Of a DNA stretch of 64,000 nucleotides, positions 1 to 64,000 are shown one piece after another. The stretch lies in contig NZ_BBIO01000018.1 in assembly GCF_000739695.1 (NCBI RefSeq), forward strand, positions 1 to 64,000, given 5' to 3'. Both the position numbers and the translations under genes were made by a program. Below the pieces are notes generated by a model. That model saw only the letters and a program-made list of their open reading frames with translations, had not been told where the DNA came from and made no database searches. Positions within the stretch are counted from its first letter, which is position 1. Every line of letters starts with the position of its first letter. The stretch comes from Tepidicaulis marinus (GTDB lineage: Bacteria > Pseudomonadota > Alphaproteobacteria > Parvibaculales > Parvibaculaceae).

Positions 1-260
1 GGATATAGGGATAGCACGAAGCCACCGGGGAATGAAGCGAGATAATAGCTAGGCTTAATATGTCATTGTTTTATAATAAAAAATTAAGGTTAACGAACGG
101 CTTTAAGCCGCAGAAAACAGCCATTTCTCAAGATGAATACCAGCCGGCCCCGCTCCCCGCCCCAAAATGGGACGGCGGCGGGATGGCCTGATTACAAGAG
201 AAATTTGAGACTGGAACAGGCCCCTGAAAGGCCGCCCCCAGGAGCGCTTCAAGGACCGCT
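1..260. other. Intergenic stretch at the window edge
   Basis: I see no supportable gene here. The left half holds an AT-rich block (about 58-95) next to the short inverted repeat CGGCTTTAAGCCG at about 100-112. Read on the minus strand, the repeat is followed by a T-rich run, so it could be a weak terminator for pleD transcripts. It lies some 150 bases beyond the pleD stop and its stem is short, so this is only a possibility. The AT-rich block could equally be a promoter for a gene to the left of the window. Confidence 0.35.
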
Positions 261-1634
261 TCAAGCGGCCTCGGCGACCACCCGGTTACGGCCTTCGCGC
301 TTGGCGCGGTAAAGCGCCTGGTCGGCCCGTTCGAGCAATGCGGAGGCATCGTCGGCAATGCCGAGCGTCGCGGCGACACCGATGCTGACGGTGATCTTCA
401 ACTCCACCGCACCTTGCGCTGCAGCAAAAGCCCGGTCGGCAATTTGCTGGCGCAGCCGTTCGGCAATCGAATAGGCAAGCGCCACATCCGTGTCGGGCAT
501 GACGACGACGAACTCTTCCCCGCCCAGCCGGCAGGCAAGATCGACGCCGCGCACATTGGCCTGCATGCGCCGGGCAAATTCCTTCAGCACATCATCGCCC
601 ACCGCATGGCCGTGCGTGTCGTTGACCGGCTTGAAATAGTCGATATCGAGCACAAGCAGCGAGACGGGTTTGCCGGTCTCGTTATGCTGCGCCACCAGCG
701 TGCCCAGATGGTGGGTCATGTAACGGCGGTTATAAAGCCCGGTCAGCGGGTCCGTGATGGCCGCCTCGAGGCTTTCCTGCACCGTCTGGCGCAGCTGATC
801 CTGATAGCGCTTGTGGCGCAGCTGCGTCTTGCAGCGGGCCAGAAGCTCGCTGCGGTCCAGCGGACGCAGCAGATAATCGTTCACGCCGATGTCGAGCGCG
901 CGCACGAGGCGGGGCATGTCCCCCTCTTCCACGAGTGCCAGCACGGGAATATTACGGGTCGCATCGAGCGATTTGAGCTGCGAGCAGAGCCGCAACCCGT
1001 CCACTTCCTGCAGCGACAGGCTGATGACGATGAGGTCGTAGTGATTGTCCTGCACGACGGACAAAAGCCGGTTCGGATCGCCGAGCACGGCCACATCATG
1101 CACTTCCGCTAGCGTTTCGGCGATGCGGCGGCAGGAAATTTCACGGTCGTCGAGAAGCAGCACGCGGCCTTTGATTTCGCAGCTCGGCCCCTCCGGCTCG
1201 CCCGGTTCCACAAGGCCGATGCGCTGGCCCGTGCTCTCGCGCATGCGCAGCTCGTCCATAAGCATTTTCAGCCGCACCAGGCTTTTCACGCGGGCGAACA
1301 GCGCCACGTCGTTCACCGGTTTGGTGAGAAAATCGTCGGCGCCGGCTTCCAGCCCCTGCACGCGGTCGCTTTGTTGATCGAGCGCCGTCACCATGATCAC
1401 GGGAATATGCTTGGTGTGCGCGTCGGCGCGCAGACGACGGCAGACTTCAAAGCCGTCCATACCGGGCATCATGACGTCGAGCAGAACGATGTCGGGCAGC
1501 TCTTTCTGCGCAACTTCCAATGCTTCCGGTCCGGAAGCCGCCTGCAGCACCTCGAAATACTCAGCCGATAACTTAGCGTCGAGTAGCTTTAGGTTGGCCG
1601 GGACGTCGTCGACAATGAGAACTCTGGCCGTCAC
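261..1634 (-). CDS. pleD: PleD-type response regulator with diguanylate cyclase output
   Basis: The 457-residue protein makes cyclic di-GMP from two GTP when phosphorylated; in Caulobacter this drives the swarmer-to-stalked transition. The first receiver domain (about 4-120) has the acidic pair D9/D10 and phosphoacceptor D53. The second (about 157-275) is degenerate, with serine 205 where the aspartate should be, as expected of the PleD adaptor domain. The GGDEF domain has an active GGEEF motif (371-375) and an inhibitory-site RxxD (R362, D365), so product inhibition is likely. The start is GTG. The gene begins three bases after the divK stop, so the two are almost certainly co-transcribed and probably translationally coupled. 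Confidence 0.95.
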   Translation of the reverse strand: MTARVLIVDDVPANLKLLDAKLSAEYFEVLQAASGPEALEVAQKELPDIVLLDVMMPGMDGFEVCRRLRADAHTKHIPVIMVTALDQQSDRVQGLEAGADDFLTKPVNDVALFARVKSLVRLKMLMDELRMRESTGQRIGLVEPGEPEGPSCEIKGRVLLLDDREISCRRIAETLAEVHDVAVLGDPNRLLSVVQDNHYDLIVISLSLQEVDGLRLCSQLKSLDATRNIPVLALVEEGDMPRLVRALDIGVNDYLLRPLDRSELLARCKTQLRHKRYQDQLRQTVQESLEAAITDPLTGLYNRRYMTHHLGTLVAQHNETGKPVSLLVLDIDYFKPVNDTHGHAVGDDVLKEFARRMQANVRGVDLACRLGGEEFVVVMPDTDVALAYSIAERLRQQIADRAFAAAQGAVELKITVSIGVAATLGIADDASALLERADQALYRAKREGRNRVVAEAA

Positions 1635-1637
1635 CTC

Positions 1638-2003
1638 TTACCCCAAAAAACGCTGAACGGTTTCCAGAAATTGCGTGACCGAAATCGGCTTGGCGATATA
1701 GGCCTCGCACCCCCCTTCACGGATCTTTTCCTCGTCGCCCTTCATGGCGAATGCCGTCACGGCAACCACCGGGATGGAGCGCAAATTATCGTCTTCCTTC
1801 AACCACTTGGTGACTTCCAGCCCAGACACTTCCGGCAGCTGGATATCCATGAGAATGAGGTCGGGATGATTGGCGCGGGCGATTTCCAGAGCTTCGATAC
1901 CGTCCCGCGTCTGCAAGGTGGTATACCCGTGGGCATCCAGCAGGTCGTGGAACAGCTTCATATTGAGCTCGTTGTCTTCCACGATAAGAACCGTTTTCGA
2001 CAT
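1638..2003 (-). CDS. divK: Single-domain cell-cycle response regulator DivK
   Basis: This 121-residue protein is a lone receiver domain: acidic residues E9/D10, phosphoacceptor D53, a conserved Thr (in VVAVTAFA) and Lys (in IAKPIS). DivK has no output domain. In Caulobacter it controls the histidine kinases DivJ, PleC and CckA and so the activity of CtrA. The gene is first in an operon with pleD, the classic alphaproteobacterial order. An ATG preceded at a distance by GGGGAG supports the start. The upstream 180 bases are shared with a divergent DUF3572 gene and hold a CtrA-like half-site pair (listed separately). Confidence 0.95.
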
Positions 2004-2088
2004 TGCGTTCGAAGCTCCCCTGGGAAAAACATCCGGTTGCCAGGCGGATTAGGTTCCGGCTGGCTTGTTACAGTTGAACTCAATATCG

Positions 2089-2104
2089 TTAACTAAGTCT
2101 TTAA
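2089..2104. promoter_or_regulatory. CtrA-like TTAA pair in the divK / DUF3572 intergenic region
   Basis: TTAA occurs at 2089-2092 and again at 2101-2104, separated by eight bases. The established CtrA box is TTAA-N7-TTAA, so the spacing is one base too long for a consensus match. divK is a known CtrA target in Caulobacter, which makes a relaxed site plausible but not shown. Confidence 0.3.
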
Positions 2105-2184
2105 AGACAGACTGGAAGAAGCAGTTCTTTGCCGAAACCCGCCGGATACTTAAAATTGTCTTTCGCAGGAAAAAGGGCCCGTAA

Positions 2185-2463
2185 ATGCAGAAAGATACCG
2201 CCGAAACCATCGCCCTGCAGGGCCTTGCCTTTATCGCGGAAAATGAAAGTGAACTCACTGCTTTCCTGGAGGCGACCGGCGTCGATATTAAGACTTTAAG
2301 GGCCAATGCCTCCAGCCCCCATATCCTGGCCGGCGTCATCGACTTTTTGATGATGGACGACAAGCGCCTCCTTGCATTTTGCGAAGAGGCGGGCCTGCCT
2401 CCCGAAACACCGGGCGAGGCCCGCCAGGCCCTGCCCGGCGGCGACCTGCCTCACTGGACTTGA
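2185..2463 (+). CDS. DUF3572 family protein
   Basis: A 92-residue acidic protein matching the DUF3572 family in length and pattern: an N-terminal ETIALQGLAFIA segment, then an alternating helical body with FLMMDDKRLLAFCEE near residue 60. The family is largely alphaproteobacterial and sits divergent to divK in many genomes; its function is unknown. No signal peptide or membrane segment is visible. Its start is preceded by AGGAAAAAGGG. The next gene follows after 27 bases, so this may be the first gene of a plus-strand operon running to dinB. Confidence 0.8.
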   Translation: MQKDTAETIALQGLAFIAENESELTAFLEATGVDIKTLRANASSPHILAGVIDFLMMDDKRLLAFCEEAGLPPETPGEARQALPGGDLPHWT

Positions 2464-2490
2464 GGCCCCGCCCGGGCGATAAAACCTCCC

Positions 2491-3183
2491 ATGAAAGCTC
2501 CTGAACCAGACTTCCTCGCCCTGGATGCAGCGGTGCGGGCCCAGATCGACGCGCTGGACCTTGCCCCCGGACGCCCCCTCATCATTTCCGATGCCGATGA
2601 AGTGCTTTTGCAATTCGTGCAAGGGCTCGAAATCTATCTGGAGCGCCAGGGCCTCTGGCTCGATCTGCAGAGCTTCGCGCTCACCGGCAATGTGCGCCGC
2701 ATCGGCACGAATGAGCGCATTCCCGCTTCCCGGATGCCGGATATCCTCGGCGGCTTCTTTGCCTCCGAAACCGCCTCGCTGAAAGCGGTGCCGGATGCCG
2801 CCGAAACCCTCGCCGCCCTTTCCAAACGCGCGCAGATCGTGGTGCTCACCAATGTGCCGCAGGATCAGCGCGCGGCGCGCGCCGCCTGCCTGGCGGGCCA
2901 AGGGCTCGATTATCCGGTCATCGCCAATACGGGCCTGAAAGGCGGCGCGGTGCGCTATCTGGCCGAGGCGGCGGGCCGCGCGCCGGTCTTCTTCCTCGAT
3001 GATATCCCGCATAACATCTCGGCCGTCGCCAAGGCGCATGAGGAAAGCCAGCGCATTCATTTCATCGCCGATGAGCGCCTCGCCAAACTGCTCCCGCCTT
3101 GCGCCGACAGCCATTTCCACACGACAAAATGGCAACTGGCAGGCGATTTCATCCATTCCCGGCTGGACGAAACCGGCTTTTAA
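2491..3183 (+). CDS. HAD-superfamily hydrolase-like protein
   Basis: The 230-residue protein shows the HAD core: motif I around D34/D36 in IISDADEV, motif II threonine in VVLTNV (about 113), a lysine in the TGLKGG segment and motif IV in FFLDDIPHN (about 170). These residues fit a Mg-dependent phosphatase, but the first motif reads DADE rather than the common DxDGT, so the substrate class is uncertain. It is cytoplasmic, with no signal peptide. It ends 12 bases before the ROK kinase; a phosphatase and a sugar kinase in one operon suggests carbohydrate phosphate metabolism, which is inference only. Confidence 0.75.
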   Translation: MKAPEPDFLALDAAVRAQIDALDLAPGRPLIISDADEVLLQFVQGLEIYLERQGLWLDLQSFALTGNVRRIGTNERIPASRMPDILGGFFASETASLKAVPDAAETLAALSKRAQIVVLTNVPQDQRAARAACLAGQGLDYPVIANTGLKGGAVRYLAEAAGRAPVFFLDDIPHNISAVAKAHEESQRIHFIADERLAKLLPPCADSHFHTTKWQLAGDFIHSRLDETGF

Positions 3184-3195
3184 ACGGCACGCCCC

Positions 3196-4110
3196 ATGCG
3201 CATCGGCATCGATCTTGGCGGCACGAAAATCGAAGGCATTCTGCTTGCCCCGGATGGCCGGGTGCTGGCCCGCGAGCGGCGTGAGACACCGCGCGGGGAT
3301 TATCCTGCCACGCTGGAGGCCGTTGCCGCGCTCTGCGCCGCGCTGAAGAAACAAGCCGGCGGCAAAGCCACGATCGGCATCGGCATGCCCGGCGCGCCCT
3401 CGCCCGCCACGGGCCTCATCAAAAACGCCAACTCCACCTGGTTGATCGGCAAGCCCTTGCAGACCGACCTTGAAGCAAGCCTCGGCCAGCCCGTGCGCCT
3501 TGCCAATGATGCCGACTGCTTTGCCCTGTCGGAAGCCGCCGATGGCGCGGGCGCAGGTGCCCGCTCCCTCTTCGGCGTCATTCTGGGCACCGGTGTGGGC
3601 GGCGGCCTCGTCTATGAAGGCCGCCTCATCAATGGCCCCAATGCCATTGCCGGTGAATGGGGCCACAATCCCCTGCCTGCGCCGCAGGAGGCAGAATTGC
3701 CCGGTCCCGGCTGTTATTGCGGGCGGCAAGGCTGCATCGAAACCTGGCTTTCGGGCCCCGGCCTTGCGGAAGACCATTTCCGCCTCACCGGGGAGAAGGC
3801 GGAACCCCATGAGCTGGCATCGCGCGCCGCTTCAGGCGATCCGGCAGCCGAAGCCACGCTGGCGCGCTATGCCGATAGGCTCGCCCGCGCGCTGGCCGGG
3901 GTGATCAATATTTTCGATCCGGAAGTCATCGTGCTCGGCGGCGGGCTTTCCAACCTCACCTTCCTTTATGAGGCTGTGCCCGCCCGCTGGGCGCGGTATA
4001 TTTTCTCCGATCAGGTAGCAACGCGCCTCAAGCCCAATCTGCATGGCGATTCCAGCGGTGTGCGCGGGGCGGCCTGGCTATGGAGCGAAGCGGAAGCTGC
4101 CGCGCTTTAA
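3196..4110 (+). CDS. ROK-family sugar kinase (fructokinase / N-acetylhexosamine kinase type)
   Basis: A 304-residue ROK kinase that phosphorylates a hexose or amino sugar with ATP. It has the N-terminal phosphate loop DLGGTK (6-11), the catalytic aspartate in NDAD (D105), the second ATP loop GTGVGGG (131-137), the sugar-binding GEWGH (153-157), and the zinc cluster CYCGRQGC (C173, C175, C180). ROK enzymes of this length with this zinc motif include fructokinase Mak and NagK; the sequence alone does not separate them. It follows a HAD phosphatase gene by 12 bases and precedes dinB by 34 bases. Confidence 0.88.
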
Positions 4111-4144
4111 GGCGCTTGCCGCAAAAAAGCATCAAGGGAGCCGA

Positions 4145-5437
4145 ATGGAAACCGGGCTGTGCCGGGACTGTTTCACGGTGCTGCCGGAGGGCGCGAAACG
4201 CTGCGCCTCCTGCGGGCGGCCCCGGCTTGTCTTCCACCCGGAGCTTTTCTCCCTCTCCATCGCCCATCTCGATTGCGACGCTTTTTATGCGGCGATCGAA
4301 AAGCGCGACAATCCGGAGCTGCGGGACAAGCCGCTGATCATCGGCGGCGGCAGGCGCGGCGTCGTCAGCACCGCCTGTTATATCGCCCGCACGAAGGGCG
4401 TCGGCTCCGCCATGCCCATGTTCAAGGCCCTGGCCAAATGCCCGGAGGCAGTGGTCCTCACCCCCAACATGGAAAAATACGCCAAGGCGGGCAAAGAAGT
4501 GCGCCAGCTCATGCGCGAGCTGACACCGCTTGTCGAACCGCTTTCCATCGACGAAGCCTTTCTCGATCTCACCGGCACCGAGCGCCTGCACAAAGCCCCG
4601 CCCGCCGTTTCCATGGCCAAGCTTGCCAAACGCATCGAGGCGGAAATCGGCATCACCGTGTCGGTCGGTCTCAGCTACAACAAGTTTCTGGCCAAGATCG
4701 CCTCCGACCTCGACAAGCCGCGCGGCTTTTCGGTCATCGGTGAAGCCGAGGCGCTGGACTTCCTCGCGGATAAACCCGTCTCGCTTATCTGGGGCGTCGG
4801 CAAGGCCTTGCAGGCAAAGCTCGAGCGGGACGGCATTACCCGCATCAAGCAACTGCGCAATTACGAAGAGAACGATCTCCTTGCCCGCTACGGCGTGATG
4901 GGGCGGCGGCTTTTCCGTCTTGCCCATGGCCAGGACGCGCGCATCGTCAGCGCCGAGCGGGAAGCGAAAAGCATTTCATCCGAAACGACTTTCTCGAATG
5001 ACATTTCCTCTTTTGCCGAACTCGACAAACGTCTTTGGCCGCTTTGTGAAAAACTGTCCGCACGCATGAAAGCCGCCGGCCTTGCCGGACAGACCGTGGT
5101 GCTGAAACTGAAGACGAAAGACTTTAAAACCCGCACCCGCAATCAGCGCCTGTCCGACCCGAGCCAGCTTGCCGAAGTTCTGTACCGCACCGCCTCGCCG
5201 CTGCTTAAGAAAGAATGCGACGGCAAAACCACTTTCCGCCTGCTCGGCGTCGGCTTTGCAACGCTCACCGATGGCGATCTTGCCGACCCGCCGGACCTGC
5301 TCGATCCCGCAGCGGCGCGGCGCGCAGCGGCTGAACGCGCGATGGATGCAATGCGCACAAAATTCGGCAAAGACATCATCACGATGGGGCGTGGCTTCAA
5401 GGCGCCTCAGCGCTCGCAGGGCTCCGACGGCAAATAG
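4145..5437 (+). CDS. dinB: DNA polymerase IV (Y-family) with N-terminal zinc-ribbon-like segment
   Basis: Error-prone translesion polymerase of 430 residues. The catalytic core is intact: HLDCDAFY (D43) and SIDEAF (D136, E137), then thumb and little-finger regions. Before the core is an unusual 30-residue segment with two CxxC pairs (C6/C9, C20/C23), likely a zinc ribbon; such an extension is also seen in other alphaproteobacterial DinB proteins. An AAGGGAG sequence just upstream supports this ATG over an earlier in-frame one at 4043. No alphaproteobacterial SOS box (GTTC-N7-GTTC or its complement) is visible just upstream, so the gene may be read from the operon before it. Its last 31 bases overlap the end of eipB. 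Confidence 0.93.
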
Positions 5438-6243
5438 TCGAGGCTGCTCAGCCCCGCATCCACTTTGAAATCGATGTAATCCATCTTCAAGGCGCTGGAA
5501 ATCCCGTTCGCGTAAAGATGATAGGCCACCTGGTATTCCGGCACGCCGTCAACGCGGGAGGGATGGTGATAAGAAAGCTGAACGCGCCACCATTCCTGCG
5601 ACGCCATATCTTTCGCCGCTTCCTCACTCATTTCCACGCTTTCAAGCGTCGCGTCATCTCCCCGGCTCTTGCCGATAAAGGCCGAGGCGAGAAAGGCCGT
5701 ATCAACCTCCGCTCCCTCATAGATCGGCCGGCTATAGGTCGTATCGCCCGCTTCCGCCGTTTCCACCAGGGCAAGGGAAAAGGCGCTCGGGAAAACGGTT
5801 TCCGGCGCAAGCGCCAGATCCGGCGCATTCGGCTCCTCGAAATGCACCGCAGGCGTCCCCTCTTTCGAGGCATGGCCCTTGATGCGTTCGATTTCCTCAC
5901 CGTTCATGAAACGCTGAAAGTCGAATTCGAAATTCTGCCCATCCGCCGCCTCAGAGCTTCTGAAACGCAGATCGCGCACCACTTGAATGTCGTCCATCGT
6001 CGCGACACGCATGACGAGACGCTGGGCGAGCTTGTAGCCGGTGCAGGCATTGCCCGTCCATTCCAGCACCATGCGCCCGGAAAGGTCGGCAATGTCCGCC
6101 GACATTTGGGAACTGTCGAGCTTAAGCTCATAAACGGCCCGGTGCGGTTGAAACTCCCCTGCCAGGGCTGTGGAAGCCAGCATGACCGATGCAGCACACG
6201 AAGCCAGAGCCGCTTGCCGCAAATGCCGTCCAAACAATCTCAT
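5407..6243 (-). CDS. eipB: Cell-envelope integrity protein EipB (DUF1849)
   Basis: A 278-residue periplasmic protein. Residues 1-29 form a signal peptide (hydrophobic stretch ending ALA-GEF). The mature part starts with the family pattern HRAVYELKL and GRMVLEW, and carries C67 in GNACTGY plus a cysteine three residues from the end (C276). The Brucella EipB structure has a disulfide between equivalent positions, and both are kept here. EipB is needed for envelope stress resistance in Brucella. The start lies 8 bases after three tandem 15-base repeats that carry Shine-Dalgarno-like GGGAGAG. The 3' end overlaps dinB by 31 bases tail to tail. Confidence 0.9.
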
Positions 6244-6251
6244 CTTACATC

Positions 6252-6296
6252 CTCTCCCGTAAGGAGCTCTCCCGTAAGGGGCTCTCCCTTAAGCAG
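6252..6296. repeat. Three tandem 15-bp repeats in front of eipB
   Basis: Copies at 6252-6266, 6267-6281 and 6282-6296; the first two differ at one base in fifteen (unit CTCTCCCGTAAGGAG), the third at a few. Read on the minus strand, each copy contains GGGAGAG, and the copy nearest eipB supplies its ribosome binding site. The other two copies are therefore spare ribosome-binding-like sequences. Confidence 0.8.
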
Positions 6297-6379
6297 CCTT
6301 GCGAAGCGGCGGGTTTTTGCCGATCTTGTCATTGGCCTGTCCGAACCGCCGAATTATGCCAGAAAGAAAGCCTGCTTGC

Positions 6380-7345
6380 ATGTCCTTGCCGCGCGTCCTC
6401 GTCACCCGCAAATTGCCCGCCGATGTGGAAGCGCGGCTGAAACGGGATTACGCCCCGCTTTTGAATGAAGAGGACCGGCTTTTCAGCGCCGGGGAGCTTG
6501 CCGCCCGCGCTAAGGATATGGACGCGGTCCTGGCGACGGTGACGGACAAGCTCGATGCCGCCGCGATAAACGCCCTGCCCGAAAGCGTGCGCATCATCGC
6601 CACCTTCTCGGTCGGCTATGACCATATCGACGTCGCTGCAGCGGCACAGCGCGGCATTACCGTGACGAACACGCCGGGCGTGCTCACCCATGCCACCGCC
6701 GATATCACGCTCCTCCTCATTTTAGGCGCAGCGCGCGGCGCAGGCTGGGGCGAAGCGATGATCCGCCAAAAGACATGGCAGAACTGGGCGCCGAGCGGCC
6801 CGCTCGGCACGGATGTGACGGGCAAAAGGCTCGGGATACTCGGCATGGGCCGCATCGGCCAGGCCGTGGCCGCACGGGCGCGCGCCTTCGGTATGGAGAT
6901 CCATTACCACAACCGCACCCGCCTTTCCGAAGCCGGGGAGCAAGGCGCGCATTACCATGAAAGCCCGGAGGCGCTATTCGCCCAATCGGACATTCTTTCC
7001 GTCAATTGCGCCTCCACCCCGCAGACACGCGGCCTCGTCAATGCCCGCACGCTCGCCCTTCTGCCCGAGGGCGCGATTGTCGTGAACAGCGCACGCGGCG
7101 ACATTGTCGAGGACGAGGCGCTGATCGCGGCCTTAAAAAGCGGCAAAGTGGCCGCCGCCGGGCTCGACGTTTATGCGGGCGAGCCCGACATTCACCCCGG
7201 CTATCGCGGCCTTTCCAACACGTTTCTTCTGCCACATCTGGGCAGCGCGACGCGCGAGACACGCAATGCCATGGGCTTTTGCGCCCTCGACAATCTCGAC
7301 GCCTTTTTCGCCGGAAAAGAGCCGCCGAACCCCGTCACGCCGTGA
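6380..7345 (+). CDS. D-isomer-specific 2-hydroxyacid dehydrogenase (glyoxylate/hydroxypyruvate reductase type)
   Basis: The 321-residue protein (from this ATG) reduces 2-oxoacids such as glyoxylate or hydroxypyruvate with NAD(P)H. It has the Rossmann motif GMGRIG, the substrate-binding Arg in STPQTRGLVNA, the catalytic Glu in GEPDIHP and the catalytic His in LPHLGSATRE, the standard triad order of the family. Length and the C-terminal pattern resemble GyaR-type glyoxylate reductases, but substrate preference cannot be read from sequence. An in-frame ATG at 6356 is a possible earlier start. The gene is divergent from eipB. Confidence 0.88.
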   Translation: MSLPRVLVTRKLPADVEARLKRDYAPLLNEEDRLFSAGELAARAKDMDAVLATVTDKLDAAAINALPESVRIIATFSVGYDHIDVAAAAQRGITVTNTPGVLTHATADITLLLILGAARGAGWGEAMIRQKTWQNWAPSGPLGTDVTGKRLGILGMGRIGQAVAARARAFGMEIHYHNRTRLSEAGEQGAHYHESPEALFAQSDILSVNCASTPQTRGLVNARTLALLPEGAIVVNSARGDIVEDEALIAALKSGKVAAAGLDVYAGEPDIHPGYRGLSNTFLLPHLGSATRETRNAMGFCALDNLDAFFAGKEPPNPVTP

Positions 7346-7453
7346 GGCATTTTGCCCTGCCAACCTTGCCCACCGGCAGCAAAGGGGGAACTTTTTGCCT
7401 ATTTCCACATAAAGAAGAGCTTCTAAACCCTTGGATTTATGGGGATTCGCATT

Positions 7454-7468
7454 TGGCACATGGCTTGC
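7454..7468 (+). promoter_or_regulatory. Sigma-54 (RpoN) -24/-12 promoter
   Basis: TGGCAC at 7454-7459, five bases, then TTGC at 7465-7468: an exact match to the core TGGCAC-N5-TTGC. Transcription would begin near 7480, giving a short leader before the diguanylate cyclase start at 7514. No enhancer site was identified by eye. Confidence 0.7.
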
Positions 7469-7513
7469 GCTGGCATTGGCGGGGATGACAAAGGGCAATG
7501 CCAGGAGAAAACG

Positions 7514-8296
7514 ATGGGGCTCGCCAAGGCAGATAAGACAACCACGCTCGATACAAAACGAGCGGCTCCCGCAACCGGGCAAAGCATTCACCCGGTGATC
7601 GATACGCTGGAAATGCGGATGCGCTGCGCATTGCTGCGCGATGCCGGGCGCGCGGAGACGCCCGAAGAAGTGATCCGCCGGGCGCTGGATTATGCCTCCG
7701 AGGCCGAGCAGCGCATCAGCGAGCTATCGGCCCGCGTCAAACTGCTGGAATCGCTCACCGTCACGGATGAGCTGACCGGCCTTTTGAACCGGCGCGGCTT
7801 CCAGGACATACTCTACCGCAACCTTGCCAGCGCCACGCGGCATAATGAGACGGGCGTCCTGGCTTTTATCGATCTCGACGACTTCAAACTCATCAACGAC
7901 ACCTATGGCCACGCGGCTGGCGATGCGGTGCTGCGCAAGATCGGCCAGTTCCTGCGCCGGAATATCCGCACCACCGATTATGCGGCGCGGCTTGGCGGCG
8001 ATGAATTCGCGCTGCTTTACGTACGCGGCGAACATGCCCGCGCAAGAGAGCGCGCGCGCGAGCTGAACGAAAAGCTCAACGGGCTCATCGTGCCCTGGGA
8101 AGGCCAGGCGATCGAGGTGCATGCCAGCATCGGTATGGCAAGTTACGACAAGGATTCCACGGCGATGGAACTGCTGGAGCTTGCCGACCGGGCAATGTAC
8201 CGGGACAAGAGCCGCGCGCGCAAGAAAACGCCCGCCCGCCGCAAAAACGCTGTCACGCGGACCCGCGCTGCATCACGGAAAAAGGCCAGCGCATAA
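7514..8296 (+). CDS. Diguanylate cyclase (GGDEF) with a basic C-terminal tail
   Basis: A 260-residue soluble protein predicted to make cyclic di-GMP. Residues 1-80 are helical with no domain I recognise and end in a likely coiled linker (AEQRISELSARVKLLESL). The GGDEF domain (about 82-240) has GGDEF at 161-165 and an inhibitory-site RxxD (R152, D155), so it should be active and feedback-inhibited. The last 30 residues are rich in Lys and Arg and may bind nucleic acid or membrane. AGGAG at 7503-7507 fixes the start. A sigma-54 promoter lies about 45 bases upstream, suggesting control by nitrogen status, flagellar assembly or another RpoN activator. Confidence 0.9.
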   Translation: MGLAKADKTTTLDTKRAAPATGQSIHPVIDTLEMRMRCALLRDAGRAETPEEVIRRALDYASEAEQRISELSARVKLLESLTVTDELTGLLNRRGFQDILYRNLASATRHNETGVLAFIDLDDFKLINDTYGHAAGDAVLRKIGQFLRRNIRTTDYAARLGGDEFALLYVRGEHARARERARELNEKLNGLIVPWEGQAIEVHASIGMASYDKDSTAMELLELADRAMYRDKSRARKKTPARRKNAVTRTRAASRKKASA

Positions 8297-8306
8297 GCCT
8301 GGCCTT
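8276..8306 (-). terminator. Intrinsic terminator for the agmatine-deiminase-like gene
   Basis: An 8-base stem AAGGCCAG / CTGGCCTT (8282-8289 with 8299-8306) around a 9-base loop. On the minus strand it is followed by TTTTT. It lies inside the last codons and just past the stop of the plus-strand diguanylate cyclase gene. Confidence 0.6.
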
Positions 8307-8320
8307 ATCCATCCACCCTT

Positions 8321-9370
8321 TTATCCGTCTGCCAAAGCTGCAGGCTGCGCCAGCACCGCCGCGTGCAAGGAGCGGCCTGCCCAGGCGAGATCGCCCGCCG
8401 GAACACTGACGGCTTTGCGGCCCGGAAATAGCTCCGCTAGAATATCGCGCGCCCGCGCATCATGCGCATCGCCATATGCGGGCACCAGCAGCCCGCCATT
8501 TACCGGATAGAACCCGACATAAGAAAACTGCGCGCCGCGCCCTTCCGTTCCGGCAAAAAGATCGCGGGTGAGCGGCACATCGACGATCTCCAGTGCCCTG
8601 CCCCGCGCATCCTTTGCCGCTGAAAGCTGGGCGCGCGCATCGGCCAGCACTTCGGCTTGGACCGGGTCCGCCTCACTTCCGCATGCAACCGCAACACGGG
8701 CCGGGCCGGTGAACGCGGCAACCTGGTCCACATGACCGCCCGCTTCATCCTGCGCCATGCCGCCGCCCAACCAGATGATACGCCGGGCACCGCAGAACAT
8801 GGCCAGCGCTTCTTCGATTTCGCGGTGCGAATGTTCGCGGTTGCGGTTGCTGTCGAGCAGCACCGCCTCCGTCGCGATCAACGTGCCCGACCCATCCGCG
8901 CAAACCGCGCCGCCTTCCAGCACAAGCTCGCCTTCATAGCGTTTCAGACCGATCTCATCGAGCAGCTTGCCCGCCAGACGCCGGTCATTGTCGATATGGC
9001 GGAAATGCCCGCCCAGCCCGTCATATTGCCAGTCGATACCGGCAACACCGCCCATCCCGTCGATCACGAACATCGGCCCGTTATCGCGGATGCGCCCATC
9101 GTCCTGCGCCATGACATGCAATTCGACCGCGCTGTCGCGCCCGCAGGCAAAACGCGCGGTGGCCTCATCTTCTGGCCGCACGATGAGGCTCACGGGCTCG
9201 AACTCGGCAACGGCCCGCACGAGCCCTGCATAAGCGGCATGGGCCTGCGGCAGGCTTTCACCCCAGACATCCGCGCGGGCCGGCCACTCGACCCAGGTGC
9301 GCTCATGCGGTTCCCATTCGGCGGGAAGAAAAAATCCATCGGTGAGCGGGCTTTGATAAATGGGCTCCAT
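8321..9370 (-). CDS. Agmatine deiminase-family protein lacking the catalytic cysteine
   Basis: A 349-residue protein of the agmatine deiminase / peptidyl-arginine deiminase fold: EWEPHERTWVEWP near the start, IRDNGPMFV, LVLEGGAV, GGHVD. Agmatine deiminases convert agmatine to N-carbamoylputrescine through a C-terminal cysteine in a G-G-x-x-H-C-x-T-x-Q-x-P segment. Here that segment reads AGRSLHAAVLAQP: the His is kept (H336) but the Cys is Ala (A337, codon GCG at 8360-8362), and the glycine run and Thr/Gln are also altered. It is therefore probably not a normal deiminase: a pseudoenzyme or a changed chemistry. This ATG fits the family's N-terminus; an upstream extension to 9472 is unlikely. 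It is divergent from ridA. Confidence 0.82.
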   Translation of the reverse strand: MEPIYQSPLTDGFFLPAEWEPHERTWVEWPARADVWGESLPQAHAAYAGLVRAVAEFEPVSLIVRPEDEATARFACGRDSAVELHVMAQDDGRIRDNGPMFVIDGMGGVAGIDWQYDGLGGHFRHIDNDRRLAGKLLDEIGLKRYEGELVLEGGAVCADGSGTLIATEAVLLDSNRNREHSHREIEEALAMFCGARRIIWLGGGMAQDEAGGHVDQVAAFTGPARVAVACGSEADPVQAEVLADARAQLSAAKDARGRALEIVDVPLTRDLFAGTEGRGAQFSYVGFYPVNGGLLVPAYGDAHDARARDILAELFPGRKAVSVPAGDLAWAGRSLHAAVLAQPAALADG

Positions 9371-9486
9371 GATGCTCCGGAACTGTTGCGAATGAGAATT
9401 ACGGTGTAGGTTGAAGCGAGCACAGAGGCAGCCTTTAACGCAATGAAAAAAGCCCCAGATAAGGGCAAACACTATCGGGAAAGATC

Positions 9487-9969
9487 ATGGCAGGACCGGC
9501 AACGTCAGACGAAATCGAAAAACGCTTGAGCAATCTTGGTATCGCACTGCCTGCGCCGTCGGGCGCGGCGGGCAATTATGTGCCCTATGTGATCAGCGGC
9601 CAGCAGCTCTTCATTTCCGGTCAGGTGCCGCTTTCCCCCGAGGGGCTGAAGTTTCAAGGCAAGGTCGGAGACGCCTTCAGCCTGGAAGAGGGTCAGGAAG
9701 CGGCCCGGCTCTGCGCCATCAATATTCTGGCCCAAGCCAAAGCGGCCTGCGGGGGCGATCTTGCGCGCCTTCGCCGCTGCGTCAAACTCAGCGGCTTCGT
9801 CAATTCCACCCCGGATTTCGACCAGCAGCCCGCCGTGATCAACGGCGCCTCGGACCTCATGGTCGCGGTGCTCGGCGAGGCGGGCCGCCATGCGCGCACG
9901 GCGGTGAGCGCGGCGAACCTGCCCTTCAATGTCGCCGTTGAAATCGACGCCATCTTCGAAATCGCGTGA
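9487..9969 (+). CDS. RidA-family enamine/imine deaminase
   Basis: A 160-residue RidA (YjgF/YER057c/UK114) protein. The family hydrolyses reactive enamine or imine intermediates made by PLP enzymes and protects them from damage. The C-terminal segment HARTAVSAANLP followed by VAVEIDAIF contains the arginine that anchors the substrate carboxylate in active RidA proteins. The length is that of the longer subgroup (about 150-160 residues). It is divergent from the agmatine-deiminase-like gene, with about 115 bases between the two starts, so the pair may share a control region. Confidence 0.88.
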   Translation: MAGPATSDEIEKRLSNLGIALPAPSGAAGNYVPYVISGQQLFISGQVPLSPEGLKFQGKVGDAFSLEEGQEAARLCAINILAQAKAACGGDLARLRRCVKLSGFVNSTPDFDQQPAVINGASDLMVAVLGEAGRHARTAVSAANLPFNVAVEIDAIFEIA

Positions 9970-10044
9970 ACGCCCCCGCCCGTCATTTGCCTTGCCGCGC
10001 GGCAGCGCTAGACTCCTTTGCCGGAGGACCCCCCGGAGGACCTT

Positions 10045-11229
10045 ATGGGCGATGAAGAACAAGTCGTGATCCGCGTTGTACACGCCATCGGCGAGGTGAA
10101 AGCGGAAGAATGGGATGCCTGCGCCAACCCACCGGGCGAGCCGCGCAATCCCTTTATCTCCCATGCCTTTTTGAAAGCGCTGGAAGAAAGCGGCTCGGCC
10201 ACCCGCTCAACCGGCTGGGCGCCCTATCATCTCGTGATCGAGGAGCCGGGCGGCAGGCTGGCAGGCTGCCTGCCCATGTATCTGAAGAACCATAGCCGGG
10301 GCGAATATGTCTTCGATTACGGCTGGGCCGATGCTTTTGAGCGCGCGGGCGGGCGCTATTATCCGAAGCTCCAGGTCTCGGTGCCCTTTACGCCCGCCAG
10401 CGGCAGGCGGCTTCTTGCCCGCCCCGGCCCGGCGCGCGCCCATATCGAAAAAGAGCTTCTGGCAGGCGCCATGGAAGTCTGCCGCCAGCTCGAGGCCTCT
10501 TCCATCCACTTTACTTTTCTCCCCAAAGAGCAATGGGACGAGCTTGGCAAGATCGGTCTTCTGCAGCGCACCGATCAACAGTTCCACTGGACGAACAGGG
10601 ATTACGCGGCCTTCGACGATTTCCTCGCCGATCTTGCCTCGCGCAAACGCAAGAACCTGAAAAAGGAGCGCGCACGCGCTTTGGAAAACGATATCGAAAT
10701 CGAATGGGTGACGGGCGCGGAACTCACCGAAGATCACTGGGACGCGTTCTTCATGTTCTACATGGACACCGGCGCGCGCAAATGGGGCACGCCCTACCTC
10801 ACCCGCGAGTTTTTCAGCCTGATCAACGAGACCATGGCCGACGACACGCTGCTCATCATGGCAAAGCGCGAGGGGCGCTATATTGCCGGGGCCTTGAACT
10901 TCATCGGCTCGGAGACGCTCTTCGGGCGCAATTGGGGCTGCATCGAGGATCATCCCTTCCTGCATTTCGAATGCTGCTACTATCAGGCCATCGATTTTGC
11001 AATCTCGCGGGGCCTCAAAAAGGTCGAAGCCGGGGCGCAGGGCGCGCATAAGCTGGCGCGCGGCTATCTGCCCGAACATACCTATTCCGCCCATTACATC
11101 GCCAATCCGGGCCTGCGCGAGGCGGTGGGCGATTATCTGGAGCGCGAGCGCGCCTATATCGATCAGGATATCGAGATGCTTGGCGCGCACTCCCCCTTCA
11201 GGCACGATACGGGAAACGAAGAAATCTAA
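10045..11229 (+). CDS. FemAB-like / GNAT-fold acyltransferase (DUF482 family)
   Basis: A 394-residue cytoplasmic protein of the PF04339 (DUF482) family, often named peptidogalycan biosynthesis protein. Recognisable segments are NPFISHAFLKALEESG near the N-terminus, SRKRKNLKKERARA in the middle, and LFGRNWGCIEDHPFLHFECCYYQAIDFAI, then GAQGAHKLARGYLP in the C-terminal acyltransferase half. The substrate is unknown. GGAGGA four bases before the ATG fixes the start; the same ccggaggacc block occurs twice just upstream (10021-10030 and 10033-10042). The HIT gene follows after 28 bases, so the two are likely co-transcribed. Confidence 0.85.
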   Translation: MGDEEQVVIRVVHAIGEVKAEEWDACANPPGEPRNPFISHAFLKALEESGSATRSTGWAPYHLVIEEPGGRLAGCLPMYLKNHSRGEYVFDYGWADAFERAGGRYYPKLQVSVPFTPASGRRLLARPGPARAHIEKELLAGAMEVCRQLEASSIHFTFLPKEQWDELGKIGLLQRTDQQFHWTNRDYAAFDDFLADLASRKRKNLKKERARALENDIEIEWVTGAELTEDHWDAFFMFYMDTGARKWGTPYLTREFFSLINETMADDTLLIMAKREGRYIAGALNFIGSETLFGRNWGCIEDHPFLHFECCYYQAIDFAISRGLKKVEAGAQGAHKLARGYLPEHTYSAHYIANPGLREAVGDYLERERAYIDQDIEMLGAHSPFRHDTGNEEI

Positions 11230-11257
11230 TCTGACGCCAGAACAAGGGAGAAACCCG

Positions 11258-11677
11258 ATGGCCTATGATGACAGCAATGTCTTCGCGAAAATCCTTCGCG
11301 GGGAAATGCCCTCCATCGCGCTTTACGATGACGAGATGACCTATGCCTTCATGGATGTCATGCCGCAGGCGCCGGGGCACTGCCTTGTCATTCCGAAATT
11401 TCCCGCCGAAAACCTTTTCGATCTCGACGCCGACTATGCCGCCGCCATGGCGCGCACGGTGAAAAAACTCGCGCCCGCCGTGAAAAAAGCCATGGACGCG
11501 CCGGGCATCATGATCGCGCAGCTGAACGGGGCCGAGGCCGGTCAGACCGTCTTTCACATCCACACCCATATCATTCCGCGCTGGAACGGCATCGACCTGA
11601 AACTCCATGCCCGCGAGATGGCGGATATGGACGAGCTGAAAGCGCAGGCGGAAAAAATCAAAGCCGCGCTGAACTGA
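11258..11677 (+). CDS. HIT-family nucleotide hydrolase
   Basis: A 139-residue histidine-triad protein. The signature is VFHIHTHIIPR (three alternating His), preceded by NGAEAGQTVFH, as in Hint/HinT enzymes that hydrolyse AMP-lysine or other nucleoside phosphoramidates. The N-terminus NVFAKILRGEMPSIALYDD is typical. AAGGGAG upstream supports the start. It lies 28 bases after the FemAB-like gene and is followed by a lipoprotein gene after 33 bases, so a three-gene transcript up to the terminator near 13450 is likely. Confidence 0.92.
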   Translation: MAYDDSNVFAKILRGEMPSIALYDDEMTYAFMDVMPQAPGHCLVIPKFPAENLFDLDADYAAAMARTVKKLAPAVKKAMDAPGIMIAQLNGAEAGQTVFHIHTHIIPRWNGIDLKLHAREMADMDELKAQAEKIKAALN

Positions 11678-11710
11678 ACGCCGCCGGCTTCGGCATCAAA
11701 GGGGGAGAGA

Positions 11711-13405
11711 ATGGACAAGAAGAACAATCTGAAGATCGCGGCAGGCTTTGCCGCCGCGCTCGCTCTGGCAGCCTGCGACGACCAAAAAGCGGCGGAAGAT
11801 ACTGCGCCGGAGGAAATGCAGGCTCCTGCCGCGCAAGAAGAAAGCGCCGCGCCCGCCTCTTATAAACTTGAAAATGTCGTGCCGGGTTCCGCCTTCCACG
11901 GCATTCACGGCATCACCGAAACCTCCGACGGCAAATTGCTTGCGGGCAGTGTGCTCGGCCGCGCGATCTACGAGATCGACAAGGAGACGGGCACCGTCAG
12001 CATCTATGAAGCCCCGCCCACCGGCATGGCCGACGATCTGGAAGAAGGCCCGGACGGTGCACTCGGCTGGACCGCGTTTCTCGACGGCAAATATTATCTG
12101 CGCACCAAAGACGGCGAACTGCGCACCCTTGCCGAAGACCTGCCGGGGCTCAACTCCACCGCCTGGAACATGGAAGGCCGGCTCTTTGCAACGCAGGTCT
12201 TTCTCGGCGATGCGCTTTATGAGCTCGACCCGCAAGGCGTCGCTCCGCCGCGCAAGATCATGGAAGGCATGGGCGGCCTCAACGGCTTCGATTTCGGCCC
12301 GGACGGCAAACTTTACGGCCCGCTATGGTTCAAGGGCGAGATCGTCCGCGTCGATGTGGATGAAGCCACGCTCGAAACCGTGGCAACGGGCTTTAAGACA
12401 CCCGCTGCCGTTAATTTCGATTCCAGAGGCAATCTCTGGGCCGTCGATACGGCGGAAGGCGCGGTCTATAAAGTCGATATCGACGATGGCGCCCGCGTGA
12501 AAGTCGCCGATGTCGATGCCGCCATCGACAATCTGGCGATCACGGCGGACAACCGGCTCTTCATCACCAATATGGCGGATAATGCCATCATCGAAATCGA
12601 CACCGAAACGGGGGAAAGCACCCCGCTCGTCAAAGGTAAGCTGGCCGTCGCCGCCGATCTTGCGCTTGTGGAGGAAGACGGCCGCGAAGTGCTTTATGTC
12701 GGCGACGTTTTCGCGCTGCGCAAGGTCGACATTGCCGATGGCAGCGTCAGCGAAGTGGGCCGCGTCTTCGGTTCCAATATCGATTATCCGATTTCCGTTG
12801 CCGCGGCGCACGGGCGCATAGCGGTTGCCGGCTGGTCGGCCGGCGCCGTGCAGGCATTCGAGATCGGCGCGGCGGAGCTACCCGGTCCCCATCACGGTTT
12901 CAATGCGCCGACCGACGCCCTGCCCCTCGCGGATGGCAGCCTTCTCGTTGCCGAATATGGCCGCGGCGCGCTGGTGAAAGTCGCGGCGGATGATTGGAAA
13001 AACCGCACGGATTTCGTCACCGGCCTCAAAGGCCCCGCCAATCTCATGCAAGGCCCCGATGGGCGGATCTACCTGAGCGAGCAGCTTGCCGGACGCATCT
13101 CCACGCTCGATCTTGAAACCGGCACATTGACCCCCGTGGCAGAAGGGCTCGAAGGGCCGGAAGGGTTCGACATCGATACGGCAGGCAATCTCTATGTCGC
13201 CGAAGTCGGCGCGCGCCGGATCGCCCGCATCGACCTGTCCACATCTCAGAAAACCGTCATCGCCGAAGACCTGCCTATCGGCTTCGGCTTTGAAGGCGAT
13301 GTCCTGCCGCTCAACGTGCCGACCGGCGTTGCCGTTGCCAAGGACGGGTCGGTCTATTTCACCTCCGACATCGAAGCGGCGCTCTATAAACTCACGCCGC
13401 AATAA
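11711..13405 (+). CDS. Lipoprotein with NHL/SMP-30-like beta-propeller repeats
   Basis: A 564-residue secreted lipoprotein. Residues 1-21 are a signal sequence ending in the lipobox LALAAC, with C22 to be lipidated. A low-complexity acidic/Ala linker (23-50) leads to two consecutive propeller-like regions with repeats of the form GPDGKLY, RGNLWAVD, AGNLYVAE and DGSVYFTSD, about every 40-45 residues. Such repeats resemble gluconolactonase/NHL proteins; no catalytic metal ligands could be assigned, so enzyme activity is unproven. It probably sits in the outer membrane facing the periplasm. A strong terminator follows the stop. Confidence 0.8.
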   Translation: MDKKNNLKIAAGFAAALALAACDDQKAAEDTAPEEMQAPAAQEESAAPASYKLENVVPGSAFHGIHGITETSDGKLLAGSVLGRAIYEIDKETGTVSIYEAPPTGMADDLEEGPDGALGWTAFLDGKYYLRTKDGELRTLAEDLPGLNSTAWNMEGRLFATQVFLGDALYELDPQGVAPPRKIMEGMGGLNGFDFGPDGKLYGPLWFKGEIVRVDVDEATLETVATGFKTPAAVNFDSRGNLWAVDTAEGAVYKVDIDDGARVKVADVDAAIDNLAITADNRLFITNMADNAIIEIDTETGESTPLVKGKLAVAADLALVEEDGREVLYVGDVFALRKVDIADGSVSEVGRVFGSNIDYPISVAAAHGRIAVAGWSAGAVQAFEIGAAELPGPHHGFNAPTDALPLADGSLLVAEYGRGALVKVAADDWKNRTDFVTGLKGPANLMQGPDGRIYLSEQLAGRISTLDLETGTLTPVAEGLEGPEGFDIDTAGNLYVAEVGARRIARIDLSTSQKTVIAEDLPIGFGFEGDVLPLNVPTGVAVAKDGSVYFTSDIEAALYKLTPQ

Positions 13406-13427
13406 GCGCGTTTTCCAGGCACCAAAA

Positions 13428-13465
13428 AAAGGCGGGACCCGGTAAGGGACCCGCCTTTCTTTTCA
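13428..13465. terminator. Bidirectional intrinsic terminator
   Basis: Stem AAAGGCGGG / CCCGCCTTT (13428-13436 with 13450-13458), one A-A mismatch, inner CCC/GGG and a GGTAA loop. A-rich on the left and T-rich on the right, it serves both the lipoprotein gene (plus) and the VOC gene (minus). Confidence 0.88.
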
Positions 13466-13482
13466 GCTTCCCGCCTCATGGC

Positions 13483-13851
13483 TTAGCCGAGATGGAACAC
13501 CACCAGCTTGTTGCCGTCGAGATCGCGGAAATAACCGCCATAGAAATTATCCGTGCGCGGGCCGGGATCGCCTTCATTCGTCGCGCCAAGCTCCAGCGCT
13601 TTAGCGTGGAACTGGTCCACCACTTCGCGTGACGGCGCGGCGATGGCCGGCATCACGCCGTTGCCGACCGTGGCGGGGCTGCCGTCATGCGGCTTCGTCA
13701 CAGCCAGCATCGCGCCATTGCCATTGCCCCACATTACGAAACGGCCCGGATCCGTCGCGGCCTGTTTGGCGCCCACCAGCGGCACAAGCTGCTCGTAGAA
13801 AGCCACCGCTTTATCCAGGTCGTTCGTCCCGATCATCAAGTAACCCAGCAT
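13483..13851 (-). CDS. VOC (glyoxalase/bleomycin-resistance) family protein
   Basis: A 122-residue single vicinal-oxygen-chelate protein: MLGYLMIGTNDLDKAVAFYEQL at the start, FVMWGNGNGAMLAVT in the middle, and a C-terminal NFYGGYFRDLDGNKL, the typical strand with the metal-binding Asp/Glu region. Similar small proteins are annotated as glyoxalases or dioxygenase-like but most have no known substrate. Only one betaalphabetabetabeta pair is present, so it should work as a dimer. It is a lone gene flanked by a terminator. Confidence 0.82.
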   Translation of the reverse strand: MLGYLMIGTNDLDKAVAFYEQLVPLVGAKQAATDPGRFVMWGNGNGAMLAVTKPHDGSPATVGNGVMPAIAAPSREVVDQFHAKALELGATNEGDPGPRTDNFYGGYFRDLDGNKLVVFHLG

Positions 13852-14060
13852 CCCTGTTCTCCTTCATTGTCGCGGCGGTTCTATGCCCGCCTTCAGGTGG
13901 CATCACTTAACAGCATCCACGCTCGCCCCTGCAAGCGGTCAGGCCAATTCCCCGGCAGATAAAATAACGTGGCGGCGGGGCCAATTCATCACAATTGCGT
14001 GTTGTCAATTTGGCCTGGAAAAGTCCATGCAGCGTCTTTTGTCAAAGAGGGGGATGAGAC

Positions 14061-14267
14061 ATGTGGGCGATCGTCGCCGTTACCTTGCACCTGCTCGCCG
14101 GGCCGGATGTATATGTCATTACGGATGCAGGCACATTTGAAACGAAGGAAGCCTGCGAGGCGGAAATCGCAAAATCCGTTCCGGCAAAACTCGAAGGCGC
14201 GGCGCTGGAAGAATACAAAGCCGGCAGCCGGGGCTATATGTGCATCAAGGCCATCGAGCCGAAATAA
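14061..14267 (+). CDS. Small exported protein of unknown function
   Basis: A 68-residue open frame with GGGGGATGAGAC before the ATG and a strong terminator 20 bases after the stop, so it is an independent transcription unit and likely real. The first 14 residues are hydrophobic and could be a signal or anchor. The rest is charged and has two cysteines, one in KEACEAEI and one in YMCIKA, spaced to allow a disulfide. I do not recognise the family; short proteins with this ETKEACEA pattern occur as hypothetical proteins in alphaproteobacteria. Confidence 0.65.
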   Translation: MWAIVAVTLHLLAGPDVYVITDAGTFETKEACEAEIAKSVPAKLEGAALEEYKAGSRGYMCIKAIEPK

Positions 14268-14288
14268 GCAGCCCATCTGCTGAAAAGA

Positions 14289-14320
14289 AAAGGCCGCCCT
14301 CACCGGGGCGGCCTTTCGTT
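14289..14320. terminator. Bidirectional intrinsic terminator
   Basis: An 11-base perfect stem AAAGGCCGCCC / GGGCGGCCTTT with a six-base loop, T-rich on both strands. It ends the small exported-protein gene on plus and clpA on minus. Confidence 0.9.
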
Positions 14321-16707
14321 TATTCGACCATGAGCGGCACTTTGGGGACGGAAGACCCGCCGCCCGGCGAATTGCCGCCGTCGCCGCCCGGCTTTTTCGG
14401 ACCCGAGCCCTTGCCGTTCTTCTGCGAACGTTTTTTAGGCGGCGGGGCCGGCTCGAATTCGAAGCTGAGCGCATCGTTCTTGACGATGACGCGCACCACG
14501 CCGCCATGCTTCAACTCACCGAAGAGCACTTCATCGGCGAGCGGCTTCTTGATGTGCTCCTGAATGACGCGGGACATGGGCCGCGCGCCCATCTGCTGGT
14601 CATAGCCATGACCGACAAGCCATTGCGTCGCCTCCGGCGTCAGCTCGATGGTGATGTGACGGTCGGCAAGCTGCGCTTCGAGCTGCATGACGAATTTCTC
14701 GACCACGCGGGCAATGACCTCTTCGGGCAGATTGCCGAAGGGGATTACCGCATCGAGGCGGTTGCGGAATTCGGGCGTGAAGAGCTTCTTCACCGCTTCC
14801 TCGTCTTCCCCTTCCCGCTTGGTGCGGCCGAAACCGATCGGCTCTTTCGCCATATCGCTGGCGCCCGCATTGGTGGTCATGATCAGCACCACATTGCGGA
14901 AGTCGATCTGCTTGCCGTTATGGTCGGTCAGCTTGCCGTGATCCATCACCTGCAAGAGGATGTTGAAGAGATCCGGATGCGCCTTCTCGATCTCGTCGAG
15001 CAAGAGCACGCAGTGCGGATGCTGGTCGACACCGTCGGTCAGAAGTCCGCCCTGGTCGAAGCCGACATAGCCGGGCGGCGCGCCGATGAGACGCGACACC
15101 GTGTGCCGCTCCATATATTCGGACATGTCGAAACGTAAGAGCTCGACGCCCATGATGCTGGCGAGCTGACGGGCAACCTCGGTCTTGCCGACGCCGGTCG
15201 GACCGGAGAAGAGATAGGACCCGATCGGCTTTTCCGGCTCGCGCAGGCCCGCCCGCGACAGTTTGATCGCGGAGGCAAGCGCATCGATCGCTTCGTTCTG
15301 GCCGAAGACCACGCGCTTGAGCTCGTTGCCCAGATCGCGCAGCTTTTCCGTGTCGCTCTTGGAAACGGATTTCGGCGGAATGCGCGCCATCGTGGCGATG
15401 ACTTCCTCGATCTCCTTCACACCGATGGTTTTCTTGCGCCGCGATTCCGGCAGGATCATCTGCCGCGCGCCCGCCTCGTCGATCACATCGATGGCTTTGT
15501 CCGGCAATTTGCGGTCCGCCATATATTTCGACGACAGCTCCACCGCCGACTTCACCGCTTCATTGGTGTAGCGCAGCCCGTGGAACTCCTCGAAATAGGG
15601 CTTGAGGCCTTTGAGAATCTTGATCGTGTCGGGCACCGACGGCTCGGTCACGTCGATCTTCTGGAAGCGGCGCACCAGCGCACGGTCCTTTTCGAAGTGC
15701 TGACGGTATTCCTTATAAGTGGTCGAGCCGATGCAGCGCAGCGTGCCGCTGGCAAGCGCGGGCTTGAGCAGGTTGGAGGCATCCATCGCCCCGCCGCTCG
15801 TCGCGCCAGCGCCGATGACGGTGTGAATCTCGTCGATGAACATCACCGCGCCCGGATAATCCTCAAGTTCCTTGATGACCGCCTTGATGCGCTCTTCGAA
15901 ATCGCCGCGATAGCGCGTACCGGCCAGCAGCGTGCCCATATCGAGGGAGAAGATCGTGGCGTCTTTGAGAACTTCCGGCACCTCGCCATTGACGATCTTG
16001 CGGGCAAGGCCTTCGGCAATCGCCGTCTTGCCGACGCCGGGATCGCCGACGAAAAGCGGGTTGTTCTTCTGGCGGCGGCAGAGAATCTGGATTGTGCGTT
16101 CGACTTCCTTGTCGCGCCCGATCAAGGGGTCGATCTTGCCCTTCGACGCTTTCTCGTTGAGATTGACGCAATAAGCTTCCAGCGCTTCCGTCGTGCCTTT
16201 CGCGCCGCCTTCTTCCGTCACAGCCTCTTCCTCGACGCCGCGCACGGGGCGGGCCTCGTTCATATCGGCGCGCTTGGCGATGCCGTGGCTGATATAGTTC
16301 ACCGCGTCATAGCGCGTCATATCCTGCTCTTGCAGGAAGTAAGCGGCATGGCTCTCGCGCTCGGCGAACATGGCGACCAGCACATTGGCGCCCGTCACTT
16401 CTTCGCGGCCGGAGGATTGAACGTGAATGACGGCGCGCTGAATGACGCGCTGGAAGCCTGCCGTCGGCTTGGCTTCCTCGCCATCGTCGATGATGAGGCT
16501 CTGCAATTCGTTGTCCACATATTGGACAAGCTGCTGGCGCAAATGTTCCAGATCGACATTGCAGGCGCGCATGACCGCTGCCGAGTCCCGATCGTCGATC
16601 AAGGCCAGCAACAGGTGTTCAAGCGTGGCGTATTCGTGCTTTCGCTCATTAGCCAAAGCCAACGCTCTGTGAAGACCTTCTTCGAGACTACGGGACAATG
16701 ATGGCAC
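14320..16707 (-). CDS. clpA: ATP-dependent Clp protease ATP-binding subunit ClpA
   Basis: AAA+ unfoldase of 795 residues that feeds substrates, including N-degron proteins delivered by ClpS, into ClpP. It has the ClpA N-terminal domain ([18 protein letters not shown]), a first AAA module with Walker A GDPGVGKT and Walker B VMFIDEIH, and a second with GPTGVGKT and [12 protein letters not shown]. The C-terminus after [12 protein letters not shown] is a Pro/Lys/Gly-rich tail typical of alphaproteobacterial ClpA. The start is GTG (MPSLSRS), matching the family N-terminus, with AGGA upstream. It follows clpS, the usual partner order. Confidence 0.96.
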
Positions 16708-16782
16708 GTGTTTGTTCCTGCTATCTGAATGTTACCGTTTGAAAGCGCGTCCCTCTCTCCTCAACCTTTTGTCTCGGCAGCG

Positions 16783-17211
16783 CTAATCCCGTTCCATCGT
16801 ACACTGTAACGGGTGTTGATGTTGGCGTGAAAAATCCACGACTTGAGTCACTTTGGTTTCGGCGACTTCATATGTGTAGACACCGCAGATGCCGACCCCG
16901 TGCTGATGCACATGCAGCATGATCTGCGCGGCCTCTTCCGGGCCCTTGTTGAAAAACCGCTCCAAAATATGAACGACAAACTCCATGGGCGTGTAATCGT
17001 CGTTGAGCAGCAGCACCTTGTACATGGACGGCTTCTGGGTCTTGGGCTTCGTCTTGGTTATGACGCCCGTCCCCGTGCCGCCCTGCCCGCCGATATCCTC
17101 GTCGCCGTCTTCCGAAAGGCGCCAAGGCGAAAAAGACGGGAAAACAGGTTGAAGAGCCATGCCATGCGGCGCCTGCCCGCCGGTGGCGAGCCCCGCCGAA
17201 CGCTCCGACAT
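16783..17211 (-). CDS. clpS: ATP-dependent Clp protease adaptor ClpS
   Basis: ClpS hands proteins with N-degron residues to ClpAP. The core has the substrate-pocket motif [10 protein letters not shown], the helix [13 protein letters not shown], and HVHQHG followed by [11 protein letters not shown], all family hallmarks. The core begins only about 60 residues into this frame, so the start is uncertain: in-frame starts also occur at 17301, 17259, 17238 and 17160, none with a clear ribosome binding site. The chosen ATG (MSERSAG) gives 142 residues. It lies just upstream of clpA on the same strand. Confidence 0.92.
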
Positions 17212-17658
17212 TTCAGAAATATCCAGCTTAATCAACATCTTAGCGTGTCGTTCCCGCATAACTTCCCGTAAAATCACCGAAACGGAATTCCCCGTGCTCA
17301 TATTACATAGGAAAAATTCAAACTAATGAAAGAGCCGCATTCAAGGTGCGCCTCTCCGAAAGCCGCGCAAATCCTGCGAATTCACGCAGCAAGCCTGCCA
17401 TGAACCGCCCGGTCCGGACAAGCAGCCCGCCCGGCTTGCCCGCGTTCGAGGCCGATTTCGCGCCGCGCGTGCCCAGATTGCAAATAAAGTTAAAGACAAA
17501 TTTTTACCTTAACGAAGGGGTAATTACGCCTCCCCTAATGTGGATCCCTGAAAACGGTGCAGAAATTGCAGGATTTTTCCTGCGGCATCTTGGATTTTAC
17601 ACAAACTGACAGTACTGTGATGCAGGGATCAGGGGTTTTTGTAACTGAGCGGGTTTCC
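17212..17658. other. Intergenic region between clpS and the carboxypeptidase gene
   Basis: No convincing gene. It should hold divergent promoters. Visible items are an AT-rich block (about 17480-17525), a small hairpin GCAGGA-TTTT-TCCTGC at 17568-17583, and a 10-base palindrome ACAGTACTGT at 17609-17618. The palindrome overlaps a possible -10 element (TACTGT) 17 bases after TTGGAT, which could be the carboxypeptidase promoter. The right part is also in frame with the downstream gene but looks non-coding. Confidence 0.4.
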
Positions 17659-19242
17659 ATGTGGGGGAAAGCGCGAATCGGTGCGTCTAGGGTGTCTTTT
17701 TGGGGGATTGTCAGCGCAGCCATTCTGGCGCTGAGCCTGTTCTTCGCGCCTGCCGCGCACGCCAATAGTAAATATGCGGCCATCGTCATCGATGGCTACA
17801 CGGGGAAAGTCGTGTTCTCCCGGAACGCGGATAATGCCCGTTACCCTGCCTCCCTGACCAAAATCATGACCCTTTATATGGTGTTCGAGGAGCTGGAAGC
17901 CGGGCGCCTGTCGCTCGACACGCGCATGAAAGTGTCGCGCCGCGCCCAGGGCCAGGCCCCCTCCAAGCTGGGGTTGAAAGCGGGCCAGTACATTCGCGTC
18001 GATGACGCCATCAAGGCGCTGGTGACGAAATCCGCCAATGACGTGGCAACCGTGGTGGCCGAGCATATCGGCGGCACCGAAAGCGCCTTTGCCCGGAAAA
18101 TGACGGCAAAGGCGCGCGAGCTCGGCATGCGCCGCACCCGTTTCATGAACGCCTCGGGCCTGCCCAATACGCGCCAGAAAACCACGGCCCGCGACATGGC
18201 CAAACTCGGCCAGCGAATCCGCGAGGATTTTCCCGAGTATTATGATTATTTCCAGACCGAGCGCTTTTCCTGGCGCGGGCGGACCTATTCCAACCACAAC
18301 AATCTGCTGGGCAAATATGGCGGCACGGTCGGCATCAAGACGGGCTATACCCGCGCTTCCGGCTTCAACCTGACCGCCGCCGTCGAGCGGGACGGCAAAT
18401 ATCTGATCGGTGTCGTCATGGGCGGGCGCAAGGCGCGCAGCCGCGACAACCACATGGTGAAGATTCTCGATGATGCCTGGAACCGGGTGCAGCCGGGCAA
18501 TCCGGGCACCTTGATGGTGAAGGCGCCGCTGCCGATCGAAAAGCCGCCGGTGACCTTCGCCGCCAATTTGCCCGACACGTCCGATCCGGCCTTGATGGCC
18601 TCGCTCGACCTGCCGGGCGGCGCTTCTGCCCGCAGCGCGCAGCGGGCCAACACCGAATTCCTGCCGCTCGAGCCGCCAGCCGAAGAAGAATTGCCGCTGC
18701 GCCGCGCCTCACTGAGCGAGCCGGCCGTTCAGCCGCAACCACAGAACTCCGCCGCACGCATCGCCAAAGCGGCCCTGCGCGAGGCGGCCGAGCCGCTTGA
18801 AAAAGTCGGCAATCTGATCGCCCCTGCCGCCCATGCGCATACGGGCAACGCCCATGGCGCCGCAGGGAGCACGCGCACAGGCAGCACACGCAATGTCGCC
18901 CTGCCGCCGCCGCCCAAGCAGCAGCCCTCGCTTGTCGGCTCGCTCTTCCCGCCGGAAAGCTGGGTCATCCAGATCGGGGCTTACCGTGACCCGGCGCAGG
19001 CCGTGGACCGTATCCGCGAGGCCATGCAAGCCGCGCCCGGCGAGCTTTCCAACGCCGTGCCGGTAACGGTGCCGGTGATGACGGGCGATACCACGCTTTA
19101 CCGCTCGCGCTTCGGCGGCTTTGATGAGCTGACCGCGCGCAACGCCTGCGGCCAACTTGCCCGCGTGAACATCAGCTGCATCGCACTGCCGCCATCCGGC
19201 TGGTCGGCCGCCTCCGCCCGCCGCGCGCCCAATAACGGCTGA
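17659..19242 (+). CDS. D-alanyl-D-alanine carboxypeptidase with C-terminal SPOR domain
   Basis: A 527-residue exported penicillin-binding protein that trims the terminal D-Ala of peptidoglycan stem peptides. A signal peptide (1-35, ending AAHAN) is followed by the transpeptidase-like domain with the three family motifs: SLTK (S65-K68), SAN (S125-N127) and KTG (K226-G228). A long Pro/Ala-rich linker leads to a SPOR domain (about 430-510, beginning WVIQIGAYRDP) that binds denuded glycans at division septa, so the enzyme is probably recruited to the divisome. This ATG is chosen because it begins the signal peptide; an earlier in-frame ATG exists at 17557. Confidence 0.92.
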   Translation: MWGKARIGASRVSFWGIVSAAILALSLFFAPAAHANSKYAAIVIDGYTGKVVFSRNADNARYPASLTKIMTLYMVFEELEAGRLSLDTRMKVSRRAQGQAPSKLGLKAGQYIRVDDAIKALVTKSANDVATVVAEHIGGTESAFARKMTAKARELGMRRTRFMNASGLPNTRQKTTARDMAKLGQRIREDFPEYYDYFQTERFSWRGRTYSNHNNLLGKYGGTVGIKTGYTRASGFNLTAAVERDGKYLIGVVMGGRKARSRDNHMVKILDDAWNRVQPGNPGTLMVKAPLPIEKPPVTFAANLPDTSDPALMASLDLPGGASARSAQRANTEFLPLEPPAEEELPLRRASLSEPAVQPQPQNSAARIAKAALREAAEPLEKVGNLIAPAAHAHTGNAHGAAGSTRTGSTRNVALPPPPKQQPSLVGSLFPPESWVIQIGAYRDPAQAVDRIREAMQAAPGELSNAVPVTVPVMTGDTTLYRSRFGGFDELTARNACGQLARVNISCIALPPSGWSAASARRAPNNG

Positions 19243-19250
19243 GCCTAAGC

Positions 19251-19721
19251 CTATTTCTTGAGAAGCACGTCTTTCGCCTCGTTGATTTTCGAGGCGAGAT
19301 AGGTCGTCCCTTCCCTGTCGGGATGGACCTTGCCGAGCAATTTGCGGTGCGCCTGTTTGATCTCTTCTGCCGAAGCGCCTTCTTGAAGGCCTAGCACCTC
19401 CAGCGCCTCCGCCCGGCTCATCTGCCCCTGCCGCGGAGGCCTGCCGCCCGCCCCGCCTGCAGCCCCGCCGGAGGCATTGCCTCCGAGCTGGCCGAAGGGC
19501 CCGAAACCGCCGAACCCCAAAAGCCCCGCCGCCGCGCCGAACAGCACGACAGCCAGGCCGATCCGGCCGGTCAGCGCAAGGCCGAGCCCGACGATAATGG
19601 CCGCAGCCGCGCCAAGCGTGCGCGCCCGGCTGACGACCCGCGCGCTATCGGCATAGGCCACGCGGTAAAGCAGCCAAAGCACCCCCGCCAGCAACACCCC
19701 GCCCAGAACGAACCAGATCAT
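19251..19721 (-). CDS. Membrane-anchored J-domain protein (TimB/Pam18-like)
   Basis: A 156-residue protein with an N-terminal membrane segment (about 1-20), a second hydrophobic stretch (about 36-72), a Gly-rich linker (73-95), and a short C-terminal J domain (about 102-156) with the essential HPD in KVHPDRE. A membrane anchor followed by a C-terminal J domain is the layout of the mitochondrial import protein Pam18/Tim14 and its alphaproteobacterial relative TimB. It should stimulate DnaK at the membrane. It lies downstream of mipZ on the same strand. Confidence 0.82.
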   Translation of the reverse strand: MIWFVLGGVLLAGVLWLLYRVAYADSARVVSRARTLGAAAAIIVGLGLALTGRIGLAVVLFGAAAGLLGFGGFGPFGQLGGNASGGAAGGAGGRPPRQGQMSRAEALEVLGLQEGASAEEIKQAHRKLLGKVHPDREGTTYLASKINEAKDVLLKK

Positions 19722-19772
19722 CCAGTGTCCTTTCGCATCATGGCGGCCCGGTGCCTCTTCTTTCAGGGCCTG

Positions 19773-20636
19773 CTAGCCTTCTCCCGCCATTTCGGCCAGA
19801 GGCAGGTCCAGCGTCTCGATAAGCTGGCGCACTTCGGCCCGCGCCGCCACATGCGACATGGACCAGGCGCCGCCCTCTTTCAAGTCGAGCAAGGTAAGGC
19901 CCGAGGGAAACATCTCACGGAAGATCACCCGTTCCCCGAAACCGGGCGCGAGGCGGAAGCCGATCCGGTCCGCCAGTGCTTCGAGCACGCCTTCAAGGCG
20001 GCGCTTGTTCTTGGCGTCCAGCATGGACAGCCGGTTGCGCATCACCACCCAATCGATGCTGCCGCCATCGGCCATGGCGCGGCGCTTGCGGCTTTCCCAG
20101 ACCATTTCCGAATAAACGCTGGGCCCCTTGATCTCATAGGTTTGCGGATCGACGCGGGCCAGCAGATCGAAATCGACGAAACTGTCATTCATCGGCGTGA
20201 TCAGCGTGTCGGCAACCGCATGGCCGAGCCGGGAGAGAAAAGAGTCCGACCCCGGACAATCGATCACCACGAAATCATGCGCGGCGGAGGCGCGGGCAAG
20301 GCCGGCCTGAAAACGCTCGCGCTCATCTTCCTGGCGCTCGGCGACCGTCTCCTTATCGGAAAGCTCGATCACCTGATGATCCGGCATGGCAAGGCGCACG
20401 CCGTTCGACTGCGACCAGGCCGCGCGGTTTTCCACATAGCGGGTCAAGGAGCGCTGACGGCTGTCGAGATCCATGGAGGCGACGCGGAAACCTTCTTGAA
20501 GCAGAACGGCGATGACATGCATGGCGCTCGTCGTCTTGCCCGAGCCGCCCTTTTCATTGCCGAGCACGATCACATGCGCCCGGCGGCCGCCGCTGCCCGC
20601 CTTTTGAGGTTCTTCCGGTCTCTGCCCGCCTTCCAT
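19773..20636 (-). CDS. mipZ: ParA-like cell-division regulator MipZ
   Basis: MipZ forms a ParB-anchored polar gradient and blocks FtsZ assembly except at midcell. The protein has the deviant Walker A KGGSGKTT, the MipZ-specific stretch DLDSRQRSLTRYVENR (where ParA proteins have another sequence), a Walker B VVIDCPG, and the PMNDSFVDFDLL region. The chosen ATG (MEGGQRPEEP) has GGGGAG nine bases upstream and gives 287 residues; starts at 20711 and 20729 in the same frame would add a low-complexity N-terminus absent from Caulobacter MipZ. Confidence 0.93.
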   Translation of the reverse strand: MEGGQRPEEPQKAGSGGRRAHVIVLGNEKGGSGKTTSAMHVIAVLLQEGFRVASMDLDSRQRSLTRYVENRAAWSQSNGVRLAMPDHQVIELSDKETVAERQEDERERFQAGLARASAAHDFVVIDCPGSDSFLSRLGHAVADTLITPMNDSFVDFDLLARVDPQTYEIKGPSVYSEMVWESRKRRAMADGGSIDWVVMRNRLSMLDAKNKRRLEGVLEALADRIGFRLAPGFGERVIFREMFPSGLTLLDLKEGGAWSMSHVAARAEVRQLIETLDLPLAEMAGEG

Positions 20637-20997
20637 GCGGCCACTCTCCCCGGTTCTCCCGGATATACCGCCCCGCGCCGTTTCCAGCGCGCCGCTTTGC
20701 CCGTCCACCATGCCCTTACCCCGACTCATAACCCCGATACTGCCACGGGCGGCGGAGTTTGTTGTGCCCCTTTTGGCAAGTCAACCGGCATTGCGCCTGC
20801 CCTTCATTGCGCGCCAAGGGCGCATAAGCGGCGGGAAACCCCGTTTACAGCTTCGGCCCGGCACTTATCCCCGCCTCCACCTGCATGGGCGATACTGGAG
20901 CCTCAACGGTGAAACGCAGGCGCGGCTTGCTGGCCGCCTGCCAGCCGTTAAACTGATTCAACGCGGAGACTCACCGCGCACCCGAAAGGAGCCGGAT
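20637..20997. other. Intergenic region between mipZ and the SH3 gene
   Basis: If mipZ starts at 20636, this 361-base stretch carries no gene I can support. It should contain the mipZ promoter (minus) and that of the SH3-protein gene (plus). The right end holds the strong Shine-Dalgarno AAAGGAG at 20985-20991. I see no clear sigma-70 boxes, CtrA site or hairpin. Confidence 0.35.
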
Positions 20998-21735
20998 TTG
21001 TTCGTTATCCCCATGCGCCGCCCCATCGCATTCCTTTTTGCAGGATTACTCCTCGCGCTTTGCGCCGGGTTTGCCGGTGACAAAGCCCAGGCAGCGGAAA
21101 CAGACACGCAAAAAGCCCATTTCCGCGTCGTGCGGGTGGACAGCAACGACGTCTTGAACATGCGCATCGTGCCCGATCCTTATGCGGCAAAAGTCGGCGC
21201 CATTCCGCCGGATGCGCGCGGCATCGAGGCGACGGGCCGCACGGCCAAGCGCGGCGATTACATCTGGCGGGAAATCATGTACCGGGACGTGACGGGCTGG
21301 GTGAACAGTCACTTCCTCGTGCGCGACCGGGCGCAAAGCGCCGGTGCCCCGCCCCAGATCGATCCCGAAGCCGAGATCACCGGCAGCACATCCGGCACCA
21401 GCGTTTTTCTGGAACCTTTGAGCTGCGCGGGAACGGAACCCTTTTGGGGCATGCTTTTGAAAGGCCGTGAGACCGTGCTGGACTCGCTGGCCGATGGTCC
21501 CTTGCAGATCGATCTTTCGCCTGCCCGCCAGTCGCCGCAAATGTCCACCGCCTGGGCAATCGATGCGCGCACGAAGGCTGAGAACAAACCGGTCTCCATC
21601 ATCATCCGCCGCACCAACCAATGCTCGGACGGGATGTCGGACATCATCTTTCCATACGAAACATTCATCACCATCAGCGGCGGGCCGTTTTATGCTGGTT
21701 GCTGCAACACCGCATCGGGTAGCGGCAAGAATTAG
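20998..21735 (+). CDS. Exported SH3-domain protein
   Basis: A 245-residue exported protein. The signal peptide (RRPIAFLFAGLLLALCAGFA, cleaved after AQA) is followed by a bacterial SH3-type domain (HFRVVRVDSNDVLNMRIVPDPYAAKVGAIPP to DVTGWVNSHFL, with shorter windows recognisable: LNMRIVPDP and GWVNSHFLV). The second half carries CAGTEPFWGM and has paired cysteines (CAGTEPFW and CSDGMSD), as in COG3650-like proteins. TTG is chosen as start because AAAGGAG lies six bases before it; the next ATG, at 21013, is too far from it. The ligand is unknown. Confidence 0.78.
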   Translation: MFVIPMRRPIAFLFAGLLLALCAGFAGDKAQAAETDTQKAHFRVVRVDSNDVLNMRIVPDPYAAKVGAIPPDARGIEATGRTAKRGDYIWREIMYRDVTGWVNSHFLVRDRAQSAGAPPQIDPEAEITGSTSGTSVFLEPLSCAGTEPFWGMLLKGRETVLDSLADGPLQIDLSPARQSPQMSTAWAIDARTKAENKPVSIIIRRTNQCSDGMSDIIFPYETFITISGGPFYAGCCNTASGSGKN

Positions 21736-21770
21736 CGCCGCCTCCCAAAAGAGGCGGATCAGGAGGGGTT

Positions 21771-23132
21771 ATGCGGGGAATGCTCAGTGTCGATCAATTG
21801 TCCGATCTCGTTGCCGCAGGAGAGATCGACACGGTCATTACCTGCATGCCGGATATGCAGGGCCGGCTTGTCGGCAAACGCATGACGGGCAGCTTCTTTC
21901 TCGATAGCGCCATCAAGGAATCCCATAGCTGCAATTATCTTCTCACCGTCGACATGGATATGGAACCGGTGCCCGGTTACCGCTCGGCAAGCTGGGAGAA
22001 AGGCTACGGCGATTTCGCGCTGAAGCCGGACCTTTCCACCTTGCGGCGCATTCCCTGGCTGCCCGGCACGGCGCTGGTGATCTGCGATACGCAAGACCAC
22101 AATGGCGAGGACATTCCCACCGCCCCGCGCGCCATCCTGAAAAAGCAGCTCAAACGCCTGGCCGGAAAAGGCATTACGGCGAAGATGGCCTCGGAGCTGG
22201 AGTTTTTTCTCTTCGACGACAGCTACCGCGAGGCGCATGAAAAGCGCTACCACGACCTGCAAACCGCCTCCTGGTATATCGAGGATTATCACGTCTTCCA
22301 GACCTCGAAGGAAGAAGGCGTGATGCGCGCCATCCGCAACGGGCTGGAAGGCGCGGGCATTCCGGTTGAAAACTCGAAAGGCGAATGGGGGCCGGGCCAG
22401 GAAGAAGTCAATGTGCGCTATGCCGAAGCGCTCGACATGGCGGACCGGCATGTGATCTTGAAAAACGGCATCAAGGAAATCGCCCATCTGCATGGCAAGT
22501 CCGTCACCTTCATGGCGAAGTGGCATTATGATCTTGCAGGCAATTCCTGCCACATCCATTCCTCGCTTTGGGATGCGAAGAAAGACACGCCGCTTTTCAA
22601 GCCTGAAAACGACGGCGAGATGACGCCGCTCTTCAAGCATTTCATTGCAGGCCAGCTCAGCGCGCTGCAGGAGATCAGCTATTTCCTCGCCCCTTACGTC
22701 AATTCCTATAAGCGCTTTGCCAATCTCTCCTTCGCGCCGACCAATGCCGTTTGGAGCCGGGACAACAGAACGGCGGCGCTGCGCGTTCTAGGAGATGGGG
22801 CCGGCACGCGGGTGGAAACCCGTGTGGGCGGCGCGGACCTTAACCCCTATCTTGCCTATGCGGCCATTCTTGCCGCCGGGCTGGGCGGGATCGAGCGGGA
22901 ACTTGAACTGGGCGAGGAATTTCAGGGCGATGCCTATACGAAGGAAGGCATTCCCTCCCTCCCCCGTAACTTACGCGATGCGCTAAGCGCGCTGGAGGGC
23001 TCGGAAATGCTGCGCGCCGCCTTCGGCGAGGAGGTGATCGAGCATTACCTGCACACCGGACGCTGGGAACAATATGAGTATGAGCGCCGTATTACAGATT
23101 GGGAATTGATGCGGGGGTTCGAACGGGGATGA
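21771..23132 (+). CDS. Glutamine-synthetase-family ligase (gamma-glutamylamide synthetase type)
   Basis: A 453-residue member of the glutamine synthetase superfamily. It keeps the metal-binding ELEFF, the CHIHSSLW segment replacing the GS HxHxS/QS motif, the ATP-site WSRDNRTAALRV, and the R-GGADLNPYLAYAA segment. The GSI adenylylation tyrosine motif is not seen. Such proteins usually gamma-glutamylate amines (putrescine in PuuA, isopropylamine in IpuC, ethanolamine in GlnA4) rather than ammonia. AGGAGGGG precedes the ATG. It overlaps the aldehyde dehydrogenase start by four bases (ATGA), so the two are translationally coupled. Confidence 0.87.
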   Translation: MRGMLSVDQLSDLVAAGEIDTVITCMPDMQGRLVGKRMTGSFFLDSAIKESHSCNYLLTVDMDMEPVPGYRSASWEKGYGDFALKPDLSTLRRIPWLPGTALVICDTQDHNGEDIPTAPRAILKKQLKRLAGKGITAKMASELEFFLFDDSYREAHEKRYHDLQTASWYIEDYHVFQTSKEEGVMRAIRNGLEGAGIPVENSKGEWGPGQEEVNVRYAEALDMADRHVILKNGIKEIAHLHGKSVTFMAKWHYDLAGNSCHIHSSLWDAKKDTPLFKPENDGEMTPLFKHFIAGQLSALQEISYFLAPYVNSYKRFANLSFAPTNAVWSRDNRTAALRVLGDGAGTRVETRVGGADLNPYLAYAAILAAGLGGIERELELGEEFQGDAYTKEGIPSLPRNLRDALSALEGSEMLRAAFGEEVIEHYLHTGRWEQYEYERRITDWELMRGFERG

Positions 23133-24520
23133 CGAAGAAGCTCGAAGTTATATCGCCGGTCGACGGCTCGCTCTATGCCGAGCGGGAGCTGGCGGATGAG
23201 CGCGCCGCCGGGGCACTGCTTCAATCGGCGAAAAAGGCGCAAAAAGCCTGGTCGAAAGTGCCGCTGGAAGAGCGCGCTCATCTCTGCACCCGTTTCGTCG
23301 ATGCCTTTTGCGCGATGAAAGACGAGATCGTGCCCGAACTTGCCTGGCAGATGGGCCGGCCCGTTGCCTTTGGCGCGGGCGAGGTCGCAGGCTTCGAAGA
23401 GCGCGCGCGGGCGATGATCGGGCTGGCCGAGGAGGCGCTTGCCCCTTATGTACCGCCCGCCAAAGACGGCTTTACCCGTTACATCCAGCGCGCGCCGCTG
23501 GGCGTCGTGCTCACCATTTCCGCCTGGAACTATCCTTATCTCATCGCGGTCAATTCCATTGTCCCCGCACTCATGGCCGGCAATAGCGTGGTGCTGAAAA
23601 TGTCCCACCAGACGCCGCTTTGCGCCGAGCGCCTGGCGCTTGCTATGGAAAAGGCGGGCGCGCCGGACGGCATTTTCCAGATCGTTCATATGGACCATGT
23701 GACGACGGCGAAGGCCATCGCCCATCCGGAGGTGAATTACGTCGCCTTTACCGGCTCGGTAAGCGGGGGTGCGGCCATCGAGCGGGCCGCAACGGGCCGC
23801 TTCATCGGTGTAGGGCTTGAGCTTGGCGGCAAGGACCCCGCCTATGTGCGCGCCGATGCAAACCTTACCCACGCGGTGGAAGGACTGGTGGACGGCGCCT
23901 TCTTCAATTCCGGCCAATCCTGCTGCGGCATCGAGCGCATTTATGTTCATGAAAAAGTCTATGGCGATTTCATCGAGGCCTTCGAAAACCTGACCCGCCA
24001 ATATGTGCTGGGCGATCCGCTGGACCCGGAAACGACGCTCGGCCCCATGGTGCGGCCGGGCGCGGCGGAATTCGTGCGCGGGCAGATTTCGGATGCGGTC
24101 CGCGCCGGTGCGCGCTCGCTGATCGATGAGGCGGAGTTTCCCGCCTCCCGCCCCGGCACCGCCTATCTTTCCCCCCATGTGCTGACGGATGTGACGCACA
24201 AGATGAGCCTGATGCGGGACGAGACCTTCGGGCCCGCCGTGGGCATCATGAAAGTCACCTCTGATGAAGACGCGCTGCAGCTGATGAATGACAGCCCTTA
24301 CGGGCTCACCGCCTCGATCTGGACGGAAGATGAAGAAGCCGCCATCCGGCTCGGCGACGGTATCGATACCGGCACGGTTTTCATGAACCGCTGCGATTAT
24401 CTCGATCCTTATCTCGCCTGGACGGGCGTCAAGGATTCAGGCCATGGCTGCACGCTCTCGCCCTTCGGCTATGAGGCGCTGACGCGGCCGAAATCCTATC
24501 ACCTGCGCACGAAAACCTGA
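23129..24520 (+). CDS. Aldehyde dehydrogenase
   Basis: NAD(P)-dependent ALDH of 463 residues. It has the oxyanion Asn region SAWNYPY, the catalytic Glu in LELGG (E231) and the nucleophile in NSGQSC (C265). The short N-terminus and QSCCGIER signature place it in a clade often found beside GS-like ligases. The first four bases overlap the ligase stop (ATGA), which ties it to the same pathway: oxidation of an amino aldehyde or its gamma-glutamyl derivative is the likely job. An upstream in-frame start at 23099 would run deep into the ligase gene and is unlikely. Confidence 0.88.
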   Translation: MTKKLEVISPVDGSLYAERELADERAAGALLQSAKKAQKAWSKVPLEERAHLCTRFVDAFCAMKDEIVPELAWQMGRPVAFGAGEVAGFEERARAMIGLAEEALAPYVPPAKDGFTRYIQRAPLGVVLTISAWNYPYLIAVNSIVPALMAGNSVVLKMSHQTPLCAERLALAMEKAGAPDGIFQIVHMDHVTTAKAIAHPEVNYVAFTGSVSGGAAIERAATGRFIGVGLELGGKDPAYVRADANLTHAVEGLVDGAFFNSGQSCCGIERIYVHEKVYGDFIEAFENLTRQYVLGDPLDPETTLGPMVRPGAAEFVRGQISDAVRAGARSLIDEAEFPASRPGTAYLSPHVLTDVTHKMSLMRDETFGPAVGIMKVTSDEDALQLMNDSPYGLTASIWTEDEEAAIRLGDGIDTGTVFMNRCDYLDPYLAWTGVKDSGHGCTLSPFGYEALTRPKSYHLRTKT

Positions 24521-24528
24521 GGCGTATC

Positions 24529-24942
24529 TTAGGTGTTTGCCGTCCGCCCGAAATAATCCCGCATCGCGGCCGAGCCGAAGAGAAAGAACGTGATTGCGAT
24601 ATAGGCGGCATATTCCAGCGCCATGGCAAGCCAGCGCCCATCATGAACGAGGAATTGCGTCGTCTCGATCAGGCAGACCAGCGCCATGGCGCCGTAGCCT
24701 GCAACGACGGCGGGCGGCGTAAGCGGCCAGCGATAGAGAGTGCCGAGTAGAAAGACGATGGATGTATAAAGCACGGAAAGCCAATGCCCGGCCAGCATGA
24801 GCGGCGGGAAAAGCGGATTGGTGACGGGGGTCCACGGCACCTCGCCGAGCAGAAGCTCCGCCGTGCCCAGCGCCCAAATGAGCAGCCCTGCATGCAGGAG
24901 CACAAGCCCTGCAAGAACCGCCTTTGCGGGTTTTTGTCCCAT
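24529..24942 (-). CDS. Four-helix membrane protein of unknown function
   Basis: A 137-residue protein with about four membrane segments (near residues 7-28, 48-70, 78-98 and 108-128). The short loops carry conserved-looking polar positions (HWLSVLYTS, CLIETTQ, DGRW), suggestive of a small integral enzyme or transporter family, but I cannot assign it. GGGAGGAGAGG lies just before the ATG, supporting expression; a longer start at 24993 lacks such a site. It is encoded opposite the ligase/ALDH operon and the Fe-ADH, so it interrupts that cluster. Confidence 0.72.
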   Translation of the reverse strand: MGQKPAKAVLAGLVLLHAGLLIWALGTAELLLGEVPWTPVTNPLFPPLMLAGHWLSVLYTSIVFLLGTLYRWPLTPPAVVAGYGAMALVCLIETTQFLVHDGRWLAMALEYAAYIAITFFLFGSAAMRDYFGRTANT

Positions 24943-25054
24943 GCCCCTCTCCTCCCTTTTCAGTTCAGCTCCCGGCTGCGATACTCCTCCCATGCATCAC
25001 CTTGCAGCTTAGCACGCGGCTCCGCGCGGCATTCAACCTTCCAGGCAGTGACAG

Positions 25055-26233
25055 ATGGACGATCCTTATATTTCCCTTCAAGCGGCCTGGTCCTACCCCA
25101 CGGCAACGCGTTTCGGTGCCGGGCGGATCAAGGAACTGGCCGCTGTGTGCACGGCGCATGGCCTGCGCCATCCCCTCCTCGTCACCGATCCGGGCCTTGC
25201 CGGTCATGAGATGATCGCCGCCGCGCTGAACGATCTGGAAGAAGCCGGGCTTTCCCCGGCGCTCTTCGCAGACATTCAGGGCAACCCGGTGGGCGCGAAT
25301 GTGGAAGCGGGGCTCGCCGCTTACCGCGCAGGCCGCCATGACGGAGTGATCGCGTTCGGGGGCGGCAGCGCGCTCGATGCGGGCAAGGCCATTGCATTCA
25401 TGAGCGGGCAAACGCGCCCGCTCTGGGATTTCGAGGACCGGGAAGATTGGTGGACCCGCGCCGATGCGGCCGGGATCGCCCCCGTCATCGCCGTGCCGAC
25501 CACGGCGGGCACAGGCTCTGAAATGGGCCGCGCCGCCGTCATCACAGACGAGCGCGACCACACGAAGAAAATCATCTTCCATCCCAAAATGCTGCCCGTG
25601 GAAGTGATCTGCGATCCGCAGCTCACTTGCGGCCTGCCCGCTACTATTACGGCGGCAACGGGCATGGACGCGCTCTCCCATTCCCTCGAGGCTTATTCGA
25701 GCCGCATCTGGCACCCGATGAGCCAGGGCATTGCGCTCGAAGCAATGCGCCTTGTGCATCGCTGGCTGCCCGAAGCGGTGAAGGACGGGGAGAACGTCGC
25801 CGCCCGCGCCCGCATGATGGCCGCCTCTTCCATGGGCGCGGTTGCCTTTCAAAAAGGGCTCGGCGCGATGCATGCGATGAGCCATCCTTGCTCTTCCCTT
25901 TGCGGCACCCATCACGGGCTCACCAATGCCGTCGTCATGCCATATGTGCTGCTCCATAACCGGCGCGCCATTGCCTATAAGATCGATGCGCTGGCGCGGT
26001 ATCTCGATCTGCCGCGCCAGGATTTCGCGGGCTTCCTCGACTGGGTGGTGGAGCTGCGCCAGAAGATCGGCATTCCGGCGACGCTCGCCGAAATCGGCGT
26101 GACAAGCGATCTTATTCCCCGCCTTGCCGCCATGGCGCTGGAGGACCCGTCTAACGGGGGCAATCCGGTGGAGATGGATCAAGGCGCTTATGAAACGCTC
26201 TTTCAAAAGGCAATCGAGGGCGACCTGAGCTGA
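25055..26233 (+). CDS. Iron-containing alcohol dehydrogenase (group III)
   Basis: A 392-residue group III alcohol dehydrogenase. It has the GGGSALDAGKA NAD loop, PTTAGTGSEMG, and the metal ligands in TGMDALSHSLEAY and AMSHPCSSLCGTHHGLTNA (an Asp and three His). Members oxidise or reduce a wide range of alcohols and aldehydes, often linked to methanol, lactaldehyde or gamma-hydroxybutyrate. Its position just past the GS-like ligase and ALDH suggests it works on an alcohol intermediate of the same route. The ATG has no strong ribosome binding site. Confidence 0.9.
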   Translation: MDDPYISLQAAWSYPTATRFGAGRIKELAAVCTAHGLRHPLLVTDPGLAGHEMIAAALNDLEEAGLSPALFADIQGNPVGANVEAGLAAYRAGRHDGVIAFGGGSALDAGKAIAFMSGQTRPLWDFEDREDWWTRADAAGIAPVIAVPTTAGTGSEMGRAAVITDERDHTKKIIFHPKMLPVEVICDPQLTCGLPATITAATGMDALSHSLEAYSSRIWHPMSQGIALEAMRLVHRWLPEAVKDGENVAARARMMAASSMGAVAFQKGLGAMHAMSHPCSSLCGTHHGLTNAVVMPYVLLHNRRAIAYKIDALARYLDLPRQDFAGFLDWVVELRQKIGIPATLAEIGVTSDLIPRLAAMALEDPSNGGNPVEMDQGAYETLFQKAIEGDLS

Positions 26234-26319
26234 ACTTGCTCAGTGTTCAAGCTCAATTGTCCCGCGCGCGGCGATTATGTATGGTCCGGCCCGGTTGAAC
26301 GGCCTTTGGGGAGAGAGTA

Positions 26320-27186
26320 ATGGCGCTCGACATGCAGTATAAAATTCCGGTGGCCCGCACCATCGCGGATTTGCGCGAGACGGTGAGCGCCTGGCGCAAG
26401 GAGAACCTGCGCGTCGGTTTCGTGCCCACCATGGGCGCACTGCATGAGGGTCATCTTTCGCTGGTCGACCTGGCAGGCGCGGATACGGACCGGGTTGTCG
26501 TGTCGATCTTCGTCAATCCGACGCAGTTCGCCCCCGGGGAAGATTTCGAGGCCTATCCGCGCACGGAAGCGGCGGATGCGGAAAAGCTTTCCTCCCGCGC
26601 CCATCTCATCTTTGCGCCCAGCGCGGCGGAAATGTATTCACCCGATTTTTCGACAAGCGTGCATGTCATGGGCGTGACGGAAGATCTCGACGGCGCGGCG
26701 CGGCCCACCCATTTTGCCGGGGTGGCGACGGTCGTCACGAAACTCCTGCTCGCGGTGCTGCCCGACAAGGCGGTCTTCGGCGAGAAAGACTATCAGCAGC
26801 TTCTCACCATCAAACGCATGGTGCGCGATCTCAATATCCCGGTGGAAATCATCGGCGGGCCGACGCACCGCGAGGAAGACGGCCTCGCCCGCTCCTCCCG
26901 CAACGCTTATCTGAGCGCCGGGGAACGCCAATCCGCCGGCAAGCTCAATGTCATCCTGCGCGAAACCGCTCATGCGGTGGCCAAAGGCGCGCCCATTGCC
27001 GCGGCAACCGAGGCGGGTATAACCGCGATCAAGGAAGCGGGCTTTCAAAGCGTCGATTATCTGGAAGTGCGCAACGCCGAGACGCTGGAGCCCTTTGCCA
27101 GCGGCAAGCCCGACGGGCCCGCGCGCATTCTCGTCGCGGCCCGGATCGGCAAGACGCGGCTGATCGACAATATGCCGGTGGAGTGA
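26320..27186 (+). CDS. panC: Pantothenate synthetase
   Basis: PanC joins pantoate and beta-alanine with ATP to give pantothenate, the last step of vitamin B5 synthesis. The 288-residue protein has the nucleotidyltransferase HIGH-type motif in PTMGALHEGHLSL, the FGEKDYQQL and NIPVEIIGGPTHREEDGLARSSRN stretches (the latter lies at the KMSKS-like position), and a C-terminal domain of usual size. GAGAGAG lies before the ATG. panB is not adjacent. The gene is followed, tail to tail with DUF1489, by a long palindrome. Confidence 0.95.
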   Translation: MALDMQYKIPVARTIADLRETVSAWRKENLRVGFVPTMGALHEGHLSLVDLAGADTDRVVVSIFVNPTQFAPGEDFEAYPRTEAADAEKLSSRAHLIFAPSAAEMYSPDFSTSVHVMGVTEDLDGAARPTHFAGVATVVTKLLLAVLPDKAVFGEKDYQQLLTIKRMVRDLNIPVEIIGGPTHREEDGLARSSRNAYLSAGERQSAGKLNVILRETAHAVAKGAPIAAATEAGITAIKEAGFQSVDYLEVRNAETLEPFASGKPDGPARILVAARIGKTRLIDNMPVE

Positions 27187-27221
27187 GAGGCCGCCACACC
27201 TTCACATGGCGCCGCCTTCCA

Positions 27222-27248
27222 TGGACCCCGGGCTCGTCCCGGGGTCCA
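27222..27248. repeat. 11-bp-arm GC-rich palindrome between convergent genes
   Basis: Perfect arms TGGACCCCGGG / CCCGGGGTCCA around a five-base loop CTCGT. It sits midway between convergent panC and DUF1489 and could act as a terminator, though no T-run follows on either strand. Similar TGGACCCCGGG palindromes occur as dispersed intergenic repeats in GC-rich alphaproteobacteria, which this resembles. Confidence 0.75.
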
Positions 27249-27258
27249 CAAGAAGCGC

Positions 27259-27693
27259 TTAAAGCAGCCCGAGCGCACGTAATTCGGCGCGCATTTCAGG
27301 AGGCATGTCGCCTGCCGCGCCTTCTCCGCTCACATCTTCCGGCGCATCTTCCGCCTTCAAATAGCGCCAACCTTGAAAGGGGCGCCGGGCGCGCAGTTCC
27401 GTCTGCACGATCTCGGGATCGAGCACCAGACGGCAGCGGCGGATGCCTTCGTCATCGGTAAAAGTTTCGATGTCCAAAAGCCGCTGGCGGCAGCGGATAG
27501 AGCCTTTCATCACCCAGTAAAGCGAGCCGCCATCCAGAAGCTCGCCGGCGCGCTTCGGCACCATGCGGGTGATATGGACGATATCGTCGGGCAGACCCGC
27601 CTCGCGCTTTTGCTGGCGGCGCATGGCCTGCCATTTCACCAGTTCGTCCGGCTCCTCGACGCCGACGCATAATTTGATCAGATGCAGTGTCAC
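27259..27693 (-). CDS. DUF1489 family protein
   Basis: A 144-residue soluble protein: HLIKLCVGVE at the start, KREAGLPDDIVHITRMVPKR in shorter form (HITRMVPKR), and GGSLYWVMKG, then RPFQGWRYL near the end. These segments match DUF1489, an alphaproteobacterial family of unknown function. The start is GTG, overlapping the mccA stop by four bases (GTGA), so it is translated with mccA. Co-expression with methylcrotonyl-CoA carboxylase is therefore likely, but whether it takes part in leucine breakdown is not known. Confidence 0.85.
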   Translation of the reverse strand: MTLHLIKLCVGVEEPDELVKWQAMRRQQKREAGLPDDIVHITRMVPKRAGELLDGGSLYWVMKGSIRCRQRLLDIETFTDDEGIRRCRLVLDPEIVQTELRARRPFQGWRYLKAEDAPEDVSGEGAAGDMPPEMRAELRALGLL

Positions 27694-29705
27694 GCATTCT
27701 CCTCGAAGGTCAGCAAGACGGCGCCCCCTTCGACCTGATCCCCCGCCTCGACATTCACCGCGCCGACCACGCTTTCGCCCGCCGCCTGCAGCGTCTGTTC
27801 CATCTTCATGGCTTCCAGCACGATGAGCGCATCGCCCTTGCGCACCTTCTGGCCGGCTTTGGCAAGCACCTGAACGATCTTGCCCGGCATGGGCGCGGTG
27901 AGCGCGCCGCTGCCCGCCTCATCGGCAAGATCCACATCGAGTGGATTGGGACGCGCGAACTCAAAGGCCGCGCCGCGCCACATCAGGGTAAAGCCGTCTT
28001 TGAGCTCGATTACACCGGCAGAAAGCCGTTTGCCATCCACAAGCGCGTGAAGCGTACCGTCTTCATCGAGGCTGCCTTCCACATAAAGATGCTGGTCTTC
28101 CACAATCACCTGCCAGCCATGGCCGTGCGCGCGCAGCTGATGCTCGAGCGTCTCCCCGCCGAAAAGCAGCCTCAAGTGCTCGGTGCGCGACCCGCCCAGC
28201 ACCCAGCCGTCTTTGAGCGCCCAGGGGGAATGATAATCCTCCCCGAGAAGGGCAAGCTCGTCGGGCCCTTCCTCGCGCGCCAAAACCTCATGCAGCGCGG
28301 CAAGCGCGAGGACATCGGCGCCGGGGCGCATGTCCGCAGGCACCAGCGCGTCCAGATGCCGGTCGATAAAGCCCGTGTCGATCTCCCCGTCCCCGAAAGC
28401 CTTGTTGCCCGCAATGGCGGCAAGGAAAGAGACATTGCTTTTCAGTCCGGCGATCTGTGTTTCCTCAAGCGCGGTTTTAAGGCGGCGCAGCGCCCCTTCG
28501 CGCGTTTCATCCCAAACGATGAGCTTGGCGATCATGGGATCGTAGAACATCGAGACCGCATCGCCCTCGCGCACGCCCGTGTCGATGCGCACGAAGTCCG
28601 TCTCCTCGGCAAGGCGCAGCCGGTGCAGCGTGCCGGTGGAGGGGAAGAATTTCTTCGCCGGGTCTTCGGCGTAAATCCGCGCCTCGATGGCATGGCCCTG
28701 AATTTCAAGATCATTCTGGAGAGCAGGCAAGGGCTCGCCCGCAGCAACGCGCAGCTGCCACTCGACAAGGTCCTCGCCGGTGATCATCTCGGTAACGGGA
28801 TGTTCCACCTGCAGGCGGGTATTCATTTCCATGAAGAAGAATTTATCCGCACTGAGCCCGCCCGAGGCATCGGCGATGAACTCGATCGTACCCGCCCCTT
28901 CATAGCCAATGGCCTTGGCCGCGGCGATCGCCGCCTCGCCCATGGCCCGGCGCATGTCTTCAGGCATGCCGGGCGCCGGCGCTTCTTCCAGCACCTTCTG
29001 GTGGCGGCGCTGCAAGGAACAGTCGCGCTCGAACAGATAAACCGCCTCGCCATGGCTATCGGCAAAGACCTGAATTTCGATATGGCGGGGCTGCGTGACG
29101 AATTTTTCGATCAGCACGCGTTCATCGCCGAACGCGGAGGCAGCTTCGCGCTGCGCCGATTGCAGCGCTTTATCGAATTCCGCCGCCGCCTCGACCTTGC
29201 GCATGCCCTTGCCGCCGCCGCCGGCCACCGCCTTGATGAGAACGGGATAACCGATCTTCTCTGCTTCCCCTTTCAGGAAAGCGGGGTCCTGATTGTCGCC
29301 GTGATAGCCGGGCACAACGGGCACACCCGCCTTTTCCATCAAGGCCTTGGCGGCATCTTTCAACCCCATCGCCTTGATGGCGCTGGCGGGCGGGCCGACG
29401 AAGATAATGCCCGCCTTGGCGCAGGCGTCCGCAAAGGCGGCGTTTTCGGAGAGAAAACCGTAACCCGGGTGAATAGCCTCCGCGCCCGATTTCCTGGCGA
29501 CATCCAGAATCTTCTCGGCGACGAGATAGCTTTCATTCGCAGGTGACGGACCGATGTAATAGGCCTCATCCGCCAGCGCCACATGCAGCGCGTCGCGGTC
29601 GGCATCGGAGAAAACGGCGATCGTGCGCAGCCCCATGGCTTTGGCGGTGCGCATGACACGCACGGCAATTTCGCCCCGGTTGGCTATGAGCAGGGAATTG
29701 AACAT
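27690..29705 (-). CDS. mccA: Methylcrotonyl-CoA carboxylase, biotin-carrying alpha subunit
   Basis: Biotin-dependent carboxylase subunit of 671 residues: N-terminal biotin carboxylase (NRGEIAVRVMRTA start, ATP-grasp GGGGKGMR, EMNTRLQVEHPVTE), a linker domain, and a C-terminal biotin carrier domain with the biotinylated Lys in EAMKMEQ. With the beta subunit upstream it carboxylates 3-methylcrotonyl-CoA in leucine catabolism. It starts 6 bases after mccB. Assignment as MCC rather than another acyl-CoA carboxylase rests on the beta-subunit type and the nearby isovaleryl-CoA dehydrogenase; a second set (pccA/pccB) lies further on. Confidence 0.88.
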   Translation of the reverse strand: MFNSLLIANRGEIAVRVMRTAKAMGLRTIAVFSDADRDALHVALADEAYYIGPSPANESYLVAEKILDVARKSGAEAIHPGYGFLSENAAFADACAKAGIIFVGPPASAIKAMGLKDAAKALMEKAGVPVVPGYHGDNQDPAFLKGEAEKIGYPVLIKAVAGGGGKGMRKVEAAAEFDKALQSAQREAASAFGDERVLIEKFVTQPRHIEIQVFADSHGEAVYLFERDCSLQRRHQKVLEEAPAPGMPEDMRRAMGEAAIAAAKAIGYEGAGTIEFIADASGGLSADKFFFMEMNTRLQVEHPVTEMITGEDLVEWQLRVAAGEPLPALQNDLEIQGHAIEARIYAEDPAKKFFPSTGTLHRLRLAEETDFVRIDTGVREGDAVSMFYDPMIAKLIVWDETREGALRRLKTALEETQIAGLKSNVSFLAAIAGNKAFGDGEIDTGFIDRHLDALVPADMRPGADVLALAALHEVLAREEGPDELALLGEDYHSPWALKDGWVLGGSRTEHLRLLFGGETLEHQLRAHGHGWQVIVEDQHLYVEGSLDEDGTLHALVDGKRLSAGVIELKDGFTLMWRGAAFEFARPNPLDVDLADEAGSGALTAPMPGKIVQVLAKAGQKVRKGDALIVLEAMKMEQTLQAAGESVVGAVNVEAGDQVEGGAVLLTFEENA

Positions 29706-29711
29706 GAAACC

Positions 29712-31319
29712 TCACATCCTGAAGACGCCGAAGCGGGTTTCGGGAATGGGCGCGTTGAGCGAAGCGGAAAGGGAGAGCGCCATGACGCGGCGGGTTTCCT
29801 CCGGCGTGATAATGCCGTCATCCCAAAGCCGTGAGGTGGCGAAGTATGGATGCCCCTCTTCCTCATATTGCCCGCGAATGGGCGCCTTGAAGGCTTCTTC
29901 GTCTTCCGCGCTCCAGCTTTCCCCGCGCGCTTCCATGCCGTCCCGCTTGACCGTGGCAAGGACGCTCGCCGCCTGCTCCCCGCCCATGACGGAGATGCGC
30001 GAATTCGGCCAGGCATAAAGGAAGCGCGGCGAGTAAGCCCGCCCGCACATGCCATAATTGCCTGCGCCGTAGGAGCCGCCGACAAGCACGGTGAATTTCG
30101 GCACCTGGGCGGAGGCGACCGCCGTCACCATCTTCGCCCCGTCCTTGGCGATGCCGCCCGTTTCATATTGGCGGCCCACCATGAAGCCGGAAATGTTCTG
30201 CAGGAAGAGCAGCGGAATGCGCCGCTGGCAGCACAGCTCGATGAAATGCGCGGCTTTGAGCGCGGACTCCGAAAAGAGAATGCCGTTATTGGCGATGATA
30301 CCCACGGGATAGCCGTGAATATGAGCAAAGCCCGTCACCAGCGTCGTGCCGTAAAGCTTCTTGAATTCGTCGAATTCCGAGCCGTCCACCAGCCGGGCAA
30401 TAACTTCGCGAATGTCATATTGAATAGAAAGCGAATAAGGCACGATGCCGTTAAGCTCCGCCGGGTCGTAAAGCGGCTCGCGCGGCGCGCTGAGCGGAAT
30501 GGCGATGTTCTTCTTCCGGTTCAAGGTCGCAACGATGCGCCGCGTAATGGCAAGCGCATGGGTGTCGTCATGGGCGTAATGGTCCGTCACCCCGCTTTTA
30601 CGCGAATGAACGTCGGCCCCGCCCAGATCCTCGGCGCTCACCACCTCGCCGGTCGCCGCTTTGACGAGCGGCGGGCCGCCCAGAAAGATCGTGCCTTGCT
30701 GGCGCACGATCACGGTCTCGTCCGACATGGCCGGCACATAGGCCCCGCCCGCCGTGCACGAGCCCATGACCACCGCGATTTGCGGAATGCCTTTGGCGGA
30801 CATATTGGCCTGGTTGAAAAAGATCCGCCCGAAATGCTCTTTATCCGGAAAGATGTCGGCCTGGTTCGGCAGGTTCGCCCCGCCCGAATCCACCAGATAG
30901 ATGCAGGGCAGATGGTTTTGCAGCGCGACTTCTTGCGCGCGCAAATGCTTCTTCACCGTTTCAGGATAATAGGTGCCGCCCTTGATCGTCGCATCGTTGC
31001 AGACGATGACGCATTCCTGCCCCGAGACACGGCCGATCCCCGTGATGATGCCTGCCGCATGAATGTCCCCGCCGTAAAGCCCGTGGGCGGCCATGGGCGA
31101 CAGTTCGAGGAAAGGCGTGCCGGGATCGATCAATCCCATCACCCGCTCGCGCGGCAAAAGCTTGCCGCGTGAAACGTGGCGTTCACGCGAACGCTGATCG
31201 CCGCCGCTTGCGTGTTTTTCACGCTGGCGGGAAAGGTCTTCAAGAATTCCCTCCATGCTGGCAAGGTTTTCCTGATAACGTTCATCGCGGGTCGAGATGG
31301 AGCTTTTGAGAACGGCCAT
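29712..31319 (-). CDS. mccB: Methylcrotonyl-CoA carboxylase, carboxyltransferase beta subunit
   Basis: Carboxyltransferase of 535 residues from this start. It has the N-terminal [24 protein letters not shown] pattern (recognised from [10 protein letters not shown]), the mid-protein [16 protein letters not shown] characteristic of MCC beta subunits, and the C-terminal [15 protein letters not shown] segment. GGAGG ten bases before this ATG makes it a better start than the ATG at 31328, which lies one base from GGAGG. Together with mccA it forms an operon ending in DUF1489. Confidence 0.9.
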
Positions 31320-31403
31320 TTGCCGCATGCCTCCGTTTATCGTTCTGGCGGCGCGTGGTAGAATAGTTCGTGACGCTAACTACTTTGGGGGGAGCATAGC
31401 CAC

Positions 31404-31799
31404 ATGTTAGCTGAAGCCAAGATATTTTTGGACCGCTGGCACGGGTATATGAAAAAGCCCGACCCGGCTTTGCTGGACGGTTTGCTCGCCGAAAACGCCT
31501 CGATTTCCTCCCCCGCCTATTTCAAGCCCAAACAGTCCAAAGCCTATGTGGCGGCCATTCTAACGGCGGTGAACGAGGGCTTCGAGGATTTCCGCTACAC
31601 AAAAGAGTGGGTCGATGGGCGCGAGATGATTCTCGAATTCGAGGCGCGCATCGGCGACACCCAACTCAAGGGTATCGACCGGATCACGGTGGATGGCGAG
31701 GGCCGCCTTCAGCATATCGAAGTACTGATCCGGCCTCTCAACGGCCTCATCGCCCTTGCCGACCACGTCAAAGCCTGTCTTGCAAAGGAAGCTGCCTGA
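31404..31799 (+). CDS. SnoaL/NTF2-like fold protein
   Basis: A 131-residue protein with the cone-shaped NTF2-like pattern: an opening helix followed by WHGYMKKPDPALLDGLLAENASI (seen as LLDGLLAENASISSP), FRYTKEWVDGREMILEFEARI, and RITVDGEGRLQHIEVLIRP. The fold covers enzymes and binding proteins without a common chemistry, so no function is assigned. GGGGGGAG precedes the ATG. The esterase gene begins three bases after its stop, so the two are an operon, divergent from the mcc genes. Confidence 0.8.
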   Translation: MLAEAKIFLDRWHGYMKKPDPALLDGLLAENASISSPAYFKPKQSKAYVAAILTAVNEGFEDFRYTKEWVDGREMILEFEARIGDTQLKGIDRITVDGEGRLQHIEVLIRPLNGLIALADHVKACLAKEAA

Positions 31800-31802
31800 C
31801 CC

Positions 31803-32774
31803 ATGCGCGCGCTTAAAATCATCGCCGTTACGCTTCTGATCGTCATCATCGCCATTGGGGTGATGTATCAATATTACCTGGGCTCCGACCTGGTAGCCGA
31901 GCCGCGCCTTGAAGGCGCGCTCACCGGCCACACGCTTGCCCATGGCGGCAAGGAGCGCAGCTACCGGCTCTATACGCCGAAGGAAGTTGCCGCCGACCCG
32001 CCGGTGGTTTTCGTGCTGCATGGCTCGGACGGAGACGGCGACCGCATCCGTGCGCTCACCGCCTATGAGTTCGACAAGATCGCCGACGCCCATGGCGCGC
32101 TTATCGTTTATCCGGACGGGTATGAGCGGCACTGGAACGATTGCCGCGCGGCGGGCCCTTATGCGGCGAATGAAGAAAATATCGACGATGTGGGCTTTCT
32201 GCTCGCCATTGCCGAAAAGCATGGGAGCCCGCATGGCACGCCCAAGCTCTTTGCCACCGGCCTTTCGAATGGCGGACACATGGCCTACCGGCTGGCGCTC
32301 GAAGTGCCCGAAGCCATGACCGGCATTGCCGCCATTGCCGCGAACCTGCCCGCAGAAAGCAATATGGACTGCACCGAACAGCCGGGCAGCACGGCGGTGC
32401 TGGTGATGAACGGCACGGCGGACCCGGTCAATCCTTACGCGGGCGGTACGGTTTCGCTTTTCGGCACCGGCAACCGGGGCATGGTGCTTTCCACCGAAGC
32501 CACGACCGAGTTCTGGGCAAAGAAAGCCGGTCAAGACACGACCATCGCCGTTCACTACGATGACACGGTGGACGATGGCACACGGGCCGCTGAAATCGCC
32601 TGGAAAGATCCCGGCAAACCGCCCGTCGCCAATCTAACGCTGATCGGCGGCGGCCACACGATCCCGCATCCGGATCAGCGCATGCCGCGCCTCCTCGGCC
32701 CCACCGCCCATGACATTAACGGGCCGGAGGAAATCTGGAAATTCTTCGAAGAGGCGATGGCCGCGCGCGGCTAG
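31803..32774 (+). CDS. Alpha/beta-hydrolase esterase of the poly(hydroxyalkanoate) depolymerase / LpqC type
   Basis: A 323-residue hydrolase. The first 25 residues form a membrane anchor or signal segment. The catalytic residues are visible: the nucleophile in GLSNGG (GxSxG), the Asp in NGTADP, and the His in GGGHTIP. The early PPVVFVLHGSDGDG stretch is the oxyanion loop. The family includes secreted PHB depolymerases, feruloyl and other carboxylesterases; no substrate-binding domain is attached, so a small soluble ester is more likely than granule PHB. It is coupled to the SnoaL-like gene three bases upstream. Confidence 0.85.
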   Translation: MRALKIIAVTLLIVIIAIGVMYQYYLGSDLVAEPRLEGALTGHTLAHGGKERSYRLYTPKEVAADPPVVFVLHGSDGDGDRIRALTAYEFDKIADAHGALIVYPDGYERHWNDCRAAGPYAANEENIDDVGFLLAIAEKHGSPHGTPKLFATGLSNGGHMAYRLALEVPEAMTGIAAIAANLPAESNMDCTEQPGSTAVLVMNGTADPVNPYAGGTVSLFGTGNRGMVLSTEATTEFWAKKAGQDTTIAVHYDDTVDDGTRAAEIAWKDPGKPPVANLTLIGGGHTIPHPDQRMPRLLGPTAHDINGPEEIWKFFEEAMAARG

Positions 32775-32777
32775 CCG

Positions 32778-33971
32778 TTATTGCAGCCGTTCCACCGCAA
32801 GGGCCACGGCTTCGCCGCCGCCAATGCACAAGGAGGCCACACCTTTCTTGGCATCGCGCTTTTCGAGCGCGTTGAGCAGAGTGACGAGAATGCGCGCGCC
32901 CGACGCGCCGATGGGATGGCCGAGGGCGCAGGCGCCGCCGAACACATTCACCTTGTCATGGGGCAGATCGAGCTCCTGCATCGCCGCCATGGTGACGCAG
33001 GCAAAGGCTTCGTTAATCTCGTAAAGATCGACGTCGCCCGCGCTCCAGCCCGTGCGCTCCAGAAGCTTTTTCATGGCGCCCACCGGGGCGGTGGTGAACC
33101 AGGCCGGTTCCTGCGCATGGCCGGCCTGCCCGCGAATGGCGGCAAGCGGCGTCAGCCCGCGCTTTTCTGCTTCCGACAGGCGCATGAGAACGAGCGCGGC
33201 CGCCCCGTCCGAAATGGAGCTGGAATTTGCCGCCGTCACCGTGCCGTCCTTGGCGAAGGCAGGCTTCAGATTCGGGATCTTTGAAGGATCGGCTTTCAGC
33301 GGCTGCTCATCGTCCTTCACCACGCTTTCGCCTTTGCGGGTCTTCACCGTCACTTGCGCAATTTCAGGCGCGAAGGAGCCGTCCTTCGTTGCTTTTTGCG
33401 CGCGGGCAAGCGACTCGATCGCATAAGCGTCCTGCGCCTCGCGGGTGAACTGATAATGCTGCGAGGTCGCCTCGGCGAAAACGCCCATGGCCGTGCCTTC
33501 ATAAGCATCTTCCAGCCCGTCGAGGAACATATGGTCCTTCACCTCGCCGTGGCCCATGCGCATGCCGCCGCGGGCATTGGGCAGGAGGTAAGGCGCATTG
33601 GTCATGCTTTCCATGCCGCCTGCGATCATCACATCGCCCCGGCCAAGCGCGATGGCGTCATGCGCCAGCATCACCGCTTTAAGGCCCGAGCCGCAGACCT
33701 TGTTGATGGTCGAGCAGGCGGTGCCGTCCTCAAGACCGGCATTGCGGATCGCCTGGCGGCCCGGCGCCTGCTTGGCGCCTGCGGGCAGCACACAGCCCAT
33801 GAACGCTTCATCCACATCGCCCGCGCCCAGCTTTGCCCGCAAGACGGCTTCCTTCACCGCGACGGTGCCAAGCTCAGGGCCCGACAGCGGCGCCAGAGCC
33901 CCCTGAAACCCGCCCATCGGCGTGCGCGCGGCGGAGACGATGACGATCGGATCGCGTTCGGACTGGGACAT
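32778..33971 (-). CDS. Acetyl-CoA C-acyltransferase (thiolase)
   Basis: A thiolase of 397 residues from this ATG. It has the acylated Cys in NKVCGSGLK, the NEAFA loop, and the C-terminal CALGHPIGASGAR with the catalytic His and the GG(E) Cys-containing IGGGEA segment, where the family's second Cys is expected upstream (SLCIGGG). It condenses two acetyl-CoA or cleaves acetoacetyl-/3-ketoacyl-CoA. Biosynthetic or degradative use cannot be told apart. It could finish leucine breakdown by cleaving acetoacetyl-CoA. A TTG two codons earlier is a weaker start. Confidence 0.92.
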   Translation of the reverse strand: MSQSERDPIVIVSAARTPMGGFQGALAPLSGPELGTVAVKEAVLRAKLGAGDVDEAFMGCVLPAGAKQAPGRQAIRNAGLEDGTACSTINKVCGSGLKAVMLAHDAIALGRGDVMIAGGMESMTNAPYLLPNARGGMRMGHGEVKDHMFLDGLEDAYEGTAMGVFAEATSQHYQFTREAQDAYAIESLARAQKATKDGSFAPEIAQVTVKTRKGESVVKDDEQPLKADPSKIPNLKPAFAKDGTVTAANSSSISDGAAALVLMRLSEAEKRGLTPLAAIRGQAGHAQEPAWFTTAPVGAMKKLLERTGWSAGDVDLYEINEAFACVTMAAMQELDLPHDKVNVFGGACALGHPIGASGARILVTLLNALEKRDAKKGVASLCIGGGEAVALAVERLQ

Positions 33972-34049
33972 ATGCAAACCTCACTGATATGGTCGGTACC
34001 GTTTGGGGCGAGACCCTACACCAAAAAATAAAAAAGAGGGAGAGCGGGG

Positions 34050-34940
34050 TTGGAGAGCTTTCTTCACGATTTAAGCTGGGTATTGCCGCTGCGCAGCGGC
34101 ATGGCAACGCCGGTATTCCAGGCCTTTACCTGGGCCGGATACACCACATTTTACATCATTCTTCTGGCGCTCGGATACTGGATGCTGGGCAAGAGGGTGT
34201 TCGCCCGGCTTGCCGTGCTGGTCGGTATTTCCGCATTGATCAACGCATTTTTGAAGGACTTCTGGCAGGACCCGCGCCCGGCAGATGCCTTCCGTCTCGA
34301 CCATGCGGTGGGCGAATCCTATGGCATGCCCTCGGGCCACGCCCAGGTGTCGCTGACGACCTGGGGCTTTCTGGCGCTGAGCGTCCGGCAGACCTGGGCC
34401 TGGCTCGGCGCAGGCATCATGATTGCCGGGATCGCCTTTTCCCGGCTCTATCTCGGCGTTCACGATGTGGAGGACATTCTGACGGGCTGGGCCGTCGGTA
34501 TTCTGGTGCTGGGCGGTTTCGTCTGGTTCCTGCGGGCCCACGATCACCGCTGGCACGATCTGCATTGGAGCTTCCAGCTCGTGCTGCTGGCCATTCTGCA
34601 TGGGGCGGCCTGGTTCTTCTGGCCGGGCGGGCCGAGCGAGGCCTTTGCCATTTGCGCACTGCTGGCCGGCTGGTGGCTGGCAATCCTTGCGGACAAGAAT
34701 TTCATCGCCTTTCAGCCCCGGAGCGAATGGTGGGCGCGCGGCCTCTCGGGCCTCATCGGCATTGCCGGTCTCTTCGCGCTCTCGGCCGCTTGGGGGAAAG
34801 CGGCGGCGGCCATCGGCCTTGGCGATATTGCCGCAGGTTACGCGCGCACGCTCATCATCGCGCTCTATATCGGGGCCATCGCGCCGCCGCTCTTTCAGCT
34901 CATGCGCCTTGCCGAAAAGAAACCGGAGGCCGCCGCCTAA
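34050..34940 (+). CDS. PAP2-family membrane phosphatase
   Basis: A 296-residue integral membrane enzyme with about seven membrane segments. It has the three PAP2 motifs in order: K69 to RP (KDFWQDPRP), PSGH (94-97) and SRxxxxxH...D (S131, R132, H138, D142). Family members dephosphorylate phosphatidic acid, undecaprenyl diphosphate or sphingolipid phosphates. The start is TTG with GAGGGAG eight bases upstream; the first ATG (34101) would remove part of the N-terminus. Its stop overlaps the stop of the thioesterase gene by four bases. Confidence 0.88.
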   Translation: MESFLHDLSWVLPLRSGMATPVFQAFTWAGYTTFYIILLALGYWMLGKRVFARLAVLVGISALINAFLKDFWQDPRPADAFRLDHAVGESYGMPSGHAQVSLTTWGFLALSVRQTWAWLGAGIMIAGIAFSRLYLGVHDVEDILTGWAVGILVLGGFVWFLRAHDHRWHDLHWSFQLVLLAILHGAAWFFWPGGPSEAFAICALLAGWWLAILADKNFIAFQPRSEWWARGLSGLIGIAGLFALSAAWGKAAAAIGLGDIAAGYARTLIIALYIGAIAPPLFQLMRLAEKKPEAAA

Positions 34941-35713
34941 CGCGGCCTCACCACAAGATGCTGCCTTGCCGTGCCGAAATAGCCGCTCTTATCGGCGAGC
35001 TTGCCCATGGCAAGGCAGCCCCCTTCCCCATCGAGCCAGCTTTCCGCATCGAGCAGCACCCACTCGCCTTGCGGATAGCGGATGAGATCGATGGTGAGGT
35101 CCGCATTCACGAAGGTCCATTTCGTGAAATCGAGCGCTGAGGATTGGCCGTTGCAGAAGTCCCCGCTCGCCACCGCGCGCATCAGCGGGCTGATCTCCTC
35201 GCCTTCCACCATGGCACGGTCGATCCGGTACCAGACGGCGGCAGGACCCGGCTCGCGGAACGCGCCTTTGGCCTGGCGCACGGAAAGACCGGCAACAAAA
35301 GGGCTCGTGCCGGAAAAAACGTCTGTCTCCTCGGGAATGTCATCGGCATAGGGAAGTGCCAGCGCAGGCGGCTGGCTGAGCGCGGGCGTCTCCACCTTCT
35401 GCTTGCGCACGGCAAGCACGCTGGCCCAGACCGTCTCCTTGCCGCCTTGCACGATGCGGATATCGAGCACCTTGATCTGCCGGCCCTCGCGGACCGGCGT
35501 GATGCGCAGGTCCATCGGCGCGATCGGCACCGGGCGCATCAGATCGATGGTGAGCCGCGAGACGAGAAAATCTTCATCATCGATATAGCGCTCCGCCGCC
35601 CGCGCGATCAGCGAGGACGGGGCCGAACCGTGCTGCATGCCCGGGTCCCAGGGCCCCGCCGCATCGGAGGTGGGAATGATGAGGCCGTTCTCTTCGGAAA
35701 AAATCGCGCGCAT
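34937..35713 (-). CDS. Acyl-CoA thioesterase family protein (double hotdog)
   Basis: A 258-residue protein with two hotdog halves joined by a linker: an N-terminal half with RYIDDEDFLVSRLTIDLMRPVP and a C-terminal half with VNADLTIDLIRYPQGEWVLLDAESW. Both correspond to the thioesterase-like superfamily (4HBT_3 type) acting on acyl-CoA. The actual acyl chain is unknown. AAGGAG nine bases before the ATG fixes the start; a longer frame from 35770 lacks a site. It ends tail to tail with the PAP2 gene. Confidence 0.78.
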   Translation of the reverse strand: MRAIFSEENGLIIPTSDAAGPWDPGMQHGSAPSSLIARAAERYIDDEDFLVSRLTIDLMRPVPIAPMDLRITPVREGRQIKVLDIRIVQGGKETVWASVLAVRKQKVETPALSQPPALALPYADDIPEETDVFSGTSPFVAGLSVRQAKGAFREPGPAAVWYRIDRAMVEGEEISPLMRAVASGDFCNGQSSALDFTKWTFVNADLTIDLIRYPQGEWVLLDAESWLDGEGGCLAMGKLADKSGYFGTARQHLVVRPR

Positions 35714-35838
35714 GAGCACTCCTTGCCGGTTTTTGCCGGTCTTATTTGGGCAAGCGGAGAGAAGAAACAACTATTTGCGAGGTAAGCGCAAAGTGCTTTG
35801 CGTTTTCCTGCCGTCCCTTACGCCGCCTTCTTTTCTTT

Positions 35839-35933
35839 TGTCATGGCCCGGTTTATCCGGGCCATCCATGGCAACTTGCTGAAACGCTCAAGAGAACCGC
35901 CCTTGGATGCCCCGCATAAAGCGGGGCATGACA
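35839..35933. repeat. BIME-like composite palindromic element
   Basis: Two hairpins in opposite orientation. The first (35843-35865) has arms ATGGCCCGG / CCGGGCCAT and loop TTTAT; the second (35907-35929) has arms ATGCCCCGC / GCGGGGCAT and loop ATAAA, which is the reverse complement of the first loop. The pair is enclosed by TGTCATG (35839) and CATGACA (to 35933). Arm differences between the two copies are compensatory. It lies between the isovaleryl-CoA dehydrogenase stop and the thioesterase start, both on minus. Confidence 0.85.
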
Positions 35934-35961
35934 CATAAAGGAAAGCAGGTTCTATCGTTTC

Positions 35962-37131
35962 TTATGCCGTTTCGCTAAAGAGCTCCCGGCCGATCAGCAT
36001 GCGGCGGATTTCGCTGGTGCCCGCGCCGATTTCATAAAGCTTGGCATCACGCAGGAGGCGGCCCGTCGGATATTCGTTGATATAACCATTCCCGCCCAGC
36101 GCCTGAATGGCTTCGAGCGCCATCCATGTCGCTTTTTCCGCCGAATAAAGAATGGCCGCCGCCGCATCCTTGCGCGTCGTCTCGCCCCGGTCGCACGCTT
36201 TTGCCACCGCATACACATAAGCGCGGGCGGCATTCATGACCGTGTACATATCCGCCACCTTGCCCTGCATGAGCTGGAACTCGCCGATCGCCTGGCCGAA
36301 CTGTTTGCGCTCATGCAGATAAGGCACCACCGCATCCATGCAGGCGCGCATGATGCCGAGCGGGCCGCCGGAAAGCACCACGCGTTCGTAATCGAGCCCG
36401 CTCATCAAGACGCGCACGCCTTCATTCAGCTTACCGAGAATGTTTTCTTCCGGCACTTCGCAATCTTGAAACACAAGCTCGCAGGTGTTGGAGCCGCGCA
36501 TGCCCAGCTTGTCGAGCTTCTGCGCCGTGGAAAATCCTTTAAAGCCCTTTTCGATGAGAAAGGCCGTAATGCCGCGCGGACCGGCATCCGGTTCGGTCTT
36601 GGCATAAACGACCAGCGTGTCCGCATCCGGGCCGTTGGTGATCCACATCTTGTTGCCGTTCAGCACATAGCGCTCGCCCTTTTTGTCGGCGCGCAGCTTC
36701 ATGGAAACGACATCGGAGCCGGCGCCCGGCTCGCTCATGGCCAGCGCGCCGATATGTTCGCCGGAAACGAGTTTGGGCAGGTATTTCTGCTTCTGCGCTT
36801 CGGTGCCCATGCGGCGGATCTGATTGACGCAAAGATTGGAATGAGCGCCGTAGGAAAGGCCGACACTGGCCGAGCCGCGGCTGATCTCTTCCATTGCCAC
36901 GACGTGCTCGAGATAGCCCATGGCCGAGCCGCCATATTCCTCTTCCACCGTCACGCCGAGAAGACCGAGCCCGCCCAGCTCGCGCCAAAGCTCTTTCGGG
37001 AATTCATTCGTGCGGTCGATCTCGGCGGCGCGCGGGGCGATCTTGGCTTGAGAAAAATTATGTGCCGTCTCGCGCAGCATGTCGGCGGTATCGCCAAGAT
37101 CGAAATTGAGTGAAGGATAAGCGGCGCTCAT
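35962..37131 (-). CDS. ivd: Isovaleryl-CoA dehydrogenase
   Basis: Flavin-dependent dehydrogenase of 389 residues that oxidises isovaleryl-CoA to 3-methylcrotonyl-CoA, the substrate of MCC. The isovaleryl-type features are [16 protein letters not shown], whose Glu lies at the catalytic position used by IVD (unlike straight-chain acyl-CoA dehydrogenases, where it is near the C-terminus), together with [19 protein letters not shown] and ALGGNGYI. Electrons go to ETF. The rest of the leucine pathway (AUH-type hydratase, HMG-CoA lyase) is not in this window. Confidence 0.93.
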
Positions 37132-37186
37132 CGGCGTTTCTCCCGTTCGTCTGAATACGTGAAGCTGTGTGCCAGCTTGCTTTTGA

Positions 37187-38131
37187 TTAAGGGCGGTAGC
37201 GGTTCACGCTGTCCGTTTCGGTAAAGACGGTATAAAAACCGGGGCCGGACGCCCCGCCGATCGCCACGACACCGCCCCGTCCCGGCACCAGCGTGAGCCC
37301 ATGGCGCGGCGTGGGCAGCGGCGCCTCTTCCCGCCAGTTTTTTCCGGTCACATCGAGCACGTAATGCGTTGCATGGGTTTGCGGCGGTGAGGCCTGCTCG
37401 CCGCCCACGACGTGAATGTTCTCCCCGAAAACAGCTGCCGCATGACCGGCCCGCGGCGCGGGAAGCGCCGGGCCTTCGCGCCAGCTTCCCGTTTCCACAT
37501 CGAAAATATCAACCCGGCCCGTTATCTCGCCATTGGAAAGCCGCCCGCCGATCGCATAGAGCTTGCCCTTATGCGCCACAAGCGCCAGACCCGAGCGGGG
37601 CTGGGGCATGGGCGCGGAAAGGGCGGACCATTCTTCCGCCCCCGGATCGTAAACCAGAACGCTTGCCGCGCTGCCGCCCTCGCCGCCGACGACATAAAGC
37701 TTGCCCCCGAGCGCCGCCATGCCATGCCAGGCGCGGGGCGTGGGCATATCCGGCCCGCTGACCCAGAAGCCGAGCGAAGGATCGAGCACCCAGAGGCTGG
37801 CATTGTCCGCGCCCTTGCTTTCCTTCAGATAGCCGCCGGAAAGATAAATCAGCCCGCCAAGGCTTGCCATGGCGCCTTGCTGCACCCCTTCGGGAAGCGC
37901 GGGGCCCGAGCGCCAGATATCGCCCAGCATGTCGTAAATCTCGACACTGTTCTGAGGCGCCGTGATGCCCGCACCGCCTGCGACATAAATGTCTTCGCCG
38001 CGCACGGCGGCAGATGAGAACGCGCGGGCATTGTTCATCGGCACGCCGTCGTTCCACTCGCCCGCCGCCGCGCCATGAGCGCCCGTCAGGCTCAAGAGCA
38101 GAAAAGACGCAATCACACCTGCCAAACGCAT
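37187..38131 (-). CDS. Exported Kelch-repeat beta-propeller protein
   Basis: A 314-residue exported protein. A signal peptide ([20 protein letters not shown]) is followed by about six Kelch blades marked by repeated GGxxY or GGxxx motifs ([44 protein letters not shown]) and W/PxPR pairs (TPRAW, QPRSG, APRAG, TPRHG). No enzyme motif is attached, so it likely binds a periplasmic ligand. AAGGAGAG precedes the ATG. It follows mgtE by 23 bases on the same strand. Confidence 0.85.
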
Positions 38132-38154
38132 CACACTCTCCTTCCGCCTTCCGC

Positions 38155-39537
38155 TCACATGAGCCAGATCGCGGCCAAGCCGAGAAAGGCAAAAAACCCG
38201 ACCACATCGGTCATCGTCGTCACAAAGACACTGGACGCAACCGCCGGGTCGATATTCATGCGGTCGAGCGCCATGGGCACGAGAATACCCGAAACGGCCG
38301 CCACCACCATGTTTACAATCATGGCGGCACCAAGCACGACGCCGAGCATCGCATCCTGAAACCAGACGCCGCCGACGGCGCCGATAAGCAGGGCAAAGAG
38401 AATGCCGTTGACGACGCCGACCATTAATTCGCGGCGCATGAAGCGCAAAGCATTCAAAGGCCCGAGCTCGCGCGTTGCCAGACTGCGCACGGCAACGGTC
38501 ATGGTCTGCGTGCCCGCATTGCCGCCCATGGAAGCAACGATCGGCATGAGCACGGCGAGCGCCACCATCTGCTCGATCGTGGCATCGAAGAGGCCGATCA
38601 CGACCGAGGCAAGGATAGCGGTGAGAAGATTGACGAAGAGCCAGGAGAAACGGTTGCGCGCGGTCAGCGCCACGCTGTCCCCCACCGCTTCTTCGTTCAC
38701 GATACCGCCCATCAGCCGGATATCTTCCGTCGCCTCTTCGGAGATCACCTCGACGATGTCGTCCACCGTCGTCACCCCGACAAGCCGGTCGTTCTCGTCG
38801 ATCACGGCGGCCGAGATCAAATCGTATTTTTCAAAGAGCCGGGCGACTTCTTCCCGGTCGGTATCGACGCGGATCAGCGTCTGCTCGGTATTCATGATGT
38901 CCGAGATTTTCGTCGGACGTTTGGAGCGCATCACCCGGTAAAGCGGCACCGTGCCGATGGGCCGGTAAGCGGGATCGACGACGAAAATTTCATAGAACTC
39001 GTCGGGCAGGTCTTCCGCCTCGCGCATATAGTCGATCGTGTGGCCCACATCCCAGAAGGGCGGTACCGCCACGAGATGGCGCTGCATGAGGCGCCCGGCA
39101 CTGTCCTCGGGATATTCGAGCGCCCGCTCCAAAGCCGCCCGTTCATCCGCCGGCATTTGCGAGAGGATTTCCTGCTGGCCTTGCTGGTCGAGGTCTTCGA
39201 GCAGATAGACGGCATCGTCCGAATCCATTTCGGCGAGCGCCTGAGCAATGTCGCCCGGATCGAGCAGCGCGATCACTTCATCGCGCACGCCCTCTTCAAG
39301 CTCGGAGAGCACTTCGGGCTTGAGCTCCGGGCCCAGCATCTCCACCAGCGCGCGGCGCTCATCCGTGCGCATGAGATCGAGCAGCTCGGCAATATCCGCC
39401 GGGCGCATCGGCGCGATGAGATTGCGGACCTGATCCCCGTCCCCGCGATCGAGCGCATCGATCACCTGCCGCACGAATTGCGGGGTCAAGGGATCGTCAC
39501 GCTCTTCACTTTGTCTGGCGACGGCTGTTTCGCTCAA
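38155..39537 (-). CDS. mgtE: Magnesium transporter MgtE
   Basis: A 460-residue Mg2+ channel. It has a cytoplasmic N domain (RNLIAPMRPADIAELLDLMR and acidic repeats), two CBS domains (about 140-265, ending with DENDRLVGVTTVDDIVEVI), a plug helix and five C-terminal membrane helices with the pore sequence SMGGNAGTQTMTV. When cell Mg2+ is high the N and CBS domains close the pore. The start is TTG with AGGTGAG just upstream. It is followed after 23 bases by the Kelch gene and preceded by the tRNA-Leu terminator region. Confidence 0.94.
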   Translation of the reverse strand: MSETAVARQSEERDDPLTPQFVRQVIDALDRGDGDQVRNLIAPMRPADIAELLDLMRTDERRALVEMLGPELKPEVLSELEEGVRDEVIALLDPGDIAQALAEMDSDDAVYLLEDLDQQGQQEILSQMPADERAALERALEYPEDSAGRLMQRHLVAVPPFWDVGHTIDYMREAEDLPDEFYEIFVVDPAYRPIGTVPLYRVMRSKRPTKISDIMNTEQTLIRVDTDREEVARLFEKYDLISAAVIDENDRLVGVTTVDDIVEVISEEATEDIRLMGGIVNEEAVGDSVALTARNRFSWLFVNLLTAILASVVIGLFDATIEQMVALAVLMPIVASMGGNAGTQTMTVAVRSLATRELGPLNALRFMRRELMVGVVNGILFALLIGAVGGVWFQDAMLGVVLGAAMIVNMVVAAVSGILVPMALDRMNIDPAVASSVFVTTMTDVVGFFAFLGLAAIWLM

Positions 39538-39680
39538 TTCGTCTCACCTTGCGCAAAGAGGCACTAAAAGGCCGGACCTTGAGAAAGCCCGGCCGCATTC
39601 GAATCGTCCCGCCTAGTTTGCGACAAAGCAAGCGGCGGCGCCAGTTCCGGTTCGAAAGGATATAGGGAAAGCCGGGCATG

Positions 39681-39708
39681 AAAAAAGCCGGGTTTCCCCG
39701 GCTTTTTC
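39681..39708 (-). terminator. Intrinsic terminator of tRNA-Leu
   Basis: Stem GCCGGG / CCCGGC (39687-39692 with 39697-39702), loop TTTC, extended by A5/T5 tracts on the outside. On the minus strand it lies just after the tRNA 3' end and ends in a T-run. Confidence 0.88.
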
Positions 39709-39714
39709 ATCGTT

Positions 39715-39801
39715 TGGTGCGGACGAGAAGACTCGAACTTCCACGGGTTTTACCCCACAGCGACCTCAACGCTGCGCGTCTACCAATTCCGCCACGTCCG
39801 C
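39715..39801 (-). tRNA. tRNA-Leu (anticodon GAG)
   Basis: An 87-base class II tRNA read on minus. The acceptor stem is GCGGACG with CGTCCGC then ACCA, with CCA encoded. The anticodon arm is CAGCG - TTGAGGT - CGCTG, giving anticodon GAG, which reads CUC and CUU leucine codons. A long variable arm (GGGTAAAACCC region) and T arm GGAAG-TTCGAGT-CTTCT complete the Leu type. About 20 bases upstream TTGTGC-N17-TACATC could be its promoter. Confidence 0.96.
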
Positions 39802-39892
39802 AGGCCATACGATTGGTGGCGGTGATGTAACAAATAGATTTGCGCTGCACAAGCCTCTTCGCACCGCCCGCCGCTTTAAATCGGGCGGCAAA

Positions 39893-40693
39893 TCAGATGC
39901 CGTCGCCGTCCGTGTTGGCCGGCAGGTGAATGCCGCACTCGTCCTTGTCGAGCCCGGCCCAGCGCCCGTCCCGGTAGCTGCCGCCTTCCTTCACCCGGCT
40001 GGTGCAGGGCATGCACCCGATGGAGGGATAGCCGTCCTTGACCAGCGGATGGCGGGGCAGCTTGTATTTATCGAGATAGGCTTCAAGATCATCCAAGTCC
40101 CATAGGGCCAGCGGGTTGATCTTGAAGCGGGTGCCCTCGCCCATCCGCACTTTTTCTTCCTCGATGGCGTGCATGGCGGCCCGTGTCGAGGTCTGGAAGC
40201 GCTTGCGGCCCGTAATGGAAGCGCGGAAGGGTTTCAGCCCGCGCTCAAGCGGCAGCACCTTGCGGATGAAACAGCAATCGTCGGGATTGGAATTCCAGAG
40301 CACCCCGTCCGGGTCCTTGGCATTCACGTCGTCCGGATGGGGCCCGATGGCCCTGAGATCGGTCAGGCCGAGCTTGTCCTGCAACCGGTCGCGGTAGCGC
40401 AGCGTCTCACCGAAGAGCTTGCCGGTATTGAGAAAGAGCACCGGCGTCGCCGGGTCGATCTGCGAAACCATGTGCAGCAGCACAGCGGATTCCGCCCCGA
40501 AGGAGGAAACCACGGCGATCTCGCCCAGGAATTCCTCCTTGATCAGCGCCTCAAGAAGCGGCGCGCCGGTCAGGCCCTCATACTTCTCCCTGAGGCGAAG
40601 CAGTTCGGGCGAGGTAACATTCTCGCTATCCATGGCCGCGGCACGGCGGTCGACGGTCTGCGTCTGCGCTGTTGCTAGCGTCATTTGAGCCAT
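39893..40693 (-). CDS. cysH: Adenylylsulfate (APS) reductase, CysH family
   Basis: Reduces activated sulfate to sulfite in assimilation. The 266-residue protein has the two cysteine pairs C140/C141 and C227/C230 that bind a 4Fe-4S cluster and mark the APS-using type, and the catalytic ECGIH cysteine (C253). The early SSFGAESAVLLHM is the nucleotide loop. It starts inside the end of the upstream siroheme-synthase-type gene (13-base overlap), with GAGG just before, so the two are coupled. Sulfite reductase (cysI) and the adenylyltransferase genes are not adjacent, unlike many alphaproteobacterial cys clusters. Confidence 0.93.
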   Translation of the reverse strand: MAQMTLATAQTQTVDRRAAAMDSENVTSPELLRLREKYEGLTGAPLLEALIKEEFLGEIAVVSSFGAESAVLLHMVSQIDPATPVLFLNTGKLFGETLRYRDRLQDKLGLTDLRAIGPHPDDVNAKDPDGVLWNSNPDDCCFIRKVLPLERGLKPFRASITGRKRFQTSTRAAMHAIEEEKVRMGEGTRFKINPLALWDLDDLEAYLDKYKLPRHPLVKDGYPSIGCMPCTSRVKEGGSYRDGRWAGLDKDECGIHLPANTDGDGI

Positions 40694-41229
40694 CCTTTAT
40701 CCTCAATGAAGCGTTCCGTTTTCGCGCTGACCTGGGGGAGCGAAAGTCCTTCGGCGCGCCATTTCAGGCGCTGCGCGGCCACTTCGTCCAACCGGTCCGC
40801 CCATTCCGGGCCGAAAATTCTCTCCAAATAGCGCCTGATGAAGCGGGCCATGCCAGGCGCCTTGCCGCCCGTCAGGATCGCCAGGATCAGGTCGCCCCGG
40901 CGTACCAAGGCCGGCACATGGAAGTCGCAAAGGTCGCGCTCGTCTTCCACATTGACGAGAGCGCCCGCTTCGCGCGCCACCGCGGCGAGACGCTCGCCTT
41001 CGGCGCGGGGCAGCCCCGCCACGAACACCACCCGGGCGGCCTTGACGGCCTCCAAGTCGGCCTCAGGGCCCTCAGCAGCCTCCGCCAGCGGACCATCCGC
41101 CTCGGCGCTGAAGACCCGCAGCTTGCCGGTGCCGCCCGCTTTCAAAAGCGCCAAGCGCTTTTCGCCCGCCTCGCCGGCGGCAACCAGCACGGTCGGGCAT
41201 AGATCGAGGTCAAGGCTGATGGGCAGCAT
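40681..41229 (-). CDS. Siroheme synthase N-terminal-domain-like (precorrin-2 dehydrogenase / ferrochelatase type)
   Basis: A 182-residue protein resembling the N-terminal half of CysG (Met8p-like), which oxidises precorrin-2 and inserts iron to make siroheme for sulfite reductase. The LVNVEDERDLCDFHVPALVRRGDLILAILTGG region is conserved (seen as NVEDERDLCDF and LAILTGG). The NAD-binding glycine motif, usually GGGxxAxRK, is degenerate here (AAGEAGEKR), so activity may be altered. It is coupled to cysH. Only the N-terminal function is present; the methylase domain is absent. Confidence 0.8.
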   Translation of the reverse strand: MLPISLDLDLCPTVLVAAGEAGEKRLALLKAGGTGKLRVFSAEADGPLAEAAEGPEADLEAVKAARVVFVAGLPRAEGERLAAVAREAGALVNVEDERDLCDFHVPALVRRGDLILAILTGGKAPGMARFIRRYLERIFGPEWADRLDEVAAQRLKWRAEGLSLPQVSAKTERFIEDKGWLK

Positions 41230-41339
41230 CGCGGCTATCCTGTGCCATCATGAAAGCCCTGTCGCTTCCATTGCACAATCAGATAAGCTGTTTTTCCAAA
41301 TAATTCAATATTTGAAAGTAGAATAGAAAATATAACACT

Positions 41340-41353
41340 TATAACATGTTATA
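41340..41353. promoter_or_regulatory. AT-rich 14-bp palindrome upstream of the siroheme-type/cysH operon
   Basis: TATAACATGTTATA is a perfect palindrome inside an AT-rich island (about 41300-41360) that stands out from the GC-rich surroundings. It lies about 110 bases before the operon start on minus and could be an operator or part of its promoter. The shorter repeat TATAACA also occurs just to its left (41331). Confidence 0.5.
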
Positions 41354-41413
41354 TATAAGCCGGTGAACCCGCCATATAGACAGAGGCGTTTCAGAAAGAA
41401 ATATCGGCTAGGC

Positions 41414-41683
41414 TCAGGCGATGGATTCGAAATTGCGGATTTTGTCGGTAATCGACACGGCAATCTTGTCGCCTTGGACCACAATCTCCCCGCGCGCGAT
41501 GGGGATATTATTGGCCAGGACCCAGATTTCCTCATCCTGCTGGGCGTCGAGTTCGATCACGGCGCCGCGGCCCATTTTCAAAAGCTGGTGGATCGGCATA
41601 CGGGACCGGCCAAGGACCACCGAAATCTCGATATGGACCTTGTTAATGGCTGTGACGCTTTCCATAACTTCCAATGCACTCAT
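41414..41683 (-). CDS. fliN: Flagellar motor switch protein FliN (orphan)
   Basis: An 89-residue SPOA-domain protein. The core IEISVVLGRSRMPIHQLLKMGRGAVIEL and later ANNIPIARGEIVV and FRI-like ending match FliN, part of the flagellar C-ring that switches rotation (these are shown here only as short fragments IEISVVLG, GRGAVIELD and IARGEIVV). AGGAG is eight bases upstream of this ATG. No other flagellar gene is in the window, which is unusual because fliN normally sits beside fliM/fliG. It is divergent from lipB with about 47 bases between starts. Confidence 0.88.
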   Translation of the reverse strand: MSALEVMESVTAINKVHIEISVVLGRSRMPIHQLLKMGRGAVIELDAQQDEEIWVLANNIPIARGEIVVQGDKIAVSITDKIRNFESIA

Positions 41684-41730
41684 AAAACAGCTCCTGAACC
41701 TGCCCCAGAATTTCATGCCGCGGTTGCCAC

Positions 41731-42453
41731 ATGGTTAATCCTGCCTCTCCAAATCCGGATTCTTTTGCCCCCTCCCCCCTTCCCGAAGGGCCGGAATGGA
41801 AGATTTCCGACATGCCCGTCCCTTATGAGGAGGCGGTGCGCTTCATGGAGGCGCGCGCGGCGGCCATTGCCGAGGGAAAAGCCGAGGAGCTTGTCTGGCT
41901 GCTGGAGCACCCCCCGCTTTATACGGCGGGCACGAGCGCGGACCCGGCGGACCTTCTCACCCCCGAGCGCTTTCCCGTTTATGAGACGGGCCGGGGCGGC
42001 CAATACACCTATCACGGGCCCGGCCAGCGGGTGGCCTATGTGCTGCTCGATCTCAAACGGCGCAAGCCGGATGTGCGGGCTTTTGTTGAGGATCTCGAGC
42101 GTTGGCTGATCGCGGCGCTCGCCGAATTCAACGTCAAAGGCGAAGTGCGCGAAGGCCGGGTCGGTGTCTGGGTGGCGCGCCCGCATCTCGGAGCAGGCCG
42201 GGAGGACAAGATCGCGGCCATCGGCATCCGTCTGCGCAAATGGGTGTCCTTTCACGGCATCAGTCTGAATGTCGATCCCGACCTCGACCATTTCAGCGGC
42301 ATCGTGCCTTGCGGCATTTCAGAACATGGCGTGACGAGCCTTGTCGATCTCGGCCTGCCCGTTTCCATGCCCGAAGTGGACGTTGTGCTGAAAAAGACCT
42401 TCGCGGAAGTCATCGGCCCGCCGCTTCTGGCCAAACGGGAACCGGATACTTGA
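41731..42453 (+). CDS. lipB: Lipoyl(octanoyl) transferase
   Basis: Transfers octanoyl groups from acyl carrier protein to lipoyl domains. The 240-residue protein has the family signature with the [13 protein letters not shown] loop, the catalytic Lys in [10 protein letters not shown] (K160) and the acyl-carrying Cys in GIVPCGI (C194). A Pro-rich N-terminal stretch (about 1-22) is longer than in Escherichia coli LipB. It overlaps no other gene. lipA is not in the window. Confidence 0.95.
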
Positions 42454-42457
42454 GGCC

Positions 42458-43426
42458 TTAAAGCAGATAACGCGAGCGCCCGGCCATCAGCACCGCGCCG
42501 ACACCGGCGCTGACCGCGGCGAACCAGAGCACCCCGCCGATCAACGGCAGACCAGCGACGCCCCACAGAATAAGCGCGCCGAGCACCACCGCCAGAATGC
42601 GCCGGTGACGGCCAAGATCGATATTGAAGGCGCCGACAACCCCTGCCCCCACAAGATGGATGGACATGACCATGCCGAGCGCGAGGCCCGCCACATAAAG
42701 CAGCAGCAGGATGAAGGCGAGCGGAATGCCGACCACGGTGAGCGCGGCGAAGATCGCAAGCAGCGGCAGGCCGAGCAGCCAGCCGACCCCGTAGGCCACC
42801 GCTTGCGCCGGGGTCGCCCGGCCGACATCCTGCACCGCGCTGGTCCAGCCCGGCGCGACCAGCGCCAGAATGGCCGCGAGGAAGCCGAGAAAGACGGCGG
42901 AGGAGAAATTGAGGCGGAAGATGTAATTCACCCCGCTCTCTCCCTCCGGCGCGCGGCGCTCGAAGGAAATGGGGCTGTCCAAAATCTGCGCGGAAATATC
43001 TCCGCCGATAAACGCTTCCGGGTCGATATCGGGCTCGGAGGTCACGAAGAAGGAAAGATCGCCGGTAATATCGGCATCCGCTGCGATTTCGAGCTTATCC
43101 GCCCAGACCGAGACATTGCCTGCAATAGGCCCGTTGATCAGCACCCGCGGCGCCCGCGCTTCCAGATTGCCGCCGATCCGCCCGTCGATCACCGCGATGC
43201 GGCCGGCGAGAAAGACATCGCCCGTCACCTCGGTGTCGTTGCCGAGCACGATCCGGTCACCGAGCGCGGTGAGCGCGCCGTCCACATCTTCCGATAGCGC
43301 GACATCCTTGCCGGTCATGTAAAGCCGCTCGCCAGAGCGCCATTCCATGCCTTCATTGGCCGCGGCAGGCGCAGCCGCCACGCTCAAGGACAGAATAAAA
43401 AGAAAAGCCGAAACCCAGCGCTGCAT
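42458..43426 (-). CDS. Exported bactofilin-like protein with C-terminal membrane domain
   Basis: A 322-residue protein. After a signal peptide (about 1-23, ending AAAANE) comes a beta-solenoid (about 35-150) with short repeats of the bactofilin/polymer-forming type (GDRIVLGNDTEVTGDVFLAGR, GRIGGNLEARAPRVLINGPIAGNVSVWADKLEIAADADITGDLSFF given here only as fragments GDVFLAG, IGGNLEA, IAGNVSV, ITGDLSF). It is followed by a C-terminal part with four or five membrane segments (about 175-315). I do not recognise the exact family; it may organise the envelope. Confidence 0.75.
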   Translation of the reverse strand: MQRWVSAFLFILSLSVAAAPAAANEGMEWRSGERLYMTGKDVALSEDVDGALTALGDRIVLGNDTEVTGDVFLAGRIAVIDGRIGGNLEARAPRVLINGPIAGNVSVWADKLEIAADADITGDLSFFVTSEPDIDPEAFIGGDISAQILDSPISFERRAPEGESGVNYIFRLNFSSAVFLGFLAAILALVAPGWTSAVQDVGRATPAQAVAYGVGWLLGLPLLAIFAALTVVGIPLAFILLLLYVAGLALGMVMSIHLVGAGVVGAFNIDLGRHRRILAVVLGALILWGVAGLPLIGGVLWFAAVSAGVGAVLMAGRSRYLL

Positions 43427-43484
43427 TTCCCAAGACCTGCAAAGAAAGCCGGTAAGACCGGAATGGAATGAACCTGCCGCCAGT

Positions 43485-44567
43485 CTAGTCGGTCAGGCAG
43501 GCCGGGTCGAATTCATATCGCCCGGCAAGCCAATCGAGGATTTCCCGGCCCAGCGCCGTACCCTCGAAAGGCGCATAGCGCGCGGACATGGCCGCCGCAT
43601 CGAGCTTGTCCAAGCCCTGACGCTGAAAGACCTCGAGATCGTCGATGATAAGGGAACCGAGCGCCTCCCCGGCTTCTGCCAGGGCAGCCCGCTCGAAGGC
43701 GGCGCGGGGCTCATAAGCCTCCTGAAGGCGGTAGCTTTCTTCCAGCGTGCGCAGGGGAATGCGCGAGGCGGCGGGCTGGTTCATCGGGTTGACCGCGTGG
43801 CCGGCAAGCAAGGGGGCAAGCGCGCCTGGCCTGCCGGTAAACGCATCCAGATGCAAAAAGCGCGACATGCGCGCCCCGTCATTGACCGGATAATTGTCCC
43901 AGAGGAAGGGTTTGCGGGAGAAGATTTCGGTAACTTCCTCGATATGGGCCTTCGTGAACTCCGGCGTGCAGACCTTCGGCCCCGTCCAGAACACATCGAA
44001 AGCCGGATCGAGATCACGCCCCAGGTCCTGCATGTAATTTTCAGGCATGGCGCCGAAGACTTTTTCAAGGATCGGATCGAAAGAGTAATAGCTCGGGCAC
44101 ATGATGAAGCGGCTCGCCGTGCTCAGCGCCGCAATCTCATCCGTCAGCTTTGCCTGCAGGCCCGCAAGCCCCGGCACATCGCCCTTCATGTCGTCGAAGA
44201 GAATGCAAAGAATGTCGGGCCCGATGGCGTTGATCTCATCCATCTTGCGCTTCAGTGCCGCGCGGGCCTCTGCCGTATCATCGAGATAAAGCTCGAACGG
44301 GCTAAAGCCGATGCCGAAGGAAAGTCCTTCGGCCTTATAGGCGGCGGCAAGGCGGATAAGCGCGTCATGCCGGGCCTCCGGCCAGGGCGATTGCCAGTTC
44401 TTGCGCAGAAAGGCATCGCCCTTCGGGGCATAGATATAAAAGCAAAAGCCGCGCTCCTTCAGGAACGCGGCATATGCGTGGCGGTCTTCCCAGCTCCATT
44501 CCCGGCCGTAAAAGCCTTCGATGAGCCCGGCGGGGCAACGATCCTCGTTCATTGCGCCCGCGCTCAT
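43485..44567 (-). CDS. GH84-family glycosidase (O-GlcNAcase / hyaluronidase-like)
   Basis: A 360-residue cytoplasmic protein (no signal peptide) with the GH84 core: GLIEGFYGREWSWEDR near the start and the catalytic aspartate pair in ILFDDM (D125, D126). GH84 enzymes remove N-acetylglucosamine from O-GlcNAc proteins or hyaluronan by substrate-assisted catalysis. Further conserved parts are YAPKGDAFLRKNW and LWDNYPVNDGARMSR. It starts eight bases after the pccA stop, with AGGGG upstream, so it may be the last gene of the pcc operon. Its role in a bacterium with no visible O-GlcNAc transferase nearby is unclear. Confidence 0.86.
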   Translation of the reverse strand: MSAGAMNEDRCPAGLIEGFYGREWSWEDRHAYAAFLKERGFCFYIYAPKGDAFLRKNWQSPWPEARHDALIRLAAAYKAEGLSFGIGFSPFELYLDDTAEARAALKRKMDEINAIGPDILCILFDDMKGDVPGLAGLQAKLTDEIAALSTASRFIMCPSYYSFDPILEKVFGAMPENYMQDLGRDLDPAFDVFWTGPKVCTPEFTKAHIEEVTEIFSRKPFLWDNYPVNDGARMSRFLHLDAFTGRPGALAPLLAGHAVNPMNQPAASRIPLRTLEESYRLQEAYEPRAAFERAALAEAGEALGSLIIDDLEVFQRQGLDKLDAAAMSARYAPFEGTALGREILDWLAGRYEFDPACLTD

Positions 44568-44574
44568 GAGACCC

Positions 44575-46596
<2,022 letters not shown>

Positions 46597-46605
46597 GACG
46601 CCCCC

Positions 46606-48138
46606 TTACAACGGCAAATTGTCGTGTTTTTTCCAGGGATTTTCGAGCTCCTTGTCGCGCAGCAGCGCCAGAGCCCGGGCCACCCTGGCCCGTGTGCCGT
46701 GAGGCATGATCACATCGTCGATATAGCCGCGCTCGGCCGCGACGAACGGGTTGAGGAAGCGGTCTTCATAGGCCTTGGTATGCGCCTCGATCTTTTCCGC
46801 ATCGCCAAGGTCTTGGCGGTGAATGATCTCCACCGCCCCTTTGGCGCCCATCACCGCGATCTGCGCCGTCGGCCAGGCATAGTTGATGTCGCCGCGCAAA
46901 TGCTTGGAGGACATCACGTCATAGGCCCCGCCATAGGCTTTGCGGGTGATCACCGTCACTTTGGGAACGGTTGCCTCGGTATAAGCAAAGAGCAGCTTGG
47001 CGCCGTGCTTGATCAGCCCGCCATATTCCTGCGCCGTGCCCGGCAGGAAGCCCGGCACATCGACGAAGGTGACGATCGGGATCTCGAAACAGTCGCAGAA
47101 GCGCACGAACCGCGCCGCCTTGCGGCTTGCATCGGAATCGAGCACGCCCGCCAGCACCATGGGCTGGTTAGCGACGATGCCGACCGTGCGCCCTTCGATG
47201 CGCCCGAAACCGGTAATGATGTTCTTGGCGAAGTTTTCCTGCAGCTCGAAGAAGTCGGCCTCGTCCACCGTCTTCAGCACCAGCTCCTTCATGTCATAGG
47301 GCATGTTGGGATTGTGCGGGATGAGTGTGTCGAGCGAGGGTTCCTCGCGGTTCGGATCGTCGAAGAAAGGGCGCTCCGGCACGCCGGACACATTGGAAAG
47401 CGGCAGGAAGTCGATCAGCCGGCGCAGCTGCGTCATGGCGATCACGTCATTGTCGAAAGCCCCGTCCGCAACGGAAGATTTCGTCGTGTGGATCGAAGCC
47501 CCGCCCAGCTCTTCGGCCGTCACGGTTTCATTCGTCACGGTCTTCACCACATCCGGGCCCGTCACGAACATGTAGGAGGTATCGCGCACCATGAAGATGA
47601 AGTCAGTCATGGCGGGCGAGTAAACGTCACCGCCCGCGCACGGGCCCATGATCACGGAAATCTGCGGCACGACGCCGGAGGCCATAACGTTCCGTGTAAA
47701 GACTTCCCCGTAACCGCCCAGCGCATCGACGCCTTCTTGAATGCGCGCACCGCCCGCATCGAAAAGCCCGATCACCGGCGCGCCGGTGCGGATCGCCATG
47801 TCCTGAACCTTGGTGATCTTCTTGGCATGGGTGCGGGAAAGCGAGCCGCCGAAAACGGTAAAGTCCTTGGCAAAGATATAGACCTTGCGCCCGTTCACCG
47901 TGCCCCAGCCGGTCACCACGCCATCGCCCGGAAACTTGGTCTTTTCCATCCCGAATTCGTGGCAATCATGCTCCACGAACATGTCGAACTCTTCAAAAGA
48001 GCCTTCGTCGAGGAACAGTTCGATACGCTCGCGGGCGGTCAATTTGCCCTTCGTGTGCTGCGCATCGATGCGGCGTTGCCCCCCGCCCATCTTGGCGTTC
48101 TGACGCCGCTCTTCCAACTGGCGGACGATTTCTTTCAT
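46606..48138 (-). CDS. pccB: Propionyl-CoA carboxylase, carboxyltransferase beta subunit
   Basis: A 510-residue carboxyltransferase: [27 protein letters not shown] (fragment [17 protein letters not shown]), [19 protein letters not shown] (fragment DFTVFGGS), and the [22 protein letters not shown] region (fragments VPGFLPG and GGLIKHGAK), all typical of PccB. It is followed nine bases later by pccA. In many alphaproteobacteria pccB, pccA and a methylmalonyl-CoA epimerase/mutase set are clustered; only the carboxylase is seen here. Confidence 0.93.
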
Positions 48139-48352
48139 GGCGTCCCCTCACCTTGTTACTTTGCGTTTTGAGGCCGTTTTTCAGACAGGCGGCGAACCCG
48201 CCCTCGCGATACCCTAAAAACCGGGAAAAGCTGAAAATTTGGCGCCTTGAATAGCACCCGCGCCGGGCAATGACCACCCGCTTCTTGCCTTTCTGCGCCC
48301 GCCCCGGCGCAAGCTGGCGCGGACGTTGCGGCAAGTCCTGCCGCAGAAAGGC

Positions 48353-49132
48353 TCAGCCGCGCAAAAGCGCCAGGAATCGCCCTGCCGCCTCGATCGCCTC
48401 GCGCCGGGCAGCCAGCCTGTCCCGCGCTTCCGCGTCCTCGCCCCATTGCTCGGCCTGGAAGGCTTCATCGAGATGGGCGGCCTCATAAGCAGCCTCCGGC
48501 GTGATATAACCGCGATGGACCGCCAGCGCGATGATCAACGAGCCGGTAAGCGCGGTCAGGCTGGAAAAGCCGCTCAACTCGAAATCGTCCATCCCTTCGA
48601 CGGGGTCCCGAAGACACGCCAGATGCGAGGCATCCTGTTCGAGAGGCAGTACGCTCGCAGTTATGGCAAGCCGCGCGCCAAAACTTTCCTCCGCCCAATC
48701 GAGCAGCGGCTGCCACTGCGCCGCCTGCCGTTCGGCCAGGATCTCGGGAAAATCCGCCCGGTAGCAAAGGAGGTCCGTGCCCGCGAAATTCATCACTTCA
48801 TCGATCACCGCCGCCCGCTGCGCCGAAATCCGGTCGATCGCGGTATTGGCAAGCTTGGTGAGCGGCATGGAGAAGGTGTCGATATGTCCCTTCTGCGCGT
48901 CCCATTCACCGGCAATCGCCCGGCCAAGCGCTTCGGCAGGCACGCGTAGCACGGCTTTGGCCGGCGTCTTCACCGCCCGCCCGTCAAGAGTGATGGCGAA
49001 GCCGCCTTCCTCTTTACGGATATCCACATCCTTGTAGAAGCGTTTGGGCTTCGGCGCCTTCGCCTCCTTGCCCGGATGCGGCTTGAAACGGTCCGCGGCA
49101 AGGTTCCGGCCCAATTCATCATCGATGCTCAT
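48353..49132 (-). CDS. ATP12-family F1-ATPase assembly chaperone
   Basis: A 259-residue protein matching ATP12 (COG5387): RFYKDVDIRKEEGGFAITLDGRAVKTPAKAVLRVP (fragments FAITLDGRAVKTPAK and LRVPA), WDAQKGHIDTFSMPLTKLANTAIDR (fragment MPLTKLANTAID), and a C-terminal ALVHRGYI-like stretch. Mitochondrial Atp12 binds the alpha subunit of F1 during assembly; alphaproteobacterial relatives are assumed to do the same. The start overlaps the gph stop by four bases (ATGA). It is the last gene of the degP-rarA-crcB-rluA-gph chain. Confidence 0.88.
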   Translation of the reverse strand: MSIDDELGRNLAADRFKPHPGKEAKAPKPKRFYKDVDIRKEEGGFAITLDGRAVKTPAKAVLRVPAEALGRAIAGEWDAQKGHIDTFSMPLTKLANTAIDRISAQRAAVIDEVMNFAGTDLLCYRADFPEILAERQAAQWQPLLDWAEESFGARLAITASVLPLEQDASHLACLRDPVEGMDDFELSGFSSLTALTGSLIIALAVHRGYITPEAAYEAAHLDEAFQAEQWGEDAEARDRLAARREAIEAAGRFLALLRG

Positions 49133-49845
49133 TCCGCCGCCTCTTTCCTGCTCTGCGCCTTGCCCTGCCATTCGCTCCAAAGCGTGCCGAGCGCCTCTTG
49201 CGTTTCGCCGAAATGCTGCAGGATGCGCCGCGCGCCGCTGGCACTGAGCGCTGCCGGTTCATGATAGCCCCAGGCAACGCCAAGCCCGTGCGCGCCCGCG
49301 CTCTGCGCCATCAGCATATCATAGCTGGTATCGCCAATAATGACCGTGTGGTCCGCCCGCGCGCCGGTTTCGCCGAGCGCCCGCTCGATCATGCCCGGAT
49401 GGGGTTTGGACGGCGCATCATCGGCGGTTTGCAGCGTGATGAAATAGTCGGAGAGCCCATGCAGCGCCAGAATATTGCGCAGGCCCTTTTGCGACTTGCC
49501 CGTCACGATACCGAGCAGCACATCTTCTTCGTTCCGCAGCCAGTCCAGCGCTTCCTGCGCGCCCTCGAACAAGGGCTCATGCAGATCGGGCCGCCCACGC
49601 AAAGTGGTAAAAGCATCGCGGTAGGCCTCCGTCACCCGCGCCAAGGTGACGGGGTCCTGTGCCGGCAAGAGGGCGGCAATGGCATTTTCAAGCGAGAGGC
49701 CCACAATGGAAAGCACTTCCCCGCGGGGCAGAAGTTCCAGCCCGTTTTGCGTAAAGGCCTCGTTCATCGCCGCCACGATCATATGCTGACTGTCGACAAG
49801 CGTGCCGTCGCAGTCAAAGAGCACGAGTTTCAGCTCCCCGCTCAT
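49129..49845 (-). CDS. gph: Phosphoglycolate phosphatase-like HAD hydrolase
   Basis: A 238-residue HAD phosphatase with motif I in LFDCDGTLVDSQ (D9, D11), motif II in GIVTGKS, motif III and IV in IIGDTSYDM. The helical cap after motif I (MNEAFTQNGL to GLSLENAIAAL) is of the Gph/PGP type. It removes phosphoglycolate formed by DNA repair or oxygenation, though the substrate is inferred. It overlaps the rluA-family gene before it and the ATP12 gene after it by four bases each. Confidence 0.85.
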   Translation of the reverse strand: MSGELKLVLFDCDGTLVDSQHMIVAAMNEAFTQNGLELLPRGEVLSIVGLSLENAIAALLPAQDPVTLARVTEAYRDAFTTLRGRPDLHEPLFEGAQEALDWLRNEEDVLLGIVTGKSQKGLRNILALHGLSDYFITLQTADDAPSKPHPGMIERALGETGARADHTVIIGDTSYDMLMAQSAGAHGLGVAWGYHEPAALSASGARRILQHFGETQEALGTLWSEWQGKAQSRKEAAE

Positions 49846-50834
49846 GCCAAAAGCTCCGCAAACGGATCGCCGTCGTCATTGGGATCGAAGCCGAAAAGCT
49901 TCCAGGCTTTGAGCATATGCTCGGGCAAAGGCGCCGTGCATTTCAGCCGCCCGCCTTCCGGATGCGCAATATCGAGCGCGCGGGCATGAAGATGCAGCTT
50001 GCGCTCGATCTCCCCGCCGGGATGCGCCTCCGCCCCGCCATATTTGCCGTCCCCGGCAATCGGCGTTTTCAGCGCATAGGCGGCATGGGCGCGGATCTGA
50101 TGCGTGCGCCCCGTCACCGGCATGAAGGCCACCCAGGCAAGGCGCTGGCCCGCCTGTGCCACCACGGCGAAATGGGTCGTGGCGTTTTTTGCCTCTTCAT
50201 CCTCGAACTCGGCGGCATGCACCCGCTCGCGCCCCGGCCCGCCGAGCTTGGCAAGCGGCATGCGGATCGTGCCCCGCGCCGGGCGCGGCACGCCGACGGT
50301 CAGCGCCCAGTAAATCTTATGCGCATCCTTCTTTTTGAACGCCCGCCCGAGATAGGCCGCCGCCTTGCTGTTCCGTGCCAGCACCAGCACACCGCTCGTA
50401 TCCCGGTCGAGCCGGTGCACGAGTTTCGGGCGCTCAGGCGCATCGAATTTCAGCCCCTCCAGCATCCCGTCGAGATGGCGCTCGGTTTTCGAGCCGCCCT
50501 GCACCGCAAGACCCGCCGGTTTGTTGATCACGATGAGAGAGCTGTCCTTATGGCGCACCAGCTCCTGCACATAAGCGCGGTCCTGCGGCGTGGTTTTGGG
50601 TTTGGGCTTGGCAGGCGGCGGGCTGAGATCGCCCAGCGGCGGCACGCGCACCATCTGCCCCGCCTCAAGACGGGCATTGCTTTTCACGCGCCCGCCATCC
50701 ACCCGCACCTGCCCCGTGCGCAGCAGCTTTTCGACGCGCCCTTGAGTGAGGCCCGGATAGCGTTTCTTCAGCCACTTATCGAGGCGCACGCCATCATCCT
50801 CGGCGCGGATATCCACTTGTTCGACATTACTCAC
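49842..50834 (-). CDS. RluA-family pseudouridine synthase (RluC/RluD type)
   Basis: A 330-residue synthase with an N-terminal S4 RNA-binding domain (VRLDKWLKKRYPGLTQGRVEKLLRTGQV, seen as LDKWLKKRYP and KLLRTGQVRV) and the catalytic HRLDRDTSGVLV, where Asp is the nucleophile. It modifies 23S rRNA uridines. RluC and RluD cannot be separated by eye; an S4 domain fits RluC or RluD. The start is GTG, overlapping the crcB stop by four bases (GTGA). Confidence 0.9.
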   Translation of the reverse strand: MSNVEQVDIRAEDDGVRLDKWLKKRYPGLTQGRVEKLLRTGQVRVDGGRVKSNARLEAGQMVRVPPLGDLSPPPAKPKPKTTPQDRAYVQELVRHKDSSLIVINKPAGLAVQGGSKTERHLDGMLEGLKFDAPERPKLVHRLDRDTSGVLVLARNSKAAAYLGRAFKKKDAHKIYWALTVGVPRPARGTIRMPLAKLGGPGRERVHAAEFEDEEAKNATTHFAVVAQAGQRLAWVAFMPVTGRTHQIRAHAAYALKTPIAGDGKYGGAEAHPGGEIERKLHLHARALDIAHPEGGRLKCTAPLPEHMLKAWKLFGFDPNDDGDPFAELLA

Positions 50835-51205
50835 GTCAGCACCGCCCTTACGGCATAAAGTCCCGCGAAGACCGCGGCGATGGAAAGACCCATGGACCCG
50901 AACGCATAAAGCAGCGCCAGGCCGGCTTGTTTTTTCTCTATCAAGTTCGCCACATCGAGCGAGTAGGCAGAGAAGGTCGTAAAGCCGCCGAGGACGCCCG
51001 TGACGAGAAAAGCGCGCATCTCAGGGGTAAGCGAAAGCCGCAAAGCGCCCGCTTCCACCAGCGCGCCGATGAGAAACGAGCCGATGACATTCACCCCGAA
51101 CGTCCCCCAGGGGAAATTCGGCCCGAATAGGCGCAGCGCCTGCGCGGCGAAGAGATAACGGGCGGACGCGCCCAGCGCTCCGCCCAGCGCCACGGATAGC
51201 AGCAT
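50831..51205 (-). CDS. crcB: Fluoride channel CrcB/Fluc
   Basis: A 124-residue membrane protein with four helices that exports fluoride as a dual-topology dimer. It has the family GGFTTFS motif in GVLGGFTTFSAYSLD and the N-terminal GGALGASARY with the NVIGSFLIG segment (conserved Asn). AGGAGAAG before this ATG supports the start; it lies three bases past the rarA stop codon's first base region, effectively abutting rarA. No fluoride riboswitch can be placed upstream because the previous gene is coding right up to it. Confidence 0.92.
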   Translation of the reverse strand: MLLSVALGGALGASARYLFAAQALRLFGPNFPWGTFGVNVIGSFLIGALVEAGALRLSLTPEMRAFLVTGVLGGFTTFSAYSLDVANLIEKKQAGLALLYAFGSMGLSIAAVFAGLYAVRAVLT

Positions 51206-51207
51206 TT

Positions 51208-52512
51208 TCACGTCGTCTTCTCCTGCCTCAGCTTTGCCCAATAGGCGAGCCGCTTGGCAATCTCCCGCTCGAACCCGCGTTCGGGCGGCTTATAAAACTG
51301 CCGGCGGGCCATTTCATCGGGAAAGTAATTCTGTCCCGAAAAAGCTTCCGGCGTATCGTGGTCATAAACATAGCCTTCCCCGTAGCCAAGCTCCTTCATC
51401 AGCTTGGTGGGGGCATTGAGGATATGGGCAGGCGGCGCCACGGAGCCCGTCTCCTTGGCCGCGCGCATGGCCTGACCGTAAGCCTTGTAAGCCGCGTTCG
51501 ATTTCGGCGCGCTCGCCATATAAAGCACGGCCTGGGCAAGCGCCAGCTCGCCTTCCGGGCTGCCGAGAAAGTCATAGGCTTCCTTCGCATCGAGCGCGAC
51601 GCGCAGCGCCTGGGGGTCGGCAAGGCCGATATCCTCGACCGCCATGCGCACCACCCGGCGGATGATGTAAAGCGGATCTTCCCCTCCCGTCAGCATCCGC
51701 GCCAGCCAATAAAGCGCCGCATCCACATCCGAGCCGCGCACGGATTTATGCAGCGCACTGATGAGATTGTAATGCCCTTCCCGGCCTTTGTCGTAAAGCG
51801 GCGCACGGCGCTGGACGAGGCGGATCAGCTCGTCCGTCTCCACGGTTTCAGGCAAATCAAGAGCGAAAAGCTCCTCGGCCATATTGAGCAGAAACCGCCC
51901 GTCCCCATCCGCCATGGCGCGCAGCGAGGCCCGCGCTTCCTCGGTAAGCGGAAGGCTGCGGCCTTCATAGGCCTCGGCCCGCTTCAGCAGCTCTTCGAGA
52001 GCGGGATCATCGAGCCGGTTCAGCACCAGCACCTGCGCGCGAGAGAGCAAAGCGGCATTCAGCTCGAAGGAGGGATTTTCCGTCGTCGCCCCGATCAGCG
52101 TCACCGTGCCGTCTTCCATCACGGGCAGAAAACTGTCCTGCTGGGTACGGTTGAAGCGGTGGATCTCATCGATGAAAAGCAGCGTGCCCTTGCCCGTTTC
52201 CCGCCGCGCGCGGGCCGCCTCGAAGGCTTTTTTCAGGTCCGCAACGCCGGAAAAGATCGCCGACATCTGGTGGAACTCGAGCCCCACATGCCCGGCCAGG
52301 AGCCTGGCCATGGTGGTCTTGCCGGTGCCGGGCGGCCCCCAGAGAATGATCGAGGAAAGATGCCCGGAGGCGACCATCCGCCCGATGGGCCCTTCCGGGC
52401 CGATCAGGTGGCTTTGGCCCACCACTTCCTGAAGCGATTTCGGGCGCAAACGGTCCGCCAGGGGCCGCGGCGCCTCATCGCCCATTCCGGCTGCATCGAA
52501 AAGCGTGTTCAT
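51208..52512 (-). CDS. rarA: Replication-associated recombination ATPase RarA
   Basis: A 434-residue AAA+ ATPase (MgsA/WRNIP1 family) that acts at stalled replication forks with SSB. It has LADRLRPKSLQEVVGQ near the start, Walker A GPPGTGKTT, Walker B LLFIDEIHRFN, sensor 1 GATTENPSF, and the C-terminal tetramerisation region GREGHYNLISALHKSVRGSDVDAALYWLARML (fragment HKSVRGSDVDAALYW). It is followed immediately by crcB. degP is the preceding gene on the same strand, 57 bases upstream. Confidence 0.94.
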   Translation of the reverse strand: MNTLFDAAGMGDEAPRPLADRLRPKSLQEVVGQSHLIGPEGPIGRMVASGHLSSIILWGPPGTGKTTMARLLAGHVGLEFHQMSAIFSGVADLKKAFEAARARRETGKGTLLFIDEIHRFNRTQQDSFLPVMEDGTVTLIGATTENPSFELNAALLSRAQVLVLNRLDDPALEELLKRAEAYEGRSLPLTEEARASLRAMADGDGRFLLNMAEELFALDLPETVETDELIRLVQRRAPLYDKGREGHYNLISALHKSVRGSDVDAALYWLARMLTGGEDPLYIIRRVVRMAVEDIGLADPQALRVALDAKEAYDFLGSPEGELALAQAVLYMASAPKSNAAYKAYGQAMRAAKETGSVAPPAHILNAPTKLMKELGYGEGYVYDHDTPEAFSGQNYFPDEMARRQFYKPPERGFEREIAKRLAYWAKLRQEKTT

Positions 52513-52568
52513 CCGCTATGCCTAGCACGGAACGGCGCGCGTCTCACCCCATCCGGCCTGCTTGTCAT

Positions 52569-54005
52569 CTAACCGCGCACGCTGGCCGAGAAAATCTCGT
52601 CCCCGCGCTTGATCTTGAATTCCCATTGCCCGCGCGGTGCGGCGATCAGCTTTTGCAACCCGTCCGTATCGCGCACTTCCGTGCCGCCGACGGAAATAAT
52701 GATATCGCCCGGACGCACACCGATGCGCTGCGCCGGGCTGCCCCGCTGGACCCGCAAGACCACAACGCCGGTCGCCAGCGTGTCGATGCGCAGCTCGTCG
52801 GCAAAGGCGGGCGAGAGATTGCCCACCGTCGCCCCGGAGAAGGGATTGCGGCCGGAAAGCTCCGTCACATTGCGGGGCGGGTCTTCGGGGGGCAATTTCA
52901 GAGCGATGCGCGCCGTCCGCGTGCTGCCGCCGCGCACATAGGAAACCTCCATGCGCGCGCCCTCCGCCTTCGTCGCCACCCGGTAACGCACGCTTTGCGG
53001 ATCGAAGACATCGCGCCCATCGACCGCGCGAATGACATCCCCCGTGCGCAGCCCGGCCTTGTCCGCAGGTCCCCCAGGATAAACGTTCTGCACCAAGGCC
53101 CCGCCCGGCCTATCAAGGCCCAAGCTTTCGGCAAGGTCGGAGGTGACGGGCTGCAAGCTCGCCCCGAGCCAAGGCCGCTTCACCGTGCCGCCATCGACGG
53201 CGAATTCCACTACCGAGCGCACCATATTGGCCGGGATGGCAAAGCCGATCCCGATGGAGCCGCCCGAGCGGGAAAAGATCGCCGTGTTGATGCCGATGAG
53301 CTGACCGTCCATCGTCACCAGCGCGCCGCCTGAATTACCAGGATTGACGGCGGCATCGGTCTGAATGAAGAACTGGTAATCGGAGACGCCGACTTGCGTT
53401 CGCGCCAGCGCCGAGACGATGCCGCTTGTCACCGTCTGCCCGACGCCGAAGGGATTGCCGATGGCCAGCACCAGATCGCCCACTTCGACCGCATCTGAAT
53501 CCTTGAATTTGATCGCCGGCAGCGTCTCGCCCTTCGGGTCGATGCGCAGGACAGCAAGGTCCGTGCGCTCATCGGCCAGCACGAGCTCGGCGTCGAATTC
53601 GCGCCGGTCCGCCAGCGCCACGGTGAAGCTGTCGCCATCCGCCACCACGTGATTATTGGTGACGATGATCCCGTCGCCCCGCACGATGACGCCGGAGCCG
53701 AGCGATTGCTGCACCCGCTCGCGCGGCACCCCGAAGCTGAACCGGTCGCCGAAAAAGCGCTGGAAGAAGGGATCGTTCGAGAACGGAGACGGGCTCTCCT
53801 TCACCACCCGCTTGGAATAGACATTGACGACGGCGGGCGCGGCTTTTTGCACGACAGGCGCATAGGAGAGCTGCACCTCGGCCCGCGAGCCCGGCACCAC
53901 GCGCGTGGCTTCGGCCCGCGCGGAAAGCGGTGTGAAAAGCAAAGCGGCGATTAGAAGGACGGCAGCAACCGCCATCCAGAACAGCGCATACGCGGAATCA
54001 GACAT
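52569..54005 (-). CDS. degP: DegP/Do-family periplasmic serine protease
   Basis: A 478-residue HtrA protease. A hydrophobic N-terminal segment (8-27) exports or anchors it. The catalytic triad is H119 in NNHVV, D149 in RTDLAVL and S225 in GNSGGAL. Two PDZ domains follow (about 265-350 and 375-478). The family degrades misfolded envelope proteins. Compared with E. coli DegP, the LA loop is short, more like DegQ/DegS-type enzymes. GGGGAAG precedes this ATG. The gene starts about 150 bases after the rplQ terminator and begins the rarA-crcB-gph chain. Confidence 0.92.
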   Translation of the reverse strand: MSDSAYALFWMAVAAVLLIAALLFTPLSARAEATRVVPGSRAEVQLSYAPVVQKAAPAVVNVYSKRVVKESPSPFSNDPFFQRFFGDRFSFGVPRERVQQSLGSGVIVRGDGIIVTNNHVVADGDSFTVALADRREFDAELVLADERTDLAVLRIDPKGETLPAIKFKDSDAVEVGDLVLAIGNPFGVGQTVTSGIVSALARTQVGVSDYQFFIQTDAAVNPGNSGGALVTMDGQLIGINTAIFSRSGGSIGIGFAIPANMVRSVVEFAVDGGTVKRPWLGASLQPVTSDLAESLGLDRPGGALVQNVYPGGPADKAGLRTGDVIRAVDGRDVFDPQSVRYRVATKAEGARMEVSYVRGGSTRTARIALKLPPEDPPRNVTELSGRNPFSGATVGNLSPAFADELRIDTLATGVVVLRVQRGSPAQRIGVRPGDIIISVGGTEVRDTDGLQKLIAAPRGQWEFKIKRGDEIFSASVRG

Positions 54006-54143
54006 TACTTCCCCTACCATCACTCACTGCCCCGGCTATGGGCGGCCCCCTCGTCGAGGGTATTTTGGCCCACGCCGGTATTTTCGCAAGAGCCGGGCCG
54101 CGCGCAAGTTTCGATCCGGCCGGATTGCTAAAATCTCCCGTTT

Positions 54144-54181
54144 ATCCAAAACAAAAGGGCAGAAGCCGAAGCTCTGCCCTT
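54144..54181 (-). terminator. Intrinsic terminator of the ribosomal operon
   Basis: Nine-base stem AAGGGCAGA / TCTGCCCTT (54155-54163 with 54173-54181) around a nine-base loop, followed on minus by TTGTTTT. It lies 31 bases beyond the rplQ stop. Confidence 0.88.
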
Positions 54182-54211
54182 GTGTCTGCGGAGATAAGGC
54201 CTGCCTGCTCT

Positions 54212-54631
54212 TTAAGCGGCGGCGTCCTCGTCATCCATGATCACCGGACCGGAGTCCTGCCCGCGGGCGGTCTCGTCGCGGTCGACGAATTCGATGACGG
54301 CCATCGGCGCATTGTCGCCATGACGGAAACCGGCTTTCAGAACACGCGTATAGCCGCCCTGGCGCTCTTTGTAGCGCGGGCCCAGTTCGTCGAAAAGCTT
54401 GGCGGCCCATTTCTGGTCCGGGAGCTGCGAATAGGCCTGACGGCGCGCATGCAAATCGCCGCGCTTGCCCAGCGTCACCAGCTTCTCCACATAGGGGCGA
54501 AGCTCCTTGGCTTTCGGCAACGTGGTCACGATCTGCTCGTGCTTGATCAGCGCAACGGCCATATTGGCGAGCAACGCCTTGCGGTGGCTGGCTGTTCTAT
54601 TGAGCTTGCGGCCGGCTTTCCCGTGGCGCAT
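54212..54631 (-). CDS. rplQ: 50S ribosomal protein L17
   Basis: Last gene of the alpha part of the ribosomal operon. The 139 residues begin [25 protein letters not shown] in family form (fragments [14 protein letters not shown] and [14 protein letters not shown]), with a C-terminal tail of about 20 extra residues rich in Asp/Glu/Ala, as common in alphaproteobacterial L17. L17 lies near the peptide exit tunnel. It follows rpoA after 52 bases and is followed by an intrinsic terminator. Confidence 0.98.
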
Positions 54632-54683
54632 GACTGTCTCCTGCTCTTCAATCTACGGCGCCTCACGGCGCGGCATGTCAAAC

Positions 54684-55700
54684 TTAATACTGGTCTTCGA
54701 AACGCTTGGCCAGATCGTCGATATTTTCCGGCGGCCAGTTCGGCACTTCCATGCCGAGATGCAGGCCCATCTGCGCCAGCACTTCCTTGATCTCGTTCAA
54801 GGATTTGCGGCCGAAGTTCGGCGTGCGGAGCATTTCCGCTTCCGTCTTCTGAATGAGATCGCCGATATAAACGATGTTGTCGTTCTTCAGGCAATTGGCC
54901 GAACGGACCGAAAGTTCCAGCTCGTCCACTTTCTTCAGAAGCGCCGGGTTGAATTCCAGCTCCGGACGGCGGTCTTCGACGACGGCTTCCTTCGGCTCTT
55001 CGAAATTCACGAAGATCTGCAGCTGGTCCTGGAGAATGCGGGCGGCATAGGCCAGCGCATCGTCCGGCGTCAGCGAGCCGTCGGTTTCGATCTGCATGGT
55101 CAGCTTGTCATAGTCAAGCACCTGGCCTTCGCGGGTGTTCTCGACCTTGTAGGAAACGCGCTGCACGGGGCTGTAGAGGCTGTCGACCGGGATCAGGCCG
55201 ATCGGCGCATCTTCCGGGCGGTTGCGCTCGGCGGCGACATAGCCCTTGCCCGTGTTGACCGTGAATTCCATGCGGATTTCCGCGCCCTCGTCGAGGGTCA
55301 GCAGCGCATGGTTCGGGTCCAGAATGTCGATATCGGCGCCTGCCTCGATGTCGCCGGCCGTCACGATGCCGGGACCCGTTTTCACCAGGCTCATGCGCTT
55401 CGGGCCTTCCGCATGCAGCTTGAGCGCCATCTTCTTGATGTTCAAGATCACATCGGTGACGTCTTCGCGCACACCGGCGATCGAGGAGAACTCATGCAGC
55501 ACGCCGTCGATGTGCACCGCCGTCACCGCAGAGCCCTGCAGCGAGGACATCAGCACCCGGCGCAGCGAGTTGCCAAGGGTCATGCCGAAGCCGCGCTCGA
55601 GCGGTTCTGCAACCACCGTTGCCTGGCGCTTCGGGTCGTGGCCCGGCTGAACTTCAAGCTTGGCCGGCTTGATCAATTCTTCCCAATTCTTCTGGATCAC
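54684..55700 (-). CDS. rpoA: RNA polymerase alpha subunit
   Basis: A 338-residue alpha subunit. The N-terminal domain (1-230, with [18 protein letters not shown] and [11 protein letters not shown]) dimerises and nucleates assembly; the C-terminal domain (about 250-338, with [16 protein letters not shown] and ELRK-like helices, [19 protein letters not shown]) binds UP elements and activators. The start is GTG, giving the usual [12 protein letters not shown]. It lies between rpsK and rplQ. Confidence 0.98.
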
Positions 55701-55803
55701 TTGTGCAACCTCGTGCCGTTTTCGGGGGTTCGATCAAACACCCTGGGCAGCATTCCCTGCCCGTTCGATCCAGCACTGCAGCCCGCGGCCGCAGCGCTTC
55801 ATA

Positions 55804-56193
55804 TTAAACGCGCCGGCGCTTGGGCGGACGGCAGCCATTATGCGGGATCGGCGTCACATCGCGGATCGACGTGATCACGAAACCGGCTGCCTGCAGCGCG
55901 CGCAGAGCGGACTCGCGCCCGCCGCCCGGGCCGCTTACTTCCACTTCCAAGGTCTTCATGCCGTGCTCGGCAGCTTTCTTGCCGGCATCTTCGGCGGCAA
56001 CCTGCGCCGCGAACGGCGTAGATTTACGGCTGCCCTTGAAGCCCATCGTGCCCGACGAAGACCACGAGATCGCGTTGCCCTGGGCATCCGTGATCGTGAT
56101 CATCGTGTTGTTGAAGGAGGAATTCACATGGGCCACGCCAGAGGTGATGTTCTTCCGTTCCCGGCGTTTGACGCGTGTCTTTTCCTTGGCCAT
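55804..56193 (-). CDS. rpsK: 30S ribosomal protein S11
   Basis: A 129-residue protein of usual length. It has the family centre [18 protein letters not shown] in parts ([21 protein letters not shown]) and the C-terminal [21 protein letters not shown] (fragment [12 protein letters not shown]). S11 sits in the platform of the 30S subunit near the mRNA exit. It follows rpsM by 36 bases. Confidence 0.98.
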
Positions 56194-56229
56194 CTCTTAA
56201 CCTTCGTCGCTTGCGGAAAACCCGCGTGA

Positions 56230-56598
56230 TTACTTCTTCTTGCCGGCAATTGCTTTGGCCGGGCCTTTGCGGGTGCGCGCATTGGTATGCGTGCGCTGGC
56301 CGCGAACAGGAAGACCGCGGCGATGCCGCAAGCCGCGATAGCAGCCCAGATCCATCAAGCGCTTGATGTTCATGGCCGTTTCACGGCGCAGATCACCTTC
56401 CACGGTGTATCCGGCGTCGATCGTTTCACGGATCTGGATCACCTCGGCGTCGGTGAGTTCGTTCACGCGGCGCTCAGGGGCAATACCAACTTTCTCACAG
56501 ATATCGGCCGAGTGTTTGGCACCGATGCCGTGAATATATTGAAGCGCGATCACGACCCGCTTATTGGTCGGGATGTTGACGCCAGCGATACGAGCCAC
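56230..56598 (-). CDS. rpsM: 30S ribosomal protein S13
   Basis: A 122-residue protein starting with GTG ([15 protein letters not shown]). TAGGAGAG lies six bases upstream and fixes the start; the frame stays open to 56700 but that part is the untranslated leader. The C-terminus [19 protein letters not shown] is the conserved tail that reaches the P site and contacts L5. It is the first gene after the internal promoter. Confidence 0.98.
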
Positions 56599-56664
56599 GT
56601 TGTCTCTCCTAATCCGAGGAATCGCAAGCCAAAAACCAGCACCAAGCAGCGCCCGGATTTGCCG

Positions 56665-56690
56665 AAAAATGCCGGAATTCCGCCATTTTT
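56665..56690 (-). promoter_or_regulatory. 26-bp near-perfect palindrome in the leader of rpsM
   Basis: Outer arms AAAAATG / CATTTTT (56665-56671 with 56684-56690), one symmetric C-C mismatch, and a 10-base palindromic core CGGAATTCCG (56673-56682). It sits about 40 bases into the predicted leader, 67 bases before the rpsM start. In RNA it could fold as a hairpin ending in U5, like an attenuator, or it may be a protein-binding site. Confidence 0.6.
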
Positions 56691-56738
56691 CCTTCAGCAA
56701 CCGAAAATCTGCCTGGAACTGTTGCTACGGAGGCCGGG

Positions 56739-56766
56739 ATTATAGGAATTACCCCAATCCAGTCAA
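56739..56766 (-). promoter_or_regulatory. Sigma-70-type promoter of rpsM-rpsK-rpoA-rplQ
   Basis: On minus, TTGACT (56761-56766) is followed after 16 bases by TATAAT (56739-56744), a near-consensus housekeeping promoter in alphaproteobacterial terms too. Transcription would begin near 56731, making a leader of about 130 bases before rpsM. It lies between the adk stop and rpsM. Confidence 0.75.
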
Positions 56767-56795
56767 CCGCTTAGGCAGCAGTTCCTGCGTTTCTT

Positions 56796-57368
56796 CTACA
56801 GTTTCAGCACGGCCTCAATTTCAGCCGTGACATCGTCAATCGATTTCATGCCGTCAACCGACCGGAGAATGCCTTTTTTCCCGTAATAGTCGATCAAAGG
56901 CGCAGTTTGTTCATGATAAACCCCAAGCCGCTTTTTCAGCGCTTCGGCATTATCATCCGCCCGGGCGCCCCCGGCGGTCTCCGCGGCCCGGGTTTCGATC
57001 CGGGACAACAGAATCTTGTCATCAACTTTCAGCTCGATCACCGCATCGAGCGCTTCGCCGCGGGCGGCCAGCATCCCGTCCAGCGCCTCGGCCTGGGCCA
57101 CATTCCGCGGGAAACCGTCCAGAATATAGCCGTTTTTACAGTCGGCCTGCTCGGTGCGCTCGGAAATGATACGGACGACCACATCATCCGGCACCAGATC
57201 GCCGCGCGCCATGATCGCCTCGGCCTTTTTGCCCACTTCCGTGCCCGCGGCAACGGCAGCGCGCAGCATGTCGCCCGTCGACAATTGCACGAGCCCGTGG
57301 CTCTCCTGGATACGCTGGGCTTGCGTCCCCTTGCCCGCGCCGGGAGGGCCCAAGAAAATCAACTTCAT
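56796..57368 (-). CDS. adk: Adenylate kinase, short (LID-less) form
   Basis: A 190-residue enzyme that interconverts ATP + AMP and 2 ADP. It has the P-loop GPPGAGKGT (7-15), [17 protein letters not shown] and the short linker RIETRAAET in place of the long LID domain, typical of alphaproteobacterial Adk. The start overlaps the secY stop by four bases (ATGA), so translation is coupled. Placement inside the spc operon after secY is common in this class. Confidence 0.97.
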
Positions 57369-58696
57369 CGACGGCTTCCCCTGAGCTTGGACTTCTTGAT
57401 GAGTCCTTCATACTGATGCGCAAGCAGATGGCTCTGAATCTGGGCGACCGTATCCATGGTCACGCTTACGACAATCAGAAGAGACGTACCGCCGAAATAG
57501 AACGGCACGCTGTACTGAGAAATAAGAATTTCAGGCAAGAGGCAGACCAGCGTGATATAACCCGCGCCCACCACCGTCAGGCGGGTCAGCACGTAGTCGA
57601 TATATTCCGCCGTGCGCTTGCCGGGACGGATACCGGGAATGAACCCGCCATATTTGCGCAGGTTTTCCGCCGTATCCTCGGGATTGAAAACAATCGCCGT
57701 ATAGAAAAAGCAGAAGAAAATAATGCCCGCCGCATAAAGCGCCATATAGAGCGGCTGGCCATGGCCGAGCAGCGCCGTCACCGTGTTCAGCCAGCCCGGG
57801 CCCTGCCCTTGCGTGAAATTGGCCAGCGTGATCGGCAGCAGCAGAATGGACGATGCGAAAATCGGCGGAATGACGCCGGCCGTGTTCAGCTTCAGCGGCA
57901 GATGCGAGCTGTCGCCGCCATAAATCTTCATGCCCACCTGGCGCTTCGGATACTGCACGATGAGCCGCCGCTGCGCCCGCTCCATGAAGACGATGGCCGC
58001 GATAACGCCCACCACCATGATCAGCAGGAAGAGGATCAGCGCCGTGGAAATCGCGCCCTCACGGCCAAGTTCCAGCGTGCCGACCAATGCGGCAGGAAGC
58101 TCGGCGACGATGCCGGCGAAAATGATCAGCGAAATCCCGTTGCCCACGCCGCGCGCGGTGATCTGCTCACCCAGCCACATCAGGAAAACGGTGCCGCCCA
58201 CCAGCGTAATCACCGTGCTCGCGCGGAAGAAAAGCCCCGGATCGAGCACCACATTGCCCGCCCCTTCCAGACCGACGGCAATGCCGTAACCCTGCAAAGT
58301 GGCCAGAAGCACCGTGCCGTAGCGGGTATATTGGGTGATCTGCTTACGGCCTTGCTCGCCTTCCTTCTTGAGCTGCGCCAGATGCGGGCTCACCGTCGTC
58401 ATCAACTGAATGATGATCGAGGCGGAAATGTAGGGCATGATCGTCAGCGCGAAGATCGCCATCCGGCCGACCGCCCCGCCCGAGAACATGTTGAAGACGC
58501 CGAGCAAACCGCTCTGCTGCTGCTGGAAAACTTGTGCCAGCGCTGCAGGGTCGATGCCGGGGAGCGGGATGTAGGTACCGAGCCGATAAATGATCAGCGC
58601 GCCGAGCGTAAACCAAAGCCGCTTCTTCAGTTCCTCCGCCTTTGCAAAGGCAGAGAAATTCAGATTTGCCGCCAGCTGTTCCGCCGCTGATGCCAT
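57365..58696 (-). CDS. secY: Preprotein translocase channel SecY
   Basis: A 443-residue membrane protein with ten helices forming the protein-conducting channel with SecE and SecG. It has the N-terminal [28 protein letters not shown] in parts ([21 protein letters not shown]), the [10 protein letters not shown] region, and cytoplasmic loops with [22 protein letters not shown] (fragment [16 protein letters not shown]) contacting ribosome and SecA. It lies between rplO and adk. Confidence 0.98.
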
Positions 58697-58749
58697 ATCA
58701 TGCCGCTCCAGGCAAAGGGCAGGTCGATGCCTGCCCTAATTTCTTGGAA

Positions 58750-59229
58750 TTATTCGGACGCTTCCGGTTTCGGGGCGACCTTGACGCTGCCGCCCGCTTT
58801 TTCGACCGCCTCGATGGCCCCCTTGGAAGCCCCCGCGATGTCGAAATTCACCTTGGCTTTCAGCTCGCCCTTGGCCAGAAGACGCACACCGTCCTTCTTC
58901 ACCCGGCGGATCACGCCGGCAGCTTGCAGGGCTTCACCCGTAACCGGCGCATTCGCATCGAGCTTGCCTGCATCGATGGCGGTCTGCACGCGGCCCAGAT
59001 TGACCTCGTTATATTCCTTCGGAGAGGGCACGTTGAAGCCGCGCTTCGGCAGGCGCCGGTGCAGAGCCGTCTGACCGCCCTCATACCCTTTGATGGCCAC
59101 GCCCGAACGGGATTTCTGACCCTTGACGCCCCGGCCGCCGGTCTTGCCCTTGCCGGAACCGATACCGCGGCCCACACGCATACGGGACTTACGGGCACCT
59201 TCGTTATCGGAAAGCTGATTGAGCTTCAT
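58750..59229 (-). CDS. rplO: 50S ribosomal protein L15
   Basis: A 159-residue protein with the Gly/Arg-rich N-terminus typical of L15 ([24 protein letters not shown], seen as [15 protein letters not shown]), FEGGQ-type stretch [17 protein letters not shown], and a C-terminal [22 protein letters not shown] segment. L15 helps late 50S assembly. It sits between rpmD and secY. Confidence 0.98.
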
Positions 59230-59255
59230 TTCTCTGTCCTCGCCGCTGACGCGGT

Positions 59256-59450
59256 TTACGATTCTTCGACGATCCGCACCAAGTGTGCGACCTTGTTGAC
59301 CATGCCGCGCACGGAAGGCGTATCTTCCAGCACGGAGGTCTTATGCATTTTGTTGAGCCCGAGGCCGATCAATGTCTGCCGCTGATCGGGCTTGCGCCGG
59401 ATCGGGCTGGCGATCTGCTGGACCGTAAGAGTGGATTTCTTGGCTGCCAT
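59256..59450 (-). CDS. rpmD: 50S ribosomal protein L30
   Basis: A 64-residue protein of the short bacterial L30 type: [30 protein letters not shown] (fragments [15 protein letters not shown] and [11 protein letters not shown]) and [16 protein letters not shown]. It lies between rpsE and rplO, the usual place, with 21 bases after rpsE. Confidence 0.97.
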
Positions 59451-59471
59451 CGGTCTAATCCTCGCTCAGGC

Positions 59472-60023
59472 TTACTCGCTTGCCAGCGCTTCGCCAGCGC
59501 CATCGCTGCGGCGGCCAACAATGTCAGAAACTTTCTTGCCCCGGCGCGACGCGACCATGCGCGGGCTCTGCTCCAGCGACAGCGCATCGAACGTTGCGCG
59601 CACCATGTTATAGGGATTCGAGGAGCCGAGCGACTTGGCAACCACGTCCTGAACGCCCAGCGTTTCGAACACGGCGCGCATCGGACCGCCTGCGATGATC
59701 CCGGTGCCGGGAGGCGCCGAACGCAGGACCACGCGGCCCGCGCCATGACGGCCTTCGATATCGTGGTGCAGCGTACGCCCTTCGCGCAGCGGCACGCGCA
59801 GCATGTTGCGCTTGGCCGATTCCGTCGCCTTGCGGATGGCTTCCGGCACTTCGCGCGCCTTGCCGTGGCCGAAGCCGACCCGGCCCTTCTGGTCGCCCAC
59901 GACGACGAGAGCCGCGAAACCGAAACGCCGGCCGCCCTTCACCACCTTTGCGACGCGGTTGATATGGACCAGCTTGTCCACAAATTCGCTATCGCGCTCT
60001 TCCCGGTTGTCCTTACGTGCCAC
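59472..60023 (-). CDS. rpsE: 30S ribosomal protein S5
   Basis: A 183-residue protein starting with GTG ([33 protein letters not shown]; fragments [16 protein letters not shown] and [17 protein letters not shown]). The S5 domain signature and the AVVVGDQKG-type stretch ([13 protein letters not shown]) are present; S5 guards decoding fidelity and spectinomycin binding. Confidence 0.98.
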
Positions 60024-60048
60024 TTTGCTCGTCCTTTGAATTGAGACC

Positions 60049-60402
60049 TTAGAAGCTCAGGCCGCCCTCGCGGGCAGCGTCGGCAAGGGCCTTCACCCGG
60101 CCGTGGTAGATATAACCGCCACGGTCGAAAACCACTTCCTTCACACCGGCTTCCAGCGCGCGCTTGGCGACCAGTTTACCGATCTCGGCTGCAGCCGCCT
60201 GGTCCGCACCCTTTGCAGTGAAGTCTTTTTCCAGCGTCGAGGCCGAAGCCAGCGTCACGCCCTTCGTGTCGTCAATGACTTGGGCATAGATATGCTTCGA
60301 CGACCGGAAGACCGACAGCCGCAGGCGACCATTCGACATTTTGCGCAAACGGGCGCGATTGCGCTGTTTCCGCCGCTCGTTCAGATTGCGTTGCTTGCTC
60401 AT
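60049..60402 (-). CDS. rplR: 50S ribosomal protein L18
   Basis: A 117-residue protein that binds 5S rRNA. The basic N-terminus, [18 protein letters not shown] and the C-terminal [24 protein letters not shown] (fragment [17 protein letters not shown]) match the family. It lies eight bases after rplF and before rpsE. Confidence 0.98.
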
Positions 60403-60410
60403 GGCTCTCG

Positions 60411-60944
60411 TTACTTCTTCTTGCCTTCCTTACGGAAGATGTATTCGTCCGAATAACGTACACCCTTGCCCTTATAAGGCTCCGGCGGGCGGTATCCGCG
60501 AATTTCTGCCGCGACCTGACCGACTTTCTGCTTGTCGATCCCGGTAATTTCGATTTCGGTCGGCTTCGGCGTTGCCACCTGAATACCTTCCGGCACCTCG
60601 TAAACCACATCGTGGCTGAAACCAAGAGCCAGCTGCAGTTTCTGACCCTGGGCCTGCGCACGGTAGCCGACGCCGGTGATTTCCAGGTTCTTCTTGAACC
60701 CTTCCGCCACACCGTCGACCAGGTTCTGTACCAGCGTGCGCTGCATACCCCACATGGAGCGGGCCCGCTTGCTGTCGTCGCGCGGAGCCACGGCGATGCC
60801 GTCTTCGCCCTGCGAGATCGATACTTCGTCCACCAGCGTGAGCGAAAGCTGACCTTTCGGGCCTTTCACCGCCACGCTCTGCCCGTCGATGTTCACAGTC
60901 ACGCCGTTCGGGACGGTGATGGGTAGTTTACCAATTCGCGACAT
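60411..60944 (-). CDS. rplF: 50S ribosomal protein L6
   Basis: A 177-residue protein with two L6 domains, beginning [14 protein letters not shown] and ending with [24 protein letters not shown] in parts ([13 protein letters not shown]). It contacts the sarcin-ricin loop region of the 50S subunit. It lies between rpsH and rplR. Confidence 0.98.
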
Positions 60945-60983
60945 CGTTTTCGCTTCCTTGATCCGTTAGTCTGTTCCACCGTC

Positions 60984-61382
60984 TTAGAAGACGCGGCACA
61001 GAACCTCGCCGCCGACATTATTTTCACGCGCCGACGCGTCAGACATCACACCTTTGGGCGTCGACAGGATCGAAACGCCGAGGCCGTTGCGCACCGCGGG
61101 AATGCCCCGCGCCGAGGAGTAAACCCGGCGGCCCGGAGTGGATACCCGCTGAATTTCGCGAATGACCGGATGGCCCTCGTGATACTTCAGATGCACCTCA
61201 AATTCGGACTTGCCGCCGCCATGGTCCACGCGGCTATACCCGCGAATAAACCCTTCGGCTTCAAGTACATCCAGAACCCAGCCACGCAACTTGGAAGCCG
61301 GCGTGGAAACCGTCGACTTGCCCCGCATTTGGGCATTACGGATACGCGTCAGCATATCTCCGAGCGGATCGGTCATTGTCAT
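60984..61382 (-). CDS. rpsH: 30S ribosomal protein S8
   Basis: A 132-residue protein: [22 protein letters not shown] at the start (fragment [14 protein letters not shown]) and [30 protein letters not shown] at the end (fragment [15 protein letters not shown]). In E. coli S8 represses translation of the spc genes through an rplE site. An ATG two codons in (61376) is an alternative start. Confidence 0.98.
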
Positions 61383-61395
61383 GCGATCGCCCTCC

Positions 61396-61701
61396 TTACC
61401 AGCTCGACTTCACAAGCCCCGGAACCAGGCCATTCGACCCCAGCTCCCTGAGCGCAATACGTGACATACGCAGTTTGCGGTAATAAGCGCGCGGGCGTCC
61501 GGTCACATCGCAGCGATTGCGGATGCGGACCTTGGCCGAGTTGCGCGGCAGTTTCGCAAGGTCGAGCTGCGCTTGGAAGCGCTCCTCGGCCGAAAGCGAC
61601 TTATCACTCGCAACCGCCTTAAGCTTCTCGCGCTTGTTTGCATAGCGCGCGACCAGCTTCTGACGTTTCATATTCTTTTCAATGGCGCTCTTCTTAGCCA
61701 C
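61396..61701 (-). CDS. rpsN: 30S ribosomal protein S14 (zinc-independent)
   Basis: A 101-residue protein of the long form without the zinc CxxC pairs: [66 protein letters not shown] (fragments [20 protein letters not shown] and [11 protein letters not shown]). The start is GTG. It precedes rpsH. Confidence 0.97.
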
Positions 61702-61741
61702 TTAAACCTCCGATGACCGCATTGCGGACCCGTGTCCAAAA

Positions 61742-62299
61742 TTATTTGATGAAGGGAAAATTGAAGCCCTTCAACAACTCCCGTGCCTCATCATCCGTCT
61801 TCGCCGTGGTGCAGACGATGATGTCCATACCGCGTACCTCATCGACCTTGTCATAGTCGATTTCGGGGAAAACGATATGCTCGCGAAGGCCCATGGCGTA
61901 GTTGCCGTTGCCGTCGAAACTCTTGCCGTTCAGGCCGCGGAAGTCACGCACGCGCGGCAGAGCGATGTTCACCAGCCGGTCCAGAAATTCGTACATCTGG
62001 GCCCGGCGCAGCGTCACCTTGCAGCCGATTGCCATGCCGTCGCGGATCTTGAAGCCGGCTTCCGACTTCTTCGCACGGGTCACGATCGGCTTTTGACCGG
62101 AAATCGCGGTCAAATCGGCGACGGCGGCTTCCATCTTCTTTTTATCGGCGGCGGCTTCGCCGACACCCATATTGATCACGATCTTGTCCAGACGCGGCAC
62201 CTGGTGCACGTTGGCATAGCTGTACTTTTCCTGCAGCTGCGCTCGGATCTGATCGTCATACTGCTTTTTCAGCCGCGGCGTGTATTGCGCATCAGCCAT
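61742..62299 (-). CDS. rplE: 50S ribosomal protein L5
   Basis: A 185-residue protein: [44 protein letters not shown] (fragments [14 protein letters not shown] and [18 protein letters not shown]), and [19 protein letters not shown] near the end. It binds 5S rRNA and the P-site tRNA. Its first eight bases overlap the end of rplX. Confidence 0.98.
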
Positions 62300-62609
62300 C
62301 GATCACTTCTCCCGACGCCTTGGCGTACCGAACCTTGCGCCCGTCATCGAGCGTCTTGAACCCTACCCGTGTCGCCTTACCGGACTTCGGATCGACCAAA
62401 GCCAGGTTCGACAACTGAATTTTCGCTTCGCGGCGCTGCAGCCCGCCGGGACCCGTCTGGGACGCGCGTTCGTGGCGCGTGACCATATTGACGCCCTGAA
62501 CAAGCGCCCGTTCTTCCTGCGGGAAGACGCCGAGAACCTGGCCCTGCTTGCCCTTGTCTTTGCCCGTCAGCACGACGACCTTGTCGCCCTTCTTAATCTT
62601 CGCAGCCAT
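62292..62609 (-). CDS. rplX: 50S ribosomal protein L24
   Basis: A 105-residue protein with the KOW motif ([23 protein letters not shown], seen as [16 protein letters not shown]) and [20 protein letters not shown]. It initiates 50S assembly. It shares one base with rplN upstream and overlaps rplE by eight. Confidence 0.98.
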
Positions 62610-62977
62610 CAGATCACCTCCGGCGCGAGCGAAACGATCTTCATGTGGCTCTTCGCACGCAGCTCACGGGTTACCGGGCCGAAGATACGCGTCCCCACCG
62701 GCTCACCCTGGTTGTTAATCAGCACCGCAGCGTTGCGGTCGAAACGGATGACGCTGCCGTCGGGACGGCGGATGTCCTTGGCGGTACGAACGACGACCGC
62801 CTTCATCACATCACCCTTTTTCACACGGCCGCGCGGAATGGCTTCCTTTACGCTGACCACGATAATGTCGCCAATGCCGGCATATTTTCTCTTCGAACCG
62901 CCCAGCACCTTGATGCACTGAACGCGACGAGCGCCCGAATTGTCCGCGACATCCAAGTTCGTCTGCATCTGAATCAT
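62609..62977 (-). CDS. rplN: 50S ribosomal protein L14
   Basis: A 122-residue protein, standard length: [28 protein letters not shown] (fragment [18 protein letters not shown]) and [28 protein letters not shown] (fragment [12 protein letters not shown]). It is at the interface that binds 30S helix 14. It lies between rpsQ and rplX. Confidence 0.98.
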
Positions 62978-63026
62978 GGCTGTCTGCCCTTCACCTTAAG
63001 CGAGAGACCGGATACCCAAATGGGTT

Positions 63027-63263
63027 TCAGGCTTCGTCTCGAATAACTTCCCAACGTTTGCTCTTCGAAATCGGCGGGCATTCGCGGATGCGAACGGTCT
63101 CGCCTTCTTTCACCGTATTCGTCTCGTCATGCGCATGGTAGCGCTTCGACCGGCGCACGGTTTTCTTCAAAACCGGATCGATGAAGCGGCGCTCGACATT
63201 GACGACCACGGTCTTGTCGTTCTTGTCGCTCACGACGACGCCCTGCAGGATACGTTTCGGCAT
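63027..63263 (-). CDS. rpsQ: 30S ribosomal protein S17
   Basis: A 78-residue protein with [18 protein letters not shown] and the C-terminal [18 protein letters not shown], typical of S17. It binds 16S rRNA early in assembly. It lies three bases after rpmC. Confidence 0.97.
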
Positions 63264-63266
63264 AGG

Positions 63267-63470
63267 TTACTCCTTGCCTGCTTCCAGCGCGCGGGCGCGC
63301 TGAACGGTCTGAACTCGCGCAATGTCCTTGCGCACCTGGCGCACGCGGAACGTGTTCTCAAGCTGTCCGCTGGCTGCTTGAAAGCGCAGGTTGAACTGCT
63401 CTTTCTTAAGCTTCACCAGCTCATCGGACAGCTGGTCCGGCGTCATATCTCTCAGCTCGCTGGCCTTCAT
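63267..63470 (-). CDS. rpmC: 50S ribosomal protein L29
   Basis: A 67-residue protein: [50 protein letters not shown] (fragments [19 protein letters not shown] and [10 protein letters not shown]). L29 helps anchor SRP and trigger factor near the tunnel exit. It lies between rplP and rpsQ. Confidence 0.97.
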
Positions 63471-63510
63471 GGCCTCATCCTCTCTCTAACGCTTGGGGCG
63501 TCACGCCCGC

Positions 63511-63930
63511 TTATGCCCCTTCGCCAGGACGGCTGACGAAACGTGTCTTGATCGGCAGCTTGGCTGCCGCCAGCTTCAAGGCTTCTTCCGCCACATCGTG
63601 CGGAACGCCGTCCACTTCGAACATGATCCGGCCGGGCTTCACGCGGGCCGCCCAATATTCAGGCGAACCTTTACCTTTACCCATACGGACTTCCGTCGGC
63701 TTCTTGGAGACCGGCACATCCGGGAAAATCCGGATCCACACACGGCCGGCACGCTTCATGTGACGCGTGATGGCACGGCGGGCGGCTTCGATCTGCCGGG
63801 ACGTGATCCGTTCAGGTTCCATCGCCTTCAGGCCATAGGCGCCGAAGTTGAGCGCAGTGCCGCCCTTCGCCACACCATGAATGCGGCCCTTATGCGCCTT
63901 GCGGAACTTTGTGCGCTTCGGTTGCAGCAT
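63511..63930 (-). CDS. rplP: 50S ribosomal protein L16
   Basis: A 139-residue protein: [19 protein letters not shown] start, [54 protein letters not shown] in the middle (fragments [19 protein letters not shown] and [15 protein letters not shown]). L16 is needed for A-site tRNA positioning. It starts 31 bases after the rpsC stop. Confidence 0.98.
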
Positions 63931-63961
63931 CTTTCAAACTCTCTCGTTTCCCGTTCGCCGA

Positions 63962-64000
63962 TCAGTTGGCGCCGGCATCGCGGCGACGGCCGCCATCTCC
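63962..64000 (-). CDS. rpsC: 30S ribosomal protein S3, C-terminal end (cut by window)
   Basis: Only the last 12 codons and the stop are present (GDGGRRRDAGAN). The segment is Gly/Arg-rich, as in the tails of alphaproteobacterial S3. The assignment rests mainly on gene order, since rpsC precedes rplP in the S10 operon. Confidence 0.7.
   Translation of the reverse strand, partial: GDGGRRRDAGAN

Follow-up and report, generated by a model that had tools for sequence, protein, structure and literature searches.

The agmatine deiminases (AgDIs) are the closest described relatives of the protein reported here. In the plant enzyme MtAIH, the mechanism requires the catalytic Cys, the triad is formed by Cys366, His224 and Asp226, and Trp91 and Trp125 line the substrate tunnel (PMC6447857). 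Within the same superfamily, human PAD6 carries Ala676 in place of the catalytic Cys; it is inactive in vitro and an essential structural component (PMC11067741; PMC12732937). For bacteria, we found no paper on Cys-less AgDI homologues in the open-licence PMC literature on pseudoenzymes and AgDI, PAD_porph, penteins, and RidA together with AgDI. Here we describe such a protein, P0001, encoded in a window of 64,000 nucleotides, which is the whole stretch of DNA that was analysed (Table 1).

Table 1. Features of the P0001 gene and its surroundings (positions in the window)
Feature	Positions	Strand	Remark
P0001, Cys-less agmatine-deiminase-like protein (probable AguA2 pseudoenzyme)	8321..9370	-	349 aa; ATG start at 9370
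Codon 337, GCG = Ala	8360..8362	-	catalytic-Cys position (Cys357 in 2JER, Cys366 in MtAIH)
Codon 333, CGC = Arg	8372..8374	-	replaces motif Gly, near-invariant among intact relatives
Codons 213-215, His-Val-Asp	8726..8734	-	catalytic His and Asp kept
Codon 152, Glu (LEGG)	8915..8917	-	kept in 28/28 broken sequences
Codon 119, CTG = Leu	9014..9016	-	replaces substrate-tunnel Trp (Trp125 in MtAIH)
Codon 96, Asp	9083..9085	-	guanidinium-binding in AgDI; kept in 28/28 broken sequences
Codon 93, CGC = Arg	9092..9094	-	replaces substrate-tunnel Trp (Trp91 in MtAIH)
Terminator-like hairpin with T-run	8283..8300	-	weak, chance-level frequency
ridA/YjgF-family gene	9487..9969	+	neighbour, divergent from the P0001 gene

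Fold and active site of P0001

A profile search assigned P0001 to PF04371 (PAD_porph) with 293 bits (gathering cut-off 25), and its best match among the solved AgDIs in a sequence search had an E-value of 8.5e-56. Against TIGR03380, the agmatine deiminase equivalog, it scored 260.4 bits, below the curated cut-off of 381.8; one intact RidA-linked orthologue that was scored, with 371 bits, also fell just below it. The AlphaFold2 model, for which a 32-row alignment was the input, had a pLDDT of 90.1 and a pTM of 0.90, and its best solved match was Arabidopsis AgDI 1vkp (Z 51.4, rmsd 1.5 Å, 341 residues). Profile matches and model together show the predicted fold to be that of an agmatine deiminase (PF04371, guanidine-modifying/pentein). 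The reading frame is unbroken over its whole length, as the sequence-only reading had it, and the translation contains the fold landmarks named there, IRDNGPMFV, LVLEGGAV and GGHVD, as well as ...AGRSLHAAVLAQP.

It is the Cys nucleophile of the C-terminal GGGxIHC motif that P0001 lacks. Ala337, which had been placed at the nucleophile position from the letters alone, aligns with the catalytic Cys in all five solved homologues compared residue by residue, and this column holds Cys in 119 of 138 relatives. Both sampled genomes of the window's genus (g1) have Ala337, the window's own and a second one (G001, 97% identical), therefore a sequencing error, previously judged unlikely, is ruled out. 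The Gly run, Thr and Gln of the motif had been described as altered too, and indeed Gly333 is replaced by Arg and the CITQQ run by AAVLA. Besides, Trp93 is changed to Arg, Trp119 to Leu, Asn117 to Asp, Thr210 to Ala and Asn286 to Gly. Positions 93 and 119 align with Trp91 and Trp125 of MtAIH, and because these tunnel tryptophans are replaced, agmatine itself may not fit the g1 pocket. In all, P0001 differs at 17 of 65 near-invariant positions, defined on the 119 Cys-containing relatives, for which the median is 1. The catalytic His213 and Asp215 (GHVD) and the guanidinium-binding Asp96 and Glu152 are all retained in a position-by-position comparison.

With these four residues in place, P0001 might still be an enzyme that acts on a different substrate through another nucleophile or chemistry, e.g. 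based on water or on Cys157, and family f37, with a Cys two residues past the lost one, shows the motif to be open to rearrangement. There is, however, no replacement Cys in the C-terminal motif of P0001, its four Cys being 76, 157, 193 and 230, and the column of Cys157 is Ser, Cys or Asn among intact orthologues, so that Cys157 is no new nucleophile. Genus g3 lacks Asp215 and His336 and mostly also His213, so that no common alternative catalytic set exists. We regard a surviving enzyme as unlikely: the earlier suggestion of a pseudoenzyme or other chemistry is supported in its first half, and nothing supports the second. Reasoning from the family mechanism, the absence of Cys would mean that no covalent amidino-enzyme intermediate is formed and hence that agmatine would not be deiminated; P0001 is very probably dead as a Cys-dependent deiminase.

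The ridA-linked locus, the canonical AguA and selection

The divergent orientation of ridA next to the P0001 gene, already seen in the letters, recurs: in seven alphaproteobacterial families a divergent ridA adjoins the AguA-like gene or lies no more than 3 kb away. The order EipB, 2-hydroxyacid dehydrogenase, GGDEF protein, AguA-like (-), RidA, FemAB-like, SGL-type protein and ClpA is common to g1, g3 and g5, and parts of it are also found in g2 and in families f121, f126 and f5. At this locus, the g5 and g2 genes encode the full HCITQQQP motif. P0001 is not a stray paralogue; it is orthologous to the intact HCITQQQP proteins of its sister genera at the ridA-linked locus. Since the gene at this place is intact in g5 and g2, an enzyme-like ancestor lost its chemistry in place. 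A terminator had also been reported downstream of the gene, and a short GC stem followed by a T-run is present, weaker than that description, with two such sites found against 1.9 expected in shuffled sequence.

A canonical AguA is also encoded in the window's genome, on a different contig (L001, G000:C38:59950-61023; 593 bits to TIGR03380; GGGNIHCITQQQP), and has a counterpart in the second g1 genome (L140, G001:C3). It shares 38% identity with P0001, which is a distinct lineage. The canonical gene of G001 lies in an operon with genes for a carbamoyltransferase, which we take to be putrescine carbamoyltransferase, an amino-acid permease and carbamate kinase. This is how an agmatine deiminase system is arranged (for the pathway, PMC12283126), and g1 apparently possesses a complete one. 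In one g5 genome (G015, L172), AguB, an OTC-type carbamoyltransferase and canonical AguA lie directly beside the ridA-linked AguA-like gene; it is the only genome in which we saw the canonical and ridA-linked copies together.

Such a pair of paralogues raises the idea of a prozyme: dead P0001 would modulate the genome's canonical AguA by forming a hetero-oligomer with it. Both g1 genomes encode the two proteins, bacterial AgDIs can be dimers or tetramers (PMC6447857), and in trypanosome AdoMetDC a dead paralogue activates the enzyme (PMC6221367). On the other hand, the broken gene is kept without canonical AguA in six of the seven g3 genomes, where its retention must have another cause, which excludes the prozyme as a general explanation, and we consider it rather improbable for P0001.

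Between the two g1 genomes, on which all selection figures for the window's genus rest, the P0001 gene has a dN/dS of 0.052 (dS 0.36; 14.3 non-synonymous vs 75.7 synonymous differences), compared with 0.068 for canonical AguA. For the broken gene of g3 the values are 0.04-0.14, mostly 0.04-0.09, with intact frames in all seven species and dS mostly above 1. The gene had been described as looking maintained, and these values agree; relaxed selection in one strain alone is not what we see. The g1 stem branch is about five times as long for the P0001 gene as for concatenated FemAB, polymerase and RidA (1.24 vs 0.23 changes per site), while its divergence within g1 is 0.034 vs 0.036 for the neighbours. 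Such a long stem, after which constraint is ordinary, suggests that the function changed and speaks against decay. A gene that was inactivated recently and is drifting would account for the many altered near-invariant residues and for the long stem; yet no frame is broken in the two g1 genomes or the seven g3 species, both genera show low dN/dS, and within g1 the gene has diverged just as much as its neighbours, which makes decay barely credible. It would also be conceivable that the gene persists mainly because its DNA surrounds a promoter region shared with ridA, or because of regulation linked to RidA, its fold being incidental, and ridA is indeed divergent and near in seven families whether the triad is intact or not. 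A promoter role leaves the selection at the amino-acid level (dN/dS about 0.05) unexplained, and we hold it to be very improbable. P0001 is almost certainly maintained as a protein.

Loss of catalytic residues in other lineages

In genus g3, which belongs to the same family (f1) as P0001, the motif is of the IRRLTQPEP type, with both His336 and Cys337 replaced by Arg in all seven species; Asp215 is changed to Ser and His213 mostly to Gln. The pocket of the g3 proteins is invariant at 23 of 28 positions, against 149 of 308 elsewhere, therefore the altered pocket itself is under selection. The Arg-Arg pair (L066-L071, L104) puts two guanidinium side chains at the guanidinium-binding site and is possibly a built-in substrate mimic.

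Catalytic residues are also missing from the ridA-linked protein of families f67, f34 and f125, the Cys in the case of f34 and f125; in families f37 and f82 the loss is found at other loci. Most species of genus g170 (f67) carry His213Gln and Asp215Asn, with Ser337 or Cys337, and the dN/dS of this genus is 0.09-0.20; genus g280 of the same family has Gly337, and g281 and g71 are intact. Among sister species of g170 (L174-L184), Ser337 and Cys337 vary and the His213Gln/Asp215Asn pair is nearly genus-wide; L176 has His213 and Asp215 together with Ser337. In four AguA-like proteins of f37 (L080, L085, L088, L090) the motif reads HSICLPQP or HAICLPQP, where the catalytic Cys is gone and another Cys stands two residues on, a possible shifted nucleophile; their genes adjoin an aspartyl-tRNA-synthetase-like gene instead of ridA.

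On the best tree, built with the trait columns removed, catalytic loss requires at least five changes, three of which are forced by well-supported branches. A gene tree, likewise computed without these columns, joins g1 and g3 (support 99/98), but the neighbouring genes fail to resolve g1, g3 and g5/g2 and both the g1 and g3 branches are long, so that the losses in the window's own family may be one or two. All 28 broken sequences keep Asp96, Glu152, Arg95, Arg176, Asn177 and Asp129. Asp215 survives in 4 of the 28, Asn286 in 6 and Thr210 in 9; as these sequences were picked by catalytic loss, the loss of the triad is partly circular, and the retention of the other residues is not.

A link between AguB and the losses was considered and rejected. 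In family f1, none of the nine genomes with a broken copy has an AguB over the cut-off and all g5 genomes have one; in f37, however, three of the four genomes with broken copies have AguB, and the intact f121 and f14 genomes are without it. A profile search for SpeA (TIGR01273) found no genome of the order above the cut-off and is uninformative.

Proposed role and comparison with known systems

Taken together, an essential catalytic residue is lost (Ala337), purifying selection acts on the gene (dN/dS 0.052) and the loss is recurrent; we consider P0001 to be probably a pseudoenzyme with the agmatine deiminase fold that is maintained for a function. The pseudoenzyme reading proposed from the letters gains support, as neither relaxed selection nor a replacement Cys in the C-terminal motif was found. 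That P0001 acts by binding has about even chances. The ridA-linked protein would have a putative second, non-catalytic job, which may consist in holding a guanidinium-type or other small ligand via Asp96 and Glu152, or a partner protein, and His213 and Asp215 would add to the putative ligand-binding set in P0001. Our best reading from sequence is that the ligand would be guanidinium-like, or a partner; the retention of Asp96 and Glu152 could also serve folding only. Such a job may have kept the gene once catalysis became dispensable, independently in several lineages. A broader and tentative idea, which we rate as doubtful, is that the ridA-linked AgDI-like protein of Alphaproteobacteria is primarily a sensor of a guanidinium ligand or a binding partner, with catalysis optional and the role older than the losses. 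If so, it would explain the independent loss of the Cys-His-Asp triad with the fold and the guanidinium-anchoring acids kept.

The case also concerns annotation. With strong E-values, P0001-type genes receive the label "agmatine deiminase" from profile models; if an agmatine-to-putrescine route were deduced from Cys-less genes, it would be, judging from their residues, one that those proteins cannot perform.

Among known systems, the eIF6-type penteins resemble the pseudoenzyme reading of P0001 in having the pentein fold and a binding role without catalysis (PMC3820961), but they are not derived from agmatine deiminase and no close sequence relationship to them was seen. Human PAD6 shares with P0001 the superfamily and the Ala at the catalytic-Cys position, while it belongs to a different family with extra domains and (lost) calcium sites and has its role in animal oocytes. 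AguA itself (TIGR03380; PDB 1VKP/3H7C, 2JER, 6NIB) matches P0001 over the whole length of the fold (Z about 50) with 30-33% identity and has the equivalents of Asp96, Glu152, His213 and Asp215, whereas P0001 is without the nucleophilic Cys and has Arg and Leu for Trp91 and Trp125 (MtAIH numbering). The RidA-linked AguA-like orthologues of family f1 (e.g. L057 of G017) share locus and gene order with P0001 at 43-49% identity and differ in having the full triad and HCITQQQP. With dead P0001-type proteins and live orthologues of sister genera at the same locus, and with several independent losses, a non-catalytic role becomes testable by comparison.
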